A stretch of 64,000 nucleotides of DNA from an uncultured Sulfolobales archaeon (GTDB lineage Archaea; Thermoproteota; Thermoprotei_A; Sulfolobales; Desulfurococcaceae): positions 1 through 64,000 of the forward strand of contig CALIML010000003.1 in NCBI GenBank assembly GCA_938045475.1, given 5' to 3'. A model generated the notes under the pieces. It did no database searches, was not told where the DNA came from, and worked only from the letters and a program-made list of their open reading frames with translations. How positions within the stretch are numbered: position 1 is the stretch's first letter; each line of letters opens with the position of its first letter. Below are positions 1 through 64,000 of the stretch, one piece after another. The translations under genes were made by a program, and so were the position numbers.

Positions 1-148
1 AGATGAATACGTCAAGAACCTATTGCATGAAATAAAGCCGGAGGGGGGATTCATGATAATGCCTGGGATCTTTGAGCTCCCGGCTGATGCGAATCCAGCA
101 AGCGTTAAGGCATACATAAACGCCGTATTAAAGTATGGGACCTACTGA
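1..148 (+). CDS. C-terminal end of a uroporphyrinogen decarboxylase-like (URO-D/MtaA family) protein, partial
   Basis: An open frame enters from the left edge and ends at TGA 146-148, leaving 48 residues. The visible tail has a Pro-Glu-Gly-Gly-Phe stretch, then MPGIFELPADANP, and ends in a helix with KYGTY. This resembles the last strand and helix of URO-D-fold proteins (uroporphyrinogen decarboxylases and corrinoid methyltransferases of the MtaA type), where a GGF/GGY strand is followed by a conserved Pro/Asp turn and a final helix. Most of the gene lies outside the window, so substrate and pathway cannot be judged. The family call rests on this tail only. Confidence 0.4.
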   Translation, partial: DEYVKNLLHEIKPEGGFMIMPGIFELPADANPASVKAYINAVLKYGTY

Positions 149-517
149 GCAAATAATTTTCCTCTAGTTTCAATCCCAACTTTCTTCCTGCACTCATTGC
201 TACATATTATGGGAATTCTATTGACATCAGCTGTAGCTTAGCAAAGCTTAAGGAAGGTGTAAAAGTCTACGCTTAATTCAAATATTCAGTGCTTTTAGAG
301 TATGGCAGTATTACGGCTGTGTAATGGCTCAGAGCATGCCGCAGCGCCAGGGAATAGCTCTTCTCAATTCCCTTCCCTAGGGAAGCTGCTCCACACCATA
401 GTAGTTGAAAAAGCTAATGTCATTTAAAACGAGCCCCACAGTAGAAAGTTATTTACCTGCAATAGCTCTTAATAATAGGCTAAAAGCTCTGCGGGATGAA
501 GGTGTGGTGGAGGTATA
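149..517. other. Intergenic spacer without a clear gene
   Basis: No convincing gene is seen. On the minus strand about 25 codons near 150-225 read like a Cys-containing fragment (CSNEC), but they have no start and may be chance or debris. The downstream gene has its ribosome binding site at the right edge (GGAGGT, 509-514). Confidence 0.4.
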
Positions 518-970
518 TTGGTTAAAATCTCTAGAAAAGTAGTGGAAGATCTTGAAGTGGAAGTGCTTGAGTTTGAGGACACTGTAGAGACTGTTGAAAA
601 AGCATCTTTGCTAAGCGGTTATCCCCCAGAAATGATAGTTAAGACTTTGCTCCTCAAGGCTTGTGGAACGTATCTCATAGCTATAGTTAGAGGTGATAGA
701 AGAATAGACTACGATAAGGCGTTGAGATACCTTGGAAGCAGGCCTGCTCTAGCCAATCCAGCGGAAGTCCTTAGAATATTGGGCTTAGAAGCAGGCGCAG
801 TAACTCCTCTTAACCCCCTAGTTAAAAACACCCGTGTCATACTTGATCCAGCAATAACAGCTTTTAGCGAAGTGGTGTGTGGAGGAGGATCTAAGAACGT
901 TTTATTTAAGTTAAGGACGAAAGACTTAGTTGATTACTTAAGGCCGGAGATAGCTGACATATTCAAATGA
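518..970 (+). CDS. YbaK/EbsC-family aminoacyl-tRNA deacylase-like protein
   Basis: 150 residues, starting at a TTG directly behind GGAGGT (509-514), which decides the start. The sequence has the YbaK/ProX pattern: a helix with the invariant Lys in IVKTLLLK near residue 42, a strand LIAIVRGD, and the AGAVTPL loop near residue 94, which corresponds to the GAV(S/T)P substrate loop of the family. Family members hydrolyse mischarged tRNAs (for example Cys-tRNAPro or Ala-tRNAPro) in trans, and the length is typical of the stand-alone domain. The gene is monocistronic here and convergent with the KaiC-like gene. The exact tRNA substrate cannot be read from the sequence. Confidence 0.8.
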   Translation: MVKISRKVVEDLEVEVLEFEDTVETVEKASLLSGYPPEMIVKTLLLKACGTYLIAIVRGDRRIDYDKALRYLGSRPALANPAEVLRILGLEAGAVTPLNPLVKNTRVILDPAITAFSEVVCGGGSKNVLFKLRTKDLVDYLRPEIADIFK

Positions 971-1027
971 TCTATTCATCTCCTTAAACACGTTTACAGA
1001 AGGCAGCTGCATGAGCCGATCGTTTGC

Positions 1028-2443
1028 TTAAGCAGGGTGCTGAGTTACTGCAAGCTTTGTATTCACTAATTCAATTACTTCATCAACGCATTCATTTATT
1101 TCCTCTGACGACGCTATATAGGGCTTTTCATTCCTCCTCCATATGAATGCTCTATAGTTAACTTTCCCCATTCCACTGTTTGAATACCTAAACCTTATTA
1201 ATGCATCGGAAACCCTGCACTCTAATCTATAGGACAATCTGCTTGTATAAGCTCCAATGCGTATAACTAGCTTACCCCGCTCCCTAAAGTAATTCATCTG
1301 ATTATAGAGTTCTCGAATATGCCTACTTGACTCCACGGCATGCCTCGGTATTTCAACGCCATGGAATACCACTGCATCGAAATCCCCACTATTGATAAGG
1401 CTTAGTTCTCTAGCTGTAAGCTGAGAGATGCTGTATGAGAAGGGATTTATGCCCCTGAACACTATGTACTTATTAACTATTTTCTCAGCCATAGAGCCAT
1501 CAATGCCTTGAATCACAAGTCTCCCCACAATAGATTCCCTAATGGATTCCGGAGGATATCTATAGCTTATCAGTATAGCCCTCAAGTCGTTTTGAACTAC
1601 TATGCCTAACGCTAGCATCAATGAATCGATGCATTCACCATCTGCTGGATACACAATGTTAACTACTTGACCTCTATGCATGTGATCAAGAGTCTTCTTC
1701 AATAAGTTGCACGGCAAATGCAGTTTCCCTCCCTCACGCCCAATTTCCTCGAGTACTGTAGGCAGCCACACTTCAAACCCCTTGCCTTCAGTTATTGAAA
1801 ATGGTATTTCAGCTAATGTCACTGGAGCTCCTCTAATTTTTCTAGCTTCAAGCACTCTAGTCAAAAACCCCTCTTCCACTCTGTGCTTAAGGAGCAGCAC
1901 TGCATCAGCTATAAACTCGATGCCTCCCAGCTCAAGCTTCTCTAAGCCATAAGGAGTTTCCGCGATTAAAGCGACTAAGCCTTTGAATACCTGGGGCAAG
2001 CTATAGAAGAAGTTTTGAAGCCAAGACCTCTTGCTAGCATTGTCTATAACTACTTCCAGTAAAGCATTAATTGAATCCACTATCAGTACATCGAACCTAT
2101 CGCTAGATAAGAGCTTGTTAAGCATCATAACAGTGCCCTCAATGTCGAAAGATATGGGGAGCTTGACGAACTTAAAGAGACCGGAGGCCTCAGCACTCCT
2201 TAAGTTTAAGCCGAGTCTATCCATAAAGCTAAGGAACCTATCTCTATCTTCTTGAAATGATATGTAGAGGCATTTATGCCCTCTTAAAGTATTCGCATAA
2301 CATATTGTTGAAGCAAGAGTGGTCTTGCCTGCGCCTGGGTGTCCGGCTATAACAATTAGGTGGTGTGCAGGCAGCATTAAGCCTCTAAAAAGTCTATCCA
2401 AGCCTTCTACTCCAAACGTCAGAGTTTCATGAGGCTCTCGCAA
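1028..2443 (-). CDS. KaiC/RadA-type RecA-fold ATPase with a degenerate second half
   Basis: 471 residues. Walker A is AGHPGAGKTT (residues 33-42) and Walker B is FDVLIVDS (about 118-124), with the KaiC-like segment EDRDRFLSFMDRLGL after the first helix. The second half, from about residue 250, has a similar strand pattern but no Walker A, so it is probably an inactive RecA-like copy. Archaeal KaiC homologues of this type are signalling or regulatory ATPases of unknown partner, not clock proteins. The start MREPHETLTFGVEGLD places the usual T-G-(I/V)-x-G-L-D motif at the N-terminus. No operon partner is evident. Confidence 0.75.
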   Translation of the reverse strand: MREPHETLTFGVEGLDRLFRGLMLPAHHLIVIAGHPGAGKTTLASTICYANTLRGHKCLYISFQEDRDRFLSFMDRLGLNLRSAEASGLFKFVKLPISFDIEGTVMMLNKLLSSDRFDVLIVDSINALLEVVIDNASKRSWLQNFFYSLPQVFKGLVALIAETPYGLEKLELGGIEFIADAVLLLKHRVEEGFLTRVLEARKIRGAPVTLAEIPFSITEGKGFEVWLPTVLEEIGREGGKLHLPCNLLKKTLDHMHRGQVVNIVYPADGECIDSLMLALGIVVQNDLRAILISYRYPPESIRESIVGRLVIQGIDGSMAEKIVNKYIVFRGINPFSYSISQLTARELSLINSGDFDAVVFHGVEIPRHAVESSRHIRELYNQMNYFRERGKLVIRIGAYTSRLSYRLECRVSDALIRFRYSNSGMGKVNYRAFIWRRNEKPYIASSEEINECVDEVIELVNTKLAVTQHPA

Positions 2444-2587
2444 AAATGCTCCACCCCCTGATACTATGTTTTTAGTTAGATAAAAGCTAAACTACTCGTT
2501 AAGTATATGGGTACAGAGCTCGTTAACTTGCTCTGACCTAGGTTTTACAGTTTACATACATAAATCGCAAGGAATGAATATAGCTCT

Positions 2588-2956
2588 TCATGCAGCGCTC
2601 ATTACTGCATCTAGAAACGAGCCCGGAGGTTTTATTACTGCTGCAATGGCTACCTCCCTACTAGGCTTCCTACCCCTATTGCTCGCTATTGAAAGTATTA
2701 TGTCTATTAGTTCTTCTCTAGATGGAGCTCTACCAGTTATGAAGGTCCTTCCATTAATGTCTATCCTCGGCAGATCGGGATTTGAAAGACCCATTGGATC
2801 GTATATCCAGACGTTAACAGGTACTATGTCTATCCAAATACCATACCTATCCAGCATCTCTTCAGCAACACTCCAAACAGTTCTAAAAGCTTCATCACCA
2901 ACATCATCAAAACCCATGTACACAGTTACTTCAACTTTAAAAACATCGCTTGGCAT
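2588..2956 (-). CDS. Small thioredoxin-fold-like protein of unknown function
   Basis: 122 residues. The order of elements suggests a thioredoxin-like fold: a first strand KVEVTVYMGF, a helix AFRTVWSVAEEMLDRYG, a second strand IDIVPVNVWIY, a cis-Pro-like DLPRIDINGR segment and the C-terminal helix SREELIDIILSIAS. The CxxC active site is absent, so redox activity is unlikely. An open frame on the opposite strand (2574-3068) is longer, but its composition is a typical antisense shadow. It may be a metal- or acid-binding Trx-like protein. No partner is obvious. Confidence 0.6.
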   Translation of the reverse strand: MPSDVFKVEVTVYMGFDDVGDEAFRTVWSVAEEMLDRYGIWIDIVPVNVWIYDPMGLSNPDLPRIDINGRTFITGRAPSREELIDIILSIASNRGRKPSREVAIAAVIKPPGSFLDAVMSAA

Positions 2957-3133
2957 AGCTATAAACCCCTGTAGGAGTATGCACCCTATAAGGCTTATAA
3001 AAGAAAGGGTTCAGCCCCATAATTGGTTGATTCAACTGATCGCCACCATCACTTCAGGGCTCCCATAAACTTCTCAAGGACTTTATCTTTAAATGCAAAG
3101 GCTTGGTTCCTTTAGGGCTAAGTAAGGCAGTGT

Positions 3134-3889
3134 TTATTGAAATAAGTGGCTGCACACAGGGCATTTCGGATTTCTTTTTATACTCACGCTAATTAAGCTG
3201 AGGCTATGTCCATTGAATAACATTAGTTTCCCCTTAGCGATTTCCCCGCATCCTGTAAGGATCTTTATTGCTTCAAGAGCCTCCATAGCTCCAAGTATTC
3301 CTGGAATAGGCCCTATTATTGGAAACGGCTTCCTCTCGGAGAGCTTTGCTGGAATAATGCATTGTAGGCAGGCTGTTTCACCAGGTACTATGACCATGAG
3401 TTGTCCATAGAATCCTTCAACGCCTGCGTGAATTAAAGGCTTTCCATACTTAACGCAAACTCTATTCAACAAGATCCTGGTACCCCAGTTATCTAGAGCA
3501 TCTATGGCTAAGTCTACTTTAGGCACAATTTCTTCAGCTAAGCCTTCATCAAAGTCTCTACTTAAGGTTAAGACATCTACGTTTGGATTAAGCTCCCTAA
3601 GCCTTCTTAATGTAGCGCTAGCCTTACTTAACCCAACGTCGCTTGACGTGTAAAGTATTTGCCTGTTTAAATTACTTAGTTCAACTCGTTCACGATCAAC
3701 GACTATTATTCTTCCAACGCCGGCTGCAGCTAAGTAATATAGTGCTGATGAGCCAAGGCCCCCCGCTCCTACAACAAGTACTCTAGATTTCTTTAACTTA
3801 GCTTGACTTTCTTCGCCGAAGAGAATTATTTGCCTATTATATCTCTCTAACTCCTCGCTAGTTAATGAGGTATCGCTGTCCACCTTCAC
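3134..3889 (-). CDS. E1-like adenylyltransferase (ThiF/MoeB/UbaA family), catalytic Cys position not conserved
   Basis: 251 residues. It has the E1 nucleotide site GAGGLGS (residues 41-47), the Arg finger in LSNLNRQ, Lys in GLSKA and the Mg-binding Asp in DALDNW. Two Cys pairs (CLQC and CPVC) form the usual structural zinc site. The family adenylates the C-terminal Gly of ubiquitin-like sulfur carriers or SAMPs. In the segment before PGILGAMEALEAIK, where many relatives carry the catalytic Cys, this protein has Lys, Arg and Pro instead, which suggests adenylation without a thioester or persulfide. The start overlaps the stop of the upstream gene (3886-3889, ATGA), so translation is probably coupled. 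No ubiquitin-like carrier is found in the window. Confidence 0.85.
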   Translation of the reverse strand: MKVDSDTSLTSEELERYNRQIILFGEESQAKLKKSRVLVVGAGGLGSSALYYLAAAGVGRIIVVDRERVELSNLNRQILYTSSDVGLSKASATLRRLRELNPNVDVLTLSRDFDEGLAEEIVPKVDLAIDALDNWGTRILLNRVCVKYGKPLIHAGVEGFYGQLMVIVPGETACLQCIIPAKLSERKPFPIIGPIPGILGAMEALEAIKILTGCGEIAKGKLMLFNGHSLSLISVSIKRNPKCPVCSHLFQ

Positions 3890-4413
3890 TTCACTTCAAA
3901 CATTATTCTTTCACAACCTCTAATATAAGCTCCTTTAGGGACTTTAAAGAACATTATTCTGTCGTTAATTAAGCTGTAGTTTACCCCTAGATCTACTTGA
4001 ATTACCTTAGAGCCCCTTGGGAAAAACCAGTAGACGGCGTAGTCGTACCCTACGTATTCCTCTTCATAGTAGTTTTCATAGATGTTTAACCCACTCTTCA
4101 GCTGGCCTTCAAACTCAATTACGAAGGCTGCATAAGCTATTCTCTTCAATCGGCGGAGCCCTACCTCTACACTGACTACCCTTGGCCTAACCCTCTCCCC
4201 ATTAACCACTACTTTCTCCTGATCTAGGTAGAACTGCATATTGTTTTTAAGAGCCTCAACTTCGCTCTTAAATCGTGTAGGGCTTGAAACTACTTCAGCA
4301 TAATAATGCGCTGGATCATAGTAGTCAAACACTACTACTTGCGTGAAGGCCCCACTCCCATCGACGTGGAAGAAGCCTTGGCCATAGATGGGTCTAATCC
4401 CGCTGTAGTTCAC
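3886..4413 (-). CDS. Hypothetical protein in the E1-like / membrane-HTH operon
   Basis: 175 residues, rich in Tyr and acidic residues (YENYYEEEYVGYDYAVYWFFP). No signal peptide or membrane segment is seen, and no family was recognised. Alternating strands (VVSVEVGLRRL, YAAFVIEFEG, KVIQVDLGV) suggest a beta-rich domain. ATGA overlaps on both sides (4410-4413 and 3886-3889) tie it to the membrane winged-helix protein upstream and the E1-like protein downstream, so the three are probably made together. The tail (CERIMFEVK) lacks the terminal Gly-Gly of a sulfur carrier, so it is not the E1 substrate by that criterion. Confidence 0.6.
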   Translation of the reverse strand: MNYSGIRPIYGQGFFHVDGSGAFTQVVVFDYYDPAHYYAEVVSSPTRFKSEVEALKNNMQFYLDQEKVVVNGERVRPRVVSVEVGLRRLKRIAYAAFVIEFEGQLKSGLNIYENYYEEEYVGYDYAVYWFFPRGSKVIQVDLGVNYSLINDRIMFFKVPKGAYIRGCERIMFEVK

Positions 4414-5402
4414 TCAGCGCCCCCCTTTGATGACAGAGACTTGTATATGCTCCATCCTTTATTCGTCAACTTAACAATGTTGATTTTCCCAGATCTTTCG
4501 ATCACTATGTAATTGTTCTCACTAAGCCTCTTCAACTTCCTGGATATAGTTGACTTTGGCTTCTCAAGCAACTTCACTAACTTTACTTGAGGCAAGCCGT
4601 TCTCCCCAGCGCGGCCAACGGCGTATATTATGTCCTTCATTACGTCGTCTGACATTATATCCCTTGGAGAAACCTCCTCAATGCTCACTGCATCCTTATG
4701 TGCCCTGCGCTTAAAGAGGTATAGGACTATTAAAGCTATGGCAGCTGTACCCGCTGTTAAGCCAGCAATAAGTTCTAACGGAATTCCGCCAAGCGGAGCC
4801 GCCTGCGTTTCAGTAGTTGGAGGGGGGGTTGAAGGAGGTGTAGTTGGCGGCTCTATAAAGCCGCTGAACATAATTATGCTGTATGACTGGGGGTCAAGTA
4901 ATTGAATTTCTATTACATCGTTTACTTTACTAATGCTGTATCTCCCTACTGAAGTTACTAGCGGCTCGTAGTCACTTGGAATGCGGATGATACAATTCTT
5001 AACAACTCCTCCATATAGTTCCAAGTTTACAGTAATTGAGTAGATGCCGTAGCCCAGCTCCTCAAAGGCGTTTAGAGGTATGTACGTTATATTTAATGTG
5101 TTAGCGTCAGACACCATGACTTCAAACGTAGTTGCATTAATTGCATTAAATGGAAGTACTGCGCCTCTTTCATTAACGGCGTTCAGTATGTAGAGTTTTT
5201 CAGCTCCTTCAACTACATTGCTTAGGACTAGAATTGCATTGCCGTAGGCTAAGGATACATACATGTTGACTACAATTAAGTTGACTTCAGGGTCAGCCGT
5301 TATTCCTATGTAGATTCCGCTTACTTGCTGTAAGTAAGTACTTTTAACACAGCCAATAAAAGCCAGCAACGCTAAGAGGACTACTGCAAGCAGCTGCCTC
5401 AT
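4410..5402 (-). CDS. Membrane-anchored protein with extracytoplasmic domain and cytoplasmic winged-helix domain
   Basis: 330 residues: a secretion signal (1-18), a beta-rich exterior domain (about 25-180), a Pro/Thr linker (PPTTPPSTPPPTT, 185-197), one membrane helix (208-230) followed by KRR, and a cytoplasmic winged helix (254-320) with recognition helix STISRKLKRLSENN. This architecture is widespread in archaea and is thought to couple an outside signal to transcription, without a kinase. It is first in a three-gene operon with a promoter-like TTTATA upstream of 5402. The ligand is unknown. The topology call is firm; the regulatory role is inferred from the domain order. Confidence 0.75.
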   Translation of the reverse strand: MRQLLAVVLLALLAFIGCVKSTYLQQVSGIYIGITADPEVNLIVVNMYVSLAYGNAILVLSNVVEGAEKLYILNAVNERGAVLPFNAINATTFEVMVSDANTLNITYIPLNAFEELGYGIYSITVNLELYGGVVKNCIIRIPSDYEPLVTSVGRYSISKVNDVIEIQLLDPQSYSIIMFSGFIEPPTTPPSTPPPTTETQAAPLGGIPLELIAGLTAGTAAIALIVLYLFKRRAHKDAVSIEEVSPRDIMSDDVMKDIIYAVGRAGENGLPQVKLVKLLEKPKSTISRKLKRLSENNYIVIERSGKINIVKLTNKGWSIYKSLSSKGGAE

Positions 5403-5569
5403 AGATACACCATTCTCCTGTGATTCTAAGTTCAGGAAAGAGAGATATAAATTATGTAAGGCGCCAGATCCTCATTAGTTATTCTAGGAGCTTGCAAGAA
5501 TATGCGCCAATGAATTACTATACGGGGATGCGTCTAAAAAAATGGAGGTAAAAATTGCATGAAGAGCAT

Positions 5570-6724
5570 TTACTTACTCTTTCCAACAATTATTACTCGG
5601 TATTGCGCCTCACTGTTGCCGATCAAGTCTCTAAGAACGCTATTTACAGCATCTCCAAGCGGCTCTCCTTCAGCTAAGCGCTGCATTACTCCAGCTTTAA
5701 TTGATTCCCCAACTACTTTCCGCCAGTTAGGTCCAAACCTACTCCTCAAAGCAATCACTAAACGCTGCGTGTTCTCCAGCCGCGCGACAACTATGTCGCA
5801 AATAGCTTGCCCTACTTCAGCACTACTCACTACTCTTGCTCTAACTCTATATCTGCCCACTACTTTTTCAACTATTCCTCGACTAACCCAGTTCTCCAGT
5901 CTCTCCACAACTCTCTCTCTTACACCTATTTGCAGCTCTTTATCGAGGCCTAGGCCTATAGTCCACAGGAATCTTACAGTAAGCTGTTCCCTAAGGAACC
6001 ACGCTATCACGGATCTTATGAGTAAGCCGTAGGCCCTTACATAGTAGTTATAGCCTGTTACAGCTGCGGCGAGCGCTGCTCCATACTTCTCGAGGGCCGT
6101 TAAGTTGCTTGAGAGCTCAAGTCTATAATCTCCTTCAGCCATCAGTAATTCCACAGATATAGGTATGGACGCGTTTACCTCCGTTAATGCATAGTTTAAA
6201 GCATCGGTTAACAGTGCTCTAAATTCATTAATTAGTTCAGTTACGTCACTGACTGCTTCTAGAGTCACATTACCTGCCTCGCTAAGCGAGCTCCTAAGAG
6301 TTTTAGCCATTGCTTCATGGGCTACAGCCGGCGACCTACTTAGAGTTAGGGTGGAGAGCAATATCATTGCCTTAGCCATTCTATCATTGCTGCCCGAATA
6401 CTCGAGGGCTTTACTGTAGAACCACTCGCTTCTATCAACTATTTTCACTGCGATAACGGAATTGTGCTCAATGCCCCATGTAATCACGGGCTCAGTGATG
6501 TTGCCAACAATGTAGTATAGGTTTAGAAGCTGCTCAAACGACGCATTCCCTAGTAGATCTTTAGAGGCATAAGCATTGTCTAAGTAGTGCGCTGTTAAAT
6601 CATCGTTATCGGCCTCTCCGTAGCTTTCAGCGCTAGCTACATTCAATGCAGTTACTAGCATGGAGACTGCTACAAGTACCACTAATATAATTGAACTAAG
6701 GGGTTTCCAACTCGATTTACCCAC
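5570..6724 (-). CDS. Secreted alpha-helical protein of unknown function
   Basis: 384 residues. A signal peptide is clear (basic MGKSSWK, hydrophobic stretch to about residue 30, ending ASAES). The mature part is largely helical with many Ala and Leu residues and several Asn-x-Ser/Thr sequons, and no membrane anchor is seen at the C-terminus. The middle (about 120-240) looks like repeated helical hairpins. The last 140 residues are basic (RERVVERLENWVSRGIVEKV). No family was recognised. It lies upstream of the membrane winged-helix operon in the same direction, with its own spacer. Confidence 0.55.
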   Translation of the reverse strand: MGKSSWKPLSSIILVVLVAVSMLVTALNVASAESYGEADNDDLTAHYLDNAYASKDLLGNASFEQLLNLYYIVGNITEPVITWGIEHNSVIAVKIVDRSEWFYSKALEYSGSNDRMAKAMILLSTLTLSRSPAVAHEAMAKTLRSSLSEAGNVTLEAVSDVTELINEFRALLTDALNYALTEVNASIPISVELLMAEGDYRLELSSNLTALEKYGAALAAAVTGYNYYVRAYGLLIRSVIAWFLREQLTVRFLWTIGLGLDKELQIGVRERVVERLENWVSRGIVEKVVGRYRVRARVVSSAEVGQAICDIVVARLENTQRLVIALRSRFGPNWRKVVGESIKAGVMQRLAEGEPLGDAVNSVLRDLIGNSEAQYRVIIVGKSK

Positions 6725-6900
6725 AGTACATCACCTCTCTAGCGGAATTAATTAGGTTCCAGCCCTTAAAAGGGGGCGTGTGGATATATGAGCTGCGTTG
6801 TTCCAGTTGATGAGTGGAACTCTGGAACTCCACTAAGTAGCTATGCGGCATTCATTTAAGATTAATAGTTCTCCAGAGAATTGATGCTAGGAATCGAGCT

Positions 6901-7728
6901 ATGCCAATCTACTTTGTGGGGATGGGGCCTTCGCTTAAGTACTTATCGCTTAAAGCTCTTGAAGCTCTATCTAAAGCGGACTTAATAATAGTTGACTCCT
7001 ATACAAGCATTGTGCCCGACTTCAGTATTGAAGGCCTCAAGAAGGCTATAGGGTATAGGCCTGTTGAAGTAATTACAGCCTCTAGAGAGGAGCTTGAAGG
7101 AAAATCCATAGGTAGGCTTATTGAATTAGCTAGAGAGAAAAACGTTGCTTTACTAGTTCCAGGGGATCCATTTATAGCTACAACTCACGACGCCATAAGA
7201 GTTGAAGCGCTTAAAGCTGGCGTGAGAGTTGAAGTAATTCATGGAGTAAGCATATACTCAATGGCTCCTAGCGCGACTGGGCTTCAAGCATACAAGTTTG
7301 GAAAAATGATTACATTAGTATATCCAAGGGGTTCAGTGCCGTGCAGCATAATTGATGCAATCTACGACAATTACTCAAGAGATCTACACACACTCCTTCT
7401 CTTCGACATAAAGCTTGAAGAAGGCTTAGTGATGAGGATTAATGAAGCAGTCAATGTACTCCTATCTCTAGAGCAGCACTGTAGAGGCGTGAGAAGCCTG
7501 GGAGGGATGATTGGGGTATTAATAGCTGGGCTAGGTACATCAGATCAGTTTATAAAGTCAGATCTTTTGGAGAAACTTAAAGATTACAGCAATGCGCCAC
7601 TGCCTCAAAGCCTTGTAATAGTCGCTAAACTCCACCCAATGGAGTTAGAAGCCCTATACTATCAATGCGGTCTTCCAAAAGATCTATATGATTGTCTCTC
7701 CAGCTCTCTGAAAAGACTTATTAAGTAG
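6901..7728 (+). CDS. dphB: Diphthine synthase (diphthamide biosynthesis methyltransferase)
   Basis: 275 residues, close to the usual archaeal length of about 265. It begins MPIYFVGMGPSLKYLSLKALEAL, the tetrapyrrole-methylase-fold N-terminus of Dph5/DphB. PGDPF near residue 94 and the segment GVSIYSMAPSATGLQAYKFGKM are characteristic of diphthine synthases. The enzyme transfers methyl groups from S-adenosylmethionine to the modified histidine of elongation factor 2 during diphthamide synthesis. It stands alone upstream of the ABC transporter genes. Confidence 0.92.
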   Translation: MPIYFVGMGPSLKYLSLKALEALSKADLIIVDSYTSIVPDFSIEGLKKAIGYRPVEVITASREELEGKSIGRLIELAREKNVALLVPGDPFIATTHDAIRVEALKAGVRVEVIHGVSIYSMAPSATGLQAYKFGKMITLVYPRGSVPCSIIDAIYDNYSRDLHTLLLFDIKLEEGLVMRINEAVNVLLSLEQHCRGVRSLGGMIGVLIAGLGTSDQFIKSDLLEKLKDYSNAPLPQSLVIVAKLHPMELEALYYQCGLPKDLYDCLSSSLKRLIK

Positions 7729-7759
7729 CACCTCCTAGATATGGCTAGGGTAGCCACAT

Positions 7760-8800
7760 ATGAGGTATGCTCAATTAGTGCTACTAGCTCTTACACTAGT
7801 TGCAGGCATTACAATAGGATTACTGATTCCATACGCTGGATTCACGGCAGCACCTGCTCATACTATAACCAAGACTGTAACTGAGACCAGTATCACAACA
7901 ATTACACTGACTACACCATTGACTAAACCAGTGTATGAAGTTATTACGTTAAGCGATAAGGCTGGGAGAGTAATTGAGTTCAGCGCAGTTCCCAGTAAGG
8001 TGGTGTCTCTAGCTCCATCAATTACTGAAGCAATGTTCATGCTGGGCCTCGGAGAGCTCATTATAGGAGTCGACGACATATCCTACAGCAACGACTTCAT
8101 GAACATAAGCAGCTCCCTGAAGTCCATGGGGGTAGTTAGCGTCGGCGGATACTGGTGGTCAGCCATAGATACTGAAAAAATACTTAGCTTAAACCCGGAC
8201 TTAGTGTTAGCTGATAAGGGGGCTCACATAAGGTTACTCGACTTCTTCAATGAATATGGAATTAAGGTATTCTACTTAAATGGAGGGTCGGCTGGCAACT
8301 TAAGTGAAGTAATTGAAGACGTTGAGTTGATCTCAAAAATCTTTAGAGTTGAGGACAGGGGGGGAGAGATAAGTTACTTAATAAGAGGATCAATGGAGCT
8401 ACTGAAGGCCAGTGCTGAAGCCAGGGGATTAGTTGATACGAGCGTTGCAATAATTGTTTCAATAGACTCAATGGGCATATGGGTTGCTGGAAGAGGGACT
8501 TTTATAGACGACCTAATTAGCAACATTGGGTTAAAGAACTCAATTCCGCAGAGCGGGTGGCTGGTCGTAAGTCAAGAGGATCTAGCTAGCTTAAGGCCTG
8601 AAGTAATAGTGGTTTTCTCAATGGGCATTAGTGAGGAGGAGTTGAGGAACGCTCTGGAGGCAGCGGGTATTTACTCTATAGGCTCACGCATAATAATCTT
8701 AAGTAGCCATGAAACGGATTCTCTAGCTAGGCCTAGTCCAAGGGTTGTGGAAGGAGCGTGGATATTAATTGAGAAAATATATGAAGTTGCTAGAGGATAG
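7760..8800 (+). CDS. ABC transporter substrate-binding protein, iron-siderophore/cobalamin type
   Basis: 346 residues. An N-terminal hydrophobic segment (about 5-27) is followed by a Thr-rich linker (ITKTVTETSITTITLTT), typical of archaeal binding proteins tethered to the cell surface. The FhuD/BtuF-type domain starts near residue 70, with SKVVSLAPSITEAMFMLGLGE and later the second lobe beginning near VAIIVSIDSMG. Substrates of the family are ferric chelates, haem or cobalamin; the sequence does not tell which. It is the first gene of a three-gene operon. Its stop (8800) overlaps the permease start. Confidence 0.87.
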   Translation: MRYAQLVLLALTLVAGITIGLLIPYAGFTAAPAHTITKTVTETSITTITLTTPLTKPVYEVITLSDKAGRVIEFSAVPSKVVSLAPSITEAMFMLGLGELIIGVDDISYSNDFMNISSSLKSMGVVSVGGYWWSAIDTEKILSLNPDLVLADKGAHIRLLDFFNEYGIKVFYLNGGSAGNLSEVIEDVELISKIFRVEDRGGEISYLIRGSMELLKASAEARGLVDTSVAIIVSIDSMGIWVAGRGTFIDDLISNIGLKNSIPQSGWLVVSQEDLASLRPEVIVVFSMGISEEELRNALEAAGIYSIGSRIIILSSHETDSLARPSPRVVEGAWILIEKIYEVARG

Positions 8801-9749
8801 GGAGTTCGCGAGAGTTGCTAAGGTGAGGTTTGCTTCCATAATTACATTCTTTTTAGCCGCGTTAACTCTATCATCCTACTTCTTCATTAATCAGGGGCAC
8901 TCTCACTACAGAGTCAATAGAGTGCTTCTTGGATCATTGTCAGGCTTCATCTTTGCGTACTCAGGCTCCATACTTCAATCATCTCTTAGAAATCCTCTAG
9001 CTGACCCATACCTCCTGGGGATAGGTGGAGGGGCTTTATTCTCCATATATGTTTACTACCTAGTGGTCCCTGCTCCAAGCTTTCTCTACACGCCTTTAGT
9101 TGCCTCAATAGGGGGTCTGTTAGCTTTATTCTTAACCATACTTATTGCTGAAGCTGTTGGAGGAAGCGACGTGGCGTACGTTCTTTCAGGCATAGGGATA
9201 TCGAGCTTCTTCTCAGGAATAGCGATTACTCTCTATTACTTCATTCTATCTAGAGCTCCGCACACTCCATACATATACGCAATGCTTATTGGAAGCCTAG
9301 TTGATGCAACTAGGTGGAAAGTAGATTTCCTCCTGCCTCTAACTCTGGCTTTAATACTCCTCTACTTTCTAATTGCAAAGCCTCTTAACGCACTGATCAT
9401 TGGAGATGAGTATGCCTCTCAACTTGGCTTTAAGGCCAAGTACGTTAGGCTTATTACAGCCGTTGCTGCAGGCCTATCTTCATCTATAGCTGTATCAGCT
9501 ATAGGGATGATAGGCTTCATAGGTTTAGTATCCCCCCACATAGCTCGCCTACTCCTAAGGACTAGCGACAATAGGTTTGTAATCCCGCTAGCCAGCTTAA
9601 CGGGGGCCCTCGTGCTATCACTATCAGACATGGCGGCTAAGACATTCCTGTCGTGGAGTGTGGGCGAAGTGCCTGCTGGAGTAATTACTTCAGTATTTGG
9701 AGCTCCTCTATACGTAATGCTAGTTTTAAGGGGGTATAAATGGAGGTAG
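8781..9749 (+). CDS. FecCD-family ABC transporter permease
   Basis: About 322 residues with roughly nine or ten membrane helices. The family signature is near residue 70 (LQSSLRNPLADPYLLGIGGGA, compare the GxxxQxxxRNPLAxPxxLGxxxGA block of BtuC/FecCD). The coupling helix region (SAIGMIGFIGLVSPHIARLL) is intact. It pairs with the binding protein and ATPase on either side. The ATG at 8781 was chosen, overlapping the upstream stop by 20 bases; a TTG at 8769 would add four residues. The next gene starts at 9740 inside its end, showing tight coupling. Confidence 0.88.
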   Translation: MKLLEDREFARVAKVRFASIITFFLAALTLSSYFFINQGHSHYRVNRVLLGSLSGFIFAYSGSILQSSLRNPLADPYLLGIGGGALFSIYVYYLVVPAPSFLYTPLVASIGGLLALFLTILIAEAVGGSDVAYVLSGIGISSFFSGIAITLYYFILSRAPHTPYIYAMLIGSLVDATRWKVDFLLPLTLALILLYFLIAKPLNALIIGDEYASQLGFKAKYVRLITAVAAGLSSSIAVSAIGMIGFIGLVSPHIARLLLRTSDNRFVIPLASLTGALVLSLSDMAAKTFLSWSVGEVPAGVITSVFGAPLYVMLVLRGYKWR

Positions 9750-10522
9750 GGAGCTTCATAGAGGTTAGGGGCGTAAGGGTGGAGTATAGGTCTAGGGATG
9801 AAGTAGTCATAGCACTTAACAATGTATCTCTGCGAGTTGATAAAAGCGATCTATTCTGCGTGCTGGGGCCTAATGGAAGCGGGAAGACTACATTGCTTAA
9901 GACAATAGCTGGTTTAGTTAAACATGATGGCGTTGTATTAATTGATGGAGTTGATGCATTGAGGATGCCGAGAAAGACTATTGCTAAAGTAATTTCATAT
10001 TCGTCTGATGTAAGTGTGCCTGAAATGCTTAGTTTAACAGTTGAAGAAGCAGTACTTACTTCGCGATACCCTGTCTCAAAGAGCTTTCTTGAAAGCAGTG
10101 AGGACCTCCATAAAGCTCGTGAAGTAATGAAGACGCTTGGAGTACTTAATTTACGGAATAGGAGGCTGAGCGAGCTAAGCGCTGGTGAGCTGAAGAAGGC
10201 ATTATTAGCTATGGCGCTGGCCAAAGATCCGAAAGTACTGCTATTAGATGAACCTGATGCACACATGGATATTAAGAGCAGAGTCGAGCTCTCGAAAACA
10301 CTGAAAGCACTTAAAGACAAGGTGCTGACAATATTTACTACACACGATGTAGCGTTTGCAGCAAATACTGCCACTAAAGTCCTCGTATTAAGTAATGGAG
10401 TAGGAGTAGCCTTAGGAAACGTGAAGGAGGTATTGACGGAGAATGTGCTTTCAAAAATATATGGAGTTAGATTTAAAGTTTTAAATGCCGAGGAAACACT
10501 GGCGCCAATCCCCATTTATTGA
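9740..10522 (+). CDS. ABC transporter ATP-binding protein (FecE/BtuD type)
   Basis: 260 residues. Walker A GPNGSGKTT lies near residue 38, the signature motif is LSAGELKKALLAMALAKDP (LSAGE instead of the usual LSGGQ), Walker B is VLLLDEPD, and the H-loop is FTTHD. It would power import of the iron chelate or cobalamin captured by the protein at 7760. The ATG at 9740 overlaps the permease end by 10 bases. The end of the gene overlaps the tail of a broken small gene on the other strand by a few bases. Confidence 0.88.
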   Translation: MEVGSFIEVRGVRVEYRSRDEVVIALNNVSLRVDKSDLFCVLGPNGSGKTTLLKTIAGLVKHDGVVLIDGVDALRMPRKTIAKVISYSSDVSVPEMLSLTVEEAVLTSRYPVSKSFLESSEDLHKAREVMKTLGVLNLRNRRLSELSAGELKKALLAMALAKDPKVLLLDEPDAHMDIKSRVELSKTLKALKDKVLTIFTTHDVAFAANTATKVLVLSNGVGVALGNVKEVLTENVLSKIYGVRFKVLNAEETLAPIPIY

Positions 10523-10680
10523 TTCAAATAATCGATTATGTCAGGATCCTTACACTGCGCTGGCCTCAGCCCTAGATCATCATAGACTTCAACGGCATTT
10601 AGCATTATTAGGTATCAAATAGCTGGGTCCTCATTGAAGTGCATGCAATAGATGCACCTCGTTGTAGAGTCGCGCCTCAT
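10516..10680 (-). pseudogene. Small Cys-rich protein gene interrupted by one in-frame TGA
   Basis: A 55-codon frame runs from ATG 10680 to TAA 10516 with one internal TGA at 10615-10617 (codon 22). Before it: MRRDSTTRCIYCMHFNEDPAI, with a CxxC pair; after it: YLIMLNAVEVYDDLGL and a later Cys. Both halves read like one protein, perhaps a mini zinc-ribbon. A TATA-like TTTATATG (reverse strand, 10705-10712) sits about 27 bases upstream of the ATG, as expected for a leaderless archaeal mRNA. Either a recent nonsense mutation or a sequencing error would explain it. The family was not recognised. Confidence 0.5.
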
Positions 10681-10704
10681 GAAGGTTTCGCTGGGAATAC
10701 TTCC

Positions 10705-10712
10705 CATATAAA
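10705..10712 (-). promoter_or_regulatory. TATA box for the small Cys-rich gene
   Basis: TTTATATG on the minus strand, about 25 bases upstream of ATG 10680, the spacing of a leaderless archaeal promoter. It overlaps a TTCCCA/TGGGAA hairpin (10692-10706) and a 13-base match (AAAGATAACGCTA, 10711-10723 region) to the tnpB remnant near 27170. Confidence 0.4.
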
Positions 10713-10723
10713 GATAACGCTAG

Positions 10724-10936
10724 GCTAGAACGGCGCAGGAAACTGAGTTGCTAATAGCTCTATTCTCAATGCTTCTACGCCTAAAAAGCAATGACGACAC
10801 TAATGCGCTCAGGCGGATGAAAAGGACATTTTGGTGAAAGCGGGGTGAGAAAGTTGCAGAAATGCTTAAGACCCATAGACCTGAACCCTTAGAAGGAGAT
10901 ATTAAAAAGACTTCCCTTATGGAGAGCCAGTTTTAG
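10724..10936 (+). pseudogene. Decayed open frame of unknown origin
   Basis: The frame 10724-10936 reads like protein (ELLIALFSMLLRLKSNDD, then KRGEKVAEMLKTHRPEPLEG) but contains an in-frame TGA after RRMKRTFW and has no upstream start. It runs into the 3' end of the nicotinamidase-like gene on the other strand. The rest of the 10.5-10.9 kb spacer holds no other gene. The protein family is not recognised, and chance cannot be excluded. Confidence 0.3.
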
Positions 10937-11483
10937 TTGCTGCAGCCTTTATAAGCTCTATTGCTTCTTGCGCTGTAATGAGTTTTGCCCCATAAGTTTT
11001 CTCCATGTAGTTAAGCGCGTACCTGTGATCTTCTTCGTTGAATGCAGCCACTGCGTCTTTAACAACGTAAATGTCGTAGCCGTAGTAGAAGGCATCCCAA
11101 GCAGTGTGTAGTACGCATATGTGTGTATGTATGCCTGTTAGGAATAGTGTCTTAACACTGAGATCTCGTAGAAGCGCATCGAGGCCTGTGTCTCTAAAAC
11201 CACTATAGCTTCTCTTAAATAACACTAAGTCGCTTTCAACAGGCGTTAGTTCATCAATTATCTTAGCTTCAGGAGAGCCCTTAATTGCATGAGGTCCCCA
11301 TATGTTTAACTCATGGTCTGTCGGCAAGTGATTGTCAACTAAGTGAATTACTGGGACTCCATGTGAATGCGCGTGATCTATTAAATTCTTTATATTAGAG
11401 ACTATGCCCTCTGCGCAAGGACTCCTCAATCTTCCATGCACAAACTCTTGAAGCATGTCTATAACTAGTAGCGCGGGCTTCAA
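10917..11483 (-). CDS. Isochorismatase-family hydrolase, probable nicotinamidase
   Basis: 188 residues from TTG 11483, which has GGTGG just upstream. A longer frame reaching 11615 would overlap the plus-strand gene and adds non-homologous residues. The catalytic triad is visible: Asp in LLVIDML, Lys in LFKRSYSGF and Cys in THICVLHTAWDA. The metal-site segment VDNHLPTDHELNIWG fits archaeal nicotinamidases. The enzyme would hydrolyse nicotinamide to nicotinate, the substrate of the nicotinate phosphoribosyltransferase encoded 4 kb away. Other isochorismatase-fold amidases share the triad, so the substrate is inferred. Confidence 0.8.
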   Translation of the reverse strand: MKPALLVIDMLQEFVHGRLRSPCAEGIVSNIKNLIDHAHSHGVPVIHLVDNHLPTDHELNIWGPHAIKGSPEAKIIDELTPVESDLVLFKRSYSGFRDTGLDALLRDLSVKTLFLTGIHTHICVLHTAWDAFYYGYDIYVVKDAVAAFNEEDHRYALNYMEKTYGAKLITAQEAIELIKAAATKTGSP

Positions 11484-11529
11484 GAATTCCACCAAAGTGA
11501 TTAAAATTCCAGAGGACTTAAAATAGCTA

Positions 11530-12951
11530 GTGTTTAAGGTGCTTAGATTGAAGCACAGCGATGCAGTAATCCCAATAATTATTGGAGTACTGGTGGTGGC
11601 TGCTTCAGCGTACATTCACTACCCAGACGCCACTTACTCCAGGAACCCTGAGGAAGTAGTTCATGTAACTCCAGCGACAATTATTGAGCGGATAATTGGG
11701 GGGCCAACGGGCTACAACGACTTCGGCTTCAAATACAGCGACATAGTCTACGGAGTCTTCAATAGGGTGTTTAAGGACGTAGTTAGCAATGGATTGTTTA
11801 ATGATAGGAGGGCCTCTGAGCAGTGGTTTAAGCCATCGGTTATCGAGGGGCTGGTCAAGGGCTTTAAGCAATGCCCAATACCTTATGTAGACTACAAGTT
11901 TGAGTATCCACCCATAGTGGGCTTCATATGGTATTTAACTACTTGTAGTGGAATAGTGATTGCTCTACCGAGCAACTACGGTATCGCAGATTACTCACGG
12001 TACGTAGTCTCTATCGTTAGAGTACACTATGTACTCCAGTCAGTATTTATTGGGGCAGGTGTGGTGGCTTTAACTTACTACGCAGTCCTTATTGCTAGAG
12101 AACTTGGAGTTAGTTCAAAGAGGGTTCTCCTATTCACTGTTCTGCCATCAACTCTAATGTACTCAGTGTACAACTGGGATATACTTGCTGCATCCACGCT
12201 GGTTTTAGGCATATATTACTTAATGAAGGGAAGTTACTTTAAGTCAGGGATCGCTATTGGTGCCTCTATTTCAACTAAGCTGCTGCCAATAGTCGCTGCA
12301 TTCATAGTTGCATACGATCTTGCTCAAAGAGGTTCCGTAAAGGACTTCGCGAAGTTTAGCGCTGGACTGCTGACGCTGGGCGCTCTGCCTTACGTAGCTA
12401 TTGCTATAGCTTCACCCAGTGGATTAAGCTACTTCATTGAGCACCACATGTCGTGGTATTGCGAGAACTGCATTTACCTACTCTTCGTAAATGACTTATG
12501 GAGCCACTTGCATAGAGTTCTATATATTGTCTGCCTCATAACATTTTCTTTAGCTATATGCTCTGTTGACATAGATTCAAAGGTTAAGGTCCTGCTAGCT
12601 TCATACTTAGCTGTAAGTGCTTCAATAACATTCAATTACGTGTTCAGCCCTCAAATGATGCTCTTAATAACTCCTCTAGCAGTCATTGCTTTGGATAGAA
12701 GAGATCTGCCGTTATTAGTGGCTGCTGATGCAGCCAACATGGGTATAATGGCGACTTTCTTCGCTGATCAGTGGCTCAGAGGGCTTATGTATCCATACTT
12801 AGTGCCTTCAACAATTTTTTCACCGCACACAATTGACTCGCCAGTGCAATGGATTGCTACGGCCAGGAATTACTTGCTTGCAGCACTTGCAGCGATATAT
12901 CTTGCTAAACTAATTAAGTTTGAAGCCTCTAAAAGCATGGGAGCTGAATAA
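11530..12951 (+). CDS. Integral membrane glycosyltransferase, GT-C fold (GT87/DUF2029-like)
   Basis: 473 residues with about ten membrane helices. The first extracellular loop is long and carries the acidic-Pro-Pro motif FEYPPIVGFIWY near residue 120. A later SISTKLLPIVAAFIVAY matches the K-x-x-P loop of polyprenol-phosphomannose-dependent mannosyltransferases. Such enzymes move sugars from lipid carriers to glycans or glycolipids outside the membrane. The GTG at 11530 was taken; GTG 11539 or TTG 11548 are alternatives. It is divergent from the nicotinamidase gene and directly followed by a gene of unknown function. Confidence 0.68.
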   Translation: MFKVLRLKHSDAVIPIIIGVLVVAASAYIHYPDATYSRNPEEVVHVTPATIIERIIGGPTGYNDFGFKYSDIVYGVFNRVFKDVVSNGLFNDRRASEQWFKPSVIEGLVKGFKQCPIPYVDYKFEYPPIVGFIWYLTTCSGIVIALPSNYGIADYSRYVVSIVRVHYVLQSVFIGAGVVALTYYAVLIARELGVSSKRVLLFTVLPSTLMYSVYNWDILAASTLVLGIYYLMKGSYFKSGIAIGASISTKLLPIVAAFIVAYDLAQRGSVKDFAKFSAGLLTLGALPYVAIAIASPSGLSYFIEHHMSWYCENCIYLLFVNDLWSHLHRVLYIVCLITFSLAICSVDIDSKVKVLLASYLAVSASITFNYVFSPQMMLLITPLAVIALDRRDLPLLVAADAANMGIMATFFADQWLRGLMYPYLVPSTIFSPHTIDSPVQWIATARNYLLAALAAIYLAKLIKFEASKSMGAE

Positions 12952-12953
12952 GA

Positions 12954-13631
12954 GTGCTTCACTTAGTTAGCTTACCTGGAGTACTTATCATAGGCAGGTA
13001 CTTCAGTAAAGGGGTTGCAGGTGCTGCATCTATAGCAGTAATGAATTACAGGCTTGTAGCTATGGGAGATGATAAGGGTAGTTACGAAGTCTTAGTCAAT
13101 AGAATACCTCCATATCTAGGTAGGGATGTAGTTGGAGAATTGTTTAAAAGCATATACATTGATGAAGCTAGGCCTGAGGATATCTTAAGCGATCCAGGCA
13201 TAGACATATGCTTTAAGCAAGTCCTCATGAACATCATTTATGGAGGCTATGTAACTTCAATTATGAGAGGCAATAAGTTGGACATACTTAACTTTGAAGT
13301 AGTTAATGAACTCATGGATATATACATAGGCTCAGAGGGGCTAGGCAGTGAGCTAAGCCTGGATCTATCGACCTTAACGCTTTTAGGATACGCTATTAGG
13401 GAAGCCGACTTAAGTCTCCTCAAGAACATTCTCCCCCGAAGCAGAGTGCACTTAAGTGAGAACTGGATCGCTATGCCAGCGTGGAGGAACTCTGTGCTAA
13501 TAATAGCGGAAAAGGGGTCTTCCAAAAGCATGGCCTTAGAGAGGCTTGGCTTAAAATCCCTTACGAGAGTTAAAGTAGATAACGTAGGGTTGAGGGAGTC
13601 AATAAAGCTGGGGGGAAGGCAAGTAACTTAA
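12954..13631 (+). CDS. Hypothetical protein, probably co-transcribed with the GT-C gene
   Basis: 225 residues from GTG 12954, two bases after the stop of the glycosyltransferase gene. The sequence begins with a strand-rich part (GVLIIGRYFSKGVAGAASIAV) and contains two helix-rich stretches, then AWRNSVLIIAEKG. No motif or membrane segment identifies it, and I do not recognise the family. The spacing implies co-transcription with the glycosyltransferase; a role in glycan synthesis would be only a guess. Confidence 0.6.
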   Translation: MLHLVSLPGVLIIGRYFSKGVAGAASIAVMNYRLVAMGDDKGSYEVLVNRIPPYLGRDVVGELFKSIYIDEARPEDILSDPGIDICFKQVLMNIIYGGYVTSIMRGNKLDILNFEVVNELMDIYIGSEGLGSELSLDLSTLTLLGYAIREADLSLLKNILPRSRVHLSENWIAMPAWRNSVLIIAEKGSSKSMALERLGLKSLTRVKVDNVGLRESIKLGGRQVT

Positions 13632-13698
13632 ATAAGGGTTTAGTTCTAAACATCTTTAAGGCTATTCAAGCACGGGATTTCAGCTGGAGGAGTGGGAC

Positions 13699-15414
13699 TT
13701 GAAGTGGGTTGTTGGAGCGGCATGGCCCTACGTAAACAATGTACCTCACTTAGGCACTATGATTGGCTCACTGCTTTCAGCAGATGTATTCGTAAAGTAC
13801 TTGAAGCTGCGCGGAGAAGACTACGTCTTTGTTAGTGGAAGCGACGAGCATGGTACAGTAATTGAAGTTGAAGCAATAAAGAAAGGCGTAGAGCCTAGGG
13901 AGCTCACAGATCAAGCGCACGAATACGTCAAGTACCTATTAAAAGAATGGAGCATAGAGTTAAGCAACTATACTAGGACTGAGAGCTCTATTCACAAGGA
14001 GTTCGTCAAAGAGGCGCTAATGAAGATCTACAGTAATGGCTACATATTTGAACAAGAGGAGGTAATCCCTTATTGTCTGAGAGATTCAATGTTTCTCCCA
14101 GATAGGTTCATAATAGGCAAGTGTCCTTACTGTAGCTATGAAGAAGCGCGCGGAGATCAATGCGATAAGTGCGGCAGGTTACTACACCCAATCGATTTAA
14201 TAAATCCTAAGTGCGTCATATGTGGTTCAACACCGGTGCCGAGGAAGACTAAGCACTGGTTCTTTAACTTATCTAAGCTCGAGGAGGATGTAAGGAAGTG
14301 GGCTGAATCTAATGAAAACTTGCCTGACAACGTTAAGAACTTTACATTGTCTTGGATAAGGGAGGGTTTAAGGCCTAGAAGCATAACTAGAGACAATAAA
14401 TGGGGGATAAAGGCCCCGTTCCCCGGCGCCGAGGGGAAGACTGTATATGTATGGTTTGACGCACTTCTCGGCTACATATCTGCTACTAAAGAGTACTTCG
14501 TTGAAAAAGGAATGGAGGGGGAGTGGGTTGATTATTGGAGAGGACCTGAGTCTAGAATAGTCTTCTTCATGGGGAAGGACAACATCCCCTTCCACAGCGT
14601 CATATTTCCAGCAATAGAAATAGCTTTGAGAGAGAAGTATACTTTGCCTTGGAACATTTCTGCAACGGAATACCTTCTCTTTAAAGGAGAGAAGTTTAGT
14701 AAGAGTAGGAGGATAGGAGTGTGGATTGATGAAGCTCTTGAAATAGCTCCAGCAGATTACTGGCGCTTTACACTGATTAGAATGAGACCCGAGCTGAGGG
14801 ATGCGAACTTCAATTGGGTTGACTTCTATAGGATAGTTAATAGAGAGCTCTGCGACGATATAGGGAACTTCATTCACAGAGTGCTGTCGTTCATCTATAG
14901 AAGGTATGGGGGCATAGTGCCTGCTCCAGGAGCGCTGAGTGAAGTAGATAAAGACATGGTCAGCAGAGTCTTGAATACATTGGATGGAGTTGACGAAGAT
15001 TTCCTAGGGCTTAGGCTAAAGCACGCAGTTGAAAGAATCCTTGAATTATCGTGGAGCGGTAATCAGTACTTGAATCAAAAGACTCCGTGGGATAAGTTCT
15101 CAAGCGATCCGATGGATGCTGCTACAACTATGTGGATTGGTGTAAATGCAGTCTATGCACTGAACGTATTGTTAGCTCCGATAATTCCTAGAAAGGCTGA
15201 AGAACTGTGGGAAATATTGAACATAGGGGAAGATTTATGGAGGCCTGGAAGGCTTTTTACAATAAAAGAGTTCCCAATAAGGCCTGGGCATAAGATACGT
15301 GAGCCAAAACCCTTGTTCAATAGGCTTCCACAAGACTTCTTAGAAAAAATAGATCAATTGATGGAGGAAGTTAGGTTAAGCGTCTCTAAGAGAAGGCCGC
15401 CGCTCCTAGCTTAA
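13699..15414 (+). CDS. metG: Methionyl-tRNA synthetase
   Basis: 571 residues. It has the class I motifs HLGT (HIGH equivalent, residues 17-20) and KFSKS (KMSKS equivalent, in [11 protein letters not shown]), and a CP domain with two zinc knuckles (CPYC..CDKC and CVIC). The anticodon-binding helical domain contains [13 protein letters not shown]. The start is TTG 13699, nine bases after GGAGG. It charges initiator and elongator tRNA-Met. The C-terminal beta-domain found in some MetRS proteins is absent, as in many archaea where it is encoded separately. Confidence 0.96.
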
Positions 15415-15479
15415 TGCCTCCAACTGTTTCCTCGTAACGTTAAATAAAGTTAGTTGATACAACTCCATTTACTTGACTC

Positions 15480-16634
15480 TCAGACCTCCATTAGTTGCCC
15501 TAGGACATACTCCCTTATTTCACTTGGCTTCGGCAGTTCCCTAACTATGGTTCCGTTATCCATGTATTTTAGCATGAGGTTTTCATAGCCATCTGGACAC
15601 TCATGTTTCCACTGGATGACTTCATCGTTTAACCCAGGCCTTTTTCTACACAACTTCTTTGCGCCGGGGAGTTTTCCTCTCTTAGTTATTGGGATCCATT
15701 CATCGCCTTCCTCAACTTCAACTATATCCATACTTATGTCTACGCTTCTTGGGAAAGCCACTGATGTCCCGACACCAAATGCATCTACGACATCTCTTAA
15801 CTCAACTACTTCTTCTTCATCTATTCCACCGCTGACGACGATTTTAACGTGCTTATAGCCATGTAGGTCTAGAGTCCACCTAACTTCTTCAACTATAGCC
15901 TTCATATCCCCCCTTCTGCTGCTCGGAGTATCCAGTCGTACGCCATAGAGTTTGTCTCCGAGAGCTTCAGCTGCCATAAGGGCCTCTATTCTTTCATCGT
16001 AGAATGTGTCGGTGAGCATTATTCTTGGAACGCTTTCACTAACAGTTTCGTGGAAGGCCTTCCATGCCTTTACCTGGTCTTTAAACAGTATTATTAGTGC
16101 ATGCGGCATTGTTCCAATAGGCTCTAACCCAAGATATTTCTTGCTCGCTGCGCCTGACACTCCGTCCATGCCTCCTATATAGGCAGCTCTATCAGCCATT
16201 GGAGCTATTGCTGGATGGAGGGATCTTAGGCCAAAGAATATGAATAGCTTATTCATTGCAAGCTTCTTCAATCTAGCTGCTTTACTAGCTATGCTTGTGT
16301 AATGCCTCAGTATTCCAAGTAGGGGGGTTTCATAGACTGATATGTCTGAGTACCTCCCTTCAATGATTATTAGTGGTTCTTTGGATTTAAAGAGGGTTCC
16401 CTCGGGGAGGCTGTATATAGTGACATGCTTTCCCTCAAACAGGCGTAAGGCTTCCTCAAGGCCTGCGTAAACAGCCCACTCATACCCCTTAGGCAAGTTG
16501 TACACATGCAGCTCCATTCTAACTCTCTTATTTACACCATATCTTTCAACAACGTCCCTAGCTCTAACGAAGTATATGTCGGTTACAAGGCCGCTGACTA
16601 TGTCTCCTTCACTCGCTATGTAGAACTTCGACAC
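15480..16634 (-). CDS. pncB: Nicotinate phosphoribosyltransferase
   Basis: 384 residues, the length of the archaeal type. The N-terminus ([18 protein letters not shown]) and the domain with [27 protein letters not shown] are typical, as is the phosphate-binding [12 protein letters not shown] loop near residue 265. It makes nicotinate mononucleotide from nicotinate and PRPP in NAD salvage. Together with the nicotinamidase-like gene at 10917 it would give a nicotinamide-to-NaMN route. It is convergent with metG. Confidence 0.93.
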
Positions 16635-16691
16635 AGACGATACCTCCTTAATTATCCAGCATTGAAGTACTGTGGGGAGATGTTTTTAAGC

Positions 16692-17105
16692 TTATTCTCC
16701 AAGGACTTCTATCACTATGTTTCTCTCTTTGCGCGGTCCATCTAACTCCACTAGGAATATGTTTTGCCAAGTCCCCCTAACTATTCTTCCTTTACGTACT
16801 GGGAGGACTCTCTCACTACCTATAATTGCTGAACCTATATGTGCATGGGCGTTGTCATCTATTATATTGTGCCTCCAACTTCTTTCAGGTTCAACTATTT
16901 CCTCTATTTTAGAGACTATATCTTGTATAAGCCCCTCCTCATGCTCATTAACTACTACTGCTGCTGTAGCGTGAGGGGCGAAGACTATGCAGACTCCGTT
17001 AGCTATGCCGCTTTTCCCAACTGCTTCCTCAACGTGATGCGTTATATCTATTAGCTGAATCCTCCTACTGGTTGTAACGGATACTTCGTGGAAGAATACC
17101 TTCAC
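16692..17105 (-). CDS. YjbQ / UPF0047 family protein
   Basis: 137 residues, the exact family size. Hallmarks are FAPHATAAVVVNEHEEGL, the His-rich IIDDNAHAHIGSAIIG, and the C-terminal RGTWQNIFLVELDGPRKERN. The family has a conserved His/Glu site. Bacterial and archaeal members show weak thiamine phosphate synthase activity, but the physiological role is not settled. It lies ten bases upstream of the RibD-type pseudogene fragment's end, in the same direction. Confidence 0.92.
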   Translation of the reverse strand: MKVFFHEVSVTTSRRIQLIDITHHVEEAVGKSGIANGVCIVFAPHATAAVVVNEHEEGLIQDIVSKIEEIVEPERSWRHNIIDDNAHAHIGSAIIGSERVLPVRKGRIVRGTWQNIFLVELDGPRKERNIVIEVLGE

Positions 17106-17114
17106 TTCAACCCC

Positions 17115-17781
17115 CTATAGTACTCTAGAGGATACTTTGTATTTTAACACTACTTCTTGGCTGCAGGTACATAGGTAAACGCTAATGAGGCGTAGCTTTA
17201 GTGGCTCAGAGATAATTTTTGGAAACATGCTTACACAGCTTTCCCCAAGCATTATTGGGGCTAGGGCCGCTACTAGTTCATCTATAAAGCCATCACTAAT
17301 GAGTGTTGGAAAGAGGGCTCCTCCACCTTCCACCAATGCTCTCGCGGCTTCAGGCGGCGCTTTTCCCCTAACTGCATTAACAATTTCCTCCGCTGGAAAC
17401 GTCTCCCCCATTAGTTTAATTACTTCAACACCCTTCTTCATAAACTCCTCCTTCACCCATCGATTAGATTGTTGAAGTTGTGAACGTACTCGGTGCAATT
17501 GAAGTGTCGTATAATCTGTACAAAGGGCTTGTCCTCAGTTTAGAATCCACTGCTACTCTAATTGGTTGCTTACCGCTACAGTTGGGCAGCCTAACGGTGA
17601 GAAGGAGTTTATCGCTTAACACGGCGCTAGCTCCAACAATTATTGCATCAACGCTTGCCCTAAGTGCATGAAGCCTCCTTAAATCACAGTCCCTACTTAA
17701 TGCAATTCTCTTACCTAAACTCCCTTAGGCAAGCCCTAGGCCCCGCTCACTACGCTACTAAGGTATATTAAGGATAAGCAT
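17115..17781 (-). pseudogene. Frameshifted 2,5-diamino-6-ribosylamino-pyrimidinone 5'-phosphate reductase (RibD C-terminal/ArfC-like)
   Basis: Three pieces in different frames add up to one RibD-type reductase. The middle piece (stop at 17466) reads GKRIALSRDCDLRRLHALR, then ASVDAIIVGASAVL, LTVRLPN and AVDSKLRTSPLYRLYDTSIAP. The 3' piece (17115 to about 17475) continues with VKEEFMKKGVEVIKL, then LVEGGGALFPTLI and a further VAALAPIMLGE segment. The N-terminal piece (near 17781, MLILNI) is separated by stop codons. The middle piece has no start codon and opens right after a TAA. At least two frameshifts are needed, so the gene appears dead unless the assembly is wrong. The intact enzyme reduces a riboflavin/F420 precursor with NADPH. 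Confidence 0.75.
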
Positions 17782-17793
17782 TTTAATTAATCT

Positions 17794-18369
17794 ATGAGGC
17801 GATTCATCGTGGAGAGAAGAAGGAAGAGGTATAGTCCATTCGACGAATTCTTTGAAGAATTAGGAGAGTTCATGAGGGAAATGTTTGAAGACATGGAGAA
17901 GGAGTTTGAGCGCTTGAGAAAACGCGGGTTCCACGAGGAGTTCAAGGCTTTAGAGGAGGGGCCGAGAATCTATGGACCATACGTTTACGGGTTTAGAATA
18001 ACTATAGGGCCTGATGGCGTGCCTAAAGTAGAGGAGTTCGGGAATGTGAGAAGAATTGGGCGCAAACCAATTGTTAGCGAGGAAAGAGAGCCATTAGTAG
18101 ATGTATTCGAGGAGAAAGGTGAAGTAGTAGTCATAGCCGAGCTGCCTGGAGTAGATAAGGATAAAATAAGCTGTGTTGTGAGTGAGGATAAGAAGAAGCT
18201 TACAATAAAGGCAAGCAATGAAGAGCGTAAATACTATAAGGAATTAGACCTGCCTGCTCCAGTAGATCCTGGAAGCAGCAAAGCTACATATAAGAATGGA
18301 GTTCTTGAAGTAAGATTCAAGAAAATGCCGAGTGGAGAAGGAAGAGGCTACCAATTAAAAGTTGAGTAA
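17794..18369 (+). CDS. Small heat shock protein, Hsp20/alpha-crystallin family
   Basis: 191 residues from ATG 17794. The N-terminal arm is charged (EELGEFMREMFEDMEKEFERL). The alpha-crystallin domain occupies about 105-185, with PLVDVFEEKGEVVVIAELPGV and the closing (A/G)-x-L motif region YKNGVLEVRFKK. It is an ATP-independent chaperone that forms oligomers. The arm is longer than in minimal archaeal Hsp20 proteins. It is divergent from the RibD-type pseudogene and followed eight bases later by a phosphodiesterase gene. Confidence 0.93.
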   Translation: MRRFIVERRRKRYSPFDEFFEELGEFMREMFEDMEKEFERLRKRGFHEEFKALEEGPRIYGPYVYGFRITIGPDGVPKVEEFGNVRRIGRKPIVSEEREPLVDVFEEKGEVVVIAELPGVDKDKISCVVSEDKKKLTIKASNEERKYYKELDLPAPVDPGSSKATYKNGVLEVRFKKMPSGEGRGYQLKVE

Positions 18370-18377
18370 CTCCACTG

Positions 18378-18905
18378 GTGCCTGAATTGATTATAGGAGT
18401 TATGAGTGATAGCCATGACAACATGCACAATGTTGAGAAAGCGCTTAAAGCCTTTAGAGAAATGGGCGTTAAAGTAGTAGTGCACTTAGGCGACATAATA
18501 TCTCCATTTATAGTTAGGAGAATGACTGAGCTAAAGTACGAGGGGCTCACAGTTATAGCCATTTATGGAAATAACGATGGCGATAGAGTATTGCTAAACA
18601 AGATGTTTGCATCCGCTGGCTGGAGAATACTTGACTCACCTACGGTAGAAGTAGTTGGTGGAAAGAAGTTACTAATGATGCATGGACACGGCAGCGTAGA
18701 TTGTAGTAAGGAACTAGCTTATTCACTGGCTAGAGGAATGGATGTTGATGCAGTGCTCTACGGGCACACTCATCAAAAAGACAGCAAAGTCATTAACGGT
18801 AAAGTAGTCTTAAATCCCGGAGAAACTTATGGATACCTTACAGGCTCAGCTACAGTAGCAACACTGGATTTAGATGAAATGAAGCTTAAATTCATAGAGT
18901 TATGA
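18378..18905 (+). CDS. YfcE/MJ0936-type metallophosphoesterase
   Basis: 175 residues from GTG 18378. All metal ligands of the calcineurin-like fold are visible: IGVMSDSHDN, VVHLGDII, YGNNDGD, MMHGHG and LYGHTHQKD. MJ0936-type enzymes hydrolyse phosphodiesters in vitro; the natural substrate is unknown. It lies directly behind hsp20 and is probably co-transcribed, and upstream of the tRNA-Cys gene. Confidence 0.93.
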   Translation: MPELIIGVMSDSHDNMHNVEKALKAFREMGVKVVVHLGDIISPFIVRRMTELKYEGLTVIAIYGNNDGDRVLLNKMFASAGWRILDSPTVEVVGGKKLLMMHGHGSVDCSKELAYSLARGMDVDAVLYGHTHQKDSKVINGKVVLNPGETYGYLTGSATVATLDLDEMKLKFIEL

Positions 18906-18934
18906 AGCCCTTGCGCAATAAAGCTAAGAAGTAA

Positions 18935-18942
18935 AGTTATAA
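18935..18942 (+). promoter_or_regulatory. TATA-like box for tRNA-Cys
   Basis: AGTTATAA lies about 30 bases upstream of the mature 5' end of the tRNA, the expected archaeal distance. Confidence 0.4.
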
Positions 18943-18970
18943 GGAGGGTTTTTACAACTAATAATCAGAA

Positions 18971-19073
18971 GCCGGGGTGGCCGAGCGGTCTAAGGCGGCG
19001 GGCTGCAGTGGTTAAAGAAGCCGTCCATCGATGGAAACCCGTTTAGTCGCGGGTTCGAATCCCGCCCCCGGCT
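18971..19073 (+). tRNA. tRNA-Cys (GCA) with a 28-base intron
   Basis: The acceptor stem GCCGGGG pairs with CCCCGGC (19066-19072), followed by T at the discriminator position, as is characteristic of tRNA-Cys. The D-arm is GCCGAGCGGTCTAAGGC and the T-arm is GCGGG TTCGAAT CCCGC. The anticodon stem CGGG/CCCG closes the loop CTGCAG-A with anticodon GCA at 19005-19007. The loop is interrupted after position 37 by an intron, about 19009-19036, at the canonical archaeal 37/38 site; exact splice points may shift by a few bases. CCA is not encoded. Cysteinyl-tRNA synthetase lies in the same window. Confidence 0.92.
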
Positions 19074-19485
19074 TCTAGTTACTCCCGGACAACGAATTGA
19101 GGCATCGAGAGGATTATTTAAACTAATCCCCCCACTTCTCCAGAGCATATCTTATATTTGAGAAGCGCTATAGCCCCATTTACTCCATAATGATCTCTGG
19201 TAGTGGTGAAAGTATTGCTCTAAGCTCCCCATAGCTGTATGTAAATGGAGATCTCATTCAATTAGGCTCAACAGCTGCTCGTTAAGCCGTAGAAGTCTAT
19301 GGATGAGAAGAGTGAACTTATTGAAGTATATACCCATGAGCAACAGAAGTCAAACGCTACTCATAGACACTGATTAATTAAGGAGAGTTGAGGTAATGGG
19401 AGCAGCTTCTAGCTAGCGTAAAGTTCAACAACTTTAATAACCTCGATCTAATGTAAAGCTTTATTAACTCGGATAACTGCGATAT

Positions 19486-19620
19486 AACTCATGCCCGATA
19501 TGTGGGGGTATAAGCCTGAACGGGTGTAGGCAATGATGAGAGCTAAAAATGGGAAAGAAAAGATGTATGTAGGGACTCCACCCGTTCGCCCCGAAAGCCC
19601 TCCCATGACATGAGGAGGGA
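19486..19620 (+). mobile_element. Remnant of an IS200/IS605-type tnpB 3' end (copy A)
   Basis: In one frame at 19486 the sequence reads NSCPICGGISLNGCRQ, a TnpB-like zinc-knuckle start ending in TGA. A second frame ends at TGA 19613 with TPPVRPESPPMT. The 3' part folds: GAACGGGTG (19518-19526) is fully complementary to CACCCGTTC (19579-19587), and CCCTCC pairs with GGAGGG (19598-19603/19614-19619) behind a GAAAGCCC motif. This is the layout of TnpB right ends and their omega-RNA scaffolds. No tnpA and no intact tnpB remain. The rest of the 19.07-19.67 kb spacer shows no gene. Confidence 0.5.
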
Positions 19621-19622
19621 AG

Positions 19623-19650
19623 GCCCAGCGTCGCCTCCATGACGCTGGGC
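19623..19650 (+). other. Perfect 10-bp stem-loop just upstream of the SRP54 gene
   Basis: GCCCAGCGTC, an 8-base loop, then GACGCTGGGC. It is followed by TAGAACGG, an ending shared with the copies near 10725 and 27185. It ends 21 bases before the GTG start of the SRP54 gene, so it may lie in the leader of that mRNA or be the terminal hairpin of the upstream element. Confidence 0.55.
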
Positions 19651-19671
19651 TAGAACGGAAACATCGTCCAG

Positions 19672-21027
19672 GTGTTGGTATTGCTGGAAGGAGTTAGGAA
19701 CGCGTTAGTGAAATTCATTAGGGGTAGTGGAGATTACAGGGAGGCCGTTGAAGAATTCGTTAAGGATCTTCAGAAGGAACTCATTAAGAGTGACATTAAT
19801 GTAAAAGTAGTGTTTGATTTAACGAAGAGAATTAAGGAGAGAGCTCTTAGTGAAGAGCCCCCCCTCGGAGTCTCTAGAAGGGATTGGCTGATAACAGTAG
19901 TTTACAGCGAGATCACGAGCATTTTCGGGGGCGAGAAAGCTCCGAGAGTAAAGCCCCTTAAGAAGCCGTGGGTGATAATGCTCGTAGGGCTTCAGGGAAG
20001 CGGTAAGACAACTACTGCCGCCAAGTTGGCGCTATACTACAAGGTGGAGGGCTATAGAGTGGGGCTTGTTGCAGCAGATACCTTTAGGCCCGCTGCCTAC
20101 GATCAGTTGAAACAACTTGGGGACAAAGTGGGTGTCCCAGTTTTTGGAGAGCCTAAAGCTAGTGATGCCATAGCTGTAGCTAAGCGTGGAGTTGGAGTCC
20201 TTAAGGAAAGGGGGTTTGACGTAATAATAATAGATACTGCTGGTAGACACCATAGAGAGGAGGATCTCCTGGAAGAAATGAAGAGAATGGCCGATGAAGT
20301 AAGGCCTGATGAAGTCGCCCTAGTTCTAGATGCATCCATAGGCCAGCAAGCCTACTCTATTGCAAGGAAGTTCCATGAGGCTACACCCATAGGCTCAATA
20401 ATTCTAGCAAAACTTGATGGAACAGCGAAGGGAGGAGGGGCTCTATCAGCTGTAGCAGCGACGGGGGCGCAAATAAAATTCATTGGTACTGGAGAAAAGG
20501 TAGACGAACTAGAGGTATTTAACCCACCTAAGTTCGTGGCGAGGATACTCGGCGTAGGTGATGTAGAGAGCCTAGTTGAGAAAGTTAAGAGAGCTCAATT
20601 AGAGTTAACTGAAAGGGACTTAGAGGAAATGCTCTCTGGAAAGATGAACATGAGGCTCATATACAAGCAGCTGGTGAGTGTAAGAAAGCTGGGGCCATTT
20701 AAGAAGATCCTTCAAATGATACCTGGAGTGAGCCTACACATGCCCTTAGACCTAGATCTTACAGCTAAGCAAGCTGAGGAAAAGACTAAGAAGTGGATAG
20801 CAGCCATAAATTCTATGACATATGAAGAGCTGGACGACCCGGGCATAATAGATAAGCAGAGGGCTAAGAGAATAGCCATGGGTGCAGGAATAGATTCAGC
20901 TGACGTAAGAGAGCTGTTGAAGCAGTATGAAGCAATGAAAAAGATGATGAGGCAGTTGAGGAAGAACAAGGACGTCATTAAGAAGCTTGGGCTGGACGTA
21001 AGGGACGTTAAGGGGGAGGCTGCATAA
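19672..21027 (+). CDS. ffh: Signal recognition particle protein SRP54
   Basis: 451 residues: an N domain (1-90), a G domain with GLQGSGKTTTAAKLA near residue 109, DTAGRH, and TKxD-type AKLDGT, then the Met-rich M domain (from about residue 310, LRKNKDVIKKLGLD at the end). The GTPase binds SRP RNA and signal peptides and delivers ribosomes to the membrane receptor. The start is taken at GTG 19672; TTG 19675 is an alternative. A stem-loop precedes the start. No SRP RNA is recognised nearby. The next gene starts 24 bases after the stop, so the two may be co-transcribed. Confidence 0.97.
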   Translation: MLVLLEGVRNALVKFIRGSGDYREAVEEFVKDLQKELIKSDINVKVVFDLTKRIKERALSEEPPLGVSRRDWLITVVYSEITSIFGGEKAPRVKPLKKPWVIMLVGLQGSGKTTTAAKLALYYKVEGYRVGLVAADTFRPAAYDQLKQLGDKVGVPVFGEPKASDAIAVAKRGVGVLKERGFDVIIIDTAGRHHREEDLLEEMKRMADEVRPDEVALVLDASIGQQAYSIARKFHEATPIGSIILAKLDGTAKGGGALSAVAATGAQIKFIGTGEKVDELEVFNPPKFVARILGVGDVESLVEKVKRAQLELTERDLEEMLSGKMNMRLIYKQLVSVRKLGPFKKILQMIPGVSLHMPLDLDLTAKQAEEKTKKWIAAINSMTYEELDDPGIIDKQRAKRIAMGAGIDSADVRELLKQYEAMKKMMRQLRKNKDVIKKLGLDVRDVKGEAA

Positions 21028-21050
21028 GCACTTTAAAGTCTAACGACCTA

Positions 21051-22331
21051 TTGAACATTCTAGATGATGCTGTGAGAATTCTTAAGAGGTACCCTCTTTG
21101 CAACCACTGCTTAGGCAGGCTCTATGCTAAGCTCGGCCGCGGAATACTCAATGAAGTCAGAGGGCTCTGCATAAAGACCCTCCTAGCCATGGAGTATCAC
21201 AGAAGGATGCAAACCATAGAGAAAGACTACTGCAGTGAGTTAAAAATGCTTGCTAAGAACTCTGGAGAACCCATTAGCGCTCTATATAGAATGCTCTGCG
21301 CAGATGAAGTAAGCATTGAAAGATGCTTCATTTGTAAAAACACTCTCAGCAGAGAGCTATACGAATCTATTGCGCGGAGAGTAATTGAAGTACTTAGACG
21401 CTATGGCGCTAAGAGCTTTATTATCGGGGTCTTGCTAGATCCTGAGGTTAAGGATTCTGAAATAGAAGTACTAAGTACAGTTGGCTTTAAGTATAGTGAA
21501 TCGATAAGAAACGAAGTTAAAAGAGAAGTAGGCAAACTCGTTAGAGATCTAGGGAGTTTTACTCCAGACTTCACTAACCCTGATTTAACTGCTGTAGTGA
21601 GTTTAACTGGAGATGTTATAGCTATTGTTAACCCAGTATACATATGCGGCGTGTACTGGAAGAGGGGGAGGAACATATCTCAATCTACGTGGCATAGTGG
21701 TGGAGTAAGGAAATATCCATACTCCATTGAGGAATTCTTCAATGAGAGGCTTAAAGAGTTGTTTGCAGCAGAGAGAATAGTCATTCATGTAAGTGGGAGA
21801 GAAGATGTGGATGCAAGAATGCTTGGAACAGGTAGACCTCTAGTTATTGAGGTCAAGAACCCCCTTAAGAGAAGCGCTTCACTTAACGAATTAAATGAGG
21901 CACTCAGAGGAACTACTGTAGAAGCATTGCTGCATGAGAAGACTTCTAGGAAAGCAGTTAAGTTATTGAAGGAGGGCTTAGCTAAGAAGTGCAAGATCTA
22001 TAAAGCACTAGTTCTCTGTGATAGACTTCTAACTGATGAATCATTAAGGGAGTTAAATGAGTTCTTTACAGATGTTACTGTAAGCCAACTGACGCCATCC
22101 AGGATCTTGGGGAGGAAGAGGGAGCGTTTAAGGAGGAGAAAGGTATATGAAGTAAGGGCAAGGCTCATTAGTGGAAGAATTTATGAAGCACTGATTAAAG
22201 CTGAAGGAGGATTATATGTAAAGGAACTTATATCAGGAGACCGTGGAAGAACTAATCCCAGCTTTACAAGCCTCCTTAACGCCCCAAATACGTGCATAGA
22301 ACTAGATGTTATAGGAGTATGTGATGCCTGA
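21051..22331 (+). CDS. pus10: tRNA pseudouridine synthase Pus10
   Basis: 426 residues. The N-terminal zinc-binding part has CNHCLGRL near residue 17 and a second pair CFICKN near residue 92. The THUMP-containing middle is followed by the catalytic domain with GREDVDARMLGTGRP, where the Asp in DVDARMLG is catalytic. Archaeal Pus10 makes pseudouridine 54 and 55 in the T-loop of tRNAs. TTG 21051 is the start. The gene follows the SRP54 gene closely. Confidence 0.93.
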   Translation: MNILDDAVRILKRYPLCNHCLGRLYAKLGRGILNEVRGLCIKTLLAMEYHRRMQTIEKDYCSELKMLAKNSGEPISALYRMLCADEVSIERCFICKNTLSRELYESIARRVIEVLRRYGAKSFIIGVLLDPEVKDSEIEVLSTVGFKYSESIRNEVKREVGKLVRDLGSFTPDFTNPDLTAVVSLTGDVIAIVNPVYICGVYWKRGRNISQSTWHSGGVRKYPYSIEEFFNERLKELFAAERIVIHVSGREDVDARMLGTGRPLVIEVKNPLKRSASLNELNEALRGTTVEALLHEKTSRKAVKLLKEGLAKKCKIYKALVLCDRLLTDESLRELNEFFTDVTVSQLTPSRILGRKRERLRRRKVYEVRARLISGRIYEALIKAEGGLYVKELISGDRGRTNPSFTSLLNAPNTCIELDVIGVCDA

Positions 22332-22429
22332 TCCCCGTCTGCTCTAATGACGAGGATCCCCCTTGAAGATAGTTCATTAATTTTACAGCTAGGCAGCAGC
22401 GTTCCAACCTAGCGTTAACTTTCGTTACA

Positions 22430-22500
22430 CTAGTTCCTCCCTCCTCTTTTCACAGGAGGGCTTTCGGAGTGAACGGGTTGCTTTAAGCAACATGTTGAAT
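22430..22500 (-). mobile_element. tnpB 3'-end remnant with right-end hairpin (copy B2)
   Basis: On the minus strand a frame ends at TAG 22430 with QPVHSESPPVKRGGRN, very like copy A (PPVRPESPPMT). CCCTCCT pairs with AGGAGGG (22439-22445/22454-22460). It is preceded by CCCGTTCACTCCGAAAGCCC and followed by TAACGAAAGTTAACGCTAGG, a tail that recurs near 27165 and 10712. Only the end of the element is left. Confidence 0.45.
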
Positions 22501-22559
22501 GATGTAAAACCTATAGATCTCTTAATTCCTTATGCAGTGAGAGTTCTGAGCTATATGTC

Positions 22560-22655
22560 TAAAAGACTACGTAGCTCCCCCCACTCACAGGGGCTTCCTA
22601 GGTAACCCAGCTCCCTGCATCCGAAGGCTCAATCAGCCCTCTATTCCCACCTCTA
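22560..22655 (-). mobile_element. Second tnpB 3'-end remnant (copy B1)
   Basis: A minus-strand frame ends at TAG 22598 with RGGNRGLIEPSDAGSWVT, followed by GAAGCCCCTGTGAGTGGGG, a hairpin block like those of the other copies. This kind of Ser/Gly-rich tail followed by a hairpin is common at the 3' ends of archaeal tnpB genes. No catalytic part is preserved. Confidence 0.4.
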
Positions 22656-22790
22656 CGGGAAGCATTGCTTCCGTAGCGGAGAAGGTAGGTCTCCACATTA
22701 ATTCACTGCAAGACATCACTAATATTCATTACAATCCACATATACTTAAATCATTCTAATCTAAAAAACTGTTGATGATGGCGGGGCCTT
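22651..22790 (+). repeat. About 140-base repeat, copy 1 (partner at 61101-61231 on the other strand)
   Basis: The stretch from CTCTACGGGAAGC to TGTTGATGATGGC aligns with the reverse complement of 61101-61231, with shared blocks TAATCTAAAAA, CAATCCAC, CACTAATATT and CTGCAAG in the same order. The first part contains a hairpin (ACGGGAAGCA/TTGCTTCCGT). It is probably the end of a mobile element or a duplicated non-coding gene. It ends about 90 bases before tmcA. Confidence 0.6.
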
Positions 22791-22828
22791 CAGTTACAGT
22801 CAATAATTTAGGGTTCTGTTCCTAAAGC

Positions 22829-22840
22829 CAAATGCTTATA
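22829..22840 (+). promoter_or_regulatory. TATA-like box upstream of tmcA
   Basis: ATGCTTATAAAT lies about 40 bases before the ATG of tmcA in an otherwise AT-rich leader. Confidence 0.4.
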
Positions 22841-22880
22841 AATGTTTTTAGAAGTCGTCAACTAATGAGGGTCAGCATGT

Positions 22881-25352
22881 ATGGCAAGTAGTATTCCAGC
22901 CAACTTTAATAACATACTAAAGAAGCTTGGTAAAAGCTTGTCGAATTTAATTAAGGCAAAGCATAGAGCCTTATTAGTGATATCTGGAAGCGATCCAGTG
23001 AAACTTGGAGAACTTATTGGAAGAGCAGTGATATATTATGAGCGTAGCTTGATGAGGCATCTTAAGGCATTGGGGCATTCATCAAGCACTCAAACAAAGT
23101 CAGTCTTATATGTATACCATGATGAATTCCCTGAAGCCATTAGAATGAAGGAAGTCTACAGGAAAACAGTCAATGTATCATCGCGTAAATTAAACACTAC
23201 TTACGCTACATATGAAGCTAGTGAGAAGTACTTGGGCACAACGTTTGATGTACTCATCATGGACTTAACGCAGGACTTAAAGCCAAACGATCTGGGGAGA
23301 CTCATAGGGATAGTCCGCGGCGGGGGTTTAATATTGTTGGTGACACCTCAGTGGAACTCATGGGATCGCTTTCTAACAATATTTAAGAGAAACCTAGTTG
23401 TCCCACAATACCCTGAGCCAAGAAATGTATTCATAGAGTGGGTTAAGAGGAAGCTATTAGAGTGCAACAACATAGCTGTATATGATGCAGATGGAGAAGC
23501 TGTTGTAAAGAGCTTCGAGTTCTCTAAGGCTAGCGCTAAGAGCTTAAAGTCTATTGAATACCCTAGGGAAACCATATTTCCACCAGTGGTCTACGAGCAA
23601 GCTGTAACGCAAGATCAAGTGAGCGTAATCAATATCATTGAACGCTTATATGAAAAACCTAGGAAGGGGGAGAGAAAGCTGGCAGTAATAATAGCTGATC
23701 GCGGCAGAGGGAAGTCGTGTGCAGTAGGCATAGGGGTGGTTGGCTTAGTATATGTCCTCAGCAAACTTAAACCTAAGGTAAGAGTTTTAGTTACAGCGCC
23801 AGAGCCCTCAAACGTGCAATCACTAATGATGCTTGCGCAGCAAACTCTTGAGAAACTTGGGTTAAGTTACTCTACAGAAGTTAGGGGAAGTAATGTAATT
23901 GAGCTCCGCGGCGAGAAGTTCTCAATAGAGTATTGGGAGCCAATAGCTATACCTAAGCTAAAGGGGGACATTGTTGTAATTGACGAAGCCGCTGGACTTA
24001 GCGTAACAATACTCTATAAGATATGGGAAGCTCATAACAGAGTCGTAGTCTCTACAACAATACACGGCTATGAGGGGGCGGGCAGAGGCTTTTCACTGAG
24101 GTTTTTAGGTAGAGTGAGGAAAGACCCAAGAGCCGTGATATACGAGTACGAGATGAAGGAACCCATAAGGTATGCAGACGACGATCCTATTGAGAAGTGG
24201 CAGTTTAATACATTACTACTTGACGCTGAGCCATGTGAACTAGATCACGAGGACCTGTTGGCTGTAGAGAACTTAAAGCTAGAGTATGTGAAATACGATC
24301 CTAAGTACCTCTTTTCACCTGAAGGTGAAGAGGAGCTTAAGCAACTCTTTGGAATATACGTATTAGCTCACTATAGGAATGAGCCGGACGATCTTGGAAT
24401 GATTGCTGATGCACCTCACCATATAGTTATGGCAGTAAAACTTCCATCGGGGAAAGTGGTTTGCGCTGTTCAAGCAGCTATAGAGGGTCCCATTGAAAGA
24501 AGCGGGGCTTTAGATCTATTAAAGGGGGGGAAGATACCTGGCAACATAATCCCAGATAGATTCCTCAAGCACTTAAGAATGGTGGATTTCGCTAATACGA
24601 AAGGCTTAAGAATAGTGAGAATAGCGACTCACCCGAGCCTGCAGGGAAGGGGGATCGGGACTTGGGCCTTGTCTAAAGTCATTGAGGAGGCGAAAAGCAT
24701 TGGATTAGATTGGGTTGGAGCAGGCTTTGGAGTTAACGAAGATCTTCTGAAGTTTTGGCTTAGACTAGGTTTTAAAGTAATCCATACGTCGCCAGCTAGG
24801 AACCCGGTGAGTGGAGAGTATACTGTAATAGTGATTAAGCCCATTTCAATGATTGCAGAAGGCTTAGTTAACATTGCTTCAAGGGAGTTTGCATTAAAGC
24901 TTCTTAACAGTATTTCAGTTAATTATAGAGACCTAGAGATCACTGTTGCTAAGCTTATGCTTGAACAGGGGGCATCCTTAATAAAGGACTTTAAACAAGT
25001 CTTCTGCAATCCAATACAAGTGGATAGGTTGTGGGCATATTGCAACGGATCTATGACTTTTGAAGCATCAGCAGACTTAATGTACTTGATAGCTAGGTAT
25101 TATTGGTTATTAGAAGCGTCATCTAGACCTAAGTTAAGTAAAGTACAAGAGGAAATACTCATAGGTAGAGTCCTTCAGGGGAGAGAGTGGGGCGAAGTAG
25201 CAGACGAGCTTAAAGTTAGTGAAAGGAAGATTATGGAAGAGGCTAGAAACATAGCATGTAAAGCATTAAAGCTACTGATTGGTGAGCCCGAAAAACACCT
25301 CCCCGGGGTCGCAGCATCCTCCATGCAAGTTCAATACCTCCTCGGGCAGTAA
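22881..25352 (+). CDS. tmcA: tRNA(Met) cytidine acetyltransferase
   Basis: 823 residues: an N-terminal domain, a RecD-like helicase module with Walker A ADRGRGKS near residue 277 and IDEAAGLS near residue 370, a GNAT acetyltransferase domain with the acetyl-CoA loop LQGRGIGTWAL near residue 590, and a C-terminal tRNA-binding tail. The enzyme forms N4-acetylcytidine in tRNA; in thermophilic archaea relatives also modify other RNAs. The size is in the usual range and all key motifs are intact. The gene stands alone. Confidence 0.95.
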   Translation: MASSIPANFNNILKKLGKSLSNLIKAKHRALLVISGSDPVKLGELIGRAVIYYERSLMRHLKALGHSSSTQTKSVLYVYHDEFPEAIRMKEVYRKTVNVSSRKLNTTYATYEASEKYLGTTFDVLIMDLTQDLKPNDLGRLIGIVRGGGLILLVTPQWNSWDRFLTIFKRNLVVPQYPEPRNVFIEWVKRKLLECNNIAVYDADGEAVVKSFEFSKASAKSLKSIEYPRETIFPPVVYEQAVTQDQVSVINIIERLYEKPRKGERKLAVIIADRGRGKSCAVGIGVVGLVYVLSKLKPKVRVLVTAPEPSNVQSLMMLAQQTLEKLGLSYSTEVRGSNVIELRGEKFSIEYWEPIAIPKLKGDIVVIDEAAGLSVTILYKIWEAHNRVVVSTTIHGYEGAGRGFSLRFLGRVRKDPRAVIYEYEMKEPIRYADDDPIEKWQFNTLLLDAEPCELDHEDLLAVENLKLEYVKYDPKYLFSPEGEEELKQLFGIYVLAHYRNEPDDLGMIADAPHHIVMAVKLPSGKVVCAVQAAIEGPIERSGALDLLKGGKIPGNIIPDRFLKHLRMVDFANTKGLRIVRIATHPSLQGRGIGTWALSKVIEEAKSIGLDWVGAGFGVNEDLLKFWLRLGFKVIHTSPARNPVSGEYTVIVIKPISMIAEGLVNIASREFALKLLNSISVNYRDLEITVAKLMLEQGASLIKDFKQVFCNPIQVDRLWAYCNGSMTFEASADLMYLIARYYWLLEASSRPKLSKVQEEILIGRVLQGREWGEVADELKVSERKIMEEARNIACKALKLLIGEPEKHLPGVAASSMQVQYLLGQ

Positions 25353-25423
25353 AGTACTCAACTAAGCGTCAATAATGCTTAGTTACATAGTGCTATAAAA
25401 ACCCGGCTTTACTTAACTGGGCG

Positions 25424-26584
25424 TTAACCCCTACTTCTGTTGAGGGGTTCTGCTGAAGATCTTGATCTTTCTCCAAAGATTTTTGACAAGTTCCTCTTAT
25501 AGGCTACAATGGGGTTCTTTACATTACAGCCAGCTTCCATGGGGCAAAGTCCGGTTATCTTCATTTTGCTGCAGCTGTAGGGCATGTATGATCTCCTCGA
25601 TCCTCTTAAACCAGCTGTATGCTCTATTTGATACCGCGCTATTCTTTCATTAAAGTCAGGTGAATGTTTAAATAATCCTAAGACTTCCTCGATGCTTGCT
25701 CCAGCTTTTATGAGAAAGGCCGCGAGTGTAAAACGGGCACTGTGGCTTAAGTTCTCGCCCTTCTTTAATGACTCAAGCATTCTCATTATGCATGGTGGAA
25801 GCGCTGTTTCTATAAGCTTTCCACCAATCCTTCCTAAGTATGGCTCATCAACGCGGCTTGCTCCTCCGCTCTCTAGTGAATACCCTACGTTCAATTTTCC
25901 AGTGCTGCCTAGGGCTTCATTAACTTTATCCAGTGCGTCCTTTAATTGAATTGGGCGTTCTTCAATGGGCTTAAACTTCTCCCTTAAGTACTCAAACATT
26001 CTTTCTTCAAGAATTCTCACTAGTGTTTCCTTATCTATGTACGCTTTACCACTACTAACAACTTGGTTCACGAGGGAATACTTTGGATCGCTCGCTATTC
26101 TCTTCACATACTTTAAGTATTGTTCTACTGGGAGATCGTATGGAAGCTCTTTGTATATAATTGATCCTTTCCTTGCACCAATAGGTATTCTTGGCGAGGT
26201 ATTTGGTGAGTAATTTACGCTTACTCCAAGCGCTAAAGCTATTGAAACTACGTTCTCTGGAGGCTCCTTAATTAAACTTCCAGCAGATCTTTTTGCATAG
26301 TGGAGGCACGCTCTGTCCAGCAGCCACTTGTTTCCAGTTAAAGCTATTAGAAGCATAGTTGCATAGAATAGTATTACTTCGCTTTCAGTGCCTTCGCTGC
26401 GCTCTAGAGAAGTCTTCCCAAGCGCTATGGCTTTTAAGTTATCTATAGCTTTATCTAGAATGCCTGCTGCGTTATGCAATAGTAGCTCTACTAAGCTTAA
26501 TCCAGGCCACTTTTTCTCAATGAATTCATCTATGTCAACTAAGAATGGGTACTTTGATGAATCTATGAAAGCTATTGCACTCAC
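25424..26584 (-). CDS. priL: DNA primase large subunit PriL
   Basis: 386 residues. The C-terminal [4Fe-4S] domain shows its four Cys: one in PPCIMRML near residue 264 and three at 338 (SCSKM), 347 (GLCPM) and 353 (GCNVK). The preceding SHSARFTLAAFLIKAGAS and KHSPDFNERIARYQIEH segments are typical of PriL. It partners the catalytic PriS subunit (not in this window) to make RNA/DNA primers. The tail after the FeS domain is basic and Ser-rich. It is convergent with tmcA. Confidence 0.94.
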   Translation of the reverse strand: MSAIAFIDSSKYPFLVDIDEFIEKKWPGLSLVELLLHNAAGILDKAIDNLKAIALGKTSLERSEGTESEVILFYATMLLIALTGNKWLLDRACLHYAKRSAGSLIKEPPENVVSIALALGVSVNYSPNTSPRIPIGARKGSIIYKELPYDLPVEQYLKYVKRIASDPKYSLVNQVVSSGKAYIDKETLVRILEERMFEYLREKFKPIEERPIQLKDALDKVNEALGSTGKLNVGYSLESGGASRVDEPYLGRIGGKLIETALPPCIMRMLESLKKGENLSHSARFTLAAFLIKAGASIEEVLGLFKHSPDFNERIARYQIEHTAGLRGSRRSYMPYSCSKMKITGLCPMEAGCNVKNPIVAYKRNLSKIFGERSRSSAEPLNRSRG

Positions 26585-26846
26585 TATGCTAACCCGCCAG
26601 CTTCCAGTATCTAAAAAGATGAGGAGGTTTTTAAAGAGCTCTGAAAAGCTGTGACTTAAACAAATGATCAGCGCTTTGGCCCAACATCATCTTTCAGTAG
26701 ACCTCTTCTAGAGGTCTCCTATCATCACTCAACACTTTACTCAAGTAGTCTCCTTAATTAAGCTATGTTCTCCAAGGAGTACAGCATAGTCTTCATTCCA
26801 TAGTAGAGCCTCTGGCAAATGGATTTATAAATAGACTTAGTGAAGG

Positions 26847-27188
26847 CAGTGCTCTAGATGTGGAGTGATCAATGCTTAAAAGAGGATCGCTGGACATTCA
26901 AATGGAGGGACTCCCCCCTCACCAGGGATGGAGTGAGTTCAACCTGACTGATGGAGGGGCCGGTGAACCCCAAGGACTACATAGTTCAGAGCCATTAAAC
27001 CCATTATTAGGGTTCGGAAATTACTAAAGTCTGTAATTGCTCCAGCAGGCTGGAGCAGTGCTTTAAGCCTGTGCCAAGTACGTAGTGGGGCAGTGAAGGC
27101 TCAACCTAGGATAGGGGGAGCCACTACTCTCAGAAAGCCCCCCGTGAGATAGGGGAAACTGACGTAACGAAAGATAACGCTATGTCAG
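26847..27188 (+). mobile_element. Decayed IS200/IS605-type tnpB 3' end with structured right end (copy C)
   Basis: Broken frames carry QCSRCGVINA and then DRWTFKWRDSPLTRDG, which match the TnpB zinc ribbon (CxxCG, FxCxxC, DRDxNA) with lost Cys and frameshifts. The last frame runs from about 27010 to TAG 27152, ending GAVKAQPRIGGATTLRKPPV. Hairpins follow one another: AATTAC/GTAATT, GCTCCAG/CTGGAGC, CCCC/GGGG, and an 11-bp stem at 27159-27169/27178-27188 (CTGACGTAACG with CGCTATGTCAG, one mismatch). The spacer from 26585 to 26846 shows no gene. Confidence 0.6.
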
Positions 27189-27200
27189 AGCGGCTTATCT

Positions 27201-29453
27201 TCATCCTATGTATGTAGTTCCAGGTAAACGCTTCTCCTTCGTGATCCCTGTCTTCAAGTACTTAGAGAGAGCTTCGTACATTTCCACGAGATCCTTGCTA
27301 AGGCTTGGGGGCACGACATCGATTGCTTTAATGAAGTGCCTCATCTCGACAGTCTTCATATCTAAATGACCTTTATCCATAAATTCCTCTCTTAAAGCAA
27401 TCATAGCTGCCTCTCTACATACTGCAGCTATATCAGCTCCAGTATATCCATCAGTCTTCTTAGCTAATTCACTTAAATCTACGTCCTTTGATAGAGGCAT
27501 GCCCCTCGTATGTATTTTGAATATTTCTGCTCTTGCAGCAAAGTCTGGTGGGGGGACGTAGATGAGTCTATCGAATCTACCGGGCCTTAAGAGAGCTGGA
27601 TCAAGTATGTCTGGCCTATTGGTTGCAGCTATTACTACAACATTCTTCAACCTACCTATTCCATCCATCTCTGTGAGGAGTTGATTAACTATTCTATCAG
27701 TTACTCCACTATCGAATCTCCCTCCCCTTACTGGAGCTATGCTGTCTATTTCATCGAAGAATATTACTGTTGGAGCAACCTGTCTTGCGCGTCTAAATAT
27801 TTCTCTTACTGCTTTTTCGCTTTCCCCAACCCATTTACTTAGTACTTCAGGCCCTCTAACTGCTATGAAGTTAGCTCCGCTCTCAGTAGCTACTGCTTTA
27901 GCTAGTAGTGTTTTTCCTGTTCCAGGTGGGCCGTATAGAAGGATTCCCTTAGGTGGCTCAATGCCCATTTCCTCGAATACTCGCGGATACTTTAAAGGCC
28001 ACTCGACTGTCTCTCTAAGCTGCTGTTTTACATCACTTAAACCACCTATATCGCTCCAACGTACTTCAGGTATTTCTACAAATACTTCCCTAATTAATGA
28101 AGGTCCCACGCCCTTCATTGCTTCAACGAAGTCCTTCATTGTCACTTTTAGCTTCTGTAAAATGCTTGGCGGTATAGGCTTCGACAAATCTACTTTTTCT
28201 TCAGATATAAACTTCCTAAGGGCTATCATTGCTGCTTCCCTAACTAGTGCAGCTAAATCAGCTCCTGTATATCCATGAGTTATGTCAGCTAGCCTATCTA
28301 CATCTACGTCGTCAGCTAGAGGCACGTTCCTCGTGTGGACTAACAGTATTTCCCGCCTAGCTTTCTTATCTGGAGGCCTGATCTCTATTTCCCTATCGAA
28401 TCTACCGGGTCTCCTGAGAGCTGGGTCGAGGGCTTCAGGCCTATTGGTTGCTCCAATAACTACTATCCTTCCCCTCCCCTTTAGTCCATCCATTAGGGTG
28501 AGTAGCTGAGATACTACTCTTTTTTCTACTTCTCCAACAACTTCCTCTCTCTTTGGAGCTATGCTGTCTATTTCATCTATGAAGACTATTGCTGGAGCGT
28601 TCTTCTCAGCTTCATCAAATATCTCCCTAAGCCTTGCTTCACTCTCCCCATAGTACTTACTCATGATCTCCGGTCCATTTATGGCTATGAAGTATGCCCC
28701 TATTTCATTAGCTAATGCTTTAGCTAGTAGTGTTTTTCCTGTTCCAGGTGGGCCGTATAGAAGGATTCCCTTAGGTGGCTCAATGCCTAAGCGCTCAAAT
28801 AGTTCTGGGCGTTTTAGAGGCCATTCAACCATCTCCCTTATCTTCTGCTTAGCATCCTCAAGATCTCCTATGTCCTCCCACGTCACTTTTGGAATGCCCT
28901 TCTGCCTTTCAACAGCCTCCATGCTGACTGGCTCTCCCCTAATCACTAGCTCTGTTGACTCAGTTATGTAGACGTTGCTTGTGGGCTGAGTAGAAGTGAC
29001 TAGGAACTGTATTCTCCAATTGTATATCTCAACTGATATTACTTCCCCCTTAGATATGGGCTTTCTCATAAGTGTTTGCTTCACGTAATCCTCTAGATCC
29101 CTTAAGTCAGTTCCAACAAGTCTAGCTTCAATTGGAGCAAGCACTACTTTAGTAGCTGGCTCGACTTTAACAGGTCTTACTACAACTGCTTCACCTATCC
29201 CAGATCCTATGGCTCTCCTCAAGTTGCTGTCTAGCCTAACTATCTCCCTAAGCTCGTCGTCTGGTCTTAAGGGCCACGCTTGTGCAAGAATCTTCCCCTT
29301 AGGCCCCTCCACTTCAATAAAGTCCCCTGTGGATAGTCCAAGTCTATTCATTAAGCTACGGCTGATTCTAGCAATCTTTCTACCAGCATCACCTGGGTAG
29401 GCTTGCTCAACAGTTAGCTTTACTTCCCTCCCCTTATCACTCAATGAGTCCAC
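27201..29453 (-). CDS. cdc48: CDC48/p97-type AAA+ ATPase
   Basis: 750 residues: a CDC48 N domain (1-185) and two AAA+ domains, each with [13 protein letters not shown] (near residues 233 and 511). Walker B motifs are [12 protein letters not shown] and [12 protein letters not shown], with arginine fingers in RRPGRFDRE and LRPGRFDRL. The hexamer unfolds proteins and in archaea probably feeds the proteasome. The two AAA domains share long identical DNA stretches around Walker A. It is divergent from the KaiC-like gene at 29549. Confidence 0.97.
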
Positions 29454-29548
29454 CTATTTAGGGGTATTCATAAGTGGGAAAATAACTTTATCTATTTAAT
29501 AACTTATAGCTTTGTACCAGGTATTTACAAATGATTTGGTGAAGTGAG

Positions 29549-30280
29549 TTGGTTGAAAGAGTTAAAACAGGTGTTCCAGGCCTAGATGAAGTACTTAATG
29601 GAGGTATTCCAAAGAGAAGCATTATCTTAATAGCGGGCGGCCCGGGCACGGGGAAGAGCATAATGGGTATGCAGTACCTGTGGAATGGGCTGCAAATAGG
29701 TGAACCAGGTGTTTATGTTGCATTAGAGGAGCACCCAGTTCAAGTAAGGGTAAACATGAGGCAGTTTAATTGGGATGTAAAGAGCTATGAAGCTAAGGGA
29801 GTCTTTGCCGTAGTTGATGCATTTACTGCTGGAGTAGGTGAAGCAGCTAAGAGAGAAAAGTATGTAGTTAAGGATCCAACTGATGTAGGAACTATAGTTG
29901 ATGTAGTAAGGCAAGCGATAAGCGATACTGGAGCTCAGAGAGTTGTCGTAGATTCAGTCTCAACTCTTTACTTAACTAAGCCTTCTATAGCGAGATCTGT
30001 TGTCCTTCAGTTAAAGAAGTTGTTAAGTGGAATGGGCACTACTTCAATGCTCATATCTCAAGTCTCTGTAACTGAAAGAGGCTTCGGAGGCCCCGGGGTA
30101 GAACACGCTGCAGACGGCATAGTCAGGCTAGATCTGGATGAAATTGATGGAGAACTCGTAAGGAGCTTAATAATTTGGAAGATGAGGGGGACTTCTCACA
30201 GCATGAAGAGGCACTTATTCGAAATATCTGATAAAGGCATAGTAGTTTATCCAGATAAAGTAGTCAAGTTAAAGACATAG
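29549..30280 (+). CDS. KaiC-domain ATPase, single domain
   Basis: 243 residues from TTG 29549. It starts [18 protein letters not shown], then Walker [10 protein letters not shown] (about 28-36), and Walker [13 protein letters not shown], with [16 protein letters not shown] as in archaeal KaiC-like proteins. The C-terminal strand-helix [11 protein letters not shown] is intact. These proteins are RecA-fold regulators of unknown target. It is divergent from cdc48 with about 95 bases between starts and may share regulation with it. A reverse gyrase pseudogene follows. Confidence 0.88.
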
Positions 30281-30289
30281 AGTGCTGGA

Positions 30290-31412
30290 ATCACCCCCAT
30301 TATTAGCGATTTTAAAGAGCTGCCGAGTAAGTACACGCTGAATCCTCCTACAGCTACTGGTATAGCCTATGGCCACGGTATTGTGCAAACATCCTTAAGA
30401 GAAGCATAGTTAAGTGCTGTAGTTCAATCGACAAGAAATTACATTATTGAAAGATTCCATGAGCATAAGCACGCAGAGCTCTGTATAGCTGTAAAGTATG
30501 TGGTAACGATAGGAGACGTTATTAGGCTAGAGCTGGATTATAGAGATCTTGAGGGAGTAGGCTCCCTTGAAGCTGAATTAGGGGGCAAAGCACTTGTAGA
30601 GCCAACTGGGGTCGTTGAAGAGGAAGTTAACCCACCTCCTTCCCATACTACCTTCATCAACTAGACTCATGGAGATAGCCCAGGAAATATGTTTAGGGAT
30701 GCGTTTAAGACAAGGACGCGGGTGTTGGAAGAGCTCATGAGGCTGTAAGGCCCGCTAAGCCTATAGATGCGGAGCTATTGTTGTATTTAATTCGAGAAAA
30801 CATCTTAGTTTTGCCAAAGCCCCTGACTGGACTTCACCTACATGTACGACTTAGTGTTTAGAAAATTCGTTTCAAGCCAGATAGTTCTAGCTATTGATGA
30901 AAATAGCTGCTGAATGTTAAATTCAATGAATTCTTAGTAAAGTCTGTAAAGGTTTACGTAGAGCTCCTCGTTGAGCCGGGCTTCCTTGAAATATGCAGCG
31001 CTATAGCCTTAAGAAGCCCCGTAGGGCGGGGCGAGCGCTATGCAACCTAGGAAAGTCCCCTGCATCTCCTAAAATTCCACGACATAGCTGAGTGGATGGA
31101 GGAGAACGGTGTTTGAAGGCAAAATACTTATGCCAAGATCATTTAAACTCTCATTGACGGAAGGTACATAAAACATCTCCTAATGCAAAGACCTTTCATC
31201 ATACTCAAAGGGCGTTCAACGTCATAGAGTTCTTCAATGAGGTGAGTGTTGAAACTATTAGGAAGCTCGGGGAATTAATGACGATGATTGAGGGGGACTG
31301 CAGACGTTATCATGATGTTCTAAAGAACATTTATAACGAGCTTGAAGTAAGTGTTCTAGGGGTTGATTCGAGCAAATGGTGGAGGAAAATCTGCAGGGAA
31401 GAGGACAAGTAG
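30290..31412 (+). pseudogene. Reverse gyrase remnant (topoisomerase IA half)
   Basis: Pieces in shifting frames follow the order of a reverse gyrase C-terminal half. They are IIERFHEHK; EEEVNPPPSHTT (30400-30663); LMEIAQEI; an RTW-like piece, then AHEAVRPAKPIDAELL (about 30740-30775); LPKPLTGLHLH; YDLVFRKFVSSQ (30845-30890); a VEPGF piece; and the tail VSVETIRKLGELMTMIEGDC to TAG 31412. The segment that should carry the catalytic Tyr (ITYHRTDS in the family) is missing. Several stops and frameshifts make the copy dead. The helicase half is absent. The last 37 bases overlap the next gene. Confidence 0.8.
31016..31032 (+). other. Short GC-rich hairpin inside the reverse gyrase remnant
   Basis: GCCCCG, a 5-base loop, then CGGGGC, preceded by AAGAA and followed by CAACCTAGGAAAGTCCCC. 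It resembles the hairpin blocks of the tnpB right ends at 22590 and 27110 and may be a small insertion. Confidence 0.3.
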
Positions 31413-32290
31413 ATGTAGATTATTTAGGGAAAAGCGATGCTGGAAGATATATAGCTATAGTTCACTGTAAAATAATAGCTTTTGCAAGAAAGAGAAATAT
31501 ACAAAACGTAATTAAGAACATTAGATTAGCTAAAAAGCTGGGGGCGAGATACATAATACTTCCCCCATTCTTTAACACTGGCCCAGTAGTGGGCATTAAC
31601 GGAGTTTCTGAAGAGACCTGCAGGAAGTTCTTTGAATTAACGTCTGATGAGACTACTAAAATAATAGCTGCGCTGGCAAGGCTTGAGAGAGTCAATATAG
31701 TGGTCTCCGGGTTCTTGGAGAAAGCTGGCGCATACCACTATATATCAAGTCTATTCATAAATTATGAAGGGAAGCTGTCAGCCAAGAGGAGGAAGTTAGT
31801 TGTATCAAGCAAGGAGACCGCCAATGGAATTAAGGCCGGTAAAAGCATAGACTTATTTAGGGTTAAGGGGCTGACCATAGGAGTAGTTATAGACGATGAA
31901 GTATATTATCCAGAAATAGCTAGAGTCTATAGAGTTCTTGGAGCAAGCGCTATGGTTGCTTCAATAAATCCACTGTATGTGAAATACTTAACGTTAAGCC
32001 ATATACTTAAGACTAGGGTGGAGGAGAACTCCCTGCCCCTAATGGTGCCGGGCAGCGTCCTCTACGTCAGCAACTCATTTAAGGGACTTGTTCCATCAAT
32101 GGTCTACCGCCGCGATGGATCAAAGATCTATGAGTATGAGGGCTCAGAGCAGAAGCTGATATTAGTGCCTTTAGAAATCCTCATTAGTGATGAAAAAAAC
32201 AACAACGATTTTGAAAGCTTAACTCATGTAGGTAAGATATACTTTAAGGCTTTAAAGGACTTGGGAAAAGTAGCGTTTACAGTTGAGTGA
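31376..32290 (+). CDS. Nitrilase-superfamily protein lacking catalytic Glu and Cys (pseudoenzyme)
   Basis: 304 residues from ATG 31376. The carbon-nitrogen hydrolase fold is traceable: IAIVHCKIIAF, GARYIILPPFFNTGP, SSLFINYEGKLSAKRRK and IGVVIDDEVYYPEIARVYRVLGASAMVAS. At the catalytic Glu (LPE in the family) there is Pro, and at the nucleophile Cys (ICYD) there is Asp; only the Lys remains. It therefore cannot work as a standard nitrilase or amidase and may be a binding or scaffold protein. It is followed 26 bases later by a small unknown gene, and both are probably one operon. Confidence 0.75.
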   Translation: MVEENLQGRGQVDVDYLGKSDAGRYIAIVHCKIIAFARKRNIQNVIKNIRLAKKLGARYIILPPFFNTGPVVGINGVSEETCRKFFELTSDETTKIIAALARLERVNIVVSGFLEKAGAYHYISSLFINYEGKLSAKRRKLVVSSKETANGIKAGKSIDLFRVKGLTIGVVIDDEVYYPEIARVYRVLGASAMVASINPLYVKYLTLSHILKTRVEENSLPLMVPGSVLYVSNSFKGLVPSMVYRRDGSKIYEYEGSEQKLILVPLEILISDEKNNNDFESLTHVGKIYFKALKDLGKVAFTVE

Positions 32291-32316
32291 GAATAGAAAT
32301 GTAAGCGGTGGTATAA

Positions 32317-32688
32317 GTGGATGAAGACATAGAGCTTAAGAAGGTGCTTCCAATAAGAGTTTCCTCACTCAATGACTTAGTTAGAATAGCTGTTACATAC
32401 ATGACTCCACCAATGCAGTCAGTCTTCTTACTTAAGTTTAGGGATAGGGAGAGATTAGTTGTAGGAATGCTTGGCTTATTTAGAGACTACTACAAGTTGT
32501 ATGGCTTACCGGTGCTGTACTACCATGTGTGCGGCAGCGTGGAGGAGGAAAAGATCGTTCAAGCAAACTACATAATTGTATCAAGCAGTGATGAAAGGCT
32601 GGAGTTCAGCAAGGTGGCTAAGCCGGGGGTATCAATTCCGCTAATTGAATTACGTACAAAGCCTCCAATAATTCCAGATCTTGATTAA
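32317..32688 (+). CDS. Small conserved-looking hypothetical protein
   Basis: 123 residues from GTG 32317. It reads as an alpha/beta protein (VLPIRVSSLNDLVRIAVTYM, VFLLKFRDRERLVVGMLGLF, LPVLYYHVCG) with no membrane segment or metal motif. I do not recognise the family. It lies close behind the nitrilase-like pseudoenzyme and is convergent with the transporter gene, so the two plus-strand genes may act together. Confidence 0.6.
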   Translation: MDEDIELKKVLPIRVSSLNDLVRIAVTYMTPPMQSVFLLKFRDRERLVVGMLGLFRDYYKLYGLPVLYYHVCGSVEEEKIVQANYIIVSSSDERLEFSKVAKPGVSIPLIELRTKPPIIPDLD

Positions 32689-32706
32689 GGCGGAGGACTT
32701 ATCAGT

Positions 32707-34005
32707 TCACAGCAGATCATAGTAAAGTAAGTAATATAGAGCTGTTGAAGCAGTGAGTGAGACTAAAGTGTATATACCCCCTATTTTAAGGAAGTCAATG
32801 AAGCTTACTTTCTCCCCGTGCTTTTCAAGTATTCGTACAGCAGTGTAGTTTGATGAAGCACCTATGTATGTAGCATTGCCGCCTATGGTTGCACCAATCA
32901 AGAGCCCCCAGGCAATTGCTACTGGTTCTGCGTTCCTGTAGCTAGCGATAGCATTCACTACAGGGATCATCGCAGTTATAATAGGTATGTTGTCGATGAC
33001 TGATGAAGCTAGAGCTGAGAATAGTATTAGTAAAGCCGATGCCTCAATAGTGCTGCCGCTGTACAGCAGGATTACGTTAGCGATATCCGTAGTTAAACCA
33101 ATCTTATCCATGAATCCAACTAAGTAAAACATTAAGGCTATGAAGAGCAGCAGCCTGTAGTCAAGGGCGGCTTTAAGCAACTTCCTCCACTTCCTTAAGC
33201 CGTAGAAAGCTATTAGGACTAGTGTTGGAGCAGCGGCTGATGCCGTTAAACTGAGGCCCAGCTCCTTTCTTAAGCTGAGTAGAGTTATCTTAGCTGCAAG
33301 AACTAGTGCTACAGCTGCAACATACTTTCTATCAACTTTAGTTGACTTAGTTTCAGTGGAGCTGTGGCTAGACAACTTTCCACTGAGCTTAGCGTAGGCT
33401 GGTGAGAGAATTATCGCGGTAAGCATGCCTACTAACACTATTACAAACATCGAGGGCTTGCCTAAGTAGTATATGAAGTCGAGGAACCCTAAGTTATACC
33501 TTGAGGCAACTATAGCTGCCTGAGGGTCTCCTACAAGTAGAGCTGAGCCAGCTATGTTTACTGAAAGAGCCATCATTAGTACTGTTGGAACTGGGTTTAC
33601 AGAAGCCATTCTACACGTGGTAATTACTATAGGGGATAGTATGAGTACAACCGACACATTCTCCATAAATGTACTTAGAAGGCCTCCAATGATGCTCGTC
33701 ATTAGTGTTAAGTAGAGGGCGCTTCCCCTACTTGACTTTACGATCTTTAGGGCGATGAGTTTCATCAGCCCGCAGTCCTCCATGAACCACGAGATCGCTG
33801 ATGCAAACACTATTAAGCCAAGTACATCTAGATCTACATAGTGTAATGCGTCTAGAGGGCTTATGGCTGTAGAAAAAATACTTGCTGAGACAGCTATAGT
33901 AACAGCGGCCAGTGCTGCTTTAAGCCTATCGATCCCCACAGCTATTGCAGCAACTAAGCCTAAGTACGTCACTCCAATGATTGCCTTAACTATTATTGCA
34001 TCCAC
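32707..34005 (-). CDS. ArsB/NhaD-type (ion transporter superfamily) membrane permease
   Basis: 432 residues with about eleven membrane helices. It shows the two-fold repeat of the superfamily, with re-entrant loop signatures (TFMENVSVVLILSPIVI in the first half and SVIDNIPIITAMIPVV in the second) and the conserved (G/A)GNATYIGASSN near residue 390. Members carry arsenite, Na+/H+ or dicarboxylates; the substrate is not clear here. The gene stands alone. Confidence 0.82.
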   Translation of the reverse strand: MDAIIVKAIIGVTYLGLVAAIAVGIDRLKAALAAVTIAVSASIFSTAISPLDALHYVDLDVLGLIVFASAISWFMEDCGLMKLIALKIVKSSRGSALYLTLMTSIIGGLLSTFMENVSVVLILSPIVITTCRMASVNPVPTVLMMALSVNIAGSALLVGDPQAAIVASRYNLGFLDFIYYLGKPSMFVIVLVGMLTAIILSPAYAKLSGKLSSHSSTETKSTKVDRKYVAAVALVLAAKITLLSLRKELGLSLTASAAAPTLVLIAFYGLRKWRKLLKAALDYRLLLFIALMFYLVGFMDKIGLTTDIANVILLYSGSTIEASALLILFSALASSVIDNIPIITAMIPVVNAIASYRNAEPVAIAWGLLIGATIGGNATYIGASSNYTAVRILEKHGEKVSFIDFLKIGGIYTLVSLTASTALYYLLYYDLL

Positions 34006-34056
34006 TCCCCATCCCCGAGATTACGGAACCGTTGTCGGGTAGTTGAAACTTCATGA

Positions 34057-34845
34057 CTACTCGTCCCACCTCTGCTTTAATGCTTCACGGACTGATTTCA
34101 GGGGCGGCAGTGAAGCACTCCCAGAGCACTCTCTAAACAATACACTCATCACAACAAACAATTGAGGAAAACAATATAAAGCTAACTGTTCAGCAACCGC
34201 TGAAATACCCATGAGACTTCCATGTGCTTTAAGTCTCTCAAAGCAGTGTTTCAAGACGTTATCAAGCTTGGTTTTTGCGGGAAGACTCTAAACTGTCATT
34301 CCCTCTAGTTCTATCGTTGAGGTTAGTAACTTAGTCATATTCTCTTCTAAACAGCTTTCCACATCCTCCCTTATAATTAATAGCATCAATTATTTTCGAC
34401 GCGGATTCAGCTTTAGCTTATTGGTTAGAAGACGAGCATGGGGCATTATATTGTGTCTATCATTACACAGTATCCGCCACTTAAATGGGTCTGGCATGTG
34501 TTTCCAATAACTTCGAGCACATAGTCACTATCCCTATTACTAGTTGCAGAATCTATTGCTGGTCGTGCTTGTATGCTAAACTTTTAGCTTCTTAACTGTT
34601 ATAATCATGGCTGATATTGCACCTCCTCGAGCAACTCGACAAAGCAAGTAAGTCCTATTCAGGTAGCATGTACATCCCGATTGCCATACGCGGGTTTGAA
34701 ACCTTTCTATAGTAATAGCCCCAACAGCTCTGCAGATGAAGCATGTAAACGCGAGTAAATACGGGGAACTGATGAGACGTCTAAGGGAGTCGTATTCCTC
34801 AGGGTGAAGAGTGTGATTAGAGTCATGTAGAGTTATTAAACACAC
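34057..34845 (-). pseudogene. Decayed gene of unknown family
   Basis: Three protein-like stretches in different minus-strand frames follow one another. The first ends at TAG 34576 (LRRLISSPYLLAFTCFICRA, then AVGAITIERFQTRVW). The second lies near 34440-34560 (ATSNRDSDYVLEVIGNTC). The third runs from about 34385 to 34057 (REDVESCLEENMTKLL, then LKHCFERLKAHGSLMGISA), ending EALKQRWDE, with one in-frame TAG near 34290. Frame changes and stops make it dead. I could not identify the family. From 34006 to 34957 nothing else is seen. Confidence 0.45.
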
Positions 34846-34981
34846 TTATTAACTCCGATTATAATTATTTACCTACGGTTGCTCCATAAAATCCCTGAGC
34901 CCATAGATCTACGGGGGGATTGAAGAGGTCCGTAAACAAACCTATGGATCTTGAGCTATGGGCGGAGAGTGGTGCCCGCAT

Positions 34982-36433
34982 ATGAATAATGATTTAAATG
35001 AAACATTCATAAAGATATACAATAGCTATTCGAAAAGCGTAGAACTATTTGAGTCAAGCGATCCTGGGATGGTGAAAACCTATGTATGCGGGCCAACTGT
35101 TTACGACTATACCCACGTAGGTCATGGAAGAACCTACGTAATTTTTGATGCATTGAGGAGGTATCTTAGTTTAAGAGGATACAATGTTTACTTCGTAGTG
35201 AATATAACTGATATAGATGACAAGATCATTAATAGGGCTAATTCTGAGAGAAGGGATTGGACTAGCGTGGTTGAGGAATTCACTGGGGATTACATGGATG
35301 TCGTATCTAAGTTAAACATAAAGGTGGATCTTCACCCAAGGGTTAGCAACCACATTAATGAAATAATAGAGTTCATATCAGTACTTGTAGAGAAAGACTA
35401 TGCGTACATAACTAAGAGCGGAAACGTCTACTTCAATGTAGATAAATACCCTGACTATGGATCGTTGAGCGGTAAGCGGGATAAAGCTCTGTGGAGTCAA
35501 GAAGAAGAGTTCCTCCGCGAGAAGAGGAATCCATACGACTTTGCGCTATGGAAAGCAGCTAGGCCCGGCGAACCTTGGTGGCTCTCTCCATGGGGTAAGG
35601 GGAGGCCTGGGTGGCACATTGAGTGCAGCGTTATGAGTAGTAGGTACTTGGGCTCAACAATAGATATACATGGTGGTGGAAGCGACCTGCTCTTCCCGCA
35701 TCACGAAAATGAGAGAGCGCAGAGCGAATCGTTCTTCGGCAAAAGACCCTGGGTTAAGTACTGGGTCCACACAGGGCTATTAATGGTTCATGGAAACAAA
35801 ATGAGTAAAAGCTTAGGCAACATAGTTGCGTTAAGGGAGTCCTTTAAGAAGTGGAGGCCTGAAGTACATAGAGTCTTCTACTTAAACCTTCACTATAGAA
35901 AGCCCCAGGACTACAGCGATGAAGCTCTTGAACAAGCAAATGCCTTTTACGAAAGACTTGTGGGAGCAGTAAACATTCTTAAGAAGTTATCCAAGGAGGC
36001 GGGGGAGCAACACTACATGAATGACAATGACTTAAGGGTGCTGAGGGAAGTCATGGATACTAGGAGGAAGTTTCACGAAGCTCTTTCAAACGACTTCAAT
36101 ACTGCTAAAGCACTGTCAGCAGTCCACGAACTCACGGCAATAGTTTACAGAGAGCTGCAGTACAACCCGAAATACACTCTTGTGTGGAAAGCATATCAAT
36201 TACTCAGGGAGTATAACGTAGTGCTTGGCGTATTAGATAAGTATTTTGAGGAAGTCCCTGGAGAATTGAAGAGCATTGTAGATGATTTACTTAAAGTCAT
36301 AGTAGATGTACGTAAAGAGCTTAGGCAAAGAAAGCTATACGACTTAGCTGACTCCATTAGAAGTGAACTTGAGAAAAAGGGAGTTAAGCTCATGGATAAA
36401 GGGCTTGAGACAACGTGGATCTTTGAGAGGTAA
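34982..36433 (+). CDS. cysS: Cysteinyl-tRNA synthetase
   Basis: About 483 residues from ATG 34982; ATG 34958 would add eight residues before the usual N-terminus (IKIYNSYSKS). The class I motifs are HVGHGRTY and KMSKSLG. The zinc ligands are Cys in YVCGPTVYD, Cys in WHIECSVMS, and His/Glu in HHENE. It charges the tRNA-Cys encoded at 18971. Some archaea replace it with the SepRS/SepCysS route, so its presence shows direct charging here. Confidence 0.95.
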   Translation: MNNDLNETFIKIYNSYSKSVELFESSDPGMVKTYVCGPTVYDYTHVGHGRTYVIFDALRRYLSLRGYNVYFVVNITDIDDKIINRANSERRDWTSVVEEFTGDYMDVVSKLNIKVDLHPRVSNHINEIIEFISVLVEKDYAYITKSGNVYFNVDKYPDYGSLSGKRDKALWSQEEEFLREKRNPYDFALWKAARPGEPWWLSPWGKGRPGWHIECSVMSSRYLGSTIDIHGGGSDLLFPHHENERAQSESFFGKRPWVKYWVHTGLLMVHGNKMSKSLGNIVALRESFKKWRPEVHRVFYLNLHYRKPQDYSDEALEQANAFYERLVGAVNILKKLSKEAGEQHYMNDNDLRVLREVMDTRRKFHEALSNDFNTAKALSAVHELTAIVYRELQYNPKYTLVWKAYQLLREYNVVLGVLDKYFEEVPGELKSIVDDLLKVIVDVRKELRQRKLYDLADSIRSELEKKGVKLMDKGLETTWIFER

Positions 36434-36588
36434 TATGCTTGAACCACATAAGATGTGGAGCGCGGAGTGAATTTCAACCTAGAGGAAAACGTGGGAGTTA
36501 GAAGCAACGCTCCATCGCGCAGTGCTAGTGCTGCGAAATGTAGAAGAGCCGTCTCAAGAGTCTTTGTTGAATTCAATATAGCTAAAAA

Positions 36589-37134
36589 TCATAGAATTTT
36601 CCAAAGGTTTTCCTCTACCCCTCTTACCCTAAGTTGTTCTCTGAGTTTTTCTACTATGGGCCTTGCTTCTTCCCACTCCTCATCAGTTAATGGTGGTACG
36701 CCTGTTTTCTCTGCAATTGTCTTAATTACCCGCTTTGTGTTCGCTTCTCCAACCTCAGTTTTTGGAACTATGAGCCATAGGTCGTAGTAAAGTGATGGCC
36801 TAAACGCCCTGGGGATCTCTATGAGGAAGTCGAGTATAATGGAGTCTCCGGTTTCAACGCCGGATCTATAGAATATCTTCTTTACTGACGCTATAACTAA
36901 GCTTGTTGGGAGGAGTAATGAAAGGGTTAAGTGTTTAATGACTTGGCCAATGGAGATAGTTACGCCTGTGGACTCAGCAACTCTATCTAGAGCTTCTTTA
37001 GCTTCCTCTCTGCTAAGTTCCTTAAGTGGAATATTCATTTTCTTAAGTATGTCTATCAAAGGCTTTCTAACAACAAGTCCTAAGCCAAAAGTTTTAGATG
37101 CTTTATCAATAAACCTCTTACTTACATACAGCAC
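36589..37134 (-). CDS. Hypothetical protein
   Basis: 181 residues. It is mostly helical, with SREEAKEALDRVAESTGVTIS near residue 40, a hydrophobic segment LTLSLLLPTSLVIASV (about 69-84) and a charged C-terminus (PLTDEEWEEARPIVEKLREQL). The hydrophobic stretch may be a single membrane helix or a core helix. No family was recognised. It lies convergent to cysS with a 155-base gap that holds nothing else. Confidence 0.6.
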   Translation of the reverse strand: MLYVSKRFIDKASKTFGLGLVVRKPLIDILKKMNIPLKELSREEAKEALDRVAESTGVTISIGQVIKHLTLSLLLPTSLVIASVKKIFYRSGVETGDSIILDFLIEIPRAFRPSLYYDLWLIVPKTEVGEANTKRVIKTIAEKTGVPPLTDEEWEEARPIVEKLREQLRVRGVEENLWKIL

Positions 37135-37216
37135 AAATGGTTCAGGTAAGGGTCACACCCCTAGATATGTTGAACACGGTGAAGCCTTTAAGCTTTAATG
37201 AAAGTAGCGAGGGCGA

Positions 37217-37414
37217 TTGCCTATATTGATTATTCCAACGCCTTTAGCCATCGAGTTTATTCTAAGCACTATTAATACAAAGAATACAGGGGCAGTGGAG
37301 CCGTTTCTATTTAGCGTAGAGCTTTTAGCTTGCGCGACTTCAATAACGATCTGGGCTGGGGTCTCTCAGCATTGCTTGCTAATCGCTGGACATGGAGAGC
37401 TTAACAGTCGTTAA
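37217..37414 (+). CDS. Possible small membrane protein, doubtful
   Basis: 65 residues from TTG 37217, preceded by GAGGG (37209-37213) and a TTTAAGCTTTAA promoter-like stretch near 37188. It is hydrophobic throughout (LLACATSITIWAGVSQHCLLIAG) and could span the membrane once or twice. It may equally be a gene remnant. There is no homology argument. Confidence 0.25.
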   Translation: MPILIIPTPLAIEFILSTINTKNTGAVEPFLFSVELLACATSITIWAGVSQHCLLIAGHGELNSR

Positions 37415-37489
37415 GGCAGGCGCGTGTTTAAACATGCTTGACCTTAGTTGTAAAAAACATGTTTTTCATTAAAAGATGCGAGAAGAGGA

Positions 37490-37540
37490 TCACTTCTTCT
37501 CTTCCTTCTTCTCTTCCTTCTTCTTCTCCTTCTTCTTCAT
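37490..37540 (-). CDS. Possible 16-residue Lys/Glu peptide
   Basis: An ATG at 37540 opens MKKKEKKKEEKKEEKK and a TGA at 37490 closes it. GGTGG lies six bases upstream. The composition is only Lys and Glu after Met. It may be a real charged mini-protein or merely a purine tract. It sits alone in the 37.4-37.7 kb spacer. Confidence 0.25.
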   Translation of the reverse strand: MKKKEKKKEEKKEEKK

Positions 37541-37710
37541 TAGACCACCCTACGTCATGTTAGCAATTTATGTTGAGTAGATTAAAATGTTGAGTAAGCT
37601 TGTGTAATGCTATGTCTAGAGACATTAATTTAGAGATCTGTAGTTTCAAAAAATAGAAAACTTTAAACCTCGTTGTAAGACTAATGTAGGTGGTAGGGCT
37701 TGTTTAAAGG

Positions 37711-38463
37711 ATGATCTCTGTGAGTAGCTCTTTAAGGATAAGTGAGGATGAATCGAGGTTTTTAGCCTATAATTTGCTTAAGATAGTTAAATCCTTTTAT
37801 TCATTCAAGGAGCTTGAGGAAATATTTGACATACCTTCTCAAAATATATGGAAGTACCTTGCTCTAAGGGCTATACCTGAAAAGAAGACCGCTCTAGAGA
37901 TCCTTGAGAAGTTTAAGGAGAGAAGGCTCTTTGAGCACGTATTGAAGAGCACGTTAATTGATGAATCCTCATCCTTTAAGTACTTGAGAAACCCCGGGTT
38001 CTTAGAGCTCTTAGGCTTTCTAACAGCTCTTGTGCTTAAGAGATATGATGAGAGAGTTGATTGCACTATATCAATGCCTGACAACTACAGTTCATCGATA
38101 GCTACTTTAGTCGCCTCATACATCAATACTCCAATATGCTTATCGTCGAGAAGCATTGCTGTAAAGGATCCATACATACTGTCCCTTGTAAGGAGCACGG
38201 GCTACGTTGATGCATTCACTATACCAAGGGACTGCTTCAGCAAGGAGGATAAAGTACTAGTAGTGGACTCAGGTATTGAGGATATAGAAGTCTTAGCGGC
38301 ATTGCTAAATTACTTAGATAGATCGTATACCAAGATCGTTGCAATAATGTTCGTATCGCCAGGCAGGGAAGCTGAATTAAGTAGGTTGGAGTTGAAGGAT
38401 AAACACATTAGGATCCTTACTCCAAGAAGTTTAATAGAAGTCCTCCACACCATACTTCTCTAA
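37711..38463 (+). CDS. HTH-phosphoribosyltransferase-domain protein, putative transcription regulator (GfcR-like)
   Basis: 250 residues. An N-terminal helix-turn-helix (about 30-66, FKELEEIFDIPSQNIWKYLALRA) is followed by a type I PRTase-like domain (90-245). The PRPP loop is degenerate, VLVVDSGIEDIEVLA instead of DDxxxTG. Archaeal regulators of this build (the GfcR/PurR-like group) bind phosphorylated sugars or PRPP rather than catalyse. The operator and target are unknown. It is convergent with a DHH phosphoesterase. Confidence 0.68.
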   Translation: MISVSSSLRISEDESRFLAYNLLKIVKSFYSFKELEEIFDIPSQNIWKYLALRAIPEKKTALEILEKFKERRLFEHVLKSTLIDESSSFKYLRNPGFLELLGFLTALVLKRYDERVDCTISMPDNYSSSIATLVASYINTPICLSSRSIAVKDPYILSLVRSTGYVDAFTIPRDCFSKEDKVLVVDSGIEDIEVLAALLNYLDRSYTKIVAIMFVSPGREAELSRLELKDKHIRILTPRSLIEVLHTILL

Positions 38464-38475
38464 ATACTTTAAGTA

Positions 38476-39519
38476 CTATGTGTAATAGCAAGCCTTCCTT
38501 AAAGCGTCTTCAATGAGTTTATCGGAGGCTTCCTTACCCAACTTTATTATAGCTAAGTTGGGGTGTCCGGCGATGTCTTCAGCTAAGCCTTCTCCAATAA
38601 AATACTTGGCTATTCTATACGCTCTGCCGCGGGATGCCTTAACTATGAGTATCTTCCCCCTCCCTCCTCTAAAGACTACTGCTACAGGTGATTTGAGTAG
38701 CCTGCCGAGCCTTAGGACTAGTGATGTTGCTCCACGCTCCTTCCAGTAGTTGCTTGCGTCAATGAATTTTAAGTATCCGATGTTTTTCCCAGTTATAGCT
38801 AAGTCCATGACTACCCTATTCAATTCTTCATCTATTTCCTTCACTTTTCTCTCAAGCATTTTTAGCTCTAGAGTACTGAATGGTGGGGGGGATGGGAATG
38901 GATCCACTAACCACATAACGATCTTCTCGTATAGCTCGGAGTCCCTTTTAACATTCAGGATCTTTGATATGGTTGAAGCCAGCTTTAATAACTGAAGTAA
39001 TTCATTTGGTGCGCGGAGGCCTCTATCCATGTATGAGACCACTGTTGTAAGCATCTTGAGCTTCTCATGTACTTTAACTCCTCTACTCAATAGAACTTTG
39101 TAGAGTATGATTGAAGTAGCTTCGAGAGACACGTGGATCTCGTCGCATAACTTCCTTAACTCGCTTTCAGAGCTAAGTGTAGATACGTGGTGATCTATGT
39201 AGATTAGTCTGCCTACGCTAAAGTGCTCTCTAAGCACTTTAAATAAGTCAGCCACTTTACTTAAAAACGGGATGTCTAGGAACATTACTGCCTCATAGCT
39301 TTCATTCAGCCTTGATAGTAGGGCGTGTGCATTTGAGGGTTCAATGGGCTTTAAATCGACCTTACGGCATTCCTCAACAGGGTATTTACATGCAATGCTC
39401 TGTGAATAGTAGGCTAGAGCAGAGGATATTACGCCATCGGCATCCCAATCACTGATCACTAAAACTCTTCCAGTCAACTGCACCAACTCTTCCTCTGTCG
39501 TAGGTACTCCTCGACGCAC
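38476..39519 (-). CDS. DHH-family phosphoesterase (DHH-DHHA1 architecture)
   Basis: 347 residues. The DHH domain shows ISDWDADGVISSALAYY (residues 18-34), VMFLDIPFL and IYIDHHVST; the C-terminal part with RGGRGKILIVKASRGRA matches the DHHA1 nucleotide or nucleic-acid-binding region. Relatives are RecJ-like exonucleases and oligonucleotide phosphatases. The motif order supports a metal-dependent phosphodiesterase, but the substrate is open. Confidence 0.85.
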   Translation of the reverse strand: MRRGVPTTEEELVQLTGRVLVISDWDADGVISSALAYYSQSIACKYPVEECRKVDLKPIEPSNAHALLSRLNESYEAVMFLDIPFLSKVADLFKVLREHFSVGRLIYIDHHVSTLSSESELRKLCDEIHVSLEATSIILYKVLLSRGVKVHEKLKMLTTVVSYMDRGLRAPNELLQLLKLASTISKILNVKRDSELYEKIVMWLVDPFPSPPPFSTLELKMLERKVKEIDEELNRVVMDLAITGKNIGYLKFIDASNYWKERGATSLVLRLGRLLKSPVAVVFRGGRGKILIVKASRGRAYRIAKYFIGEGLAEDIAGHPNLAIIKLGKEASDKLIEDALRKACYYT

Positions 39520-39615
39520 TTGTTCTTATTTCTTCCTACTCATAAGTCAGTCAAAAGTATTTCTTTCAGTAGGTTATTCCACTAGACATATATTCAATGC
39601 ATTCATTAAATAATA

Positions 39616-40266
39616 ATGCATAGGTCGGTGACTACGTTGAGCTTATTCGAGAAAGCAGCTTCAGTAGAGCCCAAGCTTGCGGAAGTCCTTGCAATAGCTG
39701 AATTAGCTATGGGCGATGATCAAGCTCATGGATGGCCTCACGTTGTTAGAGCCTCTAAGTACGCTGAAGCCATTGTTATAAGCGAAGAGCTACATGATGT
39801 AAACTGGCCCGTATTATGTATTGCTATAGCATTGCACGACGTTGGACGCAGTAAGGAGAAGGCTTTGGGGAGACACCACTCATTCATTAGTGCTGAAATG
39901 GCTGGAAACATGCTTATCCGCATGGGATTTAGCCATGGCTTTACGGACTGCGTTAAGAAGGCCATCCTAGCCCATAGCTATAGCTTAAAAGTGAGGCCAG
40001 AAACTATTGAATCAAAAATACTTAGCGACGCAGATAAGCTGGACGCTATTGGAGCAATAGGTATTGCCCGCGTGCTGTATACAAGTTGCGGCATGCGCAG
40101 AGGCTTCAAGGAAAGCATTGAGCACTTTAGGCAAAAGATAATAAAGTTGCCAGACTACATGTACTTTAAATCAGCGAAGAAGATTGCTGTGAAGCTTATT
40201 GAAGAAGTAAATACGTTCATTCAATGGTATGAAGAGCAGAGCTTCCTTCTTGAAATAAATATCTAA
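39616..40266 (+). CDS. HD-domain phosphohydrolase
   Basis: 216 residues. The metal site of the HD superfamily is complete: HGWPHVVR, then ALHDVGRSK, RHHSFISAEMA and LSDADKLDAIGAIGIAR. This arrangement fits the small uncharacterised archaeal/bacterial HD hydrolases active on nucleotides or phosphate esters. It is divergent from the DHH gene, with about 100 bases between them. Confidence 0.9.
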   Translation: MHRSVTTLSLFEKAASVEPKLAEVLAIAELAMGDDQAHGWPHVVRASKYAEAIVISEELHDVNWPVLCIAIALHDVGRSKEKALGRHHSFISAEMAGNMLIRMGFSHGFTDCVKKAILAHSYSLKVRPETIESKILSDADKLDAIGAIGIARVLYTSCGMRRGFKESIEHFRQKIIKLPDYMYFKSAKKIAVKLIEEVNTFIQWYEEQSFLLEINI

Positions 40267-40342
40267 GTGTAGAAGCATTTCAAATGCATTCGCTGGTTCC
40301 AGAGCGTCAGCAGTTGGTTTACTCTAGAGCTCTTATGCATCA

Positions 40343-40486
40343 CTAAGTCTCTAGCGAAAGGGCGTAGAAAAGAATGATCTTTTTTAATAGCTCTTCAACT
40401 ACTAAAATTTCTTCTTCAAGTTTCTCAACTCTATCCCTAAGCTCGGCCAGATCCTTCTTCAACTCCTTAAATTCAAGAAAACTCAA
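40343..40486 (-). CDS. Small coiled-coil protein (47 residues)
   Basis: From TTG 40486, behind GAGGT (about 40493-40498 on the minus strand), to TAG 40343. The whole protein is a heptad-like helix (KELKKDLAELRDRVEKLEEE) with a hydrophobic C-terminal end (LLKKIILFYALSLE). It may be an oligomerisation or membrane-tethered helix. It is too short to be recognised by family, but codon usage and RBS favour a real gene. Confidence 0.5.
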   Translation of the reverse strand: MSFLEFKELKKDLAELRDRVEKLEEEILVVEELLKKIILFYALSLET

Positions 40487-40621
40487 TGCACTTACCTCAG
40501 GAGGATTTTTTGTATTTTAGTAAAATTTATAACTAACGTATTGCTACTGGTTCCTCCAGGTGCGAGGTATGTTGTTTAACGAGGAGTTCTAAAGACTGTT
40601 CTAGTGCTCAGTTAAACAATT

Positions 40622-40752
40622 ATGCATTCAAGCGCCAGAATACGCGTTGTAATGTAATTGCTTGGATAGCAAAAATCAAGAGTGATGCCATTATTGCTAG
40701 AACTTACTCAGGTTTCAGAAGGCTTGCTGCAAGCAGCGAAATCCTTAAGTCT
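40622..40752 (+). pseudogene. Frameshifted N-terminal OB-fold part of the AsnRS-related gene
   Basis: ATG 40622 opens MHSSARIRVVM and stops at 40655. In another frame, continuous with the gene at 40753, the sequence goes on as VIAWIAKIKSDAIIARTYSG and SEILKSLLKLPLES. Joined, these match the anticodon-binding OB fold of archaeal Asp/Asn-tRNA synthetases (RVVGWIAKIR start, LES..EG end). One single-base change near 40645 would give a protein of about 414 residues. Confidence 0.5.
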
Positions 40753-41868
40753 TTGCTTAAACTCCCTCTGGAAAGCTCTATAGCTATTGAAGGCGTGTGC
40801 AGCGAAGAAGAAATACTTGTTGAAAGCTACAGAGTTTTGAGTCTACCCAAGTTTGAGAGAAAAGTCGATTACACAACTGATCTAAGGAGCATTGACCCTG
40901 TTGAATTGGCTAAAAACAGCCACTGGTACCTGAGGAACCCCCTCTGGACCAAGATCTTGAAGGTGCAGGAGCGCATAATTAATAGTGCAAGAGAGTTCTT
41001 GTATAAGGAGAGCTTCACTGAACTCCTACCACTAGTAGTTAGCCCAGTAACAGATCCAGGGCTTAGGGGAGCTAGAAAAGTAAAGGCATATATCTATGGG
41101 GTAGAGCATGAGGTATCCAGCAGCATAATAATGTATAAACAGGCAACTGCAGCAGTCTTTGGAAAGGTATTCTTCGTAGCGCGCAATGTTAGAGAAGAGC
41201 CTCCAGAAAACATTCTCAGTGGAAGACACTTAGTTGAGTTCACTCAAATAGATCTTGAAGTAGCCCACGCGTCGCTGAACAATGTAATAGATCTGGGGGA
41301 AAGAATAGTTTATTACATATGTGAAAAGATTAAGAGCGATGAAGAGCTATTGAGCGGAGTCAACGACGACTTAGAGTGCTTTAAACCCCCATACCCTAGG
41401 GTGACCTATGATGATGCCTTAAGCATAGTTAATAAGCTTGGATTCAACATTAAATGGGGCGTAGAGTTGACTAGTGAAGCAGAAACAGCGTTAGCTAAAC
41501 ACTTTAATTCACCAGTGTGGATCACTGAGTTTCCATCAATTTCAAGGGGCTTCTACTATTTGCAGAACCCCCGCGACTCCAGGTATAATGTGGACTTCAA
41601 CTTAGTTATGCCGGGAGTTTGTGGAGAAGTAATTGATGGAGGCTTAAGGGAATACAGCTATGAGAAGCTTGTAGATAGAATAAAGTTACACAACGAGCCC
41701 CCGGAGAAGTATGAGTGGTTCCTAGATTTAGCTAGGCACGGGGGAATACCTCCAAGCGCTGGGCTAGGTTTAGGAGTTGAGAGACTCACTATGTACATCA
41801 CTGGAGTAAGGCACATAGCTCTTGCAGCAGCCTTCCCAAAGCTGCCTGGGTTAACGAAGACTCCTTAG
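40753..41868 (+). CDS. Asparaginyl-tRNA synthetase-related class II protein
   Basis: 371 residues from TTG 40753. The class II core is present: motif 1 region LRNPLWTKILKVQERIINSAREF, motif 2 VFFVARNVREE..GRHLVEFTQIDLEVA, and motif 3 GLGLGVERLTMYITG. Motif 2 has VREE where synthetases have FRAE, and the end is FPKLPG instead of FPRDP. It could be a true AsnRS or the archaeal asparagine synthetase-like AS-AR paralogue. The part before residue 40 looks like the end of an OB fold whose start lies frameshifted upstream. Confidence 0.7.
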   Translation: MLKLPLESSIAIEGVCSEEEILVESYRVLSLPKFERKVDYTTDLRSIDPVELAKNSHWYLRNPLWTKILKVQERIINSAREFLYKESFTELLPLVVSPVTDPGLRGARKVKAYIYGVEHEVSSSIIMYKQATAAVFGKVFFVARNVREEPPENILSGRHLVEFTQIDLEVAHASLNNVIDLGERIVYYICEKIKSDEELLSGVNDDLECFKPPYPRVTYDDALSIVNKLGFNIKWGVELTSEAETALAKHFNSPVWITEFPSISRGFYYLQNPRDSRYNVDFNLVMPGVCGEVIDGGLREYSYEKLVDRIKLHNEPPEKYEWFLDLARHGGIPPSAGLGLGVERLTMYITGVRHIALAAAFPKLPGLTKTP

Positions 41869-41925
41869 GGAGTTCATTCATAAACAACTATCATTTTTAT
41901 CTCTCTTCAACTCACCTATAGTTGG

Positions 41926-42810
41926 GTGAGCCAAGTGTCATTTATAGGCAGGCCTATATTGCTTGAGCCAACGTCTCACTATACTGTAACGCTGTTCATT
42001 CTGAAGAACGTAATAGTCCATAGGAGAACTAAGTACCAGGAATTCATAATAGCTGATCTAGAGGGATTCGGCAGAAGCTTGATAATAGATGGATATATAC
42101 AGAGCAGTGAAGCTGATGAAGCTATATATCATGAGAGCCTCGTGCATCCAGCCATGGTCACCCACCCCAATCCTAGAAGAGCACTGATTATAGGTGGAGG
42201 CGAAGGAGCTACCTTAAGGGAAGTATTAAAGCATTCAAGCGTTGAGAGGGCAACAATGGTTGATATAGATGGCGAATTAATTGAAGCAGCTGTACATCAC
42301 TTAGAGACCATGCATAAGGGGAGCTTCTTCAGTAAAAAAGCTGAAGTAATTATAAGTGACGGATACCAATACGTTTTCTCAGCTCCGAAAGACTCATTCG
42401 ATGTAGTGATCATAGATTTAACCGACCCCTACTCATCTGAGCAAGTGAAAAGGCTGTACAGCGCGGGCTTCTATGAAGAAGTAAGCAGAGTACTCAGCAG
42501 CGATGGAATATTAGTGACCCAGGCGGGAAACGCATTTTTCTTCCCAGAAGAATACACGTGGATCGTTGATAACTTAAAGGCTGTCTTTCCAATAATATTT
42601 GAATACGAAGCCTGGATCCCCGTGACAGGGTATTCAGTAAGCTACGTTATTGGAAGTAAGCTCCATGATCCCAGAGATCTATCGATAGAGGAAGTAGAGC
42701 GTAGATTAAAGAATAGAGGAGTGTCCACTAATTATTATAATGGAAGAGCACACCTTGGATTCATATATAAGCCTGTTACAAAGCCTTCAGCGATGATGCC
42801 TAAAGTATAG
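41926..42810 (+). CDS. speE: Polyamine aminopropyltransferase (spermidine synthase family)
   Basis: 294 residues from GTG 41926. The signature parts are all there: YQEFIIADLEGFGRSLIIDG, ADEAIYHESLVHPAM, GGGEGATLREVLKH and IIDLTDPYSSEQVKRLYSAGFYEE. It moves the aminopropyl group of decarboxylated S-adenosylmethionine to putrescine, agmatine or a longer diamine. In thermophilic archaea the acceptor is often agmatine or spermidine; this cannot be told from sequence. The gene stands alone behind the AsnRS-related gene. Confidence 0.9.
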   Translation: MSQVSFIGRPILLEPTSHYTVTLFILKNVIVHRRTKYQEFIIADLEGFGRSLIIDGYIQSSEADEAIYHESLVHPAMVTHPNPRRALIIGGGEGATLREVLKHSSVERATMVDIDGELIEAAVHHLETMHKGSFFSKKAEVIISDGYQYVFSAPKDSFDVVIIDLTDPYSSEQVKRLYSAGFYEEVSRVLSSDGILVTQAGNAFFFPEEYTWIVDNLKAVFPIIFEYEAWIPVTGYSVSYVIGSKLHDPRDLSIEEVERRLKNRGVSTNYYNGRAHLGFIYKPVTKPSAMMPKV

Positions 42811-42838
42811 TTCTTCAGAGCTAAAAAGGGTGAGAGCG

Positions 42839-44317
42839 CTAAGTAAGCGCCATCAGTATAAGTCTCCTTAAGTAATTAAGTAAGCTAAGCCATTTATTGA
42901 AGACTTCTCTAAGTGAACGCCGGTCAACTATTGCTTCAAGCATTGAAGCCAGCGCTAGGTATGTAAACGGCAGTAAGTGTATTGCGTAGAAGCTGTACTG
43001 AGTTCTACCCCCCACGATCCAGAGCATTATGTATCCAAGCAGAATCCCCAGCAAGAGCAGTAATGAGTATCCAATTTTCCTAGAAGTCTTCGCAGCTGGA
43101 GTGAATAGCATTGATAGCCATAGGGATGCAGTCCAAAAAATGTAGTTGCCCATTGCAACAATAGTTGGATTTATGTAGAGAGTAAAGGCATTTATGCCGA
43201 TGAACCAGTCTATTGGAAAAGATGAAGTGGGGCAGCCTGCTTTACTGGGAGGGCATTTCTCTGAAGTATGCCACTTTAATGAATTAACGGTGTCTCTAAG
43301 CCATCCACCTAAGCCGTATCCAGCTATGAATGGAGCTGAAGCCGCTAAGAACACCGCTACGATAACGGCAGCATTCTTAAACAGCCACCCTACATACCTA
43401 TGCACAGTCTCTAAATCTACGTTCCCCCTCGCTCTAACCAAATCCCTTAAGTAGATGATCATCATTGGAATGAGTGTGAAGAGCCCGTTAAACTTAAACG
43501 ATGCGCTGATCCCTATCAATATTGATGCAGCCACATACTTTCTTCTAACAATTGCTATTGCTGCTGCAACGCTTGTAGTAGCGACAAAAATGTCGAGAAG
43601 CGCTATTGATCCCAGTGCCTTAAATAAAGGATCTATTACTGCGAGAGAGGATGCAAGCAGGGCGATCCACCGGCTTCCACTAACGTCTAATGCTAGGTAA
43701 TATAGGAGCAGTATCATTAATACACCGCTGGCTACACTGGGTATCCTCCAGTGAAGCGGGTGGTCTCCGAGCAAGGCTATCGAGAGAGCTATTAAGTATT
43801 TGCCGAGTGGAGGGTGTTCAGTGTTTAAGTAATTATTTATGCCGTCGCTGTCTGGAAGCCTCCATCCATGCACTACTTCTCTAACACCGTACTTGCTTGA
43901 TAACTCGCTAGTTAGTTCATCTAAGCTGCTGCAATTCGCAGACTCTACGTATAGAGCGTACTTAAGTTTATTGTAATTTGTGTCAACAATGTTGACGCTA
44001 TATTTTAATGCTAATGCATTGACTGCGAGAAGATCATAGCTTTTGTCGAGCACTACAGTGGCTGAACAGGCCAGCGGGTTAAATGCCCTAAGTCCATACA
44101 GATCTGATAGCATGTTCCTGGCTGCAGATACATACCAAACTTCATCAGATACGTAACCCTTACCGCCTCTACTAAGTTCATGTGTGACAAAGCTCTCCGC
44201 CGCTGTATAAAGAGTGTAGGAGGCGTAGATGAGTACAGCCGCTAGGAGTATTAAATGAACTAAGCTAGCTGGGCTTAGTAATGACGTTTTTCCACGAATT
44301 TCAAGCGCTTTCCTCAA
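42839..44317 (-). CDS. PMT-family (GT39) dolichyl-phosphate-mannose mannosyltransferase-like membrane protein
   Basis: 492 residues with about eleven membrane helices. The first large loop carries the acidic motif SDEVWYVSAARNM near residue 57 and the NTEHPPLGKYLIA motif near residue 168, both hallmarks of protein O-mannosyltransferases. ASFKFNGLFTLIPM follows the family. It would transfer mannose from a lipid carrier to surface proteins or glycans. It complements the GT-C enzyme at 11530. It is divergent from the flavoprotein gene at 44418. Confidence 0.78.
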   Translation of the reverse strand: MRKALEIRGKTSLLSPASLVHLILLAAVLIYASYTLYTAAESFVTHELSRGGKGYVSDEVWYVSAARNMLSDLYGLRAFNPLACSATVVLDKSYDLLAVNALALKYSVNIVDTNYNKLKYALYVESANCSSLDELTSELSSKYGVREVVHGWRLPDSDGINNYLNTEHPPLGKYLIALSIALLGDHPLHWRIPSVASGVLMILLLYYLALDVSGSRWIALLASSLAVIDPLFKALGSIALLDIFVATTSVAAAIAIVRRKYVAASILIGISASFKFNGLFTLIPMMIIYLRDLVRARGNVDLETVHRYVGWLFKNAAVIVAVFLAASAPFIAGYGLGGWLRDTVNSLKWHTSEKCPPSKAGCPTSSFPIDWFIGINAFTLYINPTIVAMGNYIFWTASLWLSMLFTPAAKTSRKIGYSLLLLLGILLGYIMLWIVGGRTQYSFYAIHLLPFTYLALASMLEAIVDRRSLREVFNKWLSLLNYLRRLILMALT

Positions 44318-44417
44318 TTAATGCAGCAGCCTCCACGCACTGCAACTACTCCCTTGCCTTTTATTAATTCGTGGAGATAAATAGTTAATAGTTCTTAAGC
44401 TTAACGATACTCACTCG

Positions 44418-45944
44418 GTGAGTACATTGAGCGATAGAAGGATATGGAGTCACCCAATAATTTCATTTAAAAGAGGGAAAAGGATCTTCTTTAACTTCGA
44501 GGGCAGGCTTGTTGAAGCATACGAAGGCGAAAGCATTATTGCAGCCCTATATGCTATTGGAGTAGCTACATTTAGCTGGAGTCCAAGGTTCAAGAGGCCT
44601 CGTGGAGCCTTCTGTATGATAGGGAAATGCAGTAGTTGTTTGAGTACAGTGAATGGAGTTCCAAACACAAGAATTTGCGTAGAGCTAGCTAAAGAAGGAG
44701 CTTTTATTGAAAGACAGCGTGGGCCGCCGTCTATGGGCTTTGAAGGGCCTTTATTCAACAATCAAGTAGAGAAAGTTGAGGCTGCAGTGGACTTACTAAT
44801 CATTGGCGGAGGCCCAGCCGGATTACATGCAGCTCTAACAGCTTCAGTTCTCGGCATAAAAGCAGCTTTAGTTGATGAAGGAGCCCGTCTCGGAGGCCAG
44901 TTAATTAAGCAAACCCACAAGTTCTTCGGTACTAGAGATTACTATGGAGGAGCTAGAGGATTTGAAATAGCTGAAAAACTCTCCGAGAATATTGAGGAAT
45001 CACCAAATGTGCCGGTGTATAGAAATGCCACAGCTTATGGATTTTTCAGTGAAGGAGTAGGTGTAATAGTAAGGTACCCGAAGCCTATGAACATAGTCTT
45101 TAAGCCGAGGGCCGTCATAGTGTGTACAGGCGCTATGGAGAGAGGCCTTGAGTTTGAAAACAATGACTTGCCGGGTGTAATGGGTGCTGGAGGAGCTCAG
45201 ACACTAATGAATCGATATGGAGTTAGGCCTGGAGATAAAGCTTTAGTAGTGGGCTCAGGCAACGTAGGACTCATAGTTTCATACCAGCTTCTCCAAGCAG
45301 GTGTAAAAGTGGGAGCTGTAGTTGAAATCGCGCATAGTATTGGAGGCTGGTTTGTGCATGCAGCTAAGGTAGTAAGGCTTGGAGTACCCATCTACCTAGG
45401 GCATTCAATAGTTAGAGCTATGGGAAGTGAGCGCGTTGAGGAGGCAGTGATTCAAGCATTCGACGGTGAAATGAACCCCATTCCCGGCACTGAAAAGCAG
45501 TTTAACGTAGACTTAGTTCTCCTCGCGGTAGGATTAATGCCTGACTACACTATTTTAAGTCAGGCGGGCTGCGTAATGAAGTGGGTATCGGAGCTAGGTG
45601 GACTAGTGCCCGTAAGAACTATGTATTTAGAGACAAGCATCCCCGGCCTTTATGTAGCTGGCGATGCAGCAGGCATTGAAGAAGCAACGACTGCCTTCAT
45701 TGAGGGGGAAATAGCAGCTATATCAGCTGCTGAAAAACTGGGGTATGCAAACGCTGATTTATTGAGGAGAAGAGAGAAGCTGTTGGACTTTCTGTGGAAT
45801 GAGTATAGGCAAGCCCCTGTAGTTGAAAGAGCTAGAGTTGGAAAGCTGAAAGCCATAGTAAGTGAGGAAGAGATGGAGGAGCATTGGAGAAGATCTATAG
45901 CTAATGGCCTGGGCTCGCCAAGATCTCCTCATATCTTTCAATAA
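44418..45944 (+). CDS. FAD/NAD-dependent oxidoreductase with N-terminal [2Fe-2S] domain (proline/sarcosine dehydrogenase alpha-like)
   Basis: 508 residues from GTG 44418. An N-terminal Fer2_4-type domain (about 10-100) has its Cys in GAFCMIGKCSSCLS and RICV. The dinucleotide site IIGGGPAGLHAALTAS lies near residue 126 and the second one, VVGSGNVGLIVSYQL, near residue 278; the end LYVAGDAAG is typical. Such alpha subunits, together with a DAO-type beta subunit and small FeS proteins, form dye-linked proline or sarcosine dehydrogenases or HcnABC-type enzymes. Beta-like and FeS-like genes lie 10 kb away (55071-56936). It is followed by a broken small gene. Confidence 0.83.
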   Translation: MSTLSDRRIWSHPIISFKRGKRIFFNFEGRLVEAYEGESIIAALYAIGVATFSWSPRFKRPRGAFCMIGKCSSCLSTVNGVPNTRICVELAKEGAFIERQRGPPSMGFEGPLFNNQVEKVEAAVDLLIIGGGPAGLHAALTASVLGIKAALVDEGARLGGQLIKQTHKFFGTRDYYGGARGFEIAEKLSENIEESPNVPVYRNATAYGFFSEGVGVIVRYPKPMNIVFKPRAVIVCTGAMERGLEFENNDLPGVMGAGGAQTLMNRYGVRPGDKALVVGSGNVGLIVSYQLLQAGVKVGAVVEIAHSIGGWFVHAAKVVRLGVPIYLGHSIVRAMGSERVEEAVIQAFDGEMNPIPGTEKQFNVDLVLLAVGLMPDYTILSQAGCVMKWVSELGGLVPVRTMYLETSIPGLYVAGDAAGIEEATTAFIEGEIAAISAAEKLGYANADLLRRREKLLDFLWNEYRQAPVVERARVGKLKAIVSEEEMEEHWRRSIANGLGSPRSPHIFQ

Positions 45945-45949
45945 GTGTC

Positions 45950-46179
45950 TTAAGCCTTAAATGCTCTCCATAGAGCTTCTCTAGAGATCTCGCCTCTACT
46001 TAGCTTTACTGCTAATTCACGAAGCTGTTTGCAGCAACAGCCAGCCTGGCCTTAGCTTCATCAGCTAGGCTCGACTCTCCGCTCATGAAGCATAGCTTCA
46101 CCATGGGCGATTCTATGCAGTCATTAAGTGCATCGCTGCAGCTATGGATGTAGCGTATATAGCCATTTAAAGAGCTGGT
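45950..46179 (-). pseudogene. Frameshifted small gene of unknown family
   Basis: Two protein-like pieces overlap in different minus-strand frames. The first reads IRYIHSCSDALNDCIESPMV, then LADEAKARLAVAANSF and a stop. The second continues KQLRELAVKLSRGEISREAL and ends WRAFKA at TAA 45950. One single-base shift near 46040 would join them into about 80 residues. No start codon is obvious. From 46180 to 46468 no gene is seen. Confidence 0.4.
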
Positions 46180-46468
46180 TTATCCCCAAGCTTACTCCAT
46201 ACTCTATTAACACACAGTTTTTATATAGGGAGCAGTCCTAGGTCGCCTTACGTAGTCACCGCGTCGAGAGGTCATTATGGTAATCTTTTTATTCATGAAC
46301 AATCTCGTGGTCTTCTCATTACTGTCCAGCATACTTAAATGTTTAAGCAATGCAATAAGTGTTTTTAACACTAGCAGTCTTGAAGTGGATGCAGCATGCC
46401 TTTACAGGATTCACGCACCTTCTACAGCAATTAATTGAATAAAAAAAGACTTTCTGTAACAAACTCGG

Positions 46469-46741
46469 CTATTTATCTTCGTTTGGCAAGATGTTGATTA
46501 AAAGATCTATTAATTGATTGAATGCTGTATCTTCATCATCTCCACTTACTTGTAAAACTATGTTGTCTCCGAAGTCTACTCCAAGGGAGAGTATTTGAAG
46601 TATGTTCTTTGCATTAACGCATTTAGATTCCTTGCATACAGTTATTAACGATTTAAACTTAGAAGCTAGTTGCACAAATCTAACTGCAGGCCTAGCGTGA
46701 AGGCCTGACTTATTGACTATAGTTACTTCACTTGCCTTCAA
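46469..46741 (-). CDS. ptsH: HPr-like phosphocarrier protein
   Basis: 90 residues from TTG 46741 with GGAGG just upstream. It has NKSGLHARPA with the phospho-accepting His at residue 15, and AKNILQILSLGVDFGDNI, the HPr central segment. The regulatory Ser46 of Gram-positive HPr is Asn here, so it would act in phosphotransfer only. It lies divergent from dhaK and near dhaM, and is the likely phosphate donor to DhaM. Enzyme I, needed to load it from phosphoenolpyruvate, is not in the window. Confidence 0.92.
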   Translation of the reverse strand: MKASEVTIVNKSGLHARPAVRFVQLASKFKSLITVCKESKCVNAKNILQILSLGVDFGDNIVLQVSGDDEDTAFNQLIDLLINILPNEDK

Positions 46742-46819
46742 TCAATATTCCTCCGCAAATCCATTGTTGCTGTTAGAGTTAAGCATGGGGAGCTAAGCAT
46801 AGTACATATTGAGCTGTAT

Positions 46820-46852
46820 ATATAAGCATTTATAGCTTATATCCATATAAGC
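46820..46852. promoter_or_regulatory. Candidate operator between hpr and dhaK
   Basis: Three ATATAAGC half-sites occur: 46820-46827 (plus), 46835-46842 (minus) and 46845-46852 (plus). The last two form a perfect palindrome, GCTTATAT-CC-ATATAAGC. The first overlaps the presumed TATA box of hpr, and the palindrome is about 30 bases before the dhaK TATA box. This layout fits a repressor or activator acting on both divergent genes. Confidence 0.5.
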
Positions 46853-46880
46853 ACGTTCTCTAGAGATAGTTCATGTAGAC

Positions 46881-46889
46881 TTATATATG
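46881..46889 (+). promoter_or_regulatory. TATA box and ribosome binding site of dhaK
   Basis: TTATATATG lies 38 bases before the ATG of dhaK, and GGGGGTG (46912-46918) is a strong ribosome binding site. Confidence 0.5.
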
Positions 46890-46926
46890 CACTCCATGAC
46901 ATATATTAATTGGGGGTGTTAAATTA

Positions 46927-47934
46927 ATGAAAAAACTCATAAATACTCCTGGTGAAGAAGTTAGAGAAATGCTTGAGGGAATGGTTCTAGCCTTTCCAGA
47001 GATCCTGAGACTTGACCCCGACTGGAACAACGTTTACAGAAGGTATAAGAAGCCTTCGTATAAAGTAGCTCTTGTCTCAGGTGGAGGAAGCGGCCACGAG
47101 CCAGCTCACGCTGGCTACGTAGGCTACGGGATGCTGGATGGAGCGAGTGCAGGCTTTACGTATACTTCACCAACGGTGCCGCAGATACAGGCTGCTATTA
47201 GAGAAGTTGCCACTGATGCAGGTGTACTAGTAGTCATTAAGAACTATGCTGGAGACGTAATGAACTTTAGGACTGCTGCCGAATTAGCTGCTGGCGAGGG
47301 CATTAAGACTGACTATGTGATAGTTAACGACGACGTATCAATAGTTGAAAAGGAGAATAGGAGGGGGACTACAATAACAGTGTTTGTACATAAGATAGCT
47401 GGAGCTGCAGCTGAAGAAGGATGGCCTCTTGAGGAAGTGAAGAGGGTGGCTCAAAAAGTAATAGATAACGGCAGAGATCTTGGGGTAGCCCTTACTCCAT
47501 GCATTGTGCCAGCGGCCGGGAAGCCAACCTTTGAACTAGGGCCTGATGAAATAGAGTTTGGAATAGGAATTCACGGAGAAGCTGGAGTAAAGAGAATGAA
47601 GTACATGCCTTCAAAGGAACTAGCCAAAATGATGGTCGATAAGATTGTTGAAGACCTTAAGCTTGAAAAGGGAGAAGAAATAGCTCTAGTGGCACAAGGC
47701 ACTGGCGGCACACCATACATGGAGAAGTTCCTATTCTATAGAGACGTCAGAAAGTATGTGGAGTCGCTTGGGCTAAAAGTATTTACGAGCTGGATAGGCG
47801 AATTCATGACCTCCCTTGAAATGCAAGGAGGTAGAGTAGCAATCCTAAGGCTTGACGAAGAGCTTAAGAGACTACTCATGGCGCCAGCCACTACTATAGC
47901 TATAAAAGTGCCTCCTCCAATAGTTGTTACATAA
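46927..47934 (+). CDS. dhaK: PTS-type dihydroxyacetone kinase subunit DhaK
   Basis: 335 residues, the usual size. SGGGSGHEPAH (51-61) forms the substrate pocket, with a conserved His at 57, and His216 in GIGIHGEAG corresponds to the residue that binds dihydroxyacetone covalently as a hemiaminal. DhaK receives phosphate from the ADP of DhaL and forms DHAP. It is transcribed away from hpr and convergent with dhaM. Subunit genes therefore lie on opposite strands, unlike the dhaKLM operon of bacteria. Confidence 0.96.
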   Translation: MKKLINTPGEEVREMLEGMVLAFPEILRLDPDWNNVYRRYKKPSYKVALVSGGGSGHEPAHAGYVGYGMLDGASAGFTYTSPTVPQIQAAIREVATDAGVLVVIKNYAGDVMNFRTAAELAAGEGIKTDYVIVNDDVSIVEKENRRGTTITVFVHKIAGAAAEEGWPLEEVKRVAQKVIDNGRDLGVALTPCIVPAAGKPTFELGPDEIEFGIGIHGEAGVKRMKYMPSKELAKMMVDKIVEDLKLEKGEEIALVAQGTGGTPYMEKFLFYRDVRKYVESLGLKVFTSWIGEFMTSLEMQGGRVAILRLDEELKRLLMAPATTIAIKVPPPIVVT

Positions 47935-47980
47935 AAATACCGAACGACGTGAAGAAAAGAGGTATTGCGGTAAAAATTTA

Positions 47981-47991
47981 TTTTTTTTTTT
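47981..47991 (+). terminator. Oligo-T terminator of dhaK
   Basis: Eleven T in a row about 47 bases after the dhaK stop and just before the end of convergent dhaM, typical of archaeal termination. Confidence 0.6.
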
Positions 47992-47992
47992 A

Positions 47993-48385
47993 CTATTGCA
48001 CTTTAACCATATTTCTTGCTTCTTCAGCTGCTCTCAATACTTCCTCAATGCTCTTACCTAAGCTCGCTTCAACAGCTGCTATAAAAGCTCCTTCAACTAT
48101 AGGGGCATTGGCGATAAAGACCTTTGACTTTACCTCTTGGTTCAATACGTTGAGCGCTGCTTTTGCCCCTATAGCAGTGCTGCCAAAGTCAACGAATATT
48201 ATTACCCCCTGTTCATCAAGTACTTCATTTATTGCTCTAATTATTTCACTAACGTTTGTGCCTAGTTCTCCTGCTTCGCCACCTACACAAGCAATCTTGA
48301 CTGCTCCCCCAATCATTTGATCTATTACTTCCTTTACTCCTTCGCTTATCTTCCTATTGTGAGACACCAGCACTATTCCTACCAT
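47993..48385 (-). CDS. dhaM: PTS-type dihydroxyacetone kinase phosphotransfer subunit DhaM (EIIA-like domain only)
   Basis: 130 residues: VGIVLVSHN with the phospho-accepting His at residue 9, CVGGEAGELGT, and IFVDFGSTAIGAKAAL, the hallmark of the DhaM EIIA-man-like domain. Unlike E. coli DhaM it lacks HPr and Enzyme I parts, so it must take phosphate from a separate HPr, presumably the one at 46469. It rephosphorylates the ADP bound to DhaL. dhaL lies directly upstream in the same direction. Confidence 0.94.
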   Translation of the reverse strand: MVGIVLVSHNRKISEGVKEVIDQMIGGAVKIACVGGEAGELGTNVSEIIRAINEVLDEQGVIIFVDFGSTAIGAKAALNVLNQEVKSKVFIANAPIVEGAFIAAVEASLGKSIEEVLRAAEEARNMVKVQ

Positions 48386-48423
48386 GAATTCACCAAATGT
48401 CTCGATAATTGGGTTAATGTAGG

Positions 48424-49164
48424 TTAAATGAATTCCTCGCTCACTAATGCACCGCTTGCATCATCGTATTTAGATATCCTTACGCCAGTTCTGCCGTTTA
48501 ATGTATCGAGGAAGGTTCTTATTATTAGGTAAGTTGAAGTAGCTCCCGGATCCTGGTGCCCTATGCTTCTCTCACCCAAGTAGCTTGCCCTCCCCCTCTT
48601 AGCTAACATAGGTATAGTTTTTAAGACACTATCCCTAGCTAGAGGAACTATTTCGCTGAGGGCTTCAATGAAGTCCAAGTCTTTTCTAGTTGAAAGCATT
48701 TCCTTAAGTTTCTCTACAACTGGATGTAGGACGTCGACCATAGTCTTTTCCCCAGGAACTGTTCCCCCACCTACTGTTCTAACAGCCTTCAGCCCGGCTT
48801 CAAGGATCTTTGCGAAGTCCTCTACGCCCACCTCCTTCTTACCTTTAACTGTCTTTGAAGCCTCTAGGAATAGCATTCCATATAGCGGGCCTGCTGCTCC
48901 TCCAACAACTTGCAGTAGCCCCATCCCAGTTAAGTTAAGCATAGTGCCTATATCTAAGTTCTCGGGATTCTTCTGCCTATTAATTAACTCCTTTACTTTC
49001 TGAAATCCCCTCACCATGTTAATGCCGTGATCCGCGTCACCTATATCTGCGTCGAGTTTAGTGAGGTATTTTTCATTAGCTTTCATTACTTCAAGTATGT
49101 TGTCAAGCACTTTTAGAAACGTCTTAGAGTCTATAGTATGCACTTTCACAACTTCAGCGCCCAT
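48424..49164 (-). CDS. dhaL: PTS-type dihydroxyacetone kinase ADP-binding subunit DhaL
   Basis: 246 residues, longer than the usual 210. The Mg-ADP site is DADIGDADHG (residues 38-47), followed by GGAAGPLYGMLF and the loop GGGTVPGEKTMVDVLHP. The lid region is GRASYLGERSIGHQDPGATS. The extra length is at the N-terminus and in a C-terminal tail (FLDTLNGRTGVRI onward). It holds ADP as a cofactor, loaded by DhaM and used by DhaK. It is the first gene of a dhaL-dhaM operon. Confidence 0.95.
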   Translation of the reverse strand: MGAEVVKVHTIDSKTFLKVLDNILEVMKANEKYLTKLDADIGDADHGINMVRGFQKVKELINRQKNPENLDIGTMLNLTGMGLLQVVGGAAGPLYGMLFLEASKTVKGKKEVGVEDFAKILEAGLKAVRTVGGGTVPGEKTMVDVLHPVVEKLKEMLSTRKDLDFIEALSEIVPLARDSVLKTIPMLAKRGRASYLGERSIGHQDPGATSTYLIIRTFLDTLNGRTGVRISKYDDASGALVSEEFI

Positions 49165-49249
49165 ACATGCTCTCCCTTCACATCTACATGTCTAACAATA
49201 CGCAAACCGTATTTAAGCATAACGCGTGTCCCTATCCATTAACACAAGT

Positions 49250-49260
49250 TTTTTATATAT
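49250..49260 (+). promoter_or_regulatory. TATA box and RBS of glpF
   Basis: TTTTTATATAT about 44 bases before the glpF ATG, with GGTGA at 49294-49298 as ribosome binding site. Confidence 0.5.
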
Positions 49261-49303
49261 GTGCCTTGGCTATATGTATGTTAGTAAAATTTAGGTGAGT
49301 TGA

Positions 49304-50023
49304 ATGGGTAGTGAATACTTAGGAGAGTTTATTGGAACAATGATCCTTATACTGCTCGGCGATGGCGTTGTAGCAAACGTAGTTCTCGGCAAGACTAAGG
49401 GGCAGGGAGCTGGCTGGATTGTTATAACAGCTGGCTGGGGGTTTGCAGTAATGAATGGCGTGGCGGCTGCATTCCTAGCTGGAAGCCCCTATGGACATAT
49501 AAATCCAGCTGTAACAATAGCTTTAGCTGCTATAGGTAAGTTTGACTGGGGCCTAGTTCCAGGATTCGTTGTTGCTCAAATACTTGGTGGATTTGTTGGA
49601 GGAGTAATAGTGTTTCTAGCCTACTATAGCCACTTTAAGGAGACGGCTGAGCCAGGCCTTAAGCTAGCCGTATTCTCAACTGGCCCAGCTATCAGGAACT
49701 TGCCCCTAAACTTCCTAACTGAGATGGTTGGTACATTCATGCTATTGCTGGGAGTACTAGCTCTCACAAGCCTTAAAGAACTACCAGTATTCTTCATACC
49801 TGTAATAGTTGGATTCCTCGTGTGGAGCATTGGCTTAAGCCTCGGAGGCCCAACTGGCTATGCAATTAACCCAGCCAGGGATCTAGGGCCTAGGATAGCT
49901 CACGCAGTGCTCCCAATACCGGGTAAGGGAAGCTCAGACTGGTCATATGGCTTAGTAGTACCTATATTTGGCCCAATAATTGGCGGAATAATTGGTGCAC
50001 TAGTATATACTCTAGTTATATAG
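49304..50023 (+). CDS. glpF: Glycerol facilitator (MIP/aquaporin family)
   Basis: 239 residues and six membrane helices. The two pore motifs are HINPAVTIAL (first NPA) and INPARDLGPR (second NPA followed by the Arg of the selectivity filter and the Asp typical of glycerol-conducting channels). The RD pair after NPA argues for glycerol over water. Placement before glpK supports glycerol uptake. It is separated from glpK by 150 bases with its own terminator. Confidence 0.94.
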   Translation: MGSEYLGEFIGTMILILLGDGVVANVVLGKTKGQGAGWIVITAGWGFAVMNGVAAAFLAGSPYGHINPAVTIALAAIGKFDWGLVPGFVVAQILGGFVGGVIVFLAYYSHFKETAEPGLKLAVFSTGPAIRNLPLNFLTEMVGTFMLLLGVLALTSLKELPVFFIPVIVGFLVWSIGLSLGGPTGYAINPARDLGPRIAHAVLPIPGKGSSDWSYGLVVPIFGPIIGGIIGALVYTLVI

Positions 50024-50038
50024 TAGCATAACACTATA

Positions 50039-50044
50039 TTTTTT
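50039..50044 (+). terminator. Oligo-T signal after glpF
   Basis: Six T about 15 bases after the stop, and a second run of six T at 50061-50066. Confidence 0.4.
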
Positions 50045-50160
50045 AACAATAGCAATAATAATTTTTTGAAAGATCAAGAAGATCGCCCTTTTCCCTATTA
50101 GTTAGTTGAAGCAAATATTGTATATAATTTACGAAAGATTTATATATATCTCATATATAG

Positions 50161-50169
50161 TTATATATA
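50161..50169 (+). promoter_or_regulatory. TATA box of glpK
   Basis: TTATATATA lies about 28 bases before ATG 50194, supporting that ATG as a leaderless start. Another TTTATATATATC at 50139-50150 could be an alternative box or operator. Confidence 0.45.
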
Positions 50170-50193
50170 GACATAGTGCGGGGTCTGATAAGT

Positions 50194-51771
50194 ATGGTTG
50201 AAAAGAAGTATTCTATGTCAATAGATCAAGGCACTACTGGAACTAGAGTAATGTTATTCACCCACAACGGACTTCCCGTTAAAGGCGGCTGGTCATACCA
50301 TGAGCACGCTCAGATATTTCCTAAGCCTGGGTGGGTTGAGCATAACCCGCTTGAAATATGGGAAAAGACTAAGCAGTGTATAAAGGAGGTACTTGAGTGG
50401 TCAAAAGTTGATCCTAGGGAGATAGCTGCTATTGGAGTCACCAATCAGAGGGAGACTACAATAATATGGGATCCGAAGACAGGTAAGCCTGTCTACAATG
50501 CTGTAGTGTGGCAGGATAGAAGGACTGCTCCTCAAATAGATTACTTAAGAGAACACTACTTTGATGCAATAAAGAGTAAGTCGGGGCTAGTGCCAGACTG
50601 CTATTTCTCAAGCACTAAGGTGTGGTGGATACTTGACAACGTTAACAATGTGAGGGAGAGAGCTAAGAAGGGGGAGCTGATATTCGGAACTATAGATACG
50701 TGGATTATATGGAACTTAACTAGAGGATCAAAGGATGTATTAACTCCAGAGAGATATGGAGCACATGTAATAGACTACACCAATGCTTCTAGAACAATGC
50801 TATTCAACATACATAAACTCGACTGGGACGATGAACTCCTAGAGATCCAGGGCAAAATACCTAAAGAGCTAATGCCTTTGCCAAGGCCTTCAAGCGATAA
50901 GGCTATCTATGGATATACGGGGCCTGAAGTAACTGAGTTAATGGGAGGAGTAAGCATACCTGTAGCCGGAGATGCAGGAGATCAGCAGGCAGCGTTATTT
51001 GGCCAAGCAGGCTACGATGTCGGTGACGTTAAATGCACTTATGGAACAGGAAACTTCATACTCTTCAATACTGGGACTAAAGCCGTTCCATCAAAGCACG
51101 GGCTGCTAACTACAGTATTTTACGGTCTTGAGCCTGGGAAAGCTATCTACGCTCTAGAGGGAAGCATATTCATTACTGGAGCAGCCATACAGTGGCTAAG
51201 GGATGGGCTAAAGCTAATTGAGGTTTCAGCAGAGGTAAATCCATTAGCTGAATCCGCTTCTGATACCGGCGGAGTATACTTAGTTCCAGCATTCGTGGGG
51301 CTTGGAGCACCATACTGGGACCACTATGCTAGAGGGCTAATTATTGGAATTACTAGAGGAACTGAGAGAAAGCACGTAGCTAGAGCCACTCTTGAAGCAA
51401 TAGCTTATCTAACTAGAGACGTCATAGAGGCTATGGTTGCTGACACTGGGCAGAAAATAAGTGTGCTTAAAGCTGATGGAGGAGCCGCTAAGAGCGACTT
51501 CTTAATGCAATTCCAGGCAGACATACTTGACGCAAAAGTAATAAGGCCAGTCGTATTTGAAACTACAGCCCTTGGAGCAGCGTACTTGGCTGGATTAGCC
51601 GTTGGATTCTGGGAAGACTTGGAGGACGTTAGAAAGAACTGGAAGATGGAGAGAGAGTTCGTACCAGCAATGGATCCTGATAAAAGGGAGAAGCTGTATA
51701 AGGGATGGAAGGTCGCTGTACAGAAAGCCCTCGGATGGGCTAAGGAAGTTCCTTGGGCTTATGGATACTGA
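50194..51771 (+). CDS. glpK: Glycerol kinase
   Basis: About 525 residues. [15 protein letters not shown] is the FGGY N-terminus, with [25 protein letters not shown] and [11 protein letters not shown] (phosphate 2 motif), and the ADP loop near [14 protein letters not shown]. The catalytic Asp is in [12 protein letters not shown]. It makes glycerol-3-phosphate from glycerol and ATP. ATG 50194 is chosen over GTG 50176 because the TATA box lies 28 bases upstream and the family start is [12 protein letters not shown]. It is followed by the GlpA-like genes and an oligo-T run. Confidence 0.97.
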
Positions 51772-51802
51772 GGCGTTTTAAATGCCTCTCTAAACAAATT
51801 CA

Positions 51803-51808
51803 TTTTTT
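51803..51808 (+). terminator. Oligo-T signal after glpK
   Basis: Six T about 30 bases after the glpK stop, 45 bases before the next start. Confidence 0.35.
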
Positions 51809-51852
51809 ATACCCTCATATACTCATTTAGTTTTAGAAGGTGCATCTACGCT

Positions 51853-53349
51853 ATGCCCCTAAAAATAGCTATAGTTGGAGCGGGAATAGTTGGCTCATCA
51901 ATAGCCAGAGTCTTAAGTATGTATGAAGACTTCGATGTGACTTTAGTAGAGAAGGAGCCTGACGTTGGGTGGGGGAGCAGTAAGGCGAATACTGCGATAA
52001 TTCACCCGGGGCACGAAGAGGAGCCTGATGTACACCCGCTTAGAGCGAGGCTATGTAGGGAGGGGAATGCTTTATGGAGGCAGTGGGCTAGGGAGCTTAA
52101 TATACCTGTTAAATGGCCTGGGGAACTCATGGTCTTCTTTAATGAAGAGGAGGAGAAGAGCGCTAGAAAATACATTGAGCTAGCTAAGCTTAACAAAATA
52201 CCTGGAGTAAGAGCCGTTTACCGCGACGAGCTCTTGCAAATGGATCCAAGCGTTAACCCGAGCGCTCTAGGAGCAATATATGCGCCTACAGCGGGAACGA
52301 TATCTTCTTTTGAAGCAGTAATAGCTGTAGTTGAAAACGCTGTGGAGAATGGAGTGAAGCTATTGACTGAAGCTGAAGTAAGGGGGGTCAAAGTAGTTGA
52401 TAAGAAGGTGAGAGGTGTAGAGACTGCTAGAGGATTTGTAGAAGCAGACGTAGTTATTAATGCGGCAGGCCTGTACTCAGATAAAATATCGCACATGGCT
52501 GGAGTAGATTCGGGCTTCGTAGTAAGGCCTAGGAGGGGGGAGTACTTCCTGTTTGATGAAAACGTTAAGGTGAAGCCTGAGAAACTGCTGCATACAACGC
52601 CTACTCCAATAACTAAGGGGGTTTATGCTATTACTACAGTACACGGTAACTTAATGATAGGCCCTACAGCAGAAGATCTACCTATAGATGCCAAGGATGA
52701 GACTTCAACGAGTGAAAAAGGCTTAGAGTACGTGTGGAAGGAGTCTGAAAGACTGCTTAAAGAGCTTCCCCCAAGGGCTAAGATCATAAGGACTTTCGCT
52801 GGCTTAAGGCCTGAACCTCCAGGAGGGCATTGGCGTATAGAGGCTTACGACGATCCATGGGGTTTTGTAAACGTCGCTGGAATCAGGTCGCCTGGATTTA
52901 CTTCAGCGCCAGCAATAGCTCAATATGTGCTTAACTTAATCAAGGATAAGTACGATGTAAGCCTAGTTAGAAAGAAGCATTGGAACCCCCATAGAAGCGA
53001 CATAGTTAGAGTTAAGGATAGATCACTTCAGGAAGTCGATGAATTAATAAGGAAGAACCCTGATTACGGTGAAATAATCTGTTATTGCAAGACGGTTTCA
53101 AAGGCTGAAGTTATTGAAGCTATTGAGAGAATGAAGAAGGCCGGCGTAAAAACCATAACTATAGATGGAATAAAGTTTAGGACTAGGGCAGGCCTTGGAA
53201 TGTGCCAGGGATCATTCTGTAGGTGGAGGATGGCGCTGTTGATATCTCAATATGCTGGAGTACCGCTACACAAAGTAGTAGTAAAGAAGGATCTCTATGG
53301 CATAGGGGAAGTAAAGGCTTTGCTGAAGCCAACGAGCCAGGGTGGTTAA
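51853..53349 (+). CDS. glpA: FAD-dependent glycerol-3-phosphate dehydrogenase-like protein with C-terminal BFD [2Fe-2S] domain (GlpA-like)
   Basis: 498 residues. The FAD site is IVGAGIVGSSIARVLS at the N-terminus. The DAO fold includes STAK-like GSSKANTAIIHPG and the closing IRSPGFTSAPAIAQYV. After about residue 400 comes a bacterioferritin-associated-ferredoxin-like domain with Cys in IICYCKTVSK and GMCQGSFCRW. This is the architecture of anaerobic GlpA and would oxidise glycerol-3-phosphate to DHAP. It overlaps the next gene by 8 bases; the C-terminus ends SQGG. The operon order with glpK supports the substrate. Confidence 0.88.
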   Translation: MPLKIAIVGAGIVGSSIARVLSMYEDFDVTLVEKEPDVGWGSSKANTAIIHPGHEEEPDVHPLRARLCREGNALWRQWARELNIPVKWPGELMVFFNEEEEKSARKYIELAKLNKIPGVRAVYRDELLQMDPSVNPSALGAIYAPTAGTISSFEAVIAVVENAVENGVKLLTEAEVRGVKVVDKKVRGVETARGFVEADVVINAAGLYSDKISHMAGVDSGFVVRPRRGEYFLFDENVKVKPEKLLHTTPTPITKGVYAITTVHGNLMIGPTAEDLPIDAKDETSTSEKGLEYVWKESERLLKELPPRAKIIRTFAGLRPEPPGGHWRIEAYDDPWGFVNVAGIRSPGFTSAPAIAQYVLNLIKDKYDVSLVRKKHWNPHRSDIVRVKDRSLQEVDELIRKNPDYGEIICYCKTVSKAEVIEAIERMKKAGVKTITIDGIKFRTRAGLGMCQGSFCRWRMALLISQYAGVPLHKVVVKKDLYGIGEVKALLKPTSQGG

Positions 53350-54610
53350 AGTGCTTGAGTTAAACTACGATACTGTTATTATTGGAGCAGGCCCAGCTGG
53401 AATAGCTGCTGCAATAAAGGCTAATGAGCTCGGGCTCAAGGCAGTGCTTGTTGAAAACAGGGATCTTCTTGGAGGAATACCGCTGCAGTGCGTTCACCCG
53501 GGATTCGGCCTCCACTACTTTAAAGAAGACTTGACTGGAACGGAGTTCATCTACAGGTTCTTCGATAAAATGGAGAAGCTTGGAGTAGAGCACTTACTGA
53601 AATCCCATGTTCACTCAATAGAGCCTGTAGCACACAATGAAAAAGTCGTAAACGTTATAACGCCTCAGGGAGTCATGAGGCTTAAGACAAAGACATTGAT
53701 ATACACGGCTGGGGCAAGGGAGAGACATGTATTTGAAATAAATATTGTTGGAGATAGGCCTGCAGGAATTTATACAGCTGGAGAAGCCCAGACCCTCATG
53801 GATATATATGGTATTATTCCAGGCAAGGAGATAGTCATAATTGGATCTGGGGACGTTGGATTAATAATGGCCAGGAGGTTCGCTCTTGAAGGAGCTAAAG
53901 TTAAGGCTGTAATAGAGTTAATGCACTATCCAGGTGGATTGATGAGGAACATAGTTCAATGCCTCCAGGACTACGATATACCGCTATACCTAGGCCACGT
54001 AGCTACAAAGGTAGTTGGTAAGAAGAGAGTTGAGAAAGTAGTGGTGGCTAAAGTTGATGAGAAGCTTAAGCCTATTGAGGGAACGGAGCTTGAAATACCG
54101 TGTGATACAATAGTGCTGGCAGCTGGCCTCGTACCTAACTTAGACATGCTTGAGAAAATAGGCTTAGTAATAGATCCATACACTAGGGGGCCCGTAGTAA
54201 ACGAGTTTCTTGAAACAAACATACCTGGAGTATTTGTTGCTGGAAATGCCTTAGTCATAAATGACTTAGTTGACTACGTAGTTGAGCAAGGAGAGCTAGC
54301 TGCAGAAGGAGCTCGCTACTTTATTGAAAACGATGGAATACCGACAACTGATTGGAAGCCAGTTATAAGGGGGAGGAACATTAGATTCATAGTCCCACAC
54401 TACGTTAGCGGTAAGAGGGATGTAATACTTTATGCTAGAGTTCGACAGCCTGAGAAAAACGTAGTAGTCGCTATTCCTGAAGTAGGCTGGAAAATGAAGC
54501 AATTTAACGTTAGGCCAGCTGAAATGATAAGAGTTAAGCTAACTAAAAGACTCTTGGAAAGAGCTGCTTCTGTAGAAAAGATCTCTATGGAGGTGATCCC
54601 CGGTGAGTGA
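53342..54610 (+). CDS. NAD(P)/FAD-dependent oxidoreductase, GlpB/HcnB-like partner flavoprotein
   Basis: 422 residues from GTG 53342. TVIIGAGPAGIAAAIKANELG is the FAD site, IIGSGDVGLIMARRF the second dinucleotide site, and IPGVFVAGNALVINDLVDYV the C-terminal FAD contact. The CVHPGFGLHYFKEDLTG segment carries a Cys that may be redox-active. It is related to the alpha chains of sarcosine oxidase and the gene at 44418, but lacks their [2Fe-2S] domain. It overlaps neighbours on both sides, so it is probably a subunit of the glycerol-3-phosphate dehydrogenase complex. Confidence 0.85.
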   Translation: MVKVLELNYDTVIIGAGPAGIAAAIKANELGLKAVLVENRDLLGGIPLQCVHPGFGLHYFKEDLTGTEFIYRFFDKMEKLGVEHLLKSHVHSIEPVAHNEKVVNVITPQGVMRLKTKTLIYTAGARERHVFEINIVGDRPAGIYTAGEAQTLMDIYGIIPGKEIVIIGSGDVGLIMARRFALEGAKVKAVIELMHYPGGLMRNIVQCLQDYDIPLYLGHVATKVVGKKRVEKVVVAKVDEKLKPIEGTELEIPCDTIVLAAGLVPNLDMLEKIGLVIDPYTRGPVVNEFLETNIPGVFVAGNALVINDLVDYVVEQGELAAEGARYFIENDGIPTTDWKPVIRGRNIRFIVPHYVSGKRDVILYARVRQPEKNVVVAIPEVGWKMKQFNVRPAEMIRVKLTKRLLERAASVEKISMEVIPGE

Positions 54611-54971
54611 AAGAGAGCTCACATGCATAATATGCCCAGCTAGCTGCACACTCAAAGTACGCACAGAGCCCGGAGGATCGTTGAAAGTTGAGGGAGCGCT
54701 GTGCCCGAGGGGGGTGGATTACGCAAAGCAGGAAGTCACTGATCCAAGGAGGATCGTTATGTCCGTAGTCAAAGTCGTAGGAGGCGATCTACCTACAGTA
54801 TCAGTTAAAACTAACAAGCCGGTGCCAAAGAAATGTATTCAAGAAGTAATGAAGGCTACAGCATCAATAGAGCTTAAGGCGCCAGTTGAAATAGGCCAAG
54901 CAGTAATTAAAGACATTTGCGGCGCAGACGTTGTTGCTACAAGGAGAGTAAAGAAAGTAAATTCAATATAG
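54603..54971 (+). CDS. DUF1667 protein, small Cys-rich partner of glycerol-3-phosphate dehydrogenase
   Basis: 122 residues from GTG 54603. It has CIICPASCTLKV and GALCPRGVDYAKQEVTDPRRI, typical of DUF1667 proteins, which occur next to glpA/glpB-like genes in anaerobes. The four Cys could hold an FeS cluster or zinc. The gene overlaps the flavoprotein gene by 8 bases. Its role in passing electrons onward is likely but unproven. Confidence 0.88.
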   Translation: MSERELTCIICPASCTLKVRTEPGGSLKVEGALCPRGVDYAKQEVTDPRRIVMSVVKVVGGDLPTVSVKTNKPVPKKCIQEVMKATASIELKAPVEIGQAVIKDICGADVVATRRVKKVNSI

Positions 54972-55070
54972 TTCACTTTTTCCCTCCTAAATACTTTAAA
55001 TGTTAAACAGTTAAAGTATGATAGCTACAAGAATTTATTTTCTCAGAAGTAGTTAGTTGGGTGAACGGTT

Positions 55071-55556
55071 TTGGAGTTTAAGAAGCTTGGATATTTAACA
55101 CAAAAGGATCTAGAGTATTTAGGCATTATTCCCCCCAGTGAAAGACTTAAGAAAGGACCAGTAGTAATTGTTGAATGCCCTGAGGAAATCCCATGCGATA
55201 TATGCGTTTACGCATGCCCATACGGAGCTATATCAAAGGAATTCATCTATAGCATTCCCAGAGTTAATTGGGATAAATGTAACGGATGCGGGGTATGCGT
55301 GCCCCAATGCCCTGGACTAGCTATGTTCGTAGTCGATCTTTCAAAGAATGGAGTAGCATACGTGACTTTACCATACGAATTCCTCCCAGAGCCCGTTAAA
55401 GGGGATGTAGCTGCATTGTTAGGGAGGGATGGCAGAGAACTCGGCTTAGGTAGAGTAGTGAAGGCGTGGAAGTACTGCGGCACATGGTCTATTACAGTAG
55501 AAGTCCCGAGAGGAATAGCAATGGATGTGAGAGCTATATGGATCCAGAGAAAGTAG
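55071..55556 (+). CDS. 4Fe-4S ferredoxin-like protein of a flavoprotein complex
   Basis: 161 residues from TTG 55071. Two cluster motifs are visible: CDICVYACP near residue 43 and CNGCGVCVPQCP near residue 73. The N-terminus has GYLTQKDLEYLGIIPP and the C-terminus is a small beta domain. Together with the BFD-like protein and the DAO-type flavoprotein downstream it resembles the small subunits of dye-linked proline or sarcosine dehydrogenases. It is the first gene of a new unit with ACTTTAAATG upstream. Confidence 0.8.
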   Translation: MEFKKLGYLTQKDLEYLGIIPPSERLKKGPVVIVECPEEIPCDICVYACPYGAISKEFIYSIPRVNWDKCNGCGVCVPQCPGLAMFVVDLSKNGVAYVTLPYEFLPEPVKGDVAALLGRDGRELGLGRVVKAWKYCGTWSITVEVPRGIAMDVRAIWIQRK

Positions 55557-55816
55557 TTGTGTGTAGATGCGAGGACGTATTGTTAAGCGATATATTGAAG
55601 GCTATAGAGGGAGGTTATAGAGACTTGGAGAGCATTAAGAGACTTCTAAGAGTAGGCATGGGATCTTGTCAGGGAAGACACTGCTTACCCATAGTTGCTA
55701 GAGTGTTAGCTAAGGCAACAGGCTTGAGAATAGATGAATTAAACTACCCTCCTTCAAGGCCTCCGCTAATGCCCATTCAAATAAAGTGCTTCTTAAGTGA
55801 TGGAAATGAAGAGTGA
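55538..55816 (+). CDS. BFD-like [2Fe-2S] protein
   Basis: 92 residues from ATG 55538. The four cluster Cys are in VVCRCEDV and GSCQGRHCLP. The family start is MDPEKVVVCRCED; a longer frame from 55466 overlaps the previous gene and adds unrelated residues. This small protein passes electrons between the flavoprotein subunits. It overlaps the preceding gene by 19 bases and the next by about 17, so the three are coupled. Confidence 0.85.
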   Translation: MDPEKVVVCRCEDVLLSDILKAIEGGYRDLESIKRLLRVGMGSCQGRHCLPIVARVLAKATGLRIDELNYPPSRPPLMPIQIKCFLSDGNEE

Positions 55817-56936
55817 TGTATTGATTATTGGCGGCGGATCGACTGGACTAATGATCTCCTACTATCTATTGAAAAAAGGAGTGAAGAGCGTCATTGCAGA
55901 GAGAAAGTATCCAGGGTCGGGAAACACTTACAAGTGTGCTACAGGCATAAGAGCTTCATTCACCAGTAGAGAGCACATAGCTTTAATGAAGAGAGCAATT
56001 GAGTTGTGGAGCGAGCTTAAAGACGAGCTTGGAGTATTCTATGAGAGAAGCGGTTACTTGTGGCTCCTCAGCAGAGAGGAGGATCTAAGGGCGTTTAAAA
56101 CTTATGTGAGCTTTCAGAACGAGCATGGGGTTCCGACAAAAGTTATTGACTTAAGTGAAGTAAAGCGCTTAGCGCCAACGATTGTAACCAAGGATCTTTT
56201 GGCTGCAGTACACGATCCTCTTGCTGGAAAAGCCTCTCCATTCGATCTAGTCCTTCAATCATGGCGATTTCTAGTTGAAAAAGGCTGTAAAGTATTGATG
56301 GGCGTTGAGGCTAAAAAGATCTTGATGAGTGGGGGGAAAGTTTTAGGAGTAGAGACAAGTGCGGGCTTTATTGAGTCAAGAGCAGTAGTCCTAGCTGCGG
56401 CATATGATACAGTGAAGATGCTGAAGTCTTTGAACATAAGTGTTCCAATAGAGCCTGTGCCAAAGCATGCATTCATTACGGAGGCCTATAGGGATTTATT
56501 CAAGCCACTCATAATAGATTGGAGTACTTCAAGCTACGTAGTGCAGACACATCATGGAAACTTCTTAGTTGGCTCAGAGATACCTGAAAAGCCCGGCGAT
56601 AAACCCTTAAGCAGGCTTGAGTTTTTGCGTAAGGCGTCTAAGGTATGGACTAAGTACTTCCCATGGATGAAGGAGGCGTATTTGTTGAGGTATTGGACGG
56701 GCTACTACGATACGACTCCAGACCATCATCCAATAATTGGGCCTCTCGACGGCTTAGAAGGCCTCTACGTGGCAGCAGGCTTCAGCGGTCACGGATTCAT
56801 GATGTCTCCTTCAGTGGGCGAAGTAATGGCTGATTGGATAACTGAAGGAAGGCCGAAGATACTTGAAGCACTGAACTTATCAATGAGTAGGTTTAGGGAG
56901 GGAAGATTAGTTAAAGAGGCGGCGGTATTTGGCTGA
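55800..56936 (+). CDS. DAO-family FAD-dependent oxidoreductase (proline/sarcosine/glycine dehydrogenase beta-like)
   Basis: About 378 residues. SDVLIIGGGSTGLMISYYLLKKG is the FAD site at the N-terminus. GNTYKCATGIRASFTS follows the family and the C-terminus has GPLDGLEGLYVAAGFSGHGFMMSPSVGEVMADWI, typical of beta chains of sarcosine oxidase, HcnC and proline dehydrogenase. The substrate amino acid cannot be told. The alpha-like partner may be the gene at 44418 or the one at 53342. ATG 55800 is chosen; GTG 55797 would add one residue. Confidence 0.87.
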   Translation: MEMKSDVLIIGGGSTGLMISYYLLKKGVKSVIAERKYPGSGNTYKCATGIRASFTSREHIALMKRAIELWSELKDELGVFYERSGYLWLLSREEDLRAFKTYVSFQNEHGVPTKVIDLSEVKRLAPTIVTKDLLAAVHDPLAGKASPFDLVLQSWRFLVEKGCKVLMGVEAKKILMSGGKVLGVETSAGFIESRAVVLAAAYDTVKMLKSLNISVPIEPVPKHAFITEAYRDLFKPLIIDWSTSSYVVQTHHGNFLVGSEIPEKPGDKPLSRLEFLRKASKVWTKYFPWMKEAYLLRYWTGYYDTTPDHHPIIGPLDGLEGLYVAAGFSGHGFMMSPSVGEVMADWITEGRPKILEALNLSMSRFREGRLVKEAAVFG

Positions 56937-56965
56937 TTCTCTTTTACAGCTAGTCTGCATTACTT

Positions 56966-58018
56966 CTAACGCATTTTTAGGACTGCTGACCCCCTTAAAA
57001 CAGCTCTCTTCAAGTCCCTAATGGCTTCATTGACTTGTTCAAGCTTATATAAAGTGACTTCAGGCTTCACTGAGTAGTTAGCCGCAATGCCCAGGAATTC
57101 CTCTACGTCCCTCCTAGAGACATTAGCAACTGTTTTAACTTCCTTCTCCATCCACAAGTGCTTAACGTAGTCCAAGTTTATTGAAGTCTGCTTCCTTATA
57201 ACATTGATTACGAGCCTTCCTCCCTTATCGAGAACCTCCATAGCTTTAGGCACAGTTTCACCTACTGGCGTGAAGTCTATTGCTCTATCCAACTTCTTTG
57301 GAGGAATGCCTGATGGATGGCCAACCCAGTCTGCTCCAAGCCTTAGTGCAAGCTCCCTGTGATCGCTGCTTCTACTAAAGACGTATATCTCGCTGCTCGG
57401 ATAAAGCCTTCTAGCAACCTGTATGAGTATGTGAGCTGAAGCGCCGAAGCCGAAGAACCCCAGCCTTAATCCATCCGTCATTTCAGCTAGCTTAAGGGCT
57501 CTATATCCTACGGAGCCTGCGCATAGTAGAGGAGCCGCTTCGTAGCTTTCAAATACTTCTGGGATCTTGTATACGTAGTCCTCGTATGCAACGGTGTACT
57601 CAGCATAACCTCCATCAATGCTGCAGCCAGTTGGCTTGAAGTCGCTGCAAAGGTTTTCAAGGCCTGTTACGCAGTACTTGCACTTCCCGCAGCTCCACCC
57701 AATCCAGGCTACTCCAACTCTTTCCCCAACTTCTACTCTTCCTTTAACTCCAGGCCCTAAGGCCTCAACTCTACCCACTATTTGGTGTCCAAGTATGAGC
57801 GGGGTCTTGCACTTCACTCTTCCTTCAATGATATCTATGTCTGTGTAGCAAACACCGCATGCTTCAACCCTTATCAATACTTGCTTAAAGCTGGGCTCAG
57901 GCTCAGGGGTGTTATCATTTATGTCTAAAGGTTCTTCCTTAAACGGTAGCTCCGGGTTTCTTCTAGGTGTGTCCCCAGCCCTTACTTCAGCTAATTCATT
58001 TAGTAGCGCTGCCCTCAA
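56966..58018 (-). CDS. Zinc-dependent alcohol dehydrogenase (medium-chain)
   Basis: 350 residues. Catalytic zinc ligands are Cys in EACGVCYTD and His in GHQIVG, and the structural zinc site is CGKCKYCVTGLENLC. The cofactor fold has FGFGASAHILIQVARRL and the acidic or Ser position in VFSRSSDH after strand two; Ser/Arg there suggests NADP could be used. It would oxidise alcohols or reduce aldehydes. It is convergent with the flavoprotein operon and unlinked in function as far as can be seen. Confidence 0.92.
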   Translation of the reverse strand: MRAALLNELAEVRAGDTPRRNPELPFKEEPLDINDNTPEPEPSFKQVLIRVEACGVCYTDIDIIEGRVKCKTPLILGHQIVGRVEALGPGVKGRVEVGERVGVAWIGWSCGKCKYCVTGLENLCSDFKPTGCSIDGGYAEYTVAYEDYVYKIPEVFESYEAAPLLCAGSVGYRALKLAEMTDGLRLGFFGFGASAHILIQVARRLYPSSEIYVFSRSSDHRELALRLGADWVGHPSGIPPKKLDRAIDFTPVGETVPKAMEVLDKGGRLVINVIRKQTSINLDYVKHLWMEKEVKTVANVSRRDVEEFLGIAANYSVKPEVTLYKLEQVNEAIRDLKRAVLRGSAVLKMR

Positions 58019-58066
58019 TTCAAGCGCCCAGCGTTAGATGTAGAGGTAGAGTTTTATGCTTTAGCT

Positions 58067-58792
58067 TCACTGGCTTGCTTCAGCAATTAACTTAATTACT
58101 CTAGGTACCTCCGTAATGGACTTAACTCTATACCCTCTGCCTCCCTCAGTTAACATGCCCTTACTTGAGTTAAGCCCGCGATCTATTAGTATAGCGTATA
58201 GACCTGCTTTTAGAGCTCCTTCATAGTCTTCAATTACTTGATCTCCTACGTGCAATGCTTCACTGGAGTGAACTCCTAGATCTCTTAAGGCTTTATGAAA
58301 TGCCTCCTTAAATGGTTTAAAGAAGCCTGTTTCATCCGAGTAATACTGCTTGGTGAAGTAGTTAGCTATGCCTGCTCTCTCAATTAATAGCCTAGTTATC
58401 ATAGAGGGCCATATCATTGTGTTCCCAATAACTATCATTAATGGATTAAAGCTATTTTTAAGCTCTGCCAGTGCTTCATTAACTCCAGCAGCAACAAGCC
58501 CTCCTACATCTATTCTTAAAGCAGCTCTAACGATTGCCCTCCTAATGCAGTCTACGTCTATCTTGAGGCTTTTAGCTATGAGCTCCTGGCTAAACGACGT
58601 GTAGTCATGTGGATTCATTGAACTACTTCTCCTAGCGCTCTTTAAGAACTCCCTTAAATTCATGAATGCGTTCGCTACTTCAACATAAGGAGCTCCAGTA
58701 AGCTTAGATACTTCACTCATTACTTCTCTTACATAATTATTTAAATTGAAGAGAGTGTCCCATACATCAAATGAGATCAGTTTTACAGCCAT
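58067..58792 (-). CDS. HAD-superfamily hydrolase
   Basis: 241 residues. The motifs are SFDVWDTLF (motif I, Asp nucleophile), VIGNT (motif II), Lys in GFFKPFKEAF, and LHVGDQVIEDYEGALKAG (motif IV). A helical cap of C1 type lies between about 20 and 100. The family covers phosphatases for sugars and nucleotides; the substrate is open. It lies four bases downstream of the SpoIIM-like gene and is probably co-transcribed. Confidence 0.9.
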   Translation of the reverse strand: MAVKLISFDVWDTLFNLNNYVREVMSEVSKLTGAPYVEVANAFMNLREFLKSARRSSSMNPHDYTSFSQELIAKSLKIDVDCIRRAIVRAALRIDVGGLVAAGVNEALAELKNSFNPLMIVIGNTMIWPSMITRLLIERAGIANYFTKQYYSDETGFFKPFKEAFHKALRDLGVHSSEALHVGDQVIEDYEGALKAGLYAILIDRGLNSSKGMLTEGGRGYRVKSITEVPRVIKLIAEASQ

Positions 58793-58796
58793 CTAC

Positions 58797-60080
58797 TCAC
58801 CTCATAACAACTATCAGCACTGACTCCACTAGTGCTGCAAGTGCTAACACTAGCAATGCTTCAAGAGCTTTATAAAAAGTCTTCCTTAAGCCCCATTCAA
58901 AAGATCTAAGTGACGCCGATACCGCTATAGCATACGCTAGAAGCTCTAGAGGTGTATGGGGCATTGCAAGTACGCTCAATGCCTCAAGATCCCTTGACAT
59001 CATTAGCCCTAAGTAGAAGGCAGTATTCCCTACAGCTAGACCAAGCACTAGCGAGCCCAGCAAAGGCACTAAACCTATTAACATAATCCTCAAGTTGTTC
59101 TGAAATATGAAGAGCGCTGTCTCAAAGAACCCGGCTTTAGGGAGAAATCCATATTGATTCAGGAAATAATCTAGGAGTGAAGCATAGTTAATTGATGAAA
59201 GAAAGCTAGTCACGCCAACCAGCGTCAATACATAGTACTCTGAAAGCATTACTCCAAGAACTTGTAGAGCAAAGCTCTTTTCCCTAAGCAAGTAAGCTGT
59301 GAGAGTTATGAAAATCGATGAAGTTACGGCATTGATGGGGTACACAGGGATTTTCACTGCTGCTGGAGCAATTAGTAGAAGTGAAGCAGCTAGGCAGAAG
59401 AATACTTTACTGGACTCGGAATACTTAGTGCCTCTGCTCTCACTTATGGACAGCTTTAAGTGTATTGAATCTACGTGAGTATTAAAGTTTTTAACAACTC
59501 TGCAAGCCCAAGCAACTGCCCAAAGCCCAAAGGTTACTGCAGTTAGCAGCAAGTCGAAGAGGAGGTTTAATGAAGTAATTAATCCAATGGGCTTAGAGCC
59601 CATTAGAGTAGACTCAGAATAATCATGTCTTCTAATGCTCTTCTCACAGACGTGCAGCATTAATGGATAAGCTAAGCCCCCTGTAAACAGTGTTAGTAGG
59701 AGGCCTGATATAGGTGATGGAATGTCTTTAGTAGTGTTTTCAAAATGCAGGTATTCTAGCGCTTTACTGTAATCCCCCCGATAAACGATATCTCTTAAGC
59801 TAAGTATGTTGCTGTAGTGTATGTGTTGGCGCACGCTCTTTACCAAGAAGTAGGATGCCGCGCTAGATGCAACTACGTATATCAAGTAGGAGTTTAGTAG
59901 AGCTGTGAGCAATACGTCCATAGATGATAGAGCTTGCATGGGGTTCCCAGAGGTTACTGAGCTTATTTCTCTCGGAATCACTAGCACTAGCCCTATGATG
60001 GATACAAACAGTGTTAATGAAACAAGTGAATAAGTAGTAGCACTAAGCCTTCTAGTCACAGCCTCCTCTAAGTAAGACAA
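58797..60080 (-). CDS. Membrane protein with C-terminal SpoIIM-like domain
   Basis: 427 residues with about ten membrane helices. The last 180 residues match the SpoIIM (DUF95) pattern: FIFQNNLRIMLIGLVPLLGSLVLGLAVGNTAFYLG, then MPHTPLELLAYAIAVSASL. The N-terminal half is a separate membrane domain of unknown relation. Archaeal SpoIIM proteins have no known function and do not mean sporulation. It pairs with the HAD hydrolase gene. Confidence 0.65.
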   Translation of the reverse strand: MSYLEEAVTRRLSATTYSLVSLTLFVSIIGLVLVIPREISSVTSGNPMQALSSMDVLLTALLNSYLIYVVASSAASYFLVKSVRQHIHYSNILSLRDIVYRGDYSKALEYLHFENTTKDIPSPISGLLLTLFTGGLAYPLMLHVCEKSIRRHDYSESTLMGSKPIGLITSLNLLFDLLLTAVTFGLWAVAWACRVVKNFNTHVDSIHLKLSISESRGTKYSESSKVFFCLAASLLLIAPAAVKIPVYPINAVTSSIFITLTAYLLREKSFALQVLGVMLSEYYVLTLVGVTSFLSSINYASLLDYFLNQYGFLPKAGFFETALFIFQNNLRIMLIGLVPLLGSLVLGLAVGNTAFYLGLMMSRDLEALSVLAMPHTPLELLAYAIAVSASLRSFEWGLRKTFYKALEALLVLALAALVESVLIVVMR

Positions 60081-60143
60081 GCTTCTTTCACCAACTTGAA
60101 GACATTTATTTTACCCATAAATATGTTTAAAGCGTGGTCAACC

Positions 60144-61064
60144 ATGAATCCCCCAGCCCTACTCTTACATGGAGGAGCCGGCTCGTGGAGGGCTCCAAGA
60201 GAACTGGTGGATGAAGCAGTGAAAGTTGTTGGAGAAGCCCTCGAACACGGCTGGAGGTTTATTGAAACAGGCTCTGCTGTAGAAGCAGTAGTTGAATCAG
60301 TTTCATTTATGGAGGACAGCGGCTTCTTAAACGCTGGATCAGGGAGCGTGCTCAATATAGCTGGCTACAGAGAGCTAGACGCTGGATTAATGGATGGAAG
60401 ATCTATGAGAGCCGGATCTGTTGGAGGAGTTAAGGTCACCAGGAATCCAATCAAGTTAGCGAAAGTAGTTATGGATGAAACAGATCACGTTATATTAGTT
60501 GGCGAAGGAGCCGATAGACTGGCTAAGGCAAGAAGACTTCCAGAGCTTGAAGAGCCTAGCAAAAGGCTTCTTGAAAGATACGTTGAGCAATTGAATAGGT
60601 ATAGAGCAGGTGAATACAGCTTTTTCACAAAGAATAGAGCTATAGCCAAGGAGTTGGGCCTCCTTGACACAGTTGGAGCCGTAGCTCTAGACAGAGATGG
60701 AGCCTTAGCAAGCGCTGTCAGCACAGGGGGCATATGGCTTAAAATGCCGGGCAGAGTTGGGGACTCAGCCATACCAGGCGCTGGATTTTATGCAGACACA
60801 GATGCCGCTATCGCTGCTACAGGAGTTGGTGAAATAATAATAATCTCAATGGCTTCCCTCCGCGTAGCACTGCTGGTAAGTCAAGGATATGGCATTCGGA
60901 GGGCTAGTGAACTAATAGTTGATTGGGTGACCGATAAGTGGGGTCCTGGAACTATAGGTCTAATAGGCCTTAGTAAGAGGTGTGAAGAAGCAATAGCCTT
61001 TAACACTGAACACATCCTTGTATCCTATAAAGGACCTAAAGGGGTCTTCGCGAAGCTCCTATGA
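60144..61064 (+). CDS. Isoaspartyl peptidase / L-asparaginase, Ntn-hydrolase (type III asparaginase)
   Basis: About 306 residues from ATG 60144; TTG 60096 is an alternative, but ATG 60144 has AAATATGTTTAA about 25 bases upstream as for a leaderless mRNA. ALLLHGGAGSW is the family start, and the autocleavage site is DTVGAVALDRDG, with Thr as the nucleophile after cleavage. ASAVSTGGI and GDSAIPGAGFYAD are binding loops. The proenzyme cleaves itself into two chains and then hydrolyses isoaspartyl dipeptides or asparagine. Confidence 0.92.
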   Translation: MNPPALLLHGGAGSWRAPRELVDEAVKVVGEALEHGWRFIETGSAVEAVVESVSFMEDSGFLNAGSGSVLNIAGYRELDAGLMDGRSMRAGSVGGVKVTRNPIKLAKVVMDETDHVILVGEGADRLAKARRLPELEEPSKRLLERYVEQLNRYRAGEYSFFTKNRAIAKELGLLDTVGAVALDRDGALASAVSTGGIWLKMPGRVGDSAIPGAGFYADTDAAIAATGVGEIIIISMASLRVALLVSQGYGIRRASELIVDWVTDKWGPGTIGLIGLSKRCEEAIAFNTEHILVSYKGPKGVFAKLL

Positions 61065-61100
61065 TCTATTCTCATAAAAAGCCGCCTCCGTGTTTAAGAA

Positions 61101-61231
61101 GTTGCCGTCGTCAACAGTTTTTAGATTAACAAAGATTATTAAAATATACGTGGATTGCAATAAATATTAGTGCTTGCAGTAAGTTAACGTAGTGACCTGC
61201 CCCTCTGCTCTAGAGCACGGCTTCCTATAGA
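61101..61231 (-). repeat. About 130-base repeat, copy 2 (partner at 22651-22790)
   Basis: Read on the minus strand it runs from CCTCTATAGGAAGCC through CTGCAAGCACTAATATT, CAATCCAC, TAATCTAAAAA to TGTTGACGACGG. The order and spacing of blocks match the copy upstream of tmcA, with small gaps. It fills most of the spacer between the asparaginase and FAU-1 genes. Confidence 0.6.
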
Positions 61232-61288
61232 GGCAGAAATGAAGTTGTCTTAAGCCCTTGTACGTGGAGAGCCATGGTTCATCAAAGA

Positions 61289-62692
61289 CTACGTAGCCCA
61301 GAACCCGCGGACTTCACTAATTGCTTCAACAGCTTTTTCATACAACTGCTGAGGTATTATGCCTTCTGCCCTATAGTGCTCTAATTCACTTAAGTCAACT
61401 ATTCTCTCTCCATTGCTTGTAATAACTATGTCCACTAAGAGATCTAGGTAGCGTATCTTGCCTGGAGTAATCTCTGGAGGAGTATTGATGTTCACGTATG
61501 TTCCCAGCAATTCACCGCTAGATCTATAGTATTTATGCACTATGGACCACTTGCTTGAGTCAACTAGTGTAATACAGTAGTCTCCGGGCTTCTTCTCAAC
61601 ACGCAGGCCATTTAAGACTCCTCCCCCCCTAAGGTTTCTCCTGATGATCATTCTTATATCATCTCCGTAGACGCTGGCCTTAAGTATTGAGCCTGGAGTA
61701 AGCCTGTGCACTTCTCCACTAGGCTTTACGTGGTATAGCTCCACTCTCCCCAAGCCTATTGACTTATTAACTATTTGCTTTAGTATTTCTCCCTCAACGC
61801 GGCTTCTATCAACGCCTTTACTAATTAGATCTTCAGCGTAATCAATAGTGTTTGAGAACTCCCTATTATTGAATTTTAGCTCATGGTGTCTTCTCACTGT
61901 TGGAGAAACACTGCTTCGAATTTCGTCGAGGACGCTATATGAAGGCTTGCTTAAAGCCAATATGCTTAACCCCTCTCCATCATATATGATCTCCGGTTCT
62001 CTAGCGCTCCGAGCTCTTGAGACAATGCTCTTAAGTAATTCCTCTAAGCTCGTTAATTCACTTAAAATAGCGCTGTCACTTCCATAGGCTGCATTGCTCC
62101 TAAATCTAACTCCAAGTCCTTTGCCTGCAAGGACCTTTAAGGCCATCGCTAAAAGATCTCTTCTCCTCTCTTCACTAACTATGTGCTCACTTAAGCTAAC
62201 CCTAGTGCTTCCATACGTGAGGGAAACGTAGGTGCCAGTAACAGTGATCTCGCGGCCTGCAATGACTTCTTCAAATGGCTTTACAGCAGGCCTAACTACC
62301 GATAGCACTACGAGTTCTCCAGGGCTCTTAAAGCAATTGCTTAACGAAGCTCTCAACCCCTTCGGCAATTCAATTACGCATTCCCCATTCTTTGAATCAA
62401 CGACTCTCCCAACAACTACTGAGCGTAAGTTGAGCTTAGGCCTCCAGGCAAAGACGTATTTTAGTGAGTTAACCAAGCTATCGACGACTTCTGCCACATC
62501 CTTTGGGAAGCCTACTACGACTAGTTCCCCTGGATCCCCATCCTTTACAGTTACATCAGCTGGAGATGCATCGAATGGTATGCCAAGTCTTAACTGCATC
62601 ACTCTGCTTGCTTGAACGACTCTATGGCCTACATCAATCAATATCTTTGATATAGCTGTAGCAGCTACTCCCCTAACCCTTACATTCGCCAC
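61289..62692 (-). CDS. FAU-1-type ribonuclease E/G-like protein with C-terminal DUF402 domain
   Basis: 467 residues. The N-terminal two thirds resemble the S1/RNase E/G-like part of Pyrococcus FAU-1 (VRVRGVAATAISKILIDVGH at the start, AGREITVTGTYVSLTYGSTRVSLSEHI in the middle). The C-terminal DUF402 domain (about 330-460) has YYRSSGELLGTYVNINTPPEI and VDLSELEHY. FAU-1 binds AU-rich RNA and has been linked to rRNA maturation. It follows UPF0147 by 13 bases, so the two are likely co-transcribed. Confidence 0.88.
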   Translation of the reverse strand: MANVRVRGVAATAISKILIDVGHRVVQASRVMQLRLGIPFDASPADVTVKDGDPGELVVVGFPKDVAEVVDSLVNSLKYVFAWRPKLNLRSVVVGRVVDSKNGECVIELPKGLRASLSNCFKSPGELVVLSVVRPAVKPFEEVIAGREITVTGTYVSLTYGSTRVSLSEHIVSEERRRDLLAMALKVLAGKGLGVRFRSNAAYGSDSAILSELTSLEELLKSIVSRARSAREPEIIYDGEGLSILALSKPSYSVLDEIRSSVSPTVRRHHELKFNNREFSNTIDYAEDLISKGVDRSRVEGEILKQIVNKSIGLGRVELYHVKPSGEVHRLTPGSILKASVYGDDIRMIIRRNLRGGGVLNGLRVEKKPGDYCITLVDSSKWSIVHKYYRSSGELLGTYVNINTPPEITPGKIRYLDLLVDIVITSNGERIVDLSELEHYRAEGIIPQQLYEKAVEAISEVRGFWAT

Positions 62693-62705
62693 GTATTATC
62701 ATCCA

Positions 62706-62984
62706 TTAATCCTTAATAGTCTCCAAGAGAGTTATTACATTCCATATCCTTACCCTAGTATGTATAGGCATGTTTGGATCCTGGCTAACTGCATCTAAAG
62801 CACCAATAGCGTTTGCTGCACGAACGCCTGGAGTCAGCGTTTCATCCCTTAAGTTATTTAAGGCTTCAGTAGCCGCCCTACGGATATTTCTAGGGACGCT
62901 TGCGTCATTAACTATGTTGAGCAACATGGCCATGGCTTGCTTAATCCTAGCCTCACTACTATAGGGGCTTGGAGCGCCAGCCAC
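62706..62984 (-). CDS. UPF0147 family protein
   Basis: 92 residues. [21 protein letters not shown] and the segment [21 protein letters not shown] are the family hallmark: short helical repeats that look HEAT-like. The function is unknown but the family is widespread in archaea. It is the first gene before FAU-1. Confidence 0.93.
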
Positions 62985-63175
62985 AGGATCACTACACCTC
63001 CCACTACACTTCTATGAACCATAAAGTCTTCCTAATATCCGCTTCTCCCCTAAAGCATTAACGATCACGTCGATTAAGTTTGATTAAAGGCTTTTGTAAA
63101 GAACCTCGTGAGCTTATTTACTCTAAATGATAAACAATAATAGCGAGTTAGTAGAATAGTTGTGATAAAGGAAGG

Positions 63176-63571
63176 ATGGAGAAAATGGCTATTGAAGATA
63201 GGAAAATTATCGAGAAGAAGATGGCTGAACTACTGAAGACAGGGGCAGCAATGCTTGCTCAAAAATGTCCTGTGGATGGATGTTACCTACCATTGTTTAA
63301 ACTCAAGACAGGTGAAGTAATATGCCCTGAGCACGGTAGAGTATATATTGTTAAAAGCGATGAGGAGGCTAAGGAAGTAGTTTCCAGAACTCTAGTGCTT
63401 AAAGTACTAGAAGATCTTGAGGGGAGAGTCATAGATGTTCTTTCAACACTTCCACAGCACTTAATCGATGAAGGCTATAGAGACGTTATAGGTTGGCTAG
63501 AGGTTCTCGAAAGAATAATGAGGATAAAGAAGGAGTTATTTAGCGAAGGAGGGAAGTCCAAGGCGAGCTGA
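63176..63571 (+). CDS. UPF0148 / Sssca1-type zinc-ribbon protein
   Basis: 131 residues. The N-terminal helix KMAELLKTGAAMLAQKCP leads to a zinc ribbon with CPVDGC and ICPEHG, as in the Sjogren/scleroderma autoantigen 1 family. A helical C-terminal half follows. The function is unknown. Its last 36 bases overlap the convergent thymidylate kinase gene. Confidence 0.88.
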   Translation: MEKMAIEDRKIIEKKMAELLKTGAAMLAQKCPVDGCYLPLFKLKTGEVICPEHGRVYIVKSDEEAKEVVSRTLVLKVLEDLEGRVIDVLSTLPQHLIDEGYRDVIGWLEVLERIMRIKKELFSEGGKSKAS

Positions 63572-64000
63572 TACGTGCCTTAATACCTCTATTTCTACTT
63601 CCTCCAGAGGCCTCATGCCATTGACGTACACTAACGATCCTTCCTCAACTAACTTTAAGTAAATTCTTCTAGCCTCTCTAAGCAGCTTTAAGCTTTCGTA
63701 CTCCTCAAACCTTCTAGCAGCATTCTTTGACTTCACTCTATGGAGCCCTATTTCAGGATCTACATCTATGTATATTGCTAAGTTTGGCGGGATAGCATAC
63801 CTATTGACATCCATGATCCAACTTGTTGGGATCCCCATAGCTCCTTGGTAAGCAATGCTTGAGTAGAAGTATCTATCCATAACTACTACATAGCCTTGAT
63901 CTATTAATGGAATAACTACTTTGTATAAGTGGACTAATCGATCTGCTGCGTAAGCTAGTGCATCTAATTGAGGAGTTCTAATGTTGCTGTAGCTTTTAAG
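63536..64000 (-). CDS. tmk: Thymidylate kinase, N-terminal part outside the window
   Basis: 155 residues are visible and the frame continues past base 64000. ALAYAADRLVHLYKVVIPLI, then VVVMDRYFYSSIAYQGA (the DRY motif) and LAIYIDVDPEIGLHRVKS are typical of dTMP kinases. The P-loop lies beyond the window. The enzyme phosphorylates dTMP to dTDP. Confidence 0.93.
   Translation of the reverse strand, partial: LKSYSNIRTPQLDALAYAADRLVHLYKVVIPLIDQGYVVVMDRYFYSSIAYQGAMGIPTSWIMDVNRYAIPPNLAIYIDVDPEIGLHRVKSKNAARRFEEYESLKLLREARRIYLKLVEEGSLVYVNGMRPLEEVEIEVLRHVSARLGLPSFAK

Follow-up and report, generated by a model that had tools for sequence, protein, structure and literature searches.

Decay of a TopR1-like reverse gyrase in a genus of the Sulfolobales, probably displaced by a horizontally acquired third reverse gyrase

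Introduction

Why does a member of the Sulfolobales carry the ruins of a reverse gyrase between a KaiC-domain gene and a nitrilase-like gene? Reverse gyrase is the sole protein found in all hyperthermophiles, and the reason why Crenarchaeota keep two of them is, to our knowledge, unsettled. The stretch of DNA analysed here, called the window, comprises 64,000 nucleotides (contig CALIML010000003.1, positions 1 to 64,000) of the genome G000. A preliminary description of the window had noted a decayed reverse gyrase beside a nitrilase-like pseudoenzyme, and had offered loss of one paralogue in the lineage or a shift in growth temperature as explanations. Here we ask which copy was lost, in which order the events took place, and which enzymes are left.

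Results

The remnant and its lesions

No long open frame was found between the stop codon of the KaiC gene and the start of the nitrilase-like gene (Table 1). Frameshift-aware alignment of the interval to the intact reverse gyrase of the complete genome G004, from the same family, gave 154 identical residues out of 343 (45%) at a score of 476, compared with a mean of 37.6 and a maximum of 54 in 100 dinucleotide shuffles; the minus strand scored 33. The alignment contains seven frameshifts and in-frame stops at positions 31048, 31114 and 31144. Approximately 73 residues are gone from the remnant, among them GRVQTP and the motif with the catalytic Tyr, ITYHRTDST, which falls in an alignment gap. 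The motifs from which the decayed gene had been recognised in the preliminary description, NPPPSHTT, AHEAVRPAKPID, YDLVFRKFVSSQ and VSVETIRKLGELM, were all recovered in three forward frames of the interval, and the segment reported as missing is indeed the one with the catalytic Tyr. The span given there, 30290-31412, does hold the remnant, but the alignable part begins at about 30346 and not at 30290.

In tblastn, intact reverse gyrases of this locus type matched the region with sum E-values down to about 1e-30, while the genome's own reverse gyrases reached about 1e-5 at best. Together with the shuffles, these E-values rule out chance resemblance. A remnant of topoisomerase III was also rejected, as the best tblastn E-value of that protein in the region was 0.34. 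For the helicase half of reverse gyrase no match was found in the window (score 40, the level of the shuffles). A functional reverse gyrase has an SF2 helicase fused to a topoisomerase IA; here this fusion is absent, the Tyr motif is deleted and the frame is broken. Judged from the alignment and the phylogeny below, the interval is almost certainly a pseudogene of a TopR1-like reverse gyrase.

Table 1. Features of the locus in the window, and intact topoisomerase IA genes elsewhere in the same genome (G000, contig C15).
Feature	Position	Strand	Evidence
CDC48/VAT-type AAA+ ATPase, divergent neighbour anchoring synteny	27201..29453	-	Locus comparison
KaiC-domain protein (thermo_KaiC_1), intact	29549..30280	+	NCBIfam TIGR03877, 431.9 bits
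TopR1-like reverse gyrase pseudogene (almost certain), topoisomerase-half remnant	30346..31394	+	Frameshift-aware alignment to G004 residues 849-1269; tree
Pseudogene fragment, after the missing GRVQTP through NPPPSHTT (G004 residues 895-968)	30440..30652	+	tblastn, frameshift alignment
Damaged stretch of pseudogene, frameshifts and deletions taking out ITYHRTDST	30653..30720	+	Frameshift alignment
Pseudogene fragment AHEAVRPAKPID ... YDLVFRKFVSSQ ... WMEENGV-stop-RQNTYAKII-stop-TLIDGRYIK; frameshifts near 30841 and 30905; three in-frame stops	30721..31173	+	tblastn, frameshift alignment
C-terminal tail of pseudogene, final part also kept in sister species G001	31174..31394	+	Frameshift alignment, G001 comparison
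Nitrilase-like protein, CN_hydrolase fold	31376..32290	+	Pfam PF00795, E 4e-17
Conserved 123-aa protein without family	32317..32688	+	Equal position in G001, G003, G004
TopR2-like reverse gyrase, intact, Zn2 complete	C15:18858-22433		
Clade-C reverse gyrase, full length	C15:119127-122708		TIGR01054, 1212 bits
Topoisomerase III	C15:123224-124465		Domain

Identity of the lost copy

In G004 the order of genes is CDC48, KaiC, an intact reverse gyrase of 1270 aa (1347 bits against TIGR01054), the nitrilase-like gene and the 123-aa gene, the reverse gyrase occupying the same place as the pseudogene. Across the order, it is the copy directly preceding the nitrilase-like gene that recurs. In a tree built on 310 columns, only those covered by the remnant, the remnant and the locus copy of G004 were sisters (99/85) inside the TopR1-like clade of the family (100/100). 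The terminal branch of the remnant measured 1.47, that of the intact G004 protein 0.19. The full-length tree agreed on the clade. The mark of TopR1-like enzymes is that the second cysteine of Zn2 is often lost or that Zn2 carries inserts, while TopR2-like enzymes keep Zn2 strictly (PMC6878951). Among the intact members of the clade with the remnant (clade A), part have lost the second cysteine or carry inserts, and Zn2 is kept by all members listed for the second ancient clade (clade B, TopR2-like). The criterion was read on the intact clade, the Zn2 region being deleted in the remnant itself; the dead gene is thus called TopR1-like because the tree places it in a clade with the published mark. 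By tree and synteny, the remnant is orthologous to the TopR1-like reverse gyrase.

Two other sources were considered. A recent duplicate of the genome's own intact reverse gyrases is excluded by the tree and by alignment scores of 187 and 136 against 476. The lower of these, 136, belongs to the TopR2-like copy, which has its intact orthologue in G000 and is not the source of the remnant. The translated, frameshift-aware comparison proposed in the preliminary description hence came out in favour of a TopR1-like origin.

Two side observations concern intact relatives. The locus reverse gyrase of G003 (L035:1747-1890, G003:C35) is intact but for one in-frame TAA between its two halves, which may be a sequencing error or loss in progress. 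The TopR1-like genes G043:C1:1345485-1349633 and G053:C1:598820-602956 (open frames of 1465 and 1406 aa) contain in-frame inserts that the family model does not match and that may be inteins or long insertions.

Neighbouring genes

The tail of the pseudogene and the beginning of the nitrilase-like gene overlap, as reverse gyrase and nitrilase-like gene also do in intact relatives. The nitrilase-like protein keeps its fold but lacks, as judged by eye, the catalytic Glu (ILPPFFNTG) and Cys (GVVIDDEVYYPE) of the family, in the window as well as at L036:7317-8267 and L163:8327-9226, which agrees with its earlier designation as a pseudoenzyme. Across the order it accompanies the TopR1-like reverse gyrase, and it stays where that gene is lost (G040, G063, G064, G075). 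Since it outlasts the reverse gyrase, the protein may have an independent role. The 123-aa protein had no match in Pfam or NCBIfam; its gene adjoins the nitrilase-like gene in G001, G003, G004 and G027.

Intact reverse gyrases and clade C

A search of the remaining genome, as suggested at the outset, found three other topoisomerase IA genes, all intact: a topoisomerase III and two reverse gyrases, one TopR2-like and one of a third clade, here clade C. Both reverse gyrases have Walker A, the Tyr motif and Zn2.

Clade C was found in 10 of the 214 genomes of the order, at identities of 51-100%, and all other listed reverse gyrases of these genomes are at most 44% identical to it. The holders are G000 and G001 in the window's genus, G027 in the same family, G047 and G160-G163 in genus g27, and G040 and G063 in genus g20; the MAGs AUK086, S9B1_HD70 and ex4484_217_1 are further members of the clade. 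Within clade C, monophyly of the copies from the window's family was rejected (p-AU 0.009), and so was monophyly of those from family f2 (p-AU 0.036); both results argue for horizontal transfer. The gene of G000 and G001 lies directly behind topoisomerase III, in a conserved block of thermosome, rpoK-like gene, ORF and topoisomerase III (gene names assigned by eye from the sequences). No reverse gyrase match was found beside this block in G004, G018, G006, G002 and G038. Clade C was likely acquired horizontally, judging from its patchy occurrence, phylogeny and position. Full-length trees placed it outside both TopR1 and TopR2, beside a sequence from Bathyarchaeota (SH-aLRT 94 and 88), unlike the 310-column tree, where it came near some TopR1-like copies. 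In the open literature, outside of which most subscription journals lie, we found neither a third crenarchaeal reverse gyrase nor a linkage of KaiC and nitrilase genes.

One further sequence deserves mention. The second-type reverse gyrase on G003:C87 (L073) is almost identical to that of G039 from another family; the contamination of G003 is 7%, and the gene is probably a contaminant of that assembly.

The sister species and the order of events

The sister species is represented by the MAG Sulfolobales archaeon SKYB35 (G001, contig JANXDZ010000001.1). Here only 353 unaligned bases are left from KaiC to the nitrilase-like gene, and KaiC itself, intact in the window, is broken by three frameshifts and one stop (L034:6150-7000, G001:C12). 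TopR1 residues 6-94 (score 109, shuffle maximum 44) and approximately 1213-1269 (score 100, shuffle maximum 47) are kept, while nothing of the TopR1 middle was found between KaiC and the nitrilase-like start (score 40). The two remnants are therefore complementary: the window retains the topoisomerase half without the N-terminus, and G001 both ends of the protein. It follows that the common ancestor possessed the topoisomerase half as well as the two ends, and that the large deletions postdate the split. The loss of one paralogue, as had been supposed, is thereby confirmed independently in a second species, and the paralogue is the TopR1-like one. As clade C occupies a shared site in both genomes and the deletions came after the split, the gain of C probably came first and the loss of TopR1 later. 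Clade C is accordingly taken, from these comparisons, to have been gained from a different phylogenetic source before the TopR1 deletions; an early point lesion common to both species could have preceded the gain.

The decayed locus of the sister species also bears on the quality of the data. The window comes from a metagenome assembly of 24 contigs, 89% complete, and an assembly or base-calling artefact hiding a gene intact in the organism could be suspected. There is hardly any chance of this, given ten lesions plus a lost helicase half, the long terminal branch, and the decay of the same locus in the independently assembled G001, which led us to reject it.

Between the two species, window positions 31226-32697 share 87% DNA identity, and both retain the final 150 bases ahead of the nitrilase-like start. 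This retention could mean that the 3' tail of the pseudogene has a function, e.g., as a leader that regulates the nitrilase-like gene. We regard this as quite improbable, since a position so near the downstream gene and its promoter would by itself account for the retention.

Discussion

The most likely reading, held with good confidence, is that the TopR1-like gene was displaced by the horizontally acquired clade-C reverse gyrase. Ancestors of the window's genus would have had a TopR1-like and a TopR2-like enzyme, as most of the order does. A third reverse gyrase, clade C, would then have been gained by horizontal transfer behind the topoisomerase III gene. Its presence would have made TopR1 dispensable, and the decay would have proceeded through large deletions, frameshifts and stops, of which at least the deletions would have arisen independently in the window's species and in SKYB35. 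The pseudogene itself would be inactive, and the clade-C and TopR2-like enzymes, both intact, presumably provide positive supercoiling. That clade C caused the redundancy and substitutes functionally for TopR1 is plausible, as far as gene content and order of events can tell.

The distribution of the genes in other genera bears on this in several ways. In genus g20 (G040, G063) clade C is present and no TopR1-like gene was found, nor was any TopR1 remnant found beside the nitrilase-like gene. Five clade-C holders, G027, G047, G160, G161 and G163, have kept three reverse gyrases; the link between clade C and TopR1 loss is thus not strict, as G027, of the same family as the window, has C and keeps its TopR1-like copy. 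G064 (C1:1223270-1226854) and G075 (C1:810292-813888), of genera g36 and g38 in family f6, have a single reverse gyrase each, TopR2-like by tree. Being without TopR1-like gene and without clade C, they indicate that clade C is no precondition of TopR1 loss.

A simple loss of a dispensable TopR1, with the TopR2-like enzyme sufficing and clade C unrelated, is accordingly a serious though less probable explanation. Sulfolobus islandicus can do without topR1, topR2 being the more important gene (PMC6249222), and G064 and G075 live on a TopR2-like copy alone. Nevertheless, among genomes of the family that are at least 95% complete the TopR1-like gene is kept, it is missing in the genus with clade C, and clade C predates the deletions, as its shared site and the lineage-specific deletions indicate.

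A move to lower growth temperature, with clade C incidental, is unlikely to account for the loss. We compared 16S G+C on 1489 shared alignment columns in 18 members of the order, with G001 standing in for the window's genus, as no match to a 16S rRNA gene was found in the G000 assembly. G001 had the lowest value, 64.2%, and the highest was 67.7%; the second lowest, 65.1%, belonged to G040 from genus g20, also without TopR1-like gene. However, 64% is still thermophilic, G000 retains two intact full-length reverse gyrases, G064 lost its TopR1-like gene at 67.3%, and the differences are small and given as raw values without phylogenetic correction. The shift in growth temperature suggested earlier is thus not established. 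It is not needed for the loss of TopR1, and a modest one is possible. As a side observation, the 16S rRNA genes of G047, G027 and G001 (L202, L203, L204) span 2.0-2.4 kb, which indicates introns.

More tentatively, and with somewhat less than even confidence, displacement by clade C may be generalised. Clade C could be a third, horizontally mobile reverse gyrase lineage of Thermoproteota that has entered the Sulfolobales repeatedly and displaced TopR1, at least in the window's genus and in g20, with three-copy intermediates still living. If so, a hallmark enzyme of hyperthermophiles would be exchangeable at the level of paralogues, and finding out which copies are replaceable and which are not would put the functional division between TopR1 and TopR2 to the test. 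A dead TopR1 beside an intact TopR2 and a probably foreign third copy is a natural experiment on the replaceable function. A word of caution also follows, as growth-temperature history should not be read from one lost reverse gyrase gene.

Compared with known systems, the remnant corresponds to the crenarchaeal TopR1-like reverse gyrase (Catchpole and Forterre, 2019; PMC6878951) in orthology and in the Zn2 mark of its clade, but differs from it in being a pseudogene that has lost both the helicase half and the catalytic Tyr motif. An extra, horizontally acquired reverse gyrase has been described in Aquifex and Hydrogenivirga (PMC6878951), where, as here, a copy from a second source stands beside the native one. 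In the Sulfolobales, by contrast, the native TopR1-like gene decays after the gain, and three-copy intermediates exist.
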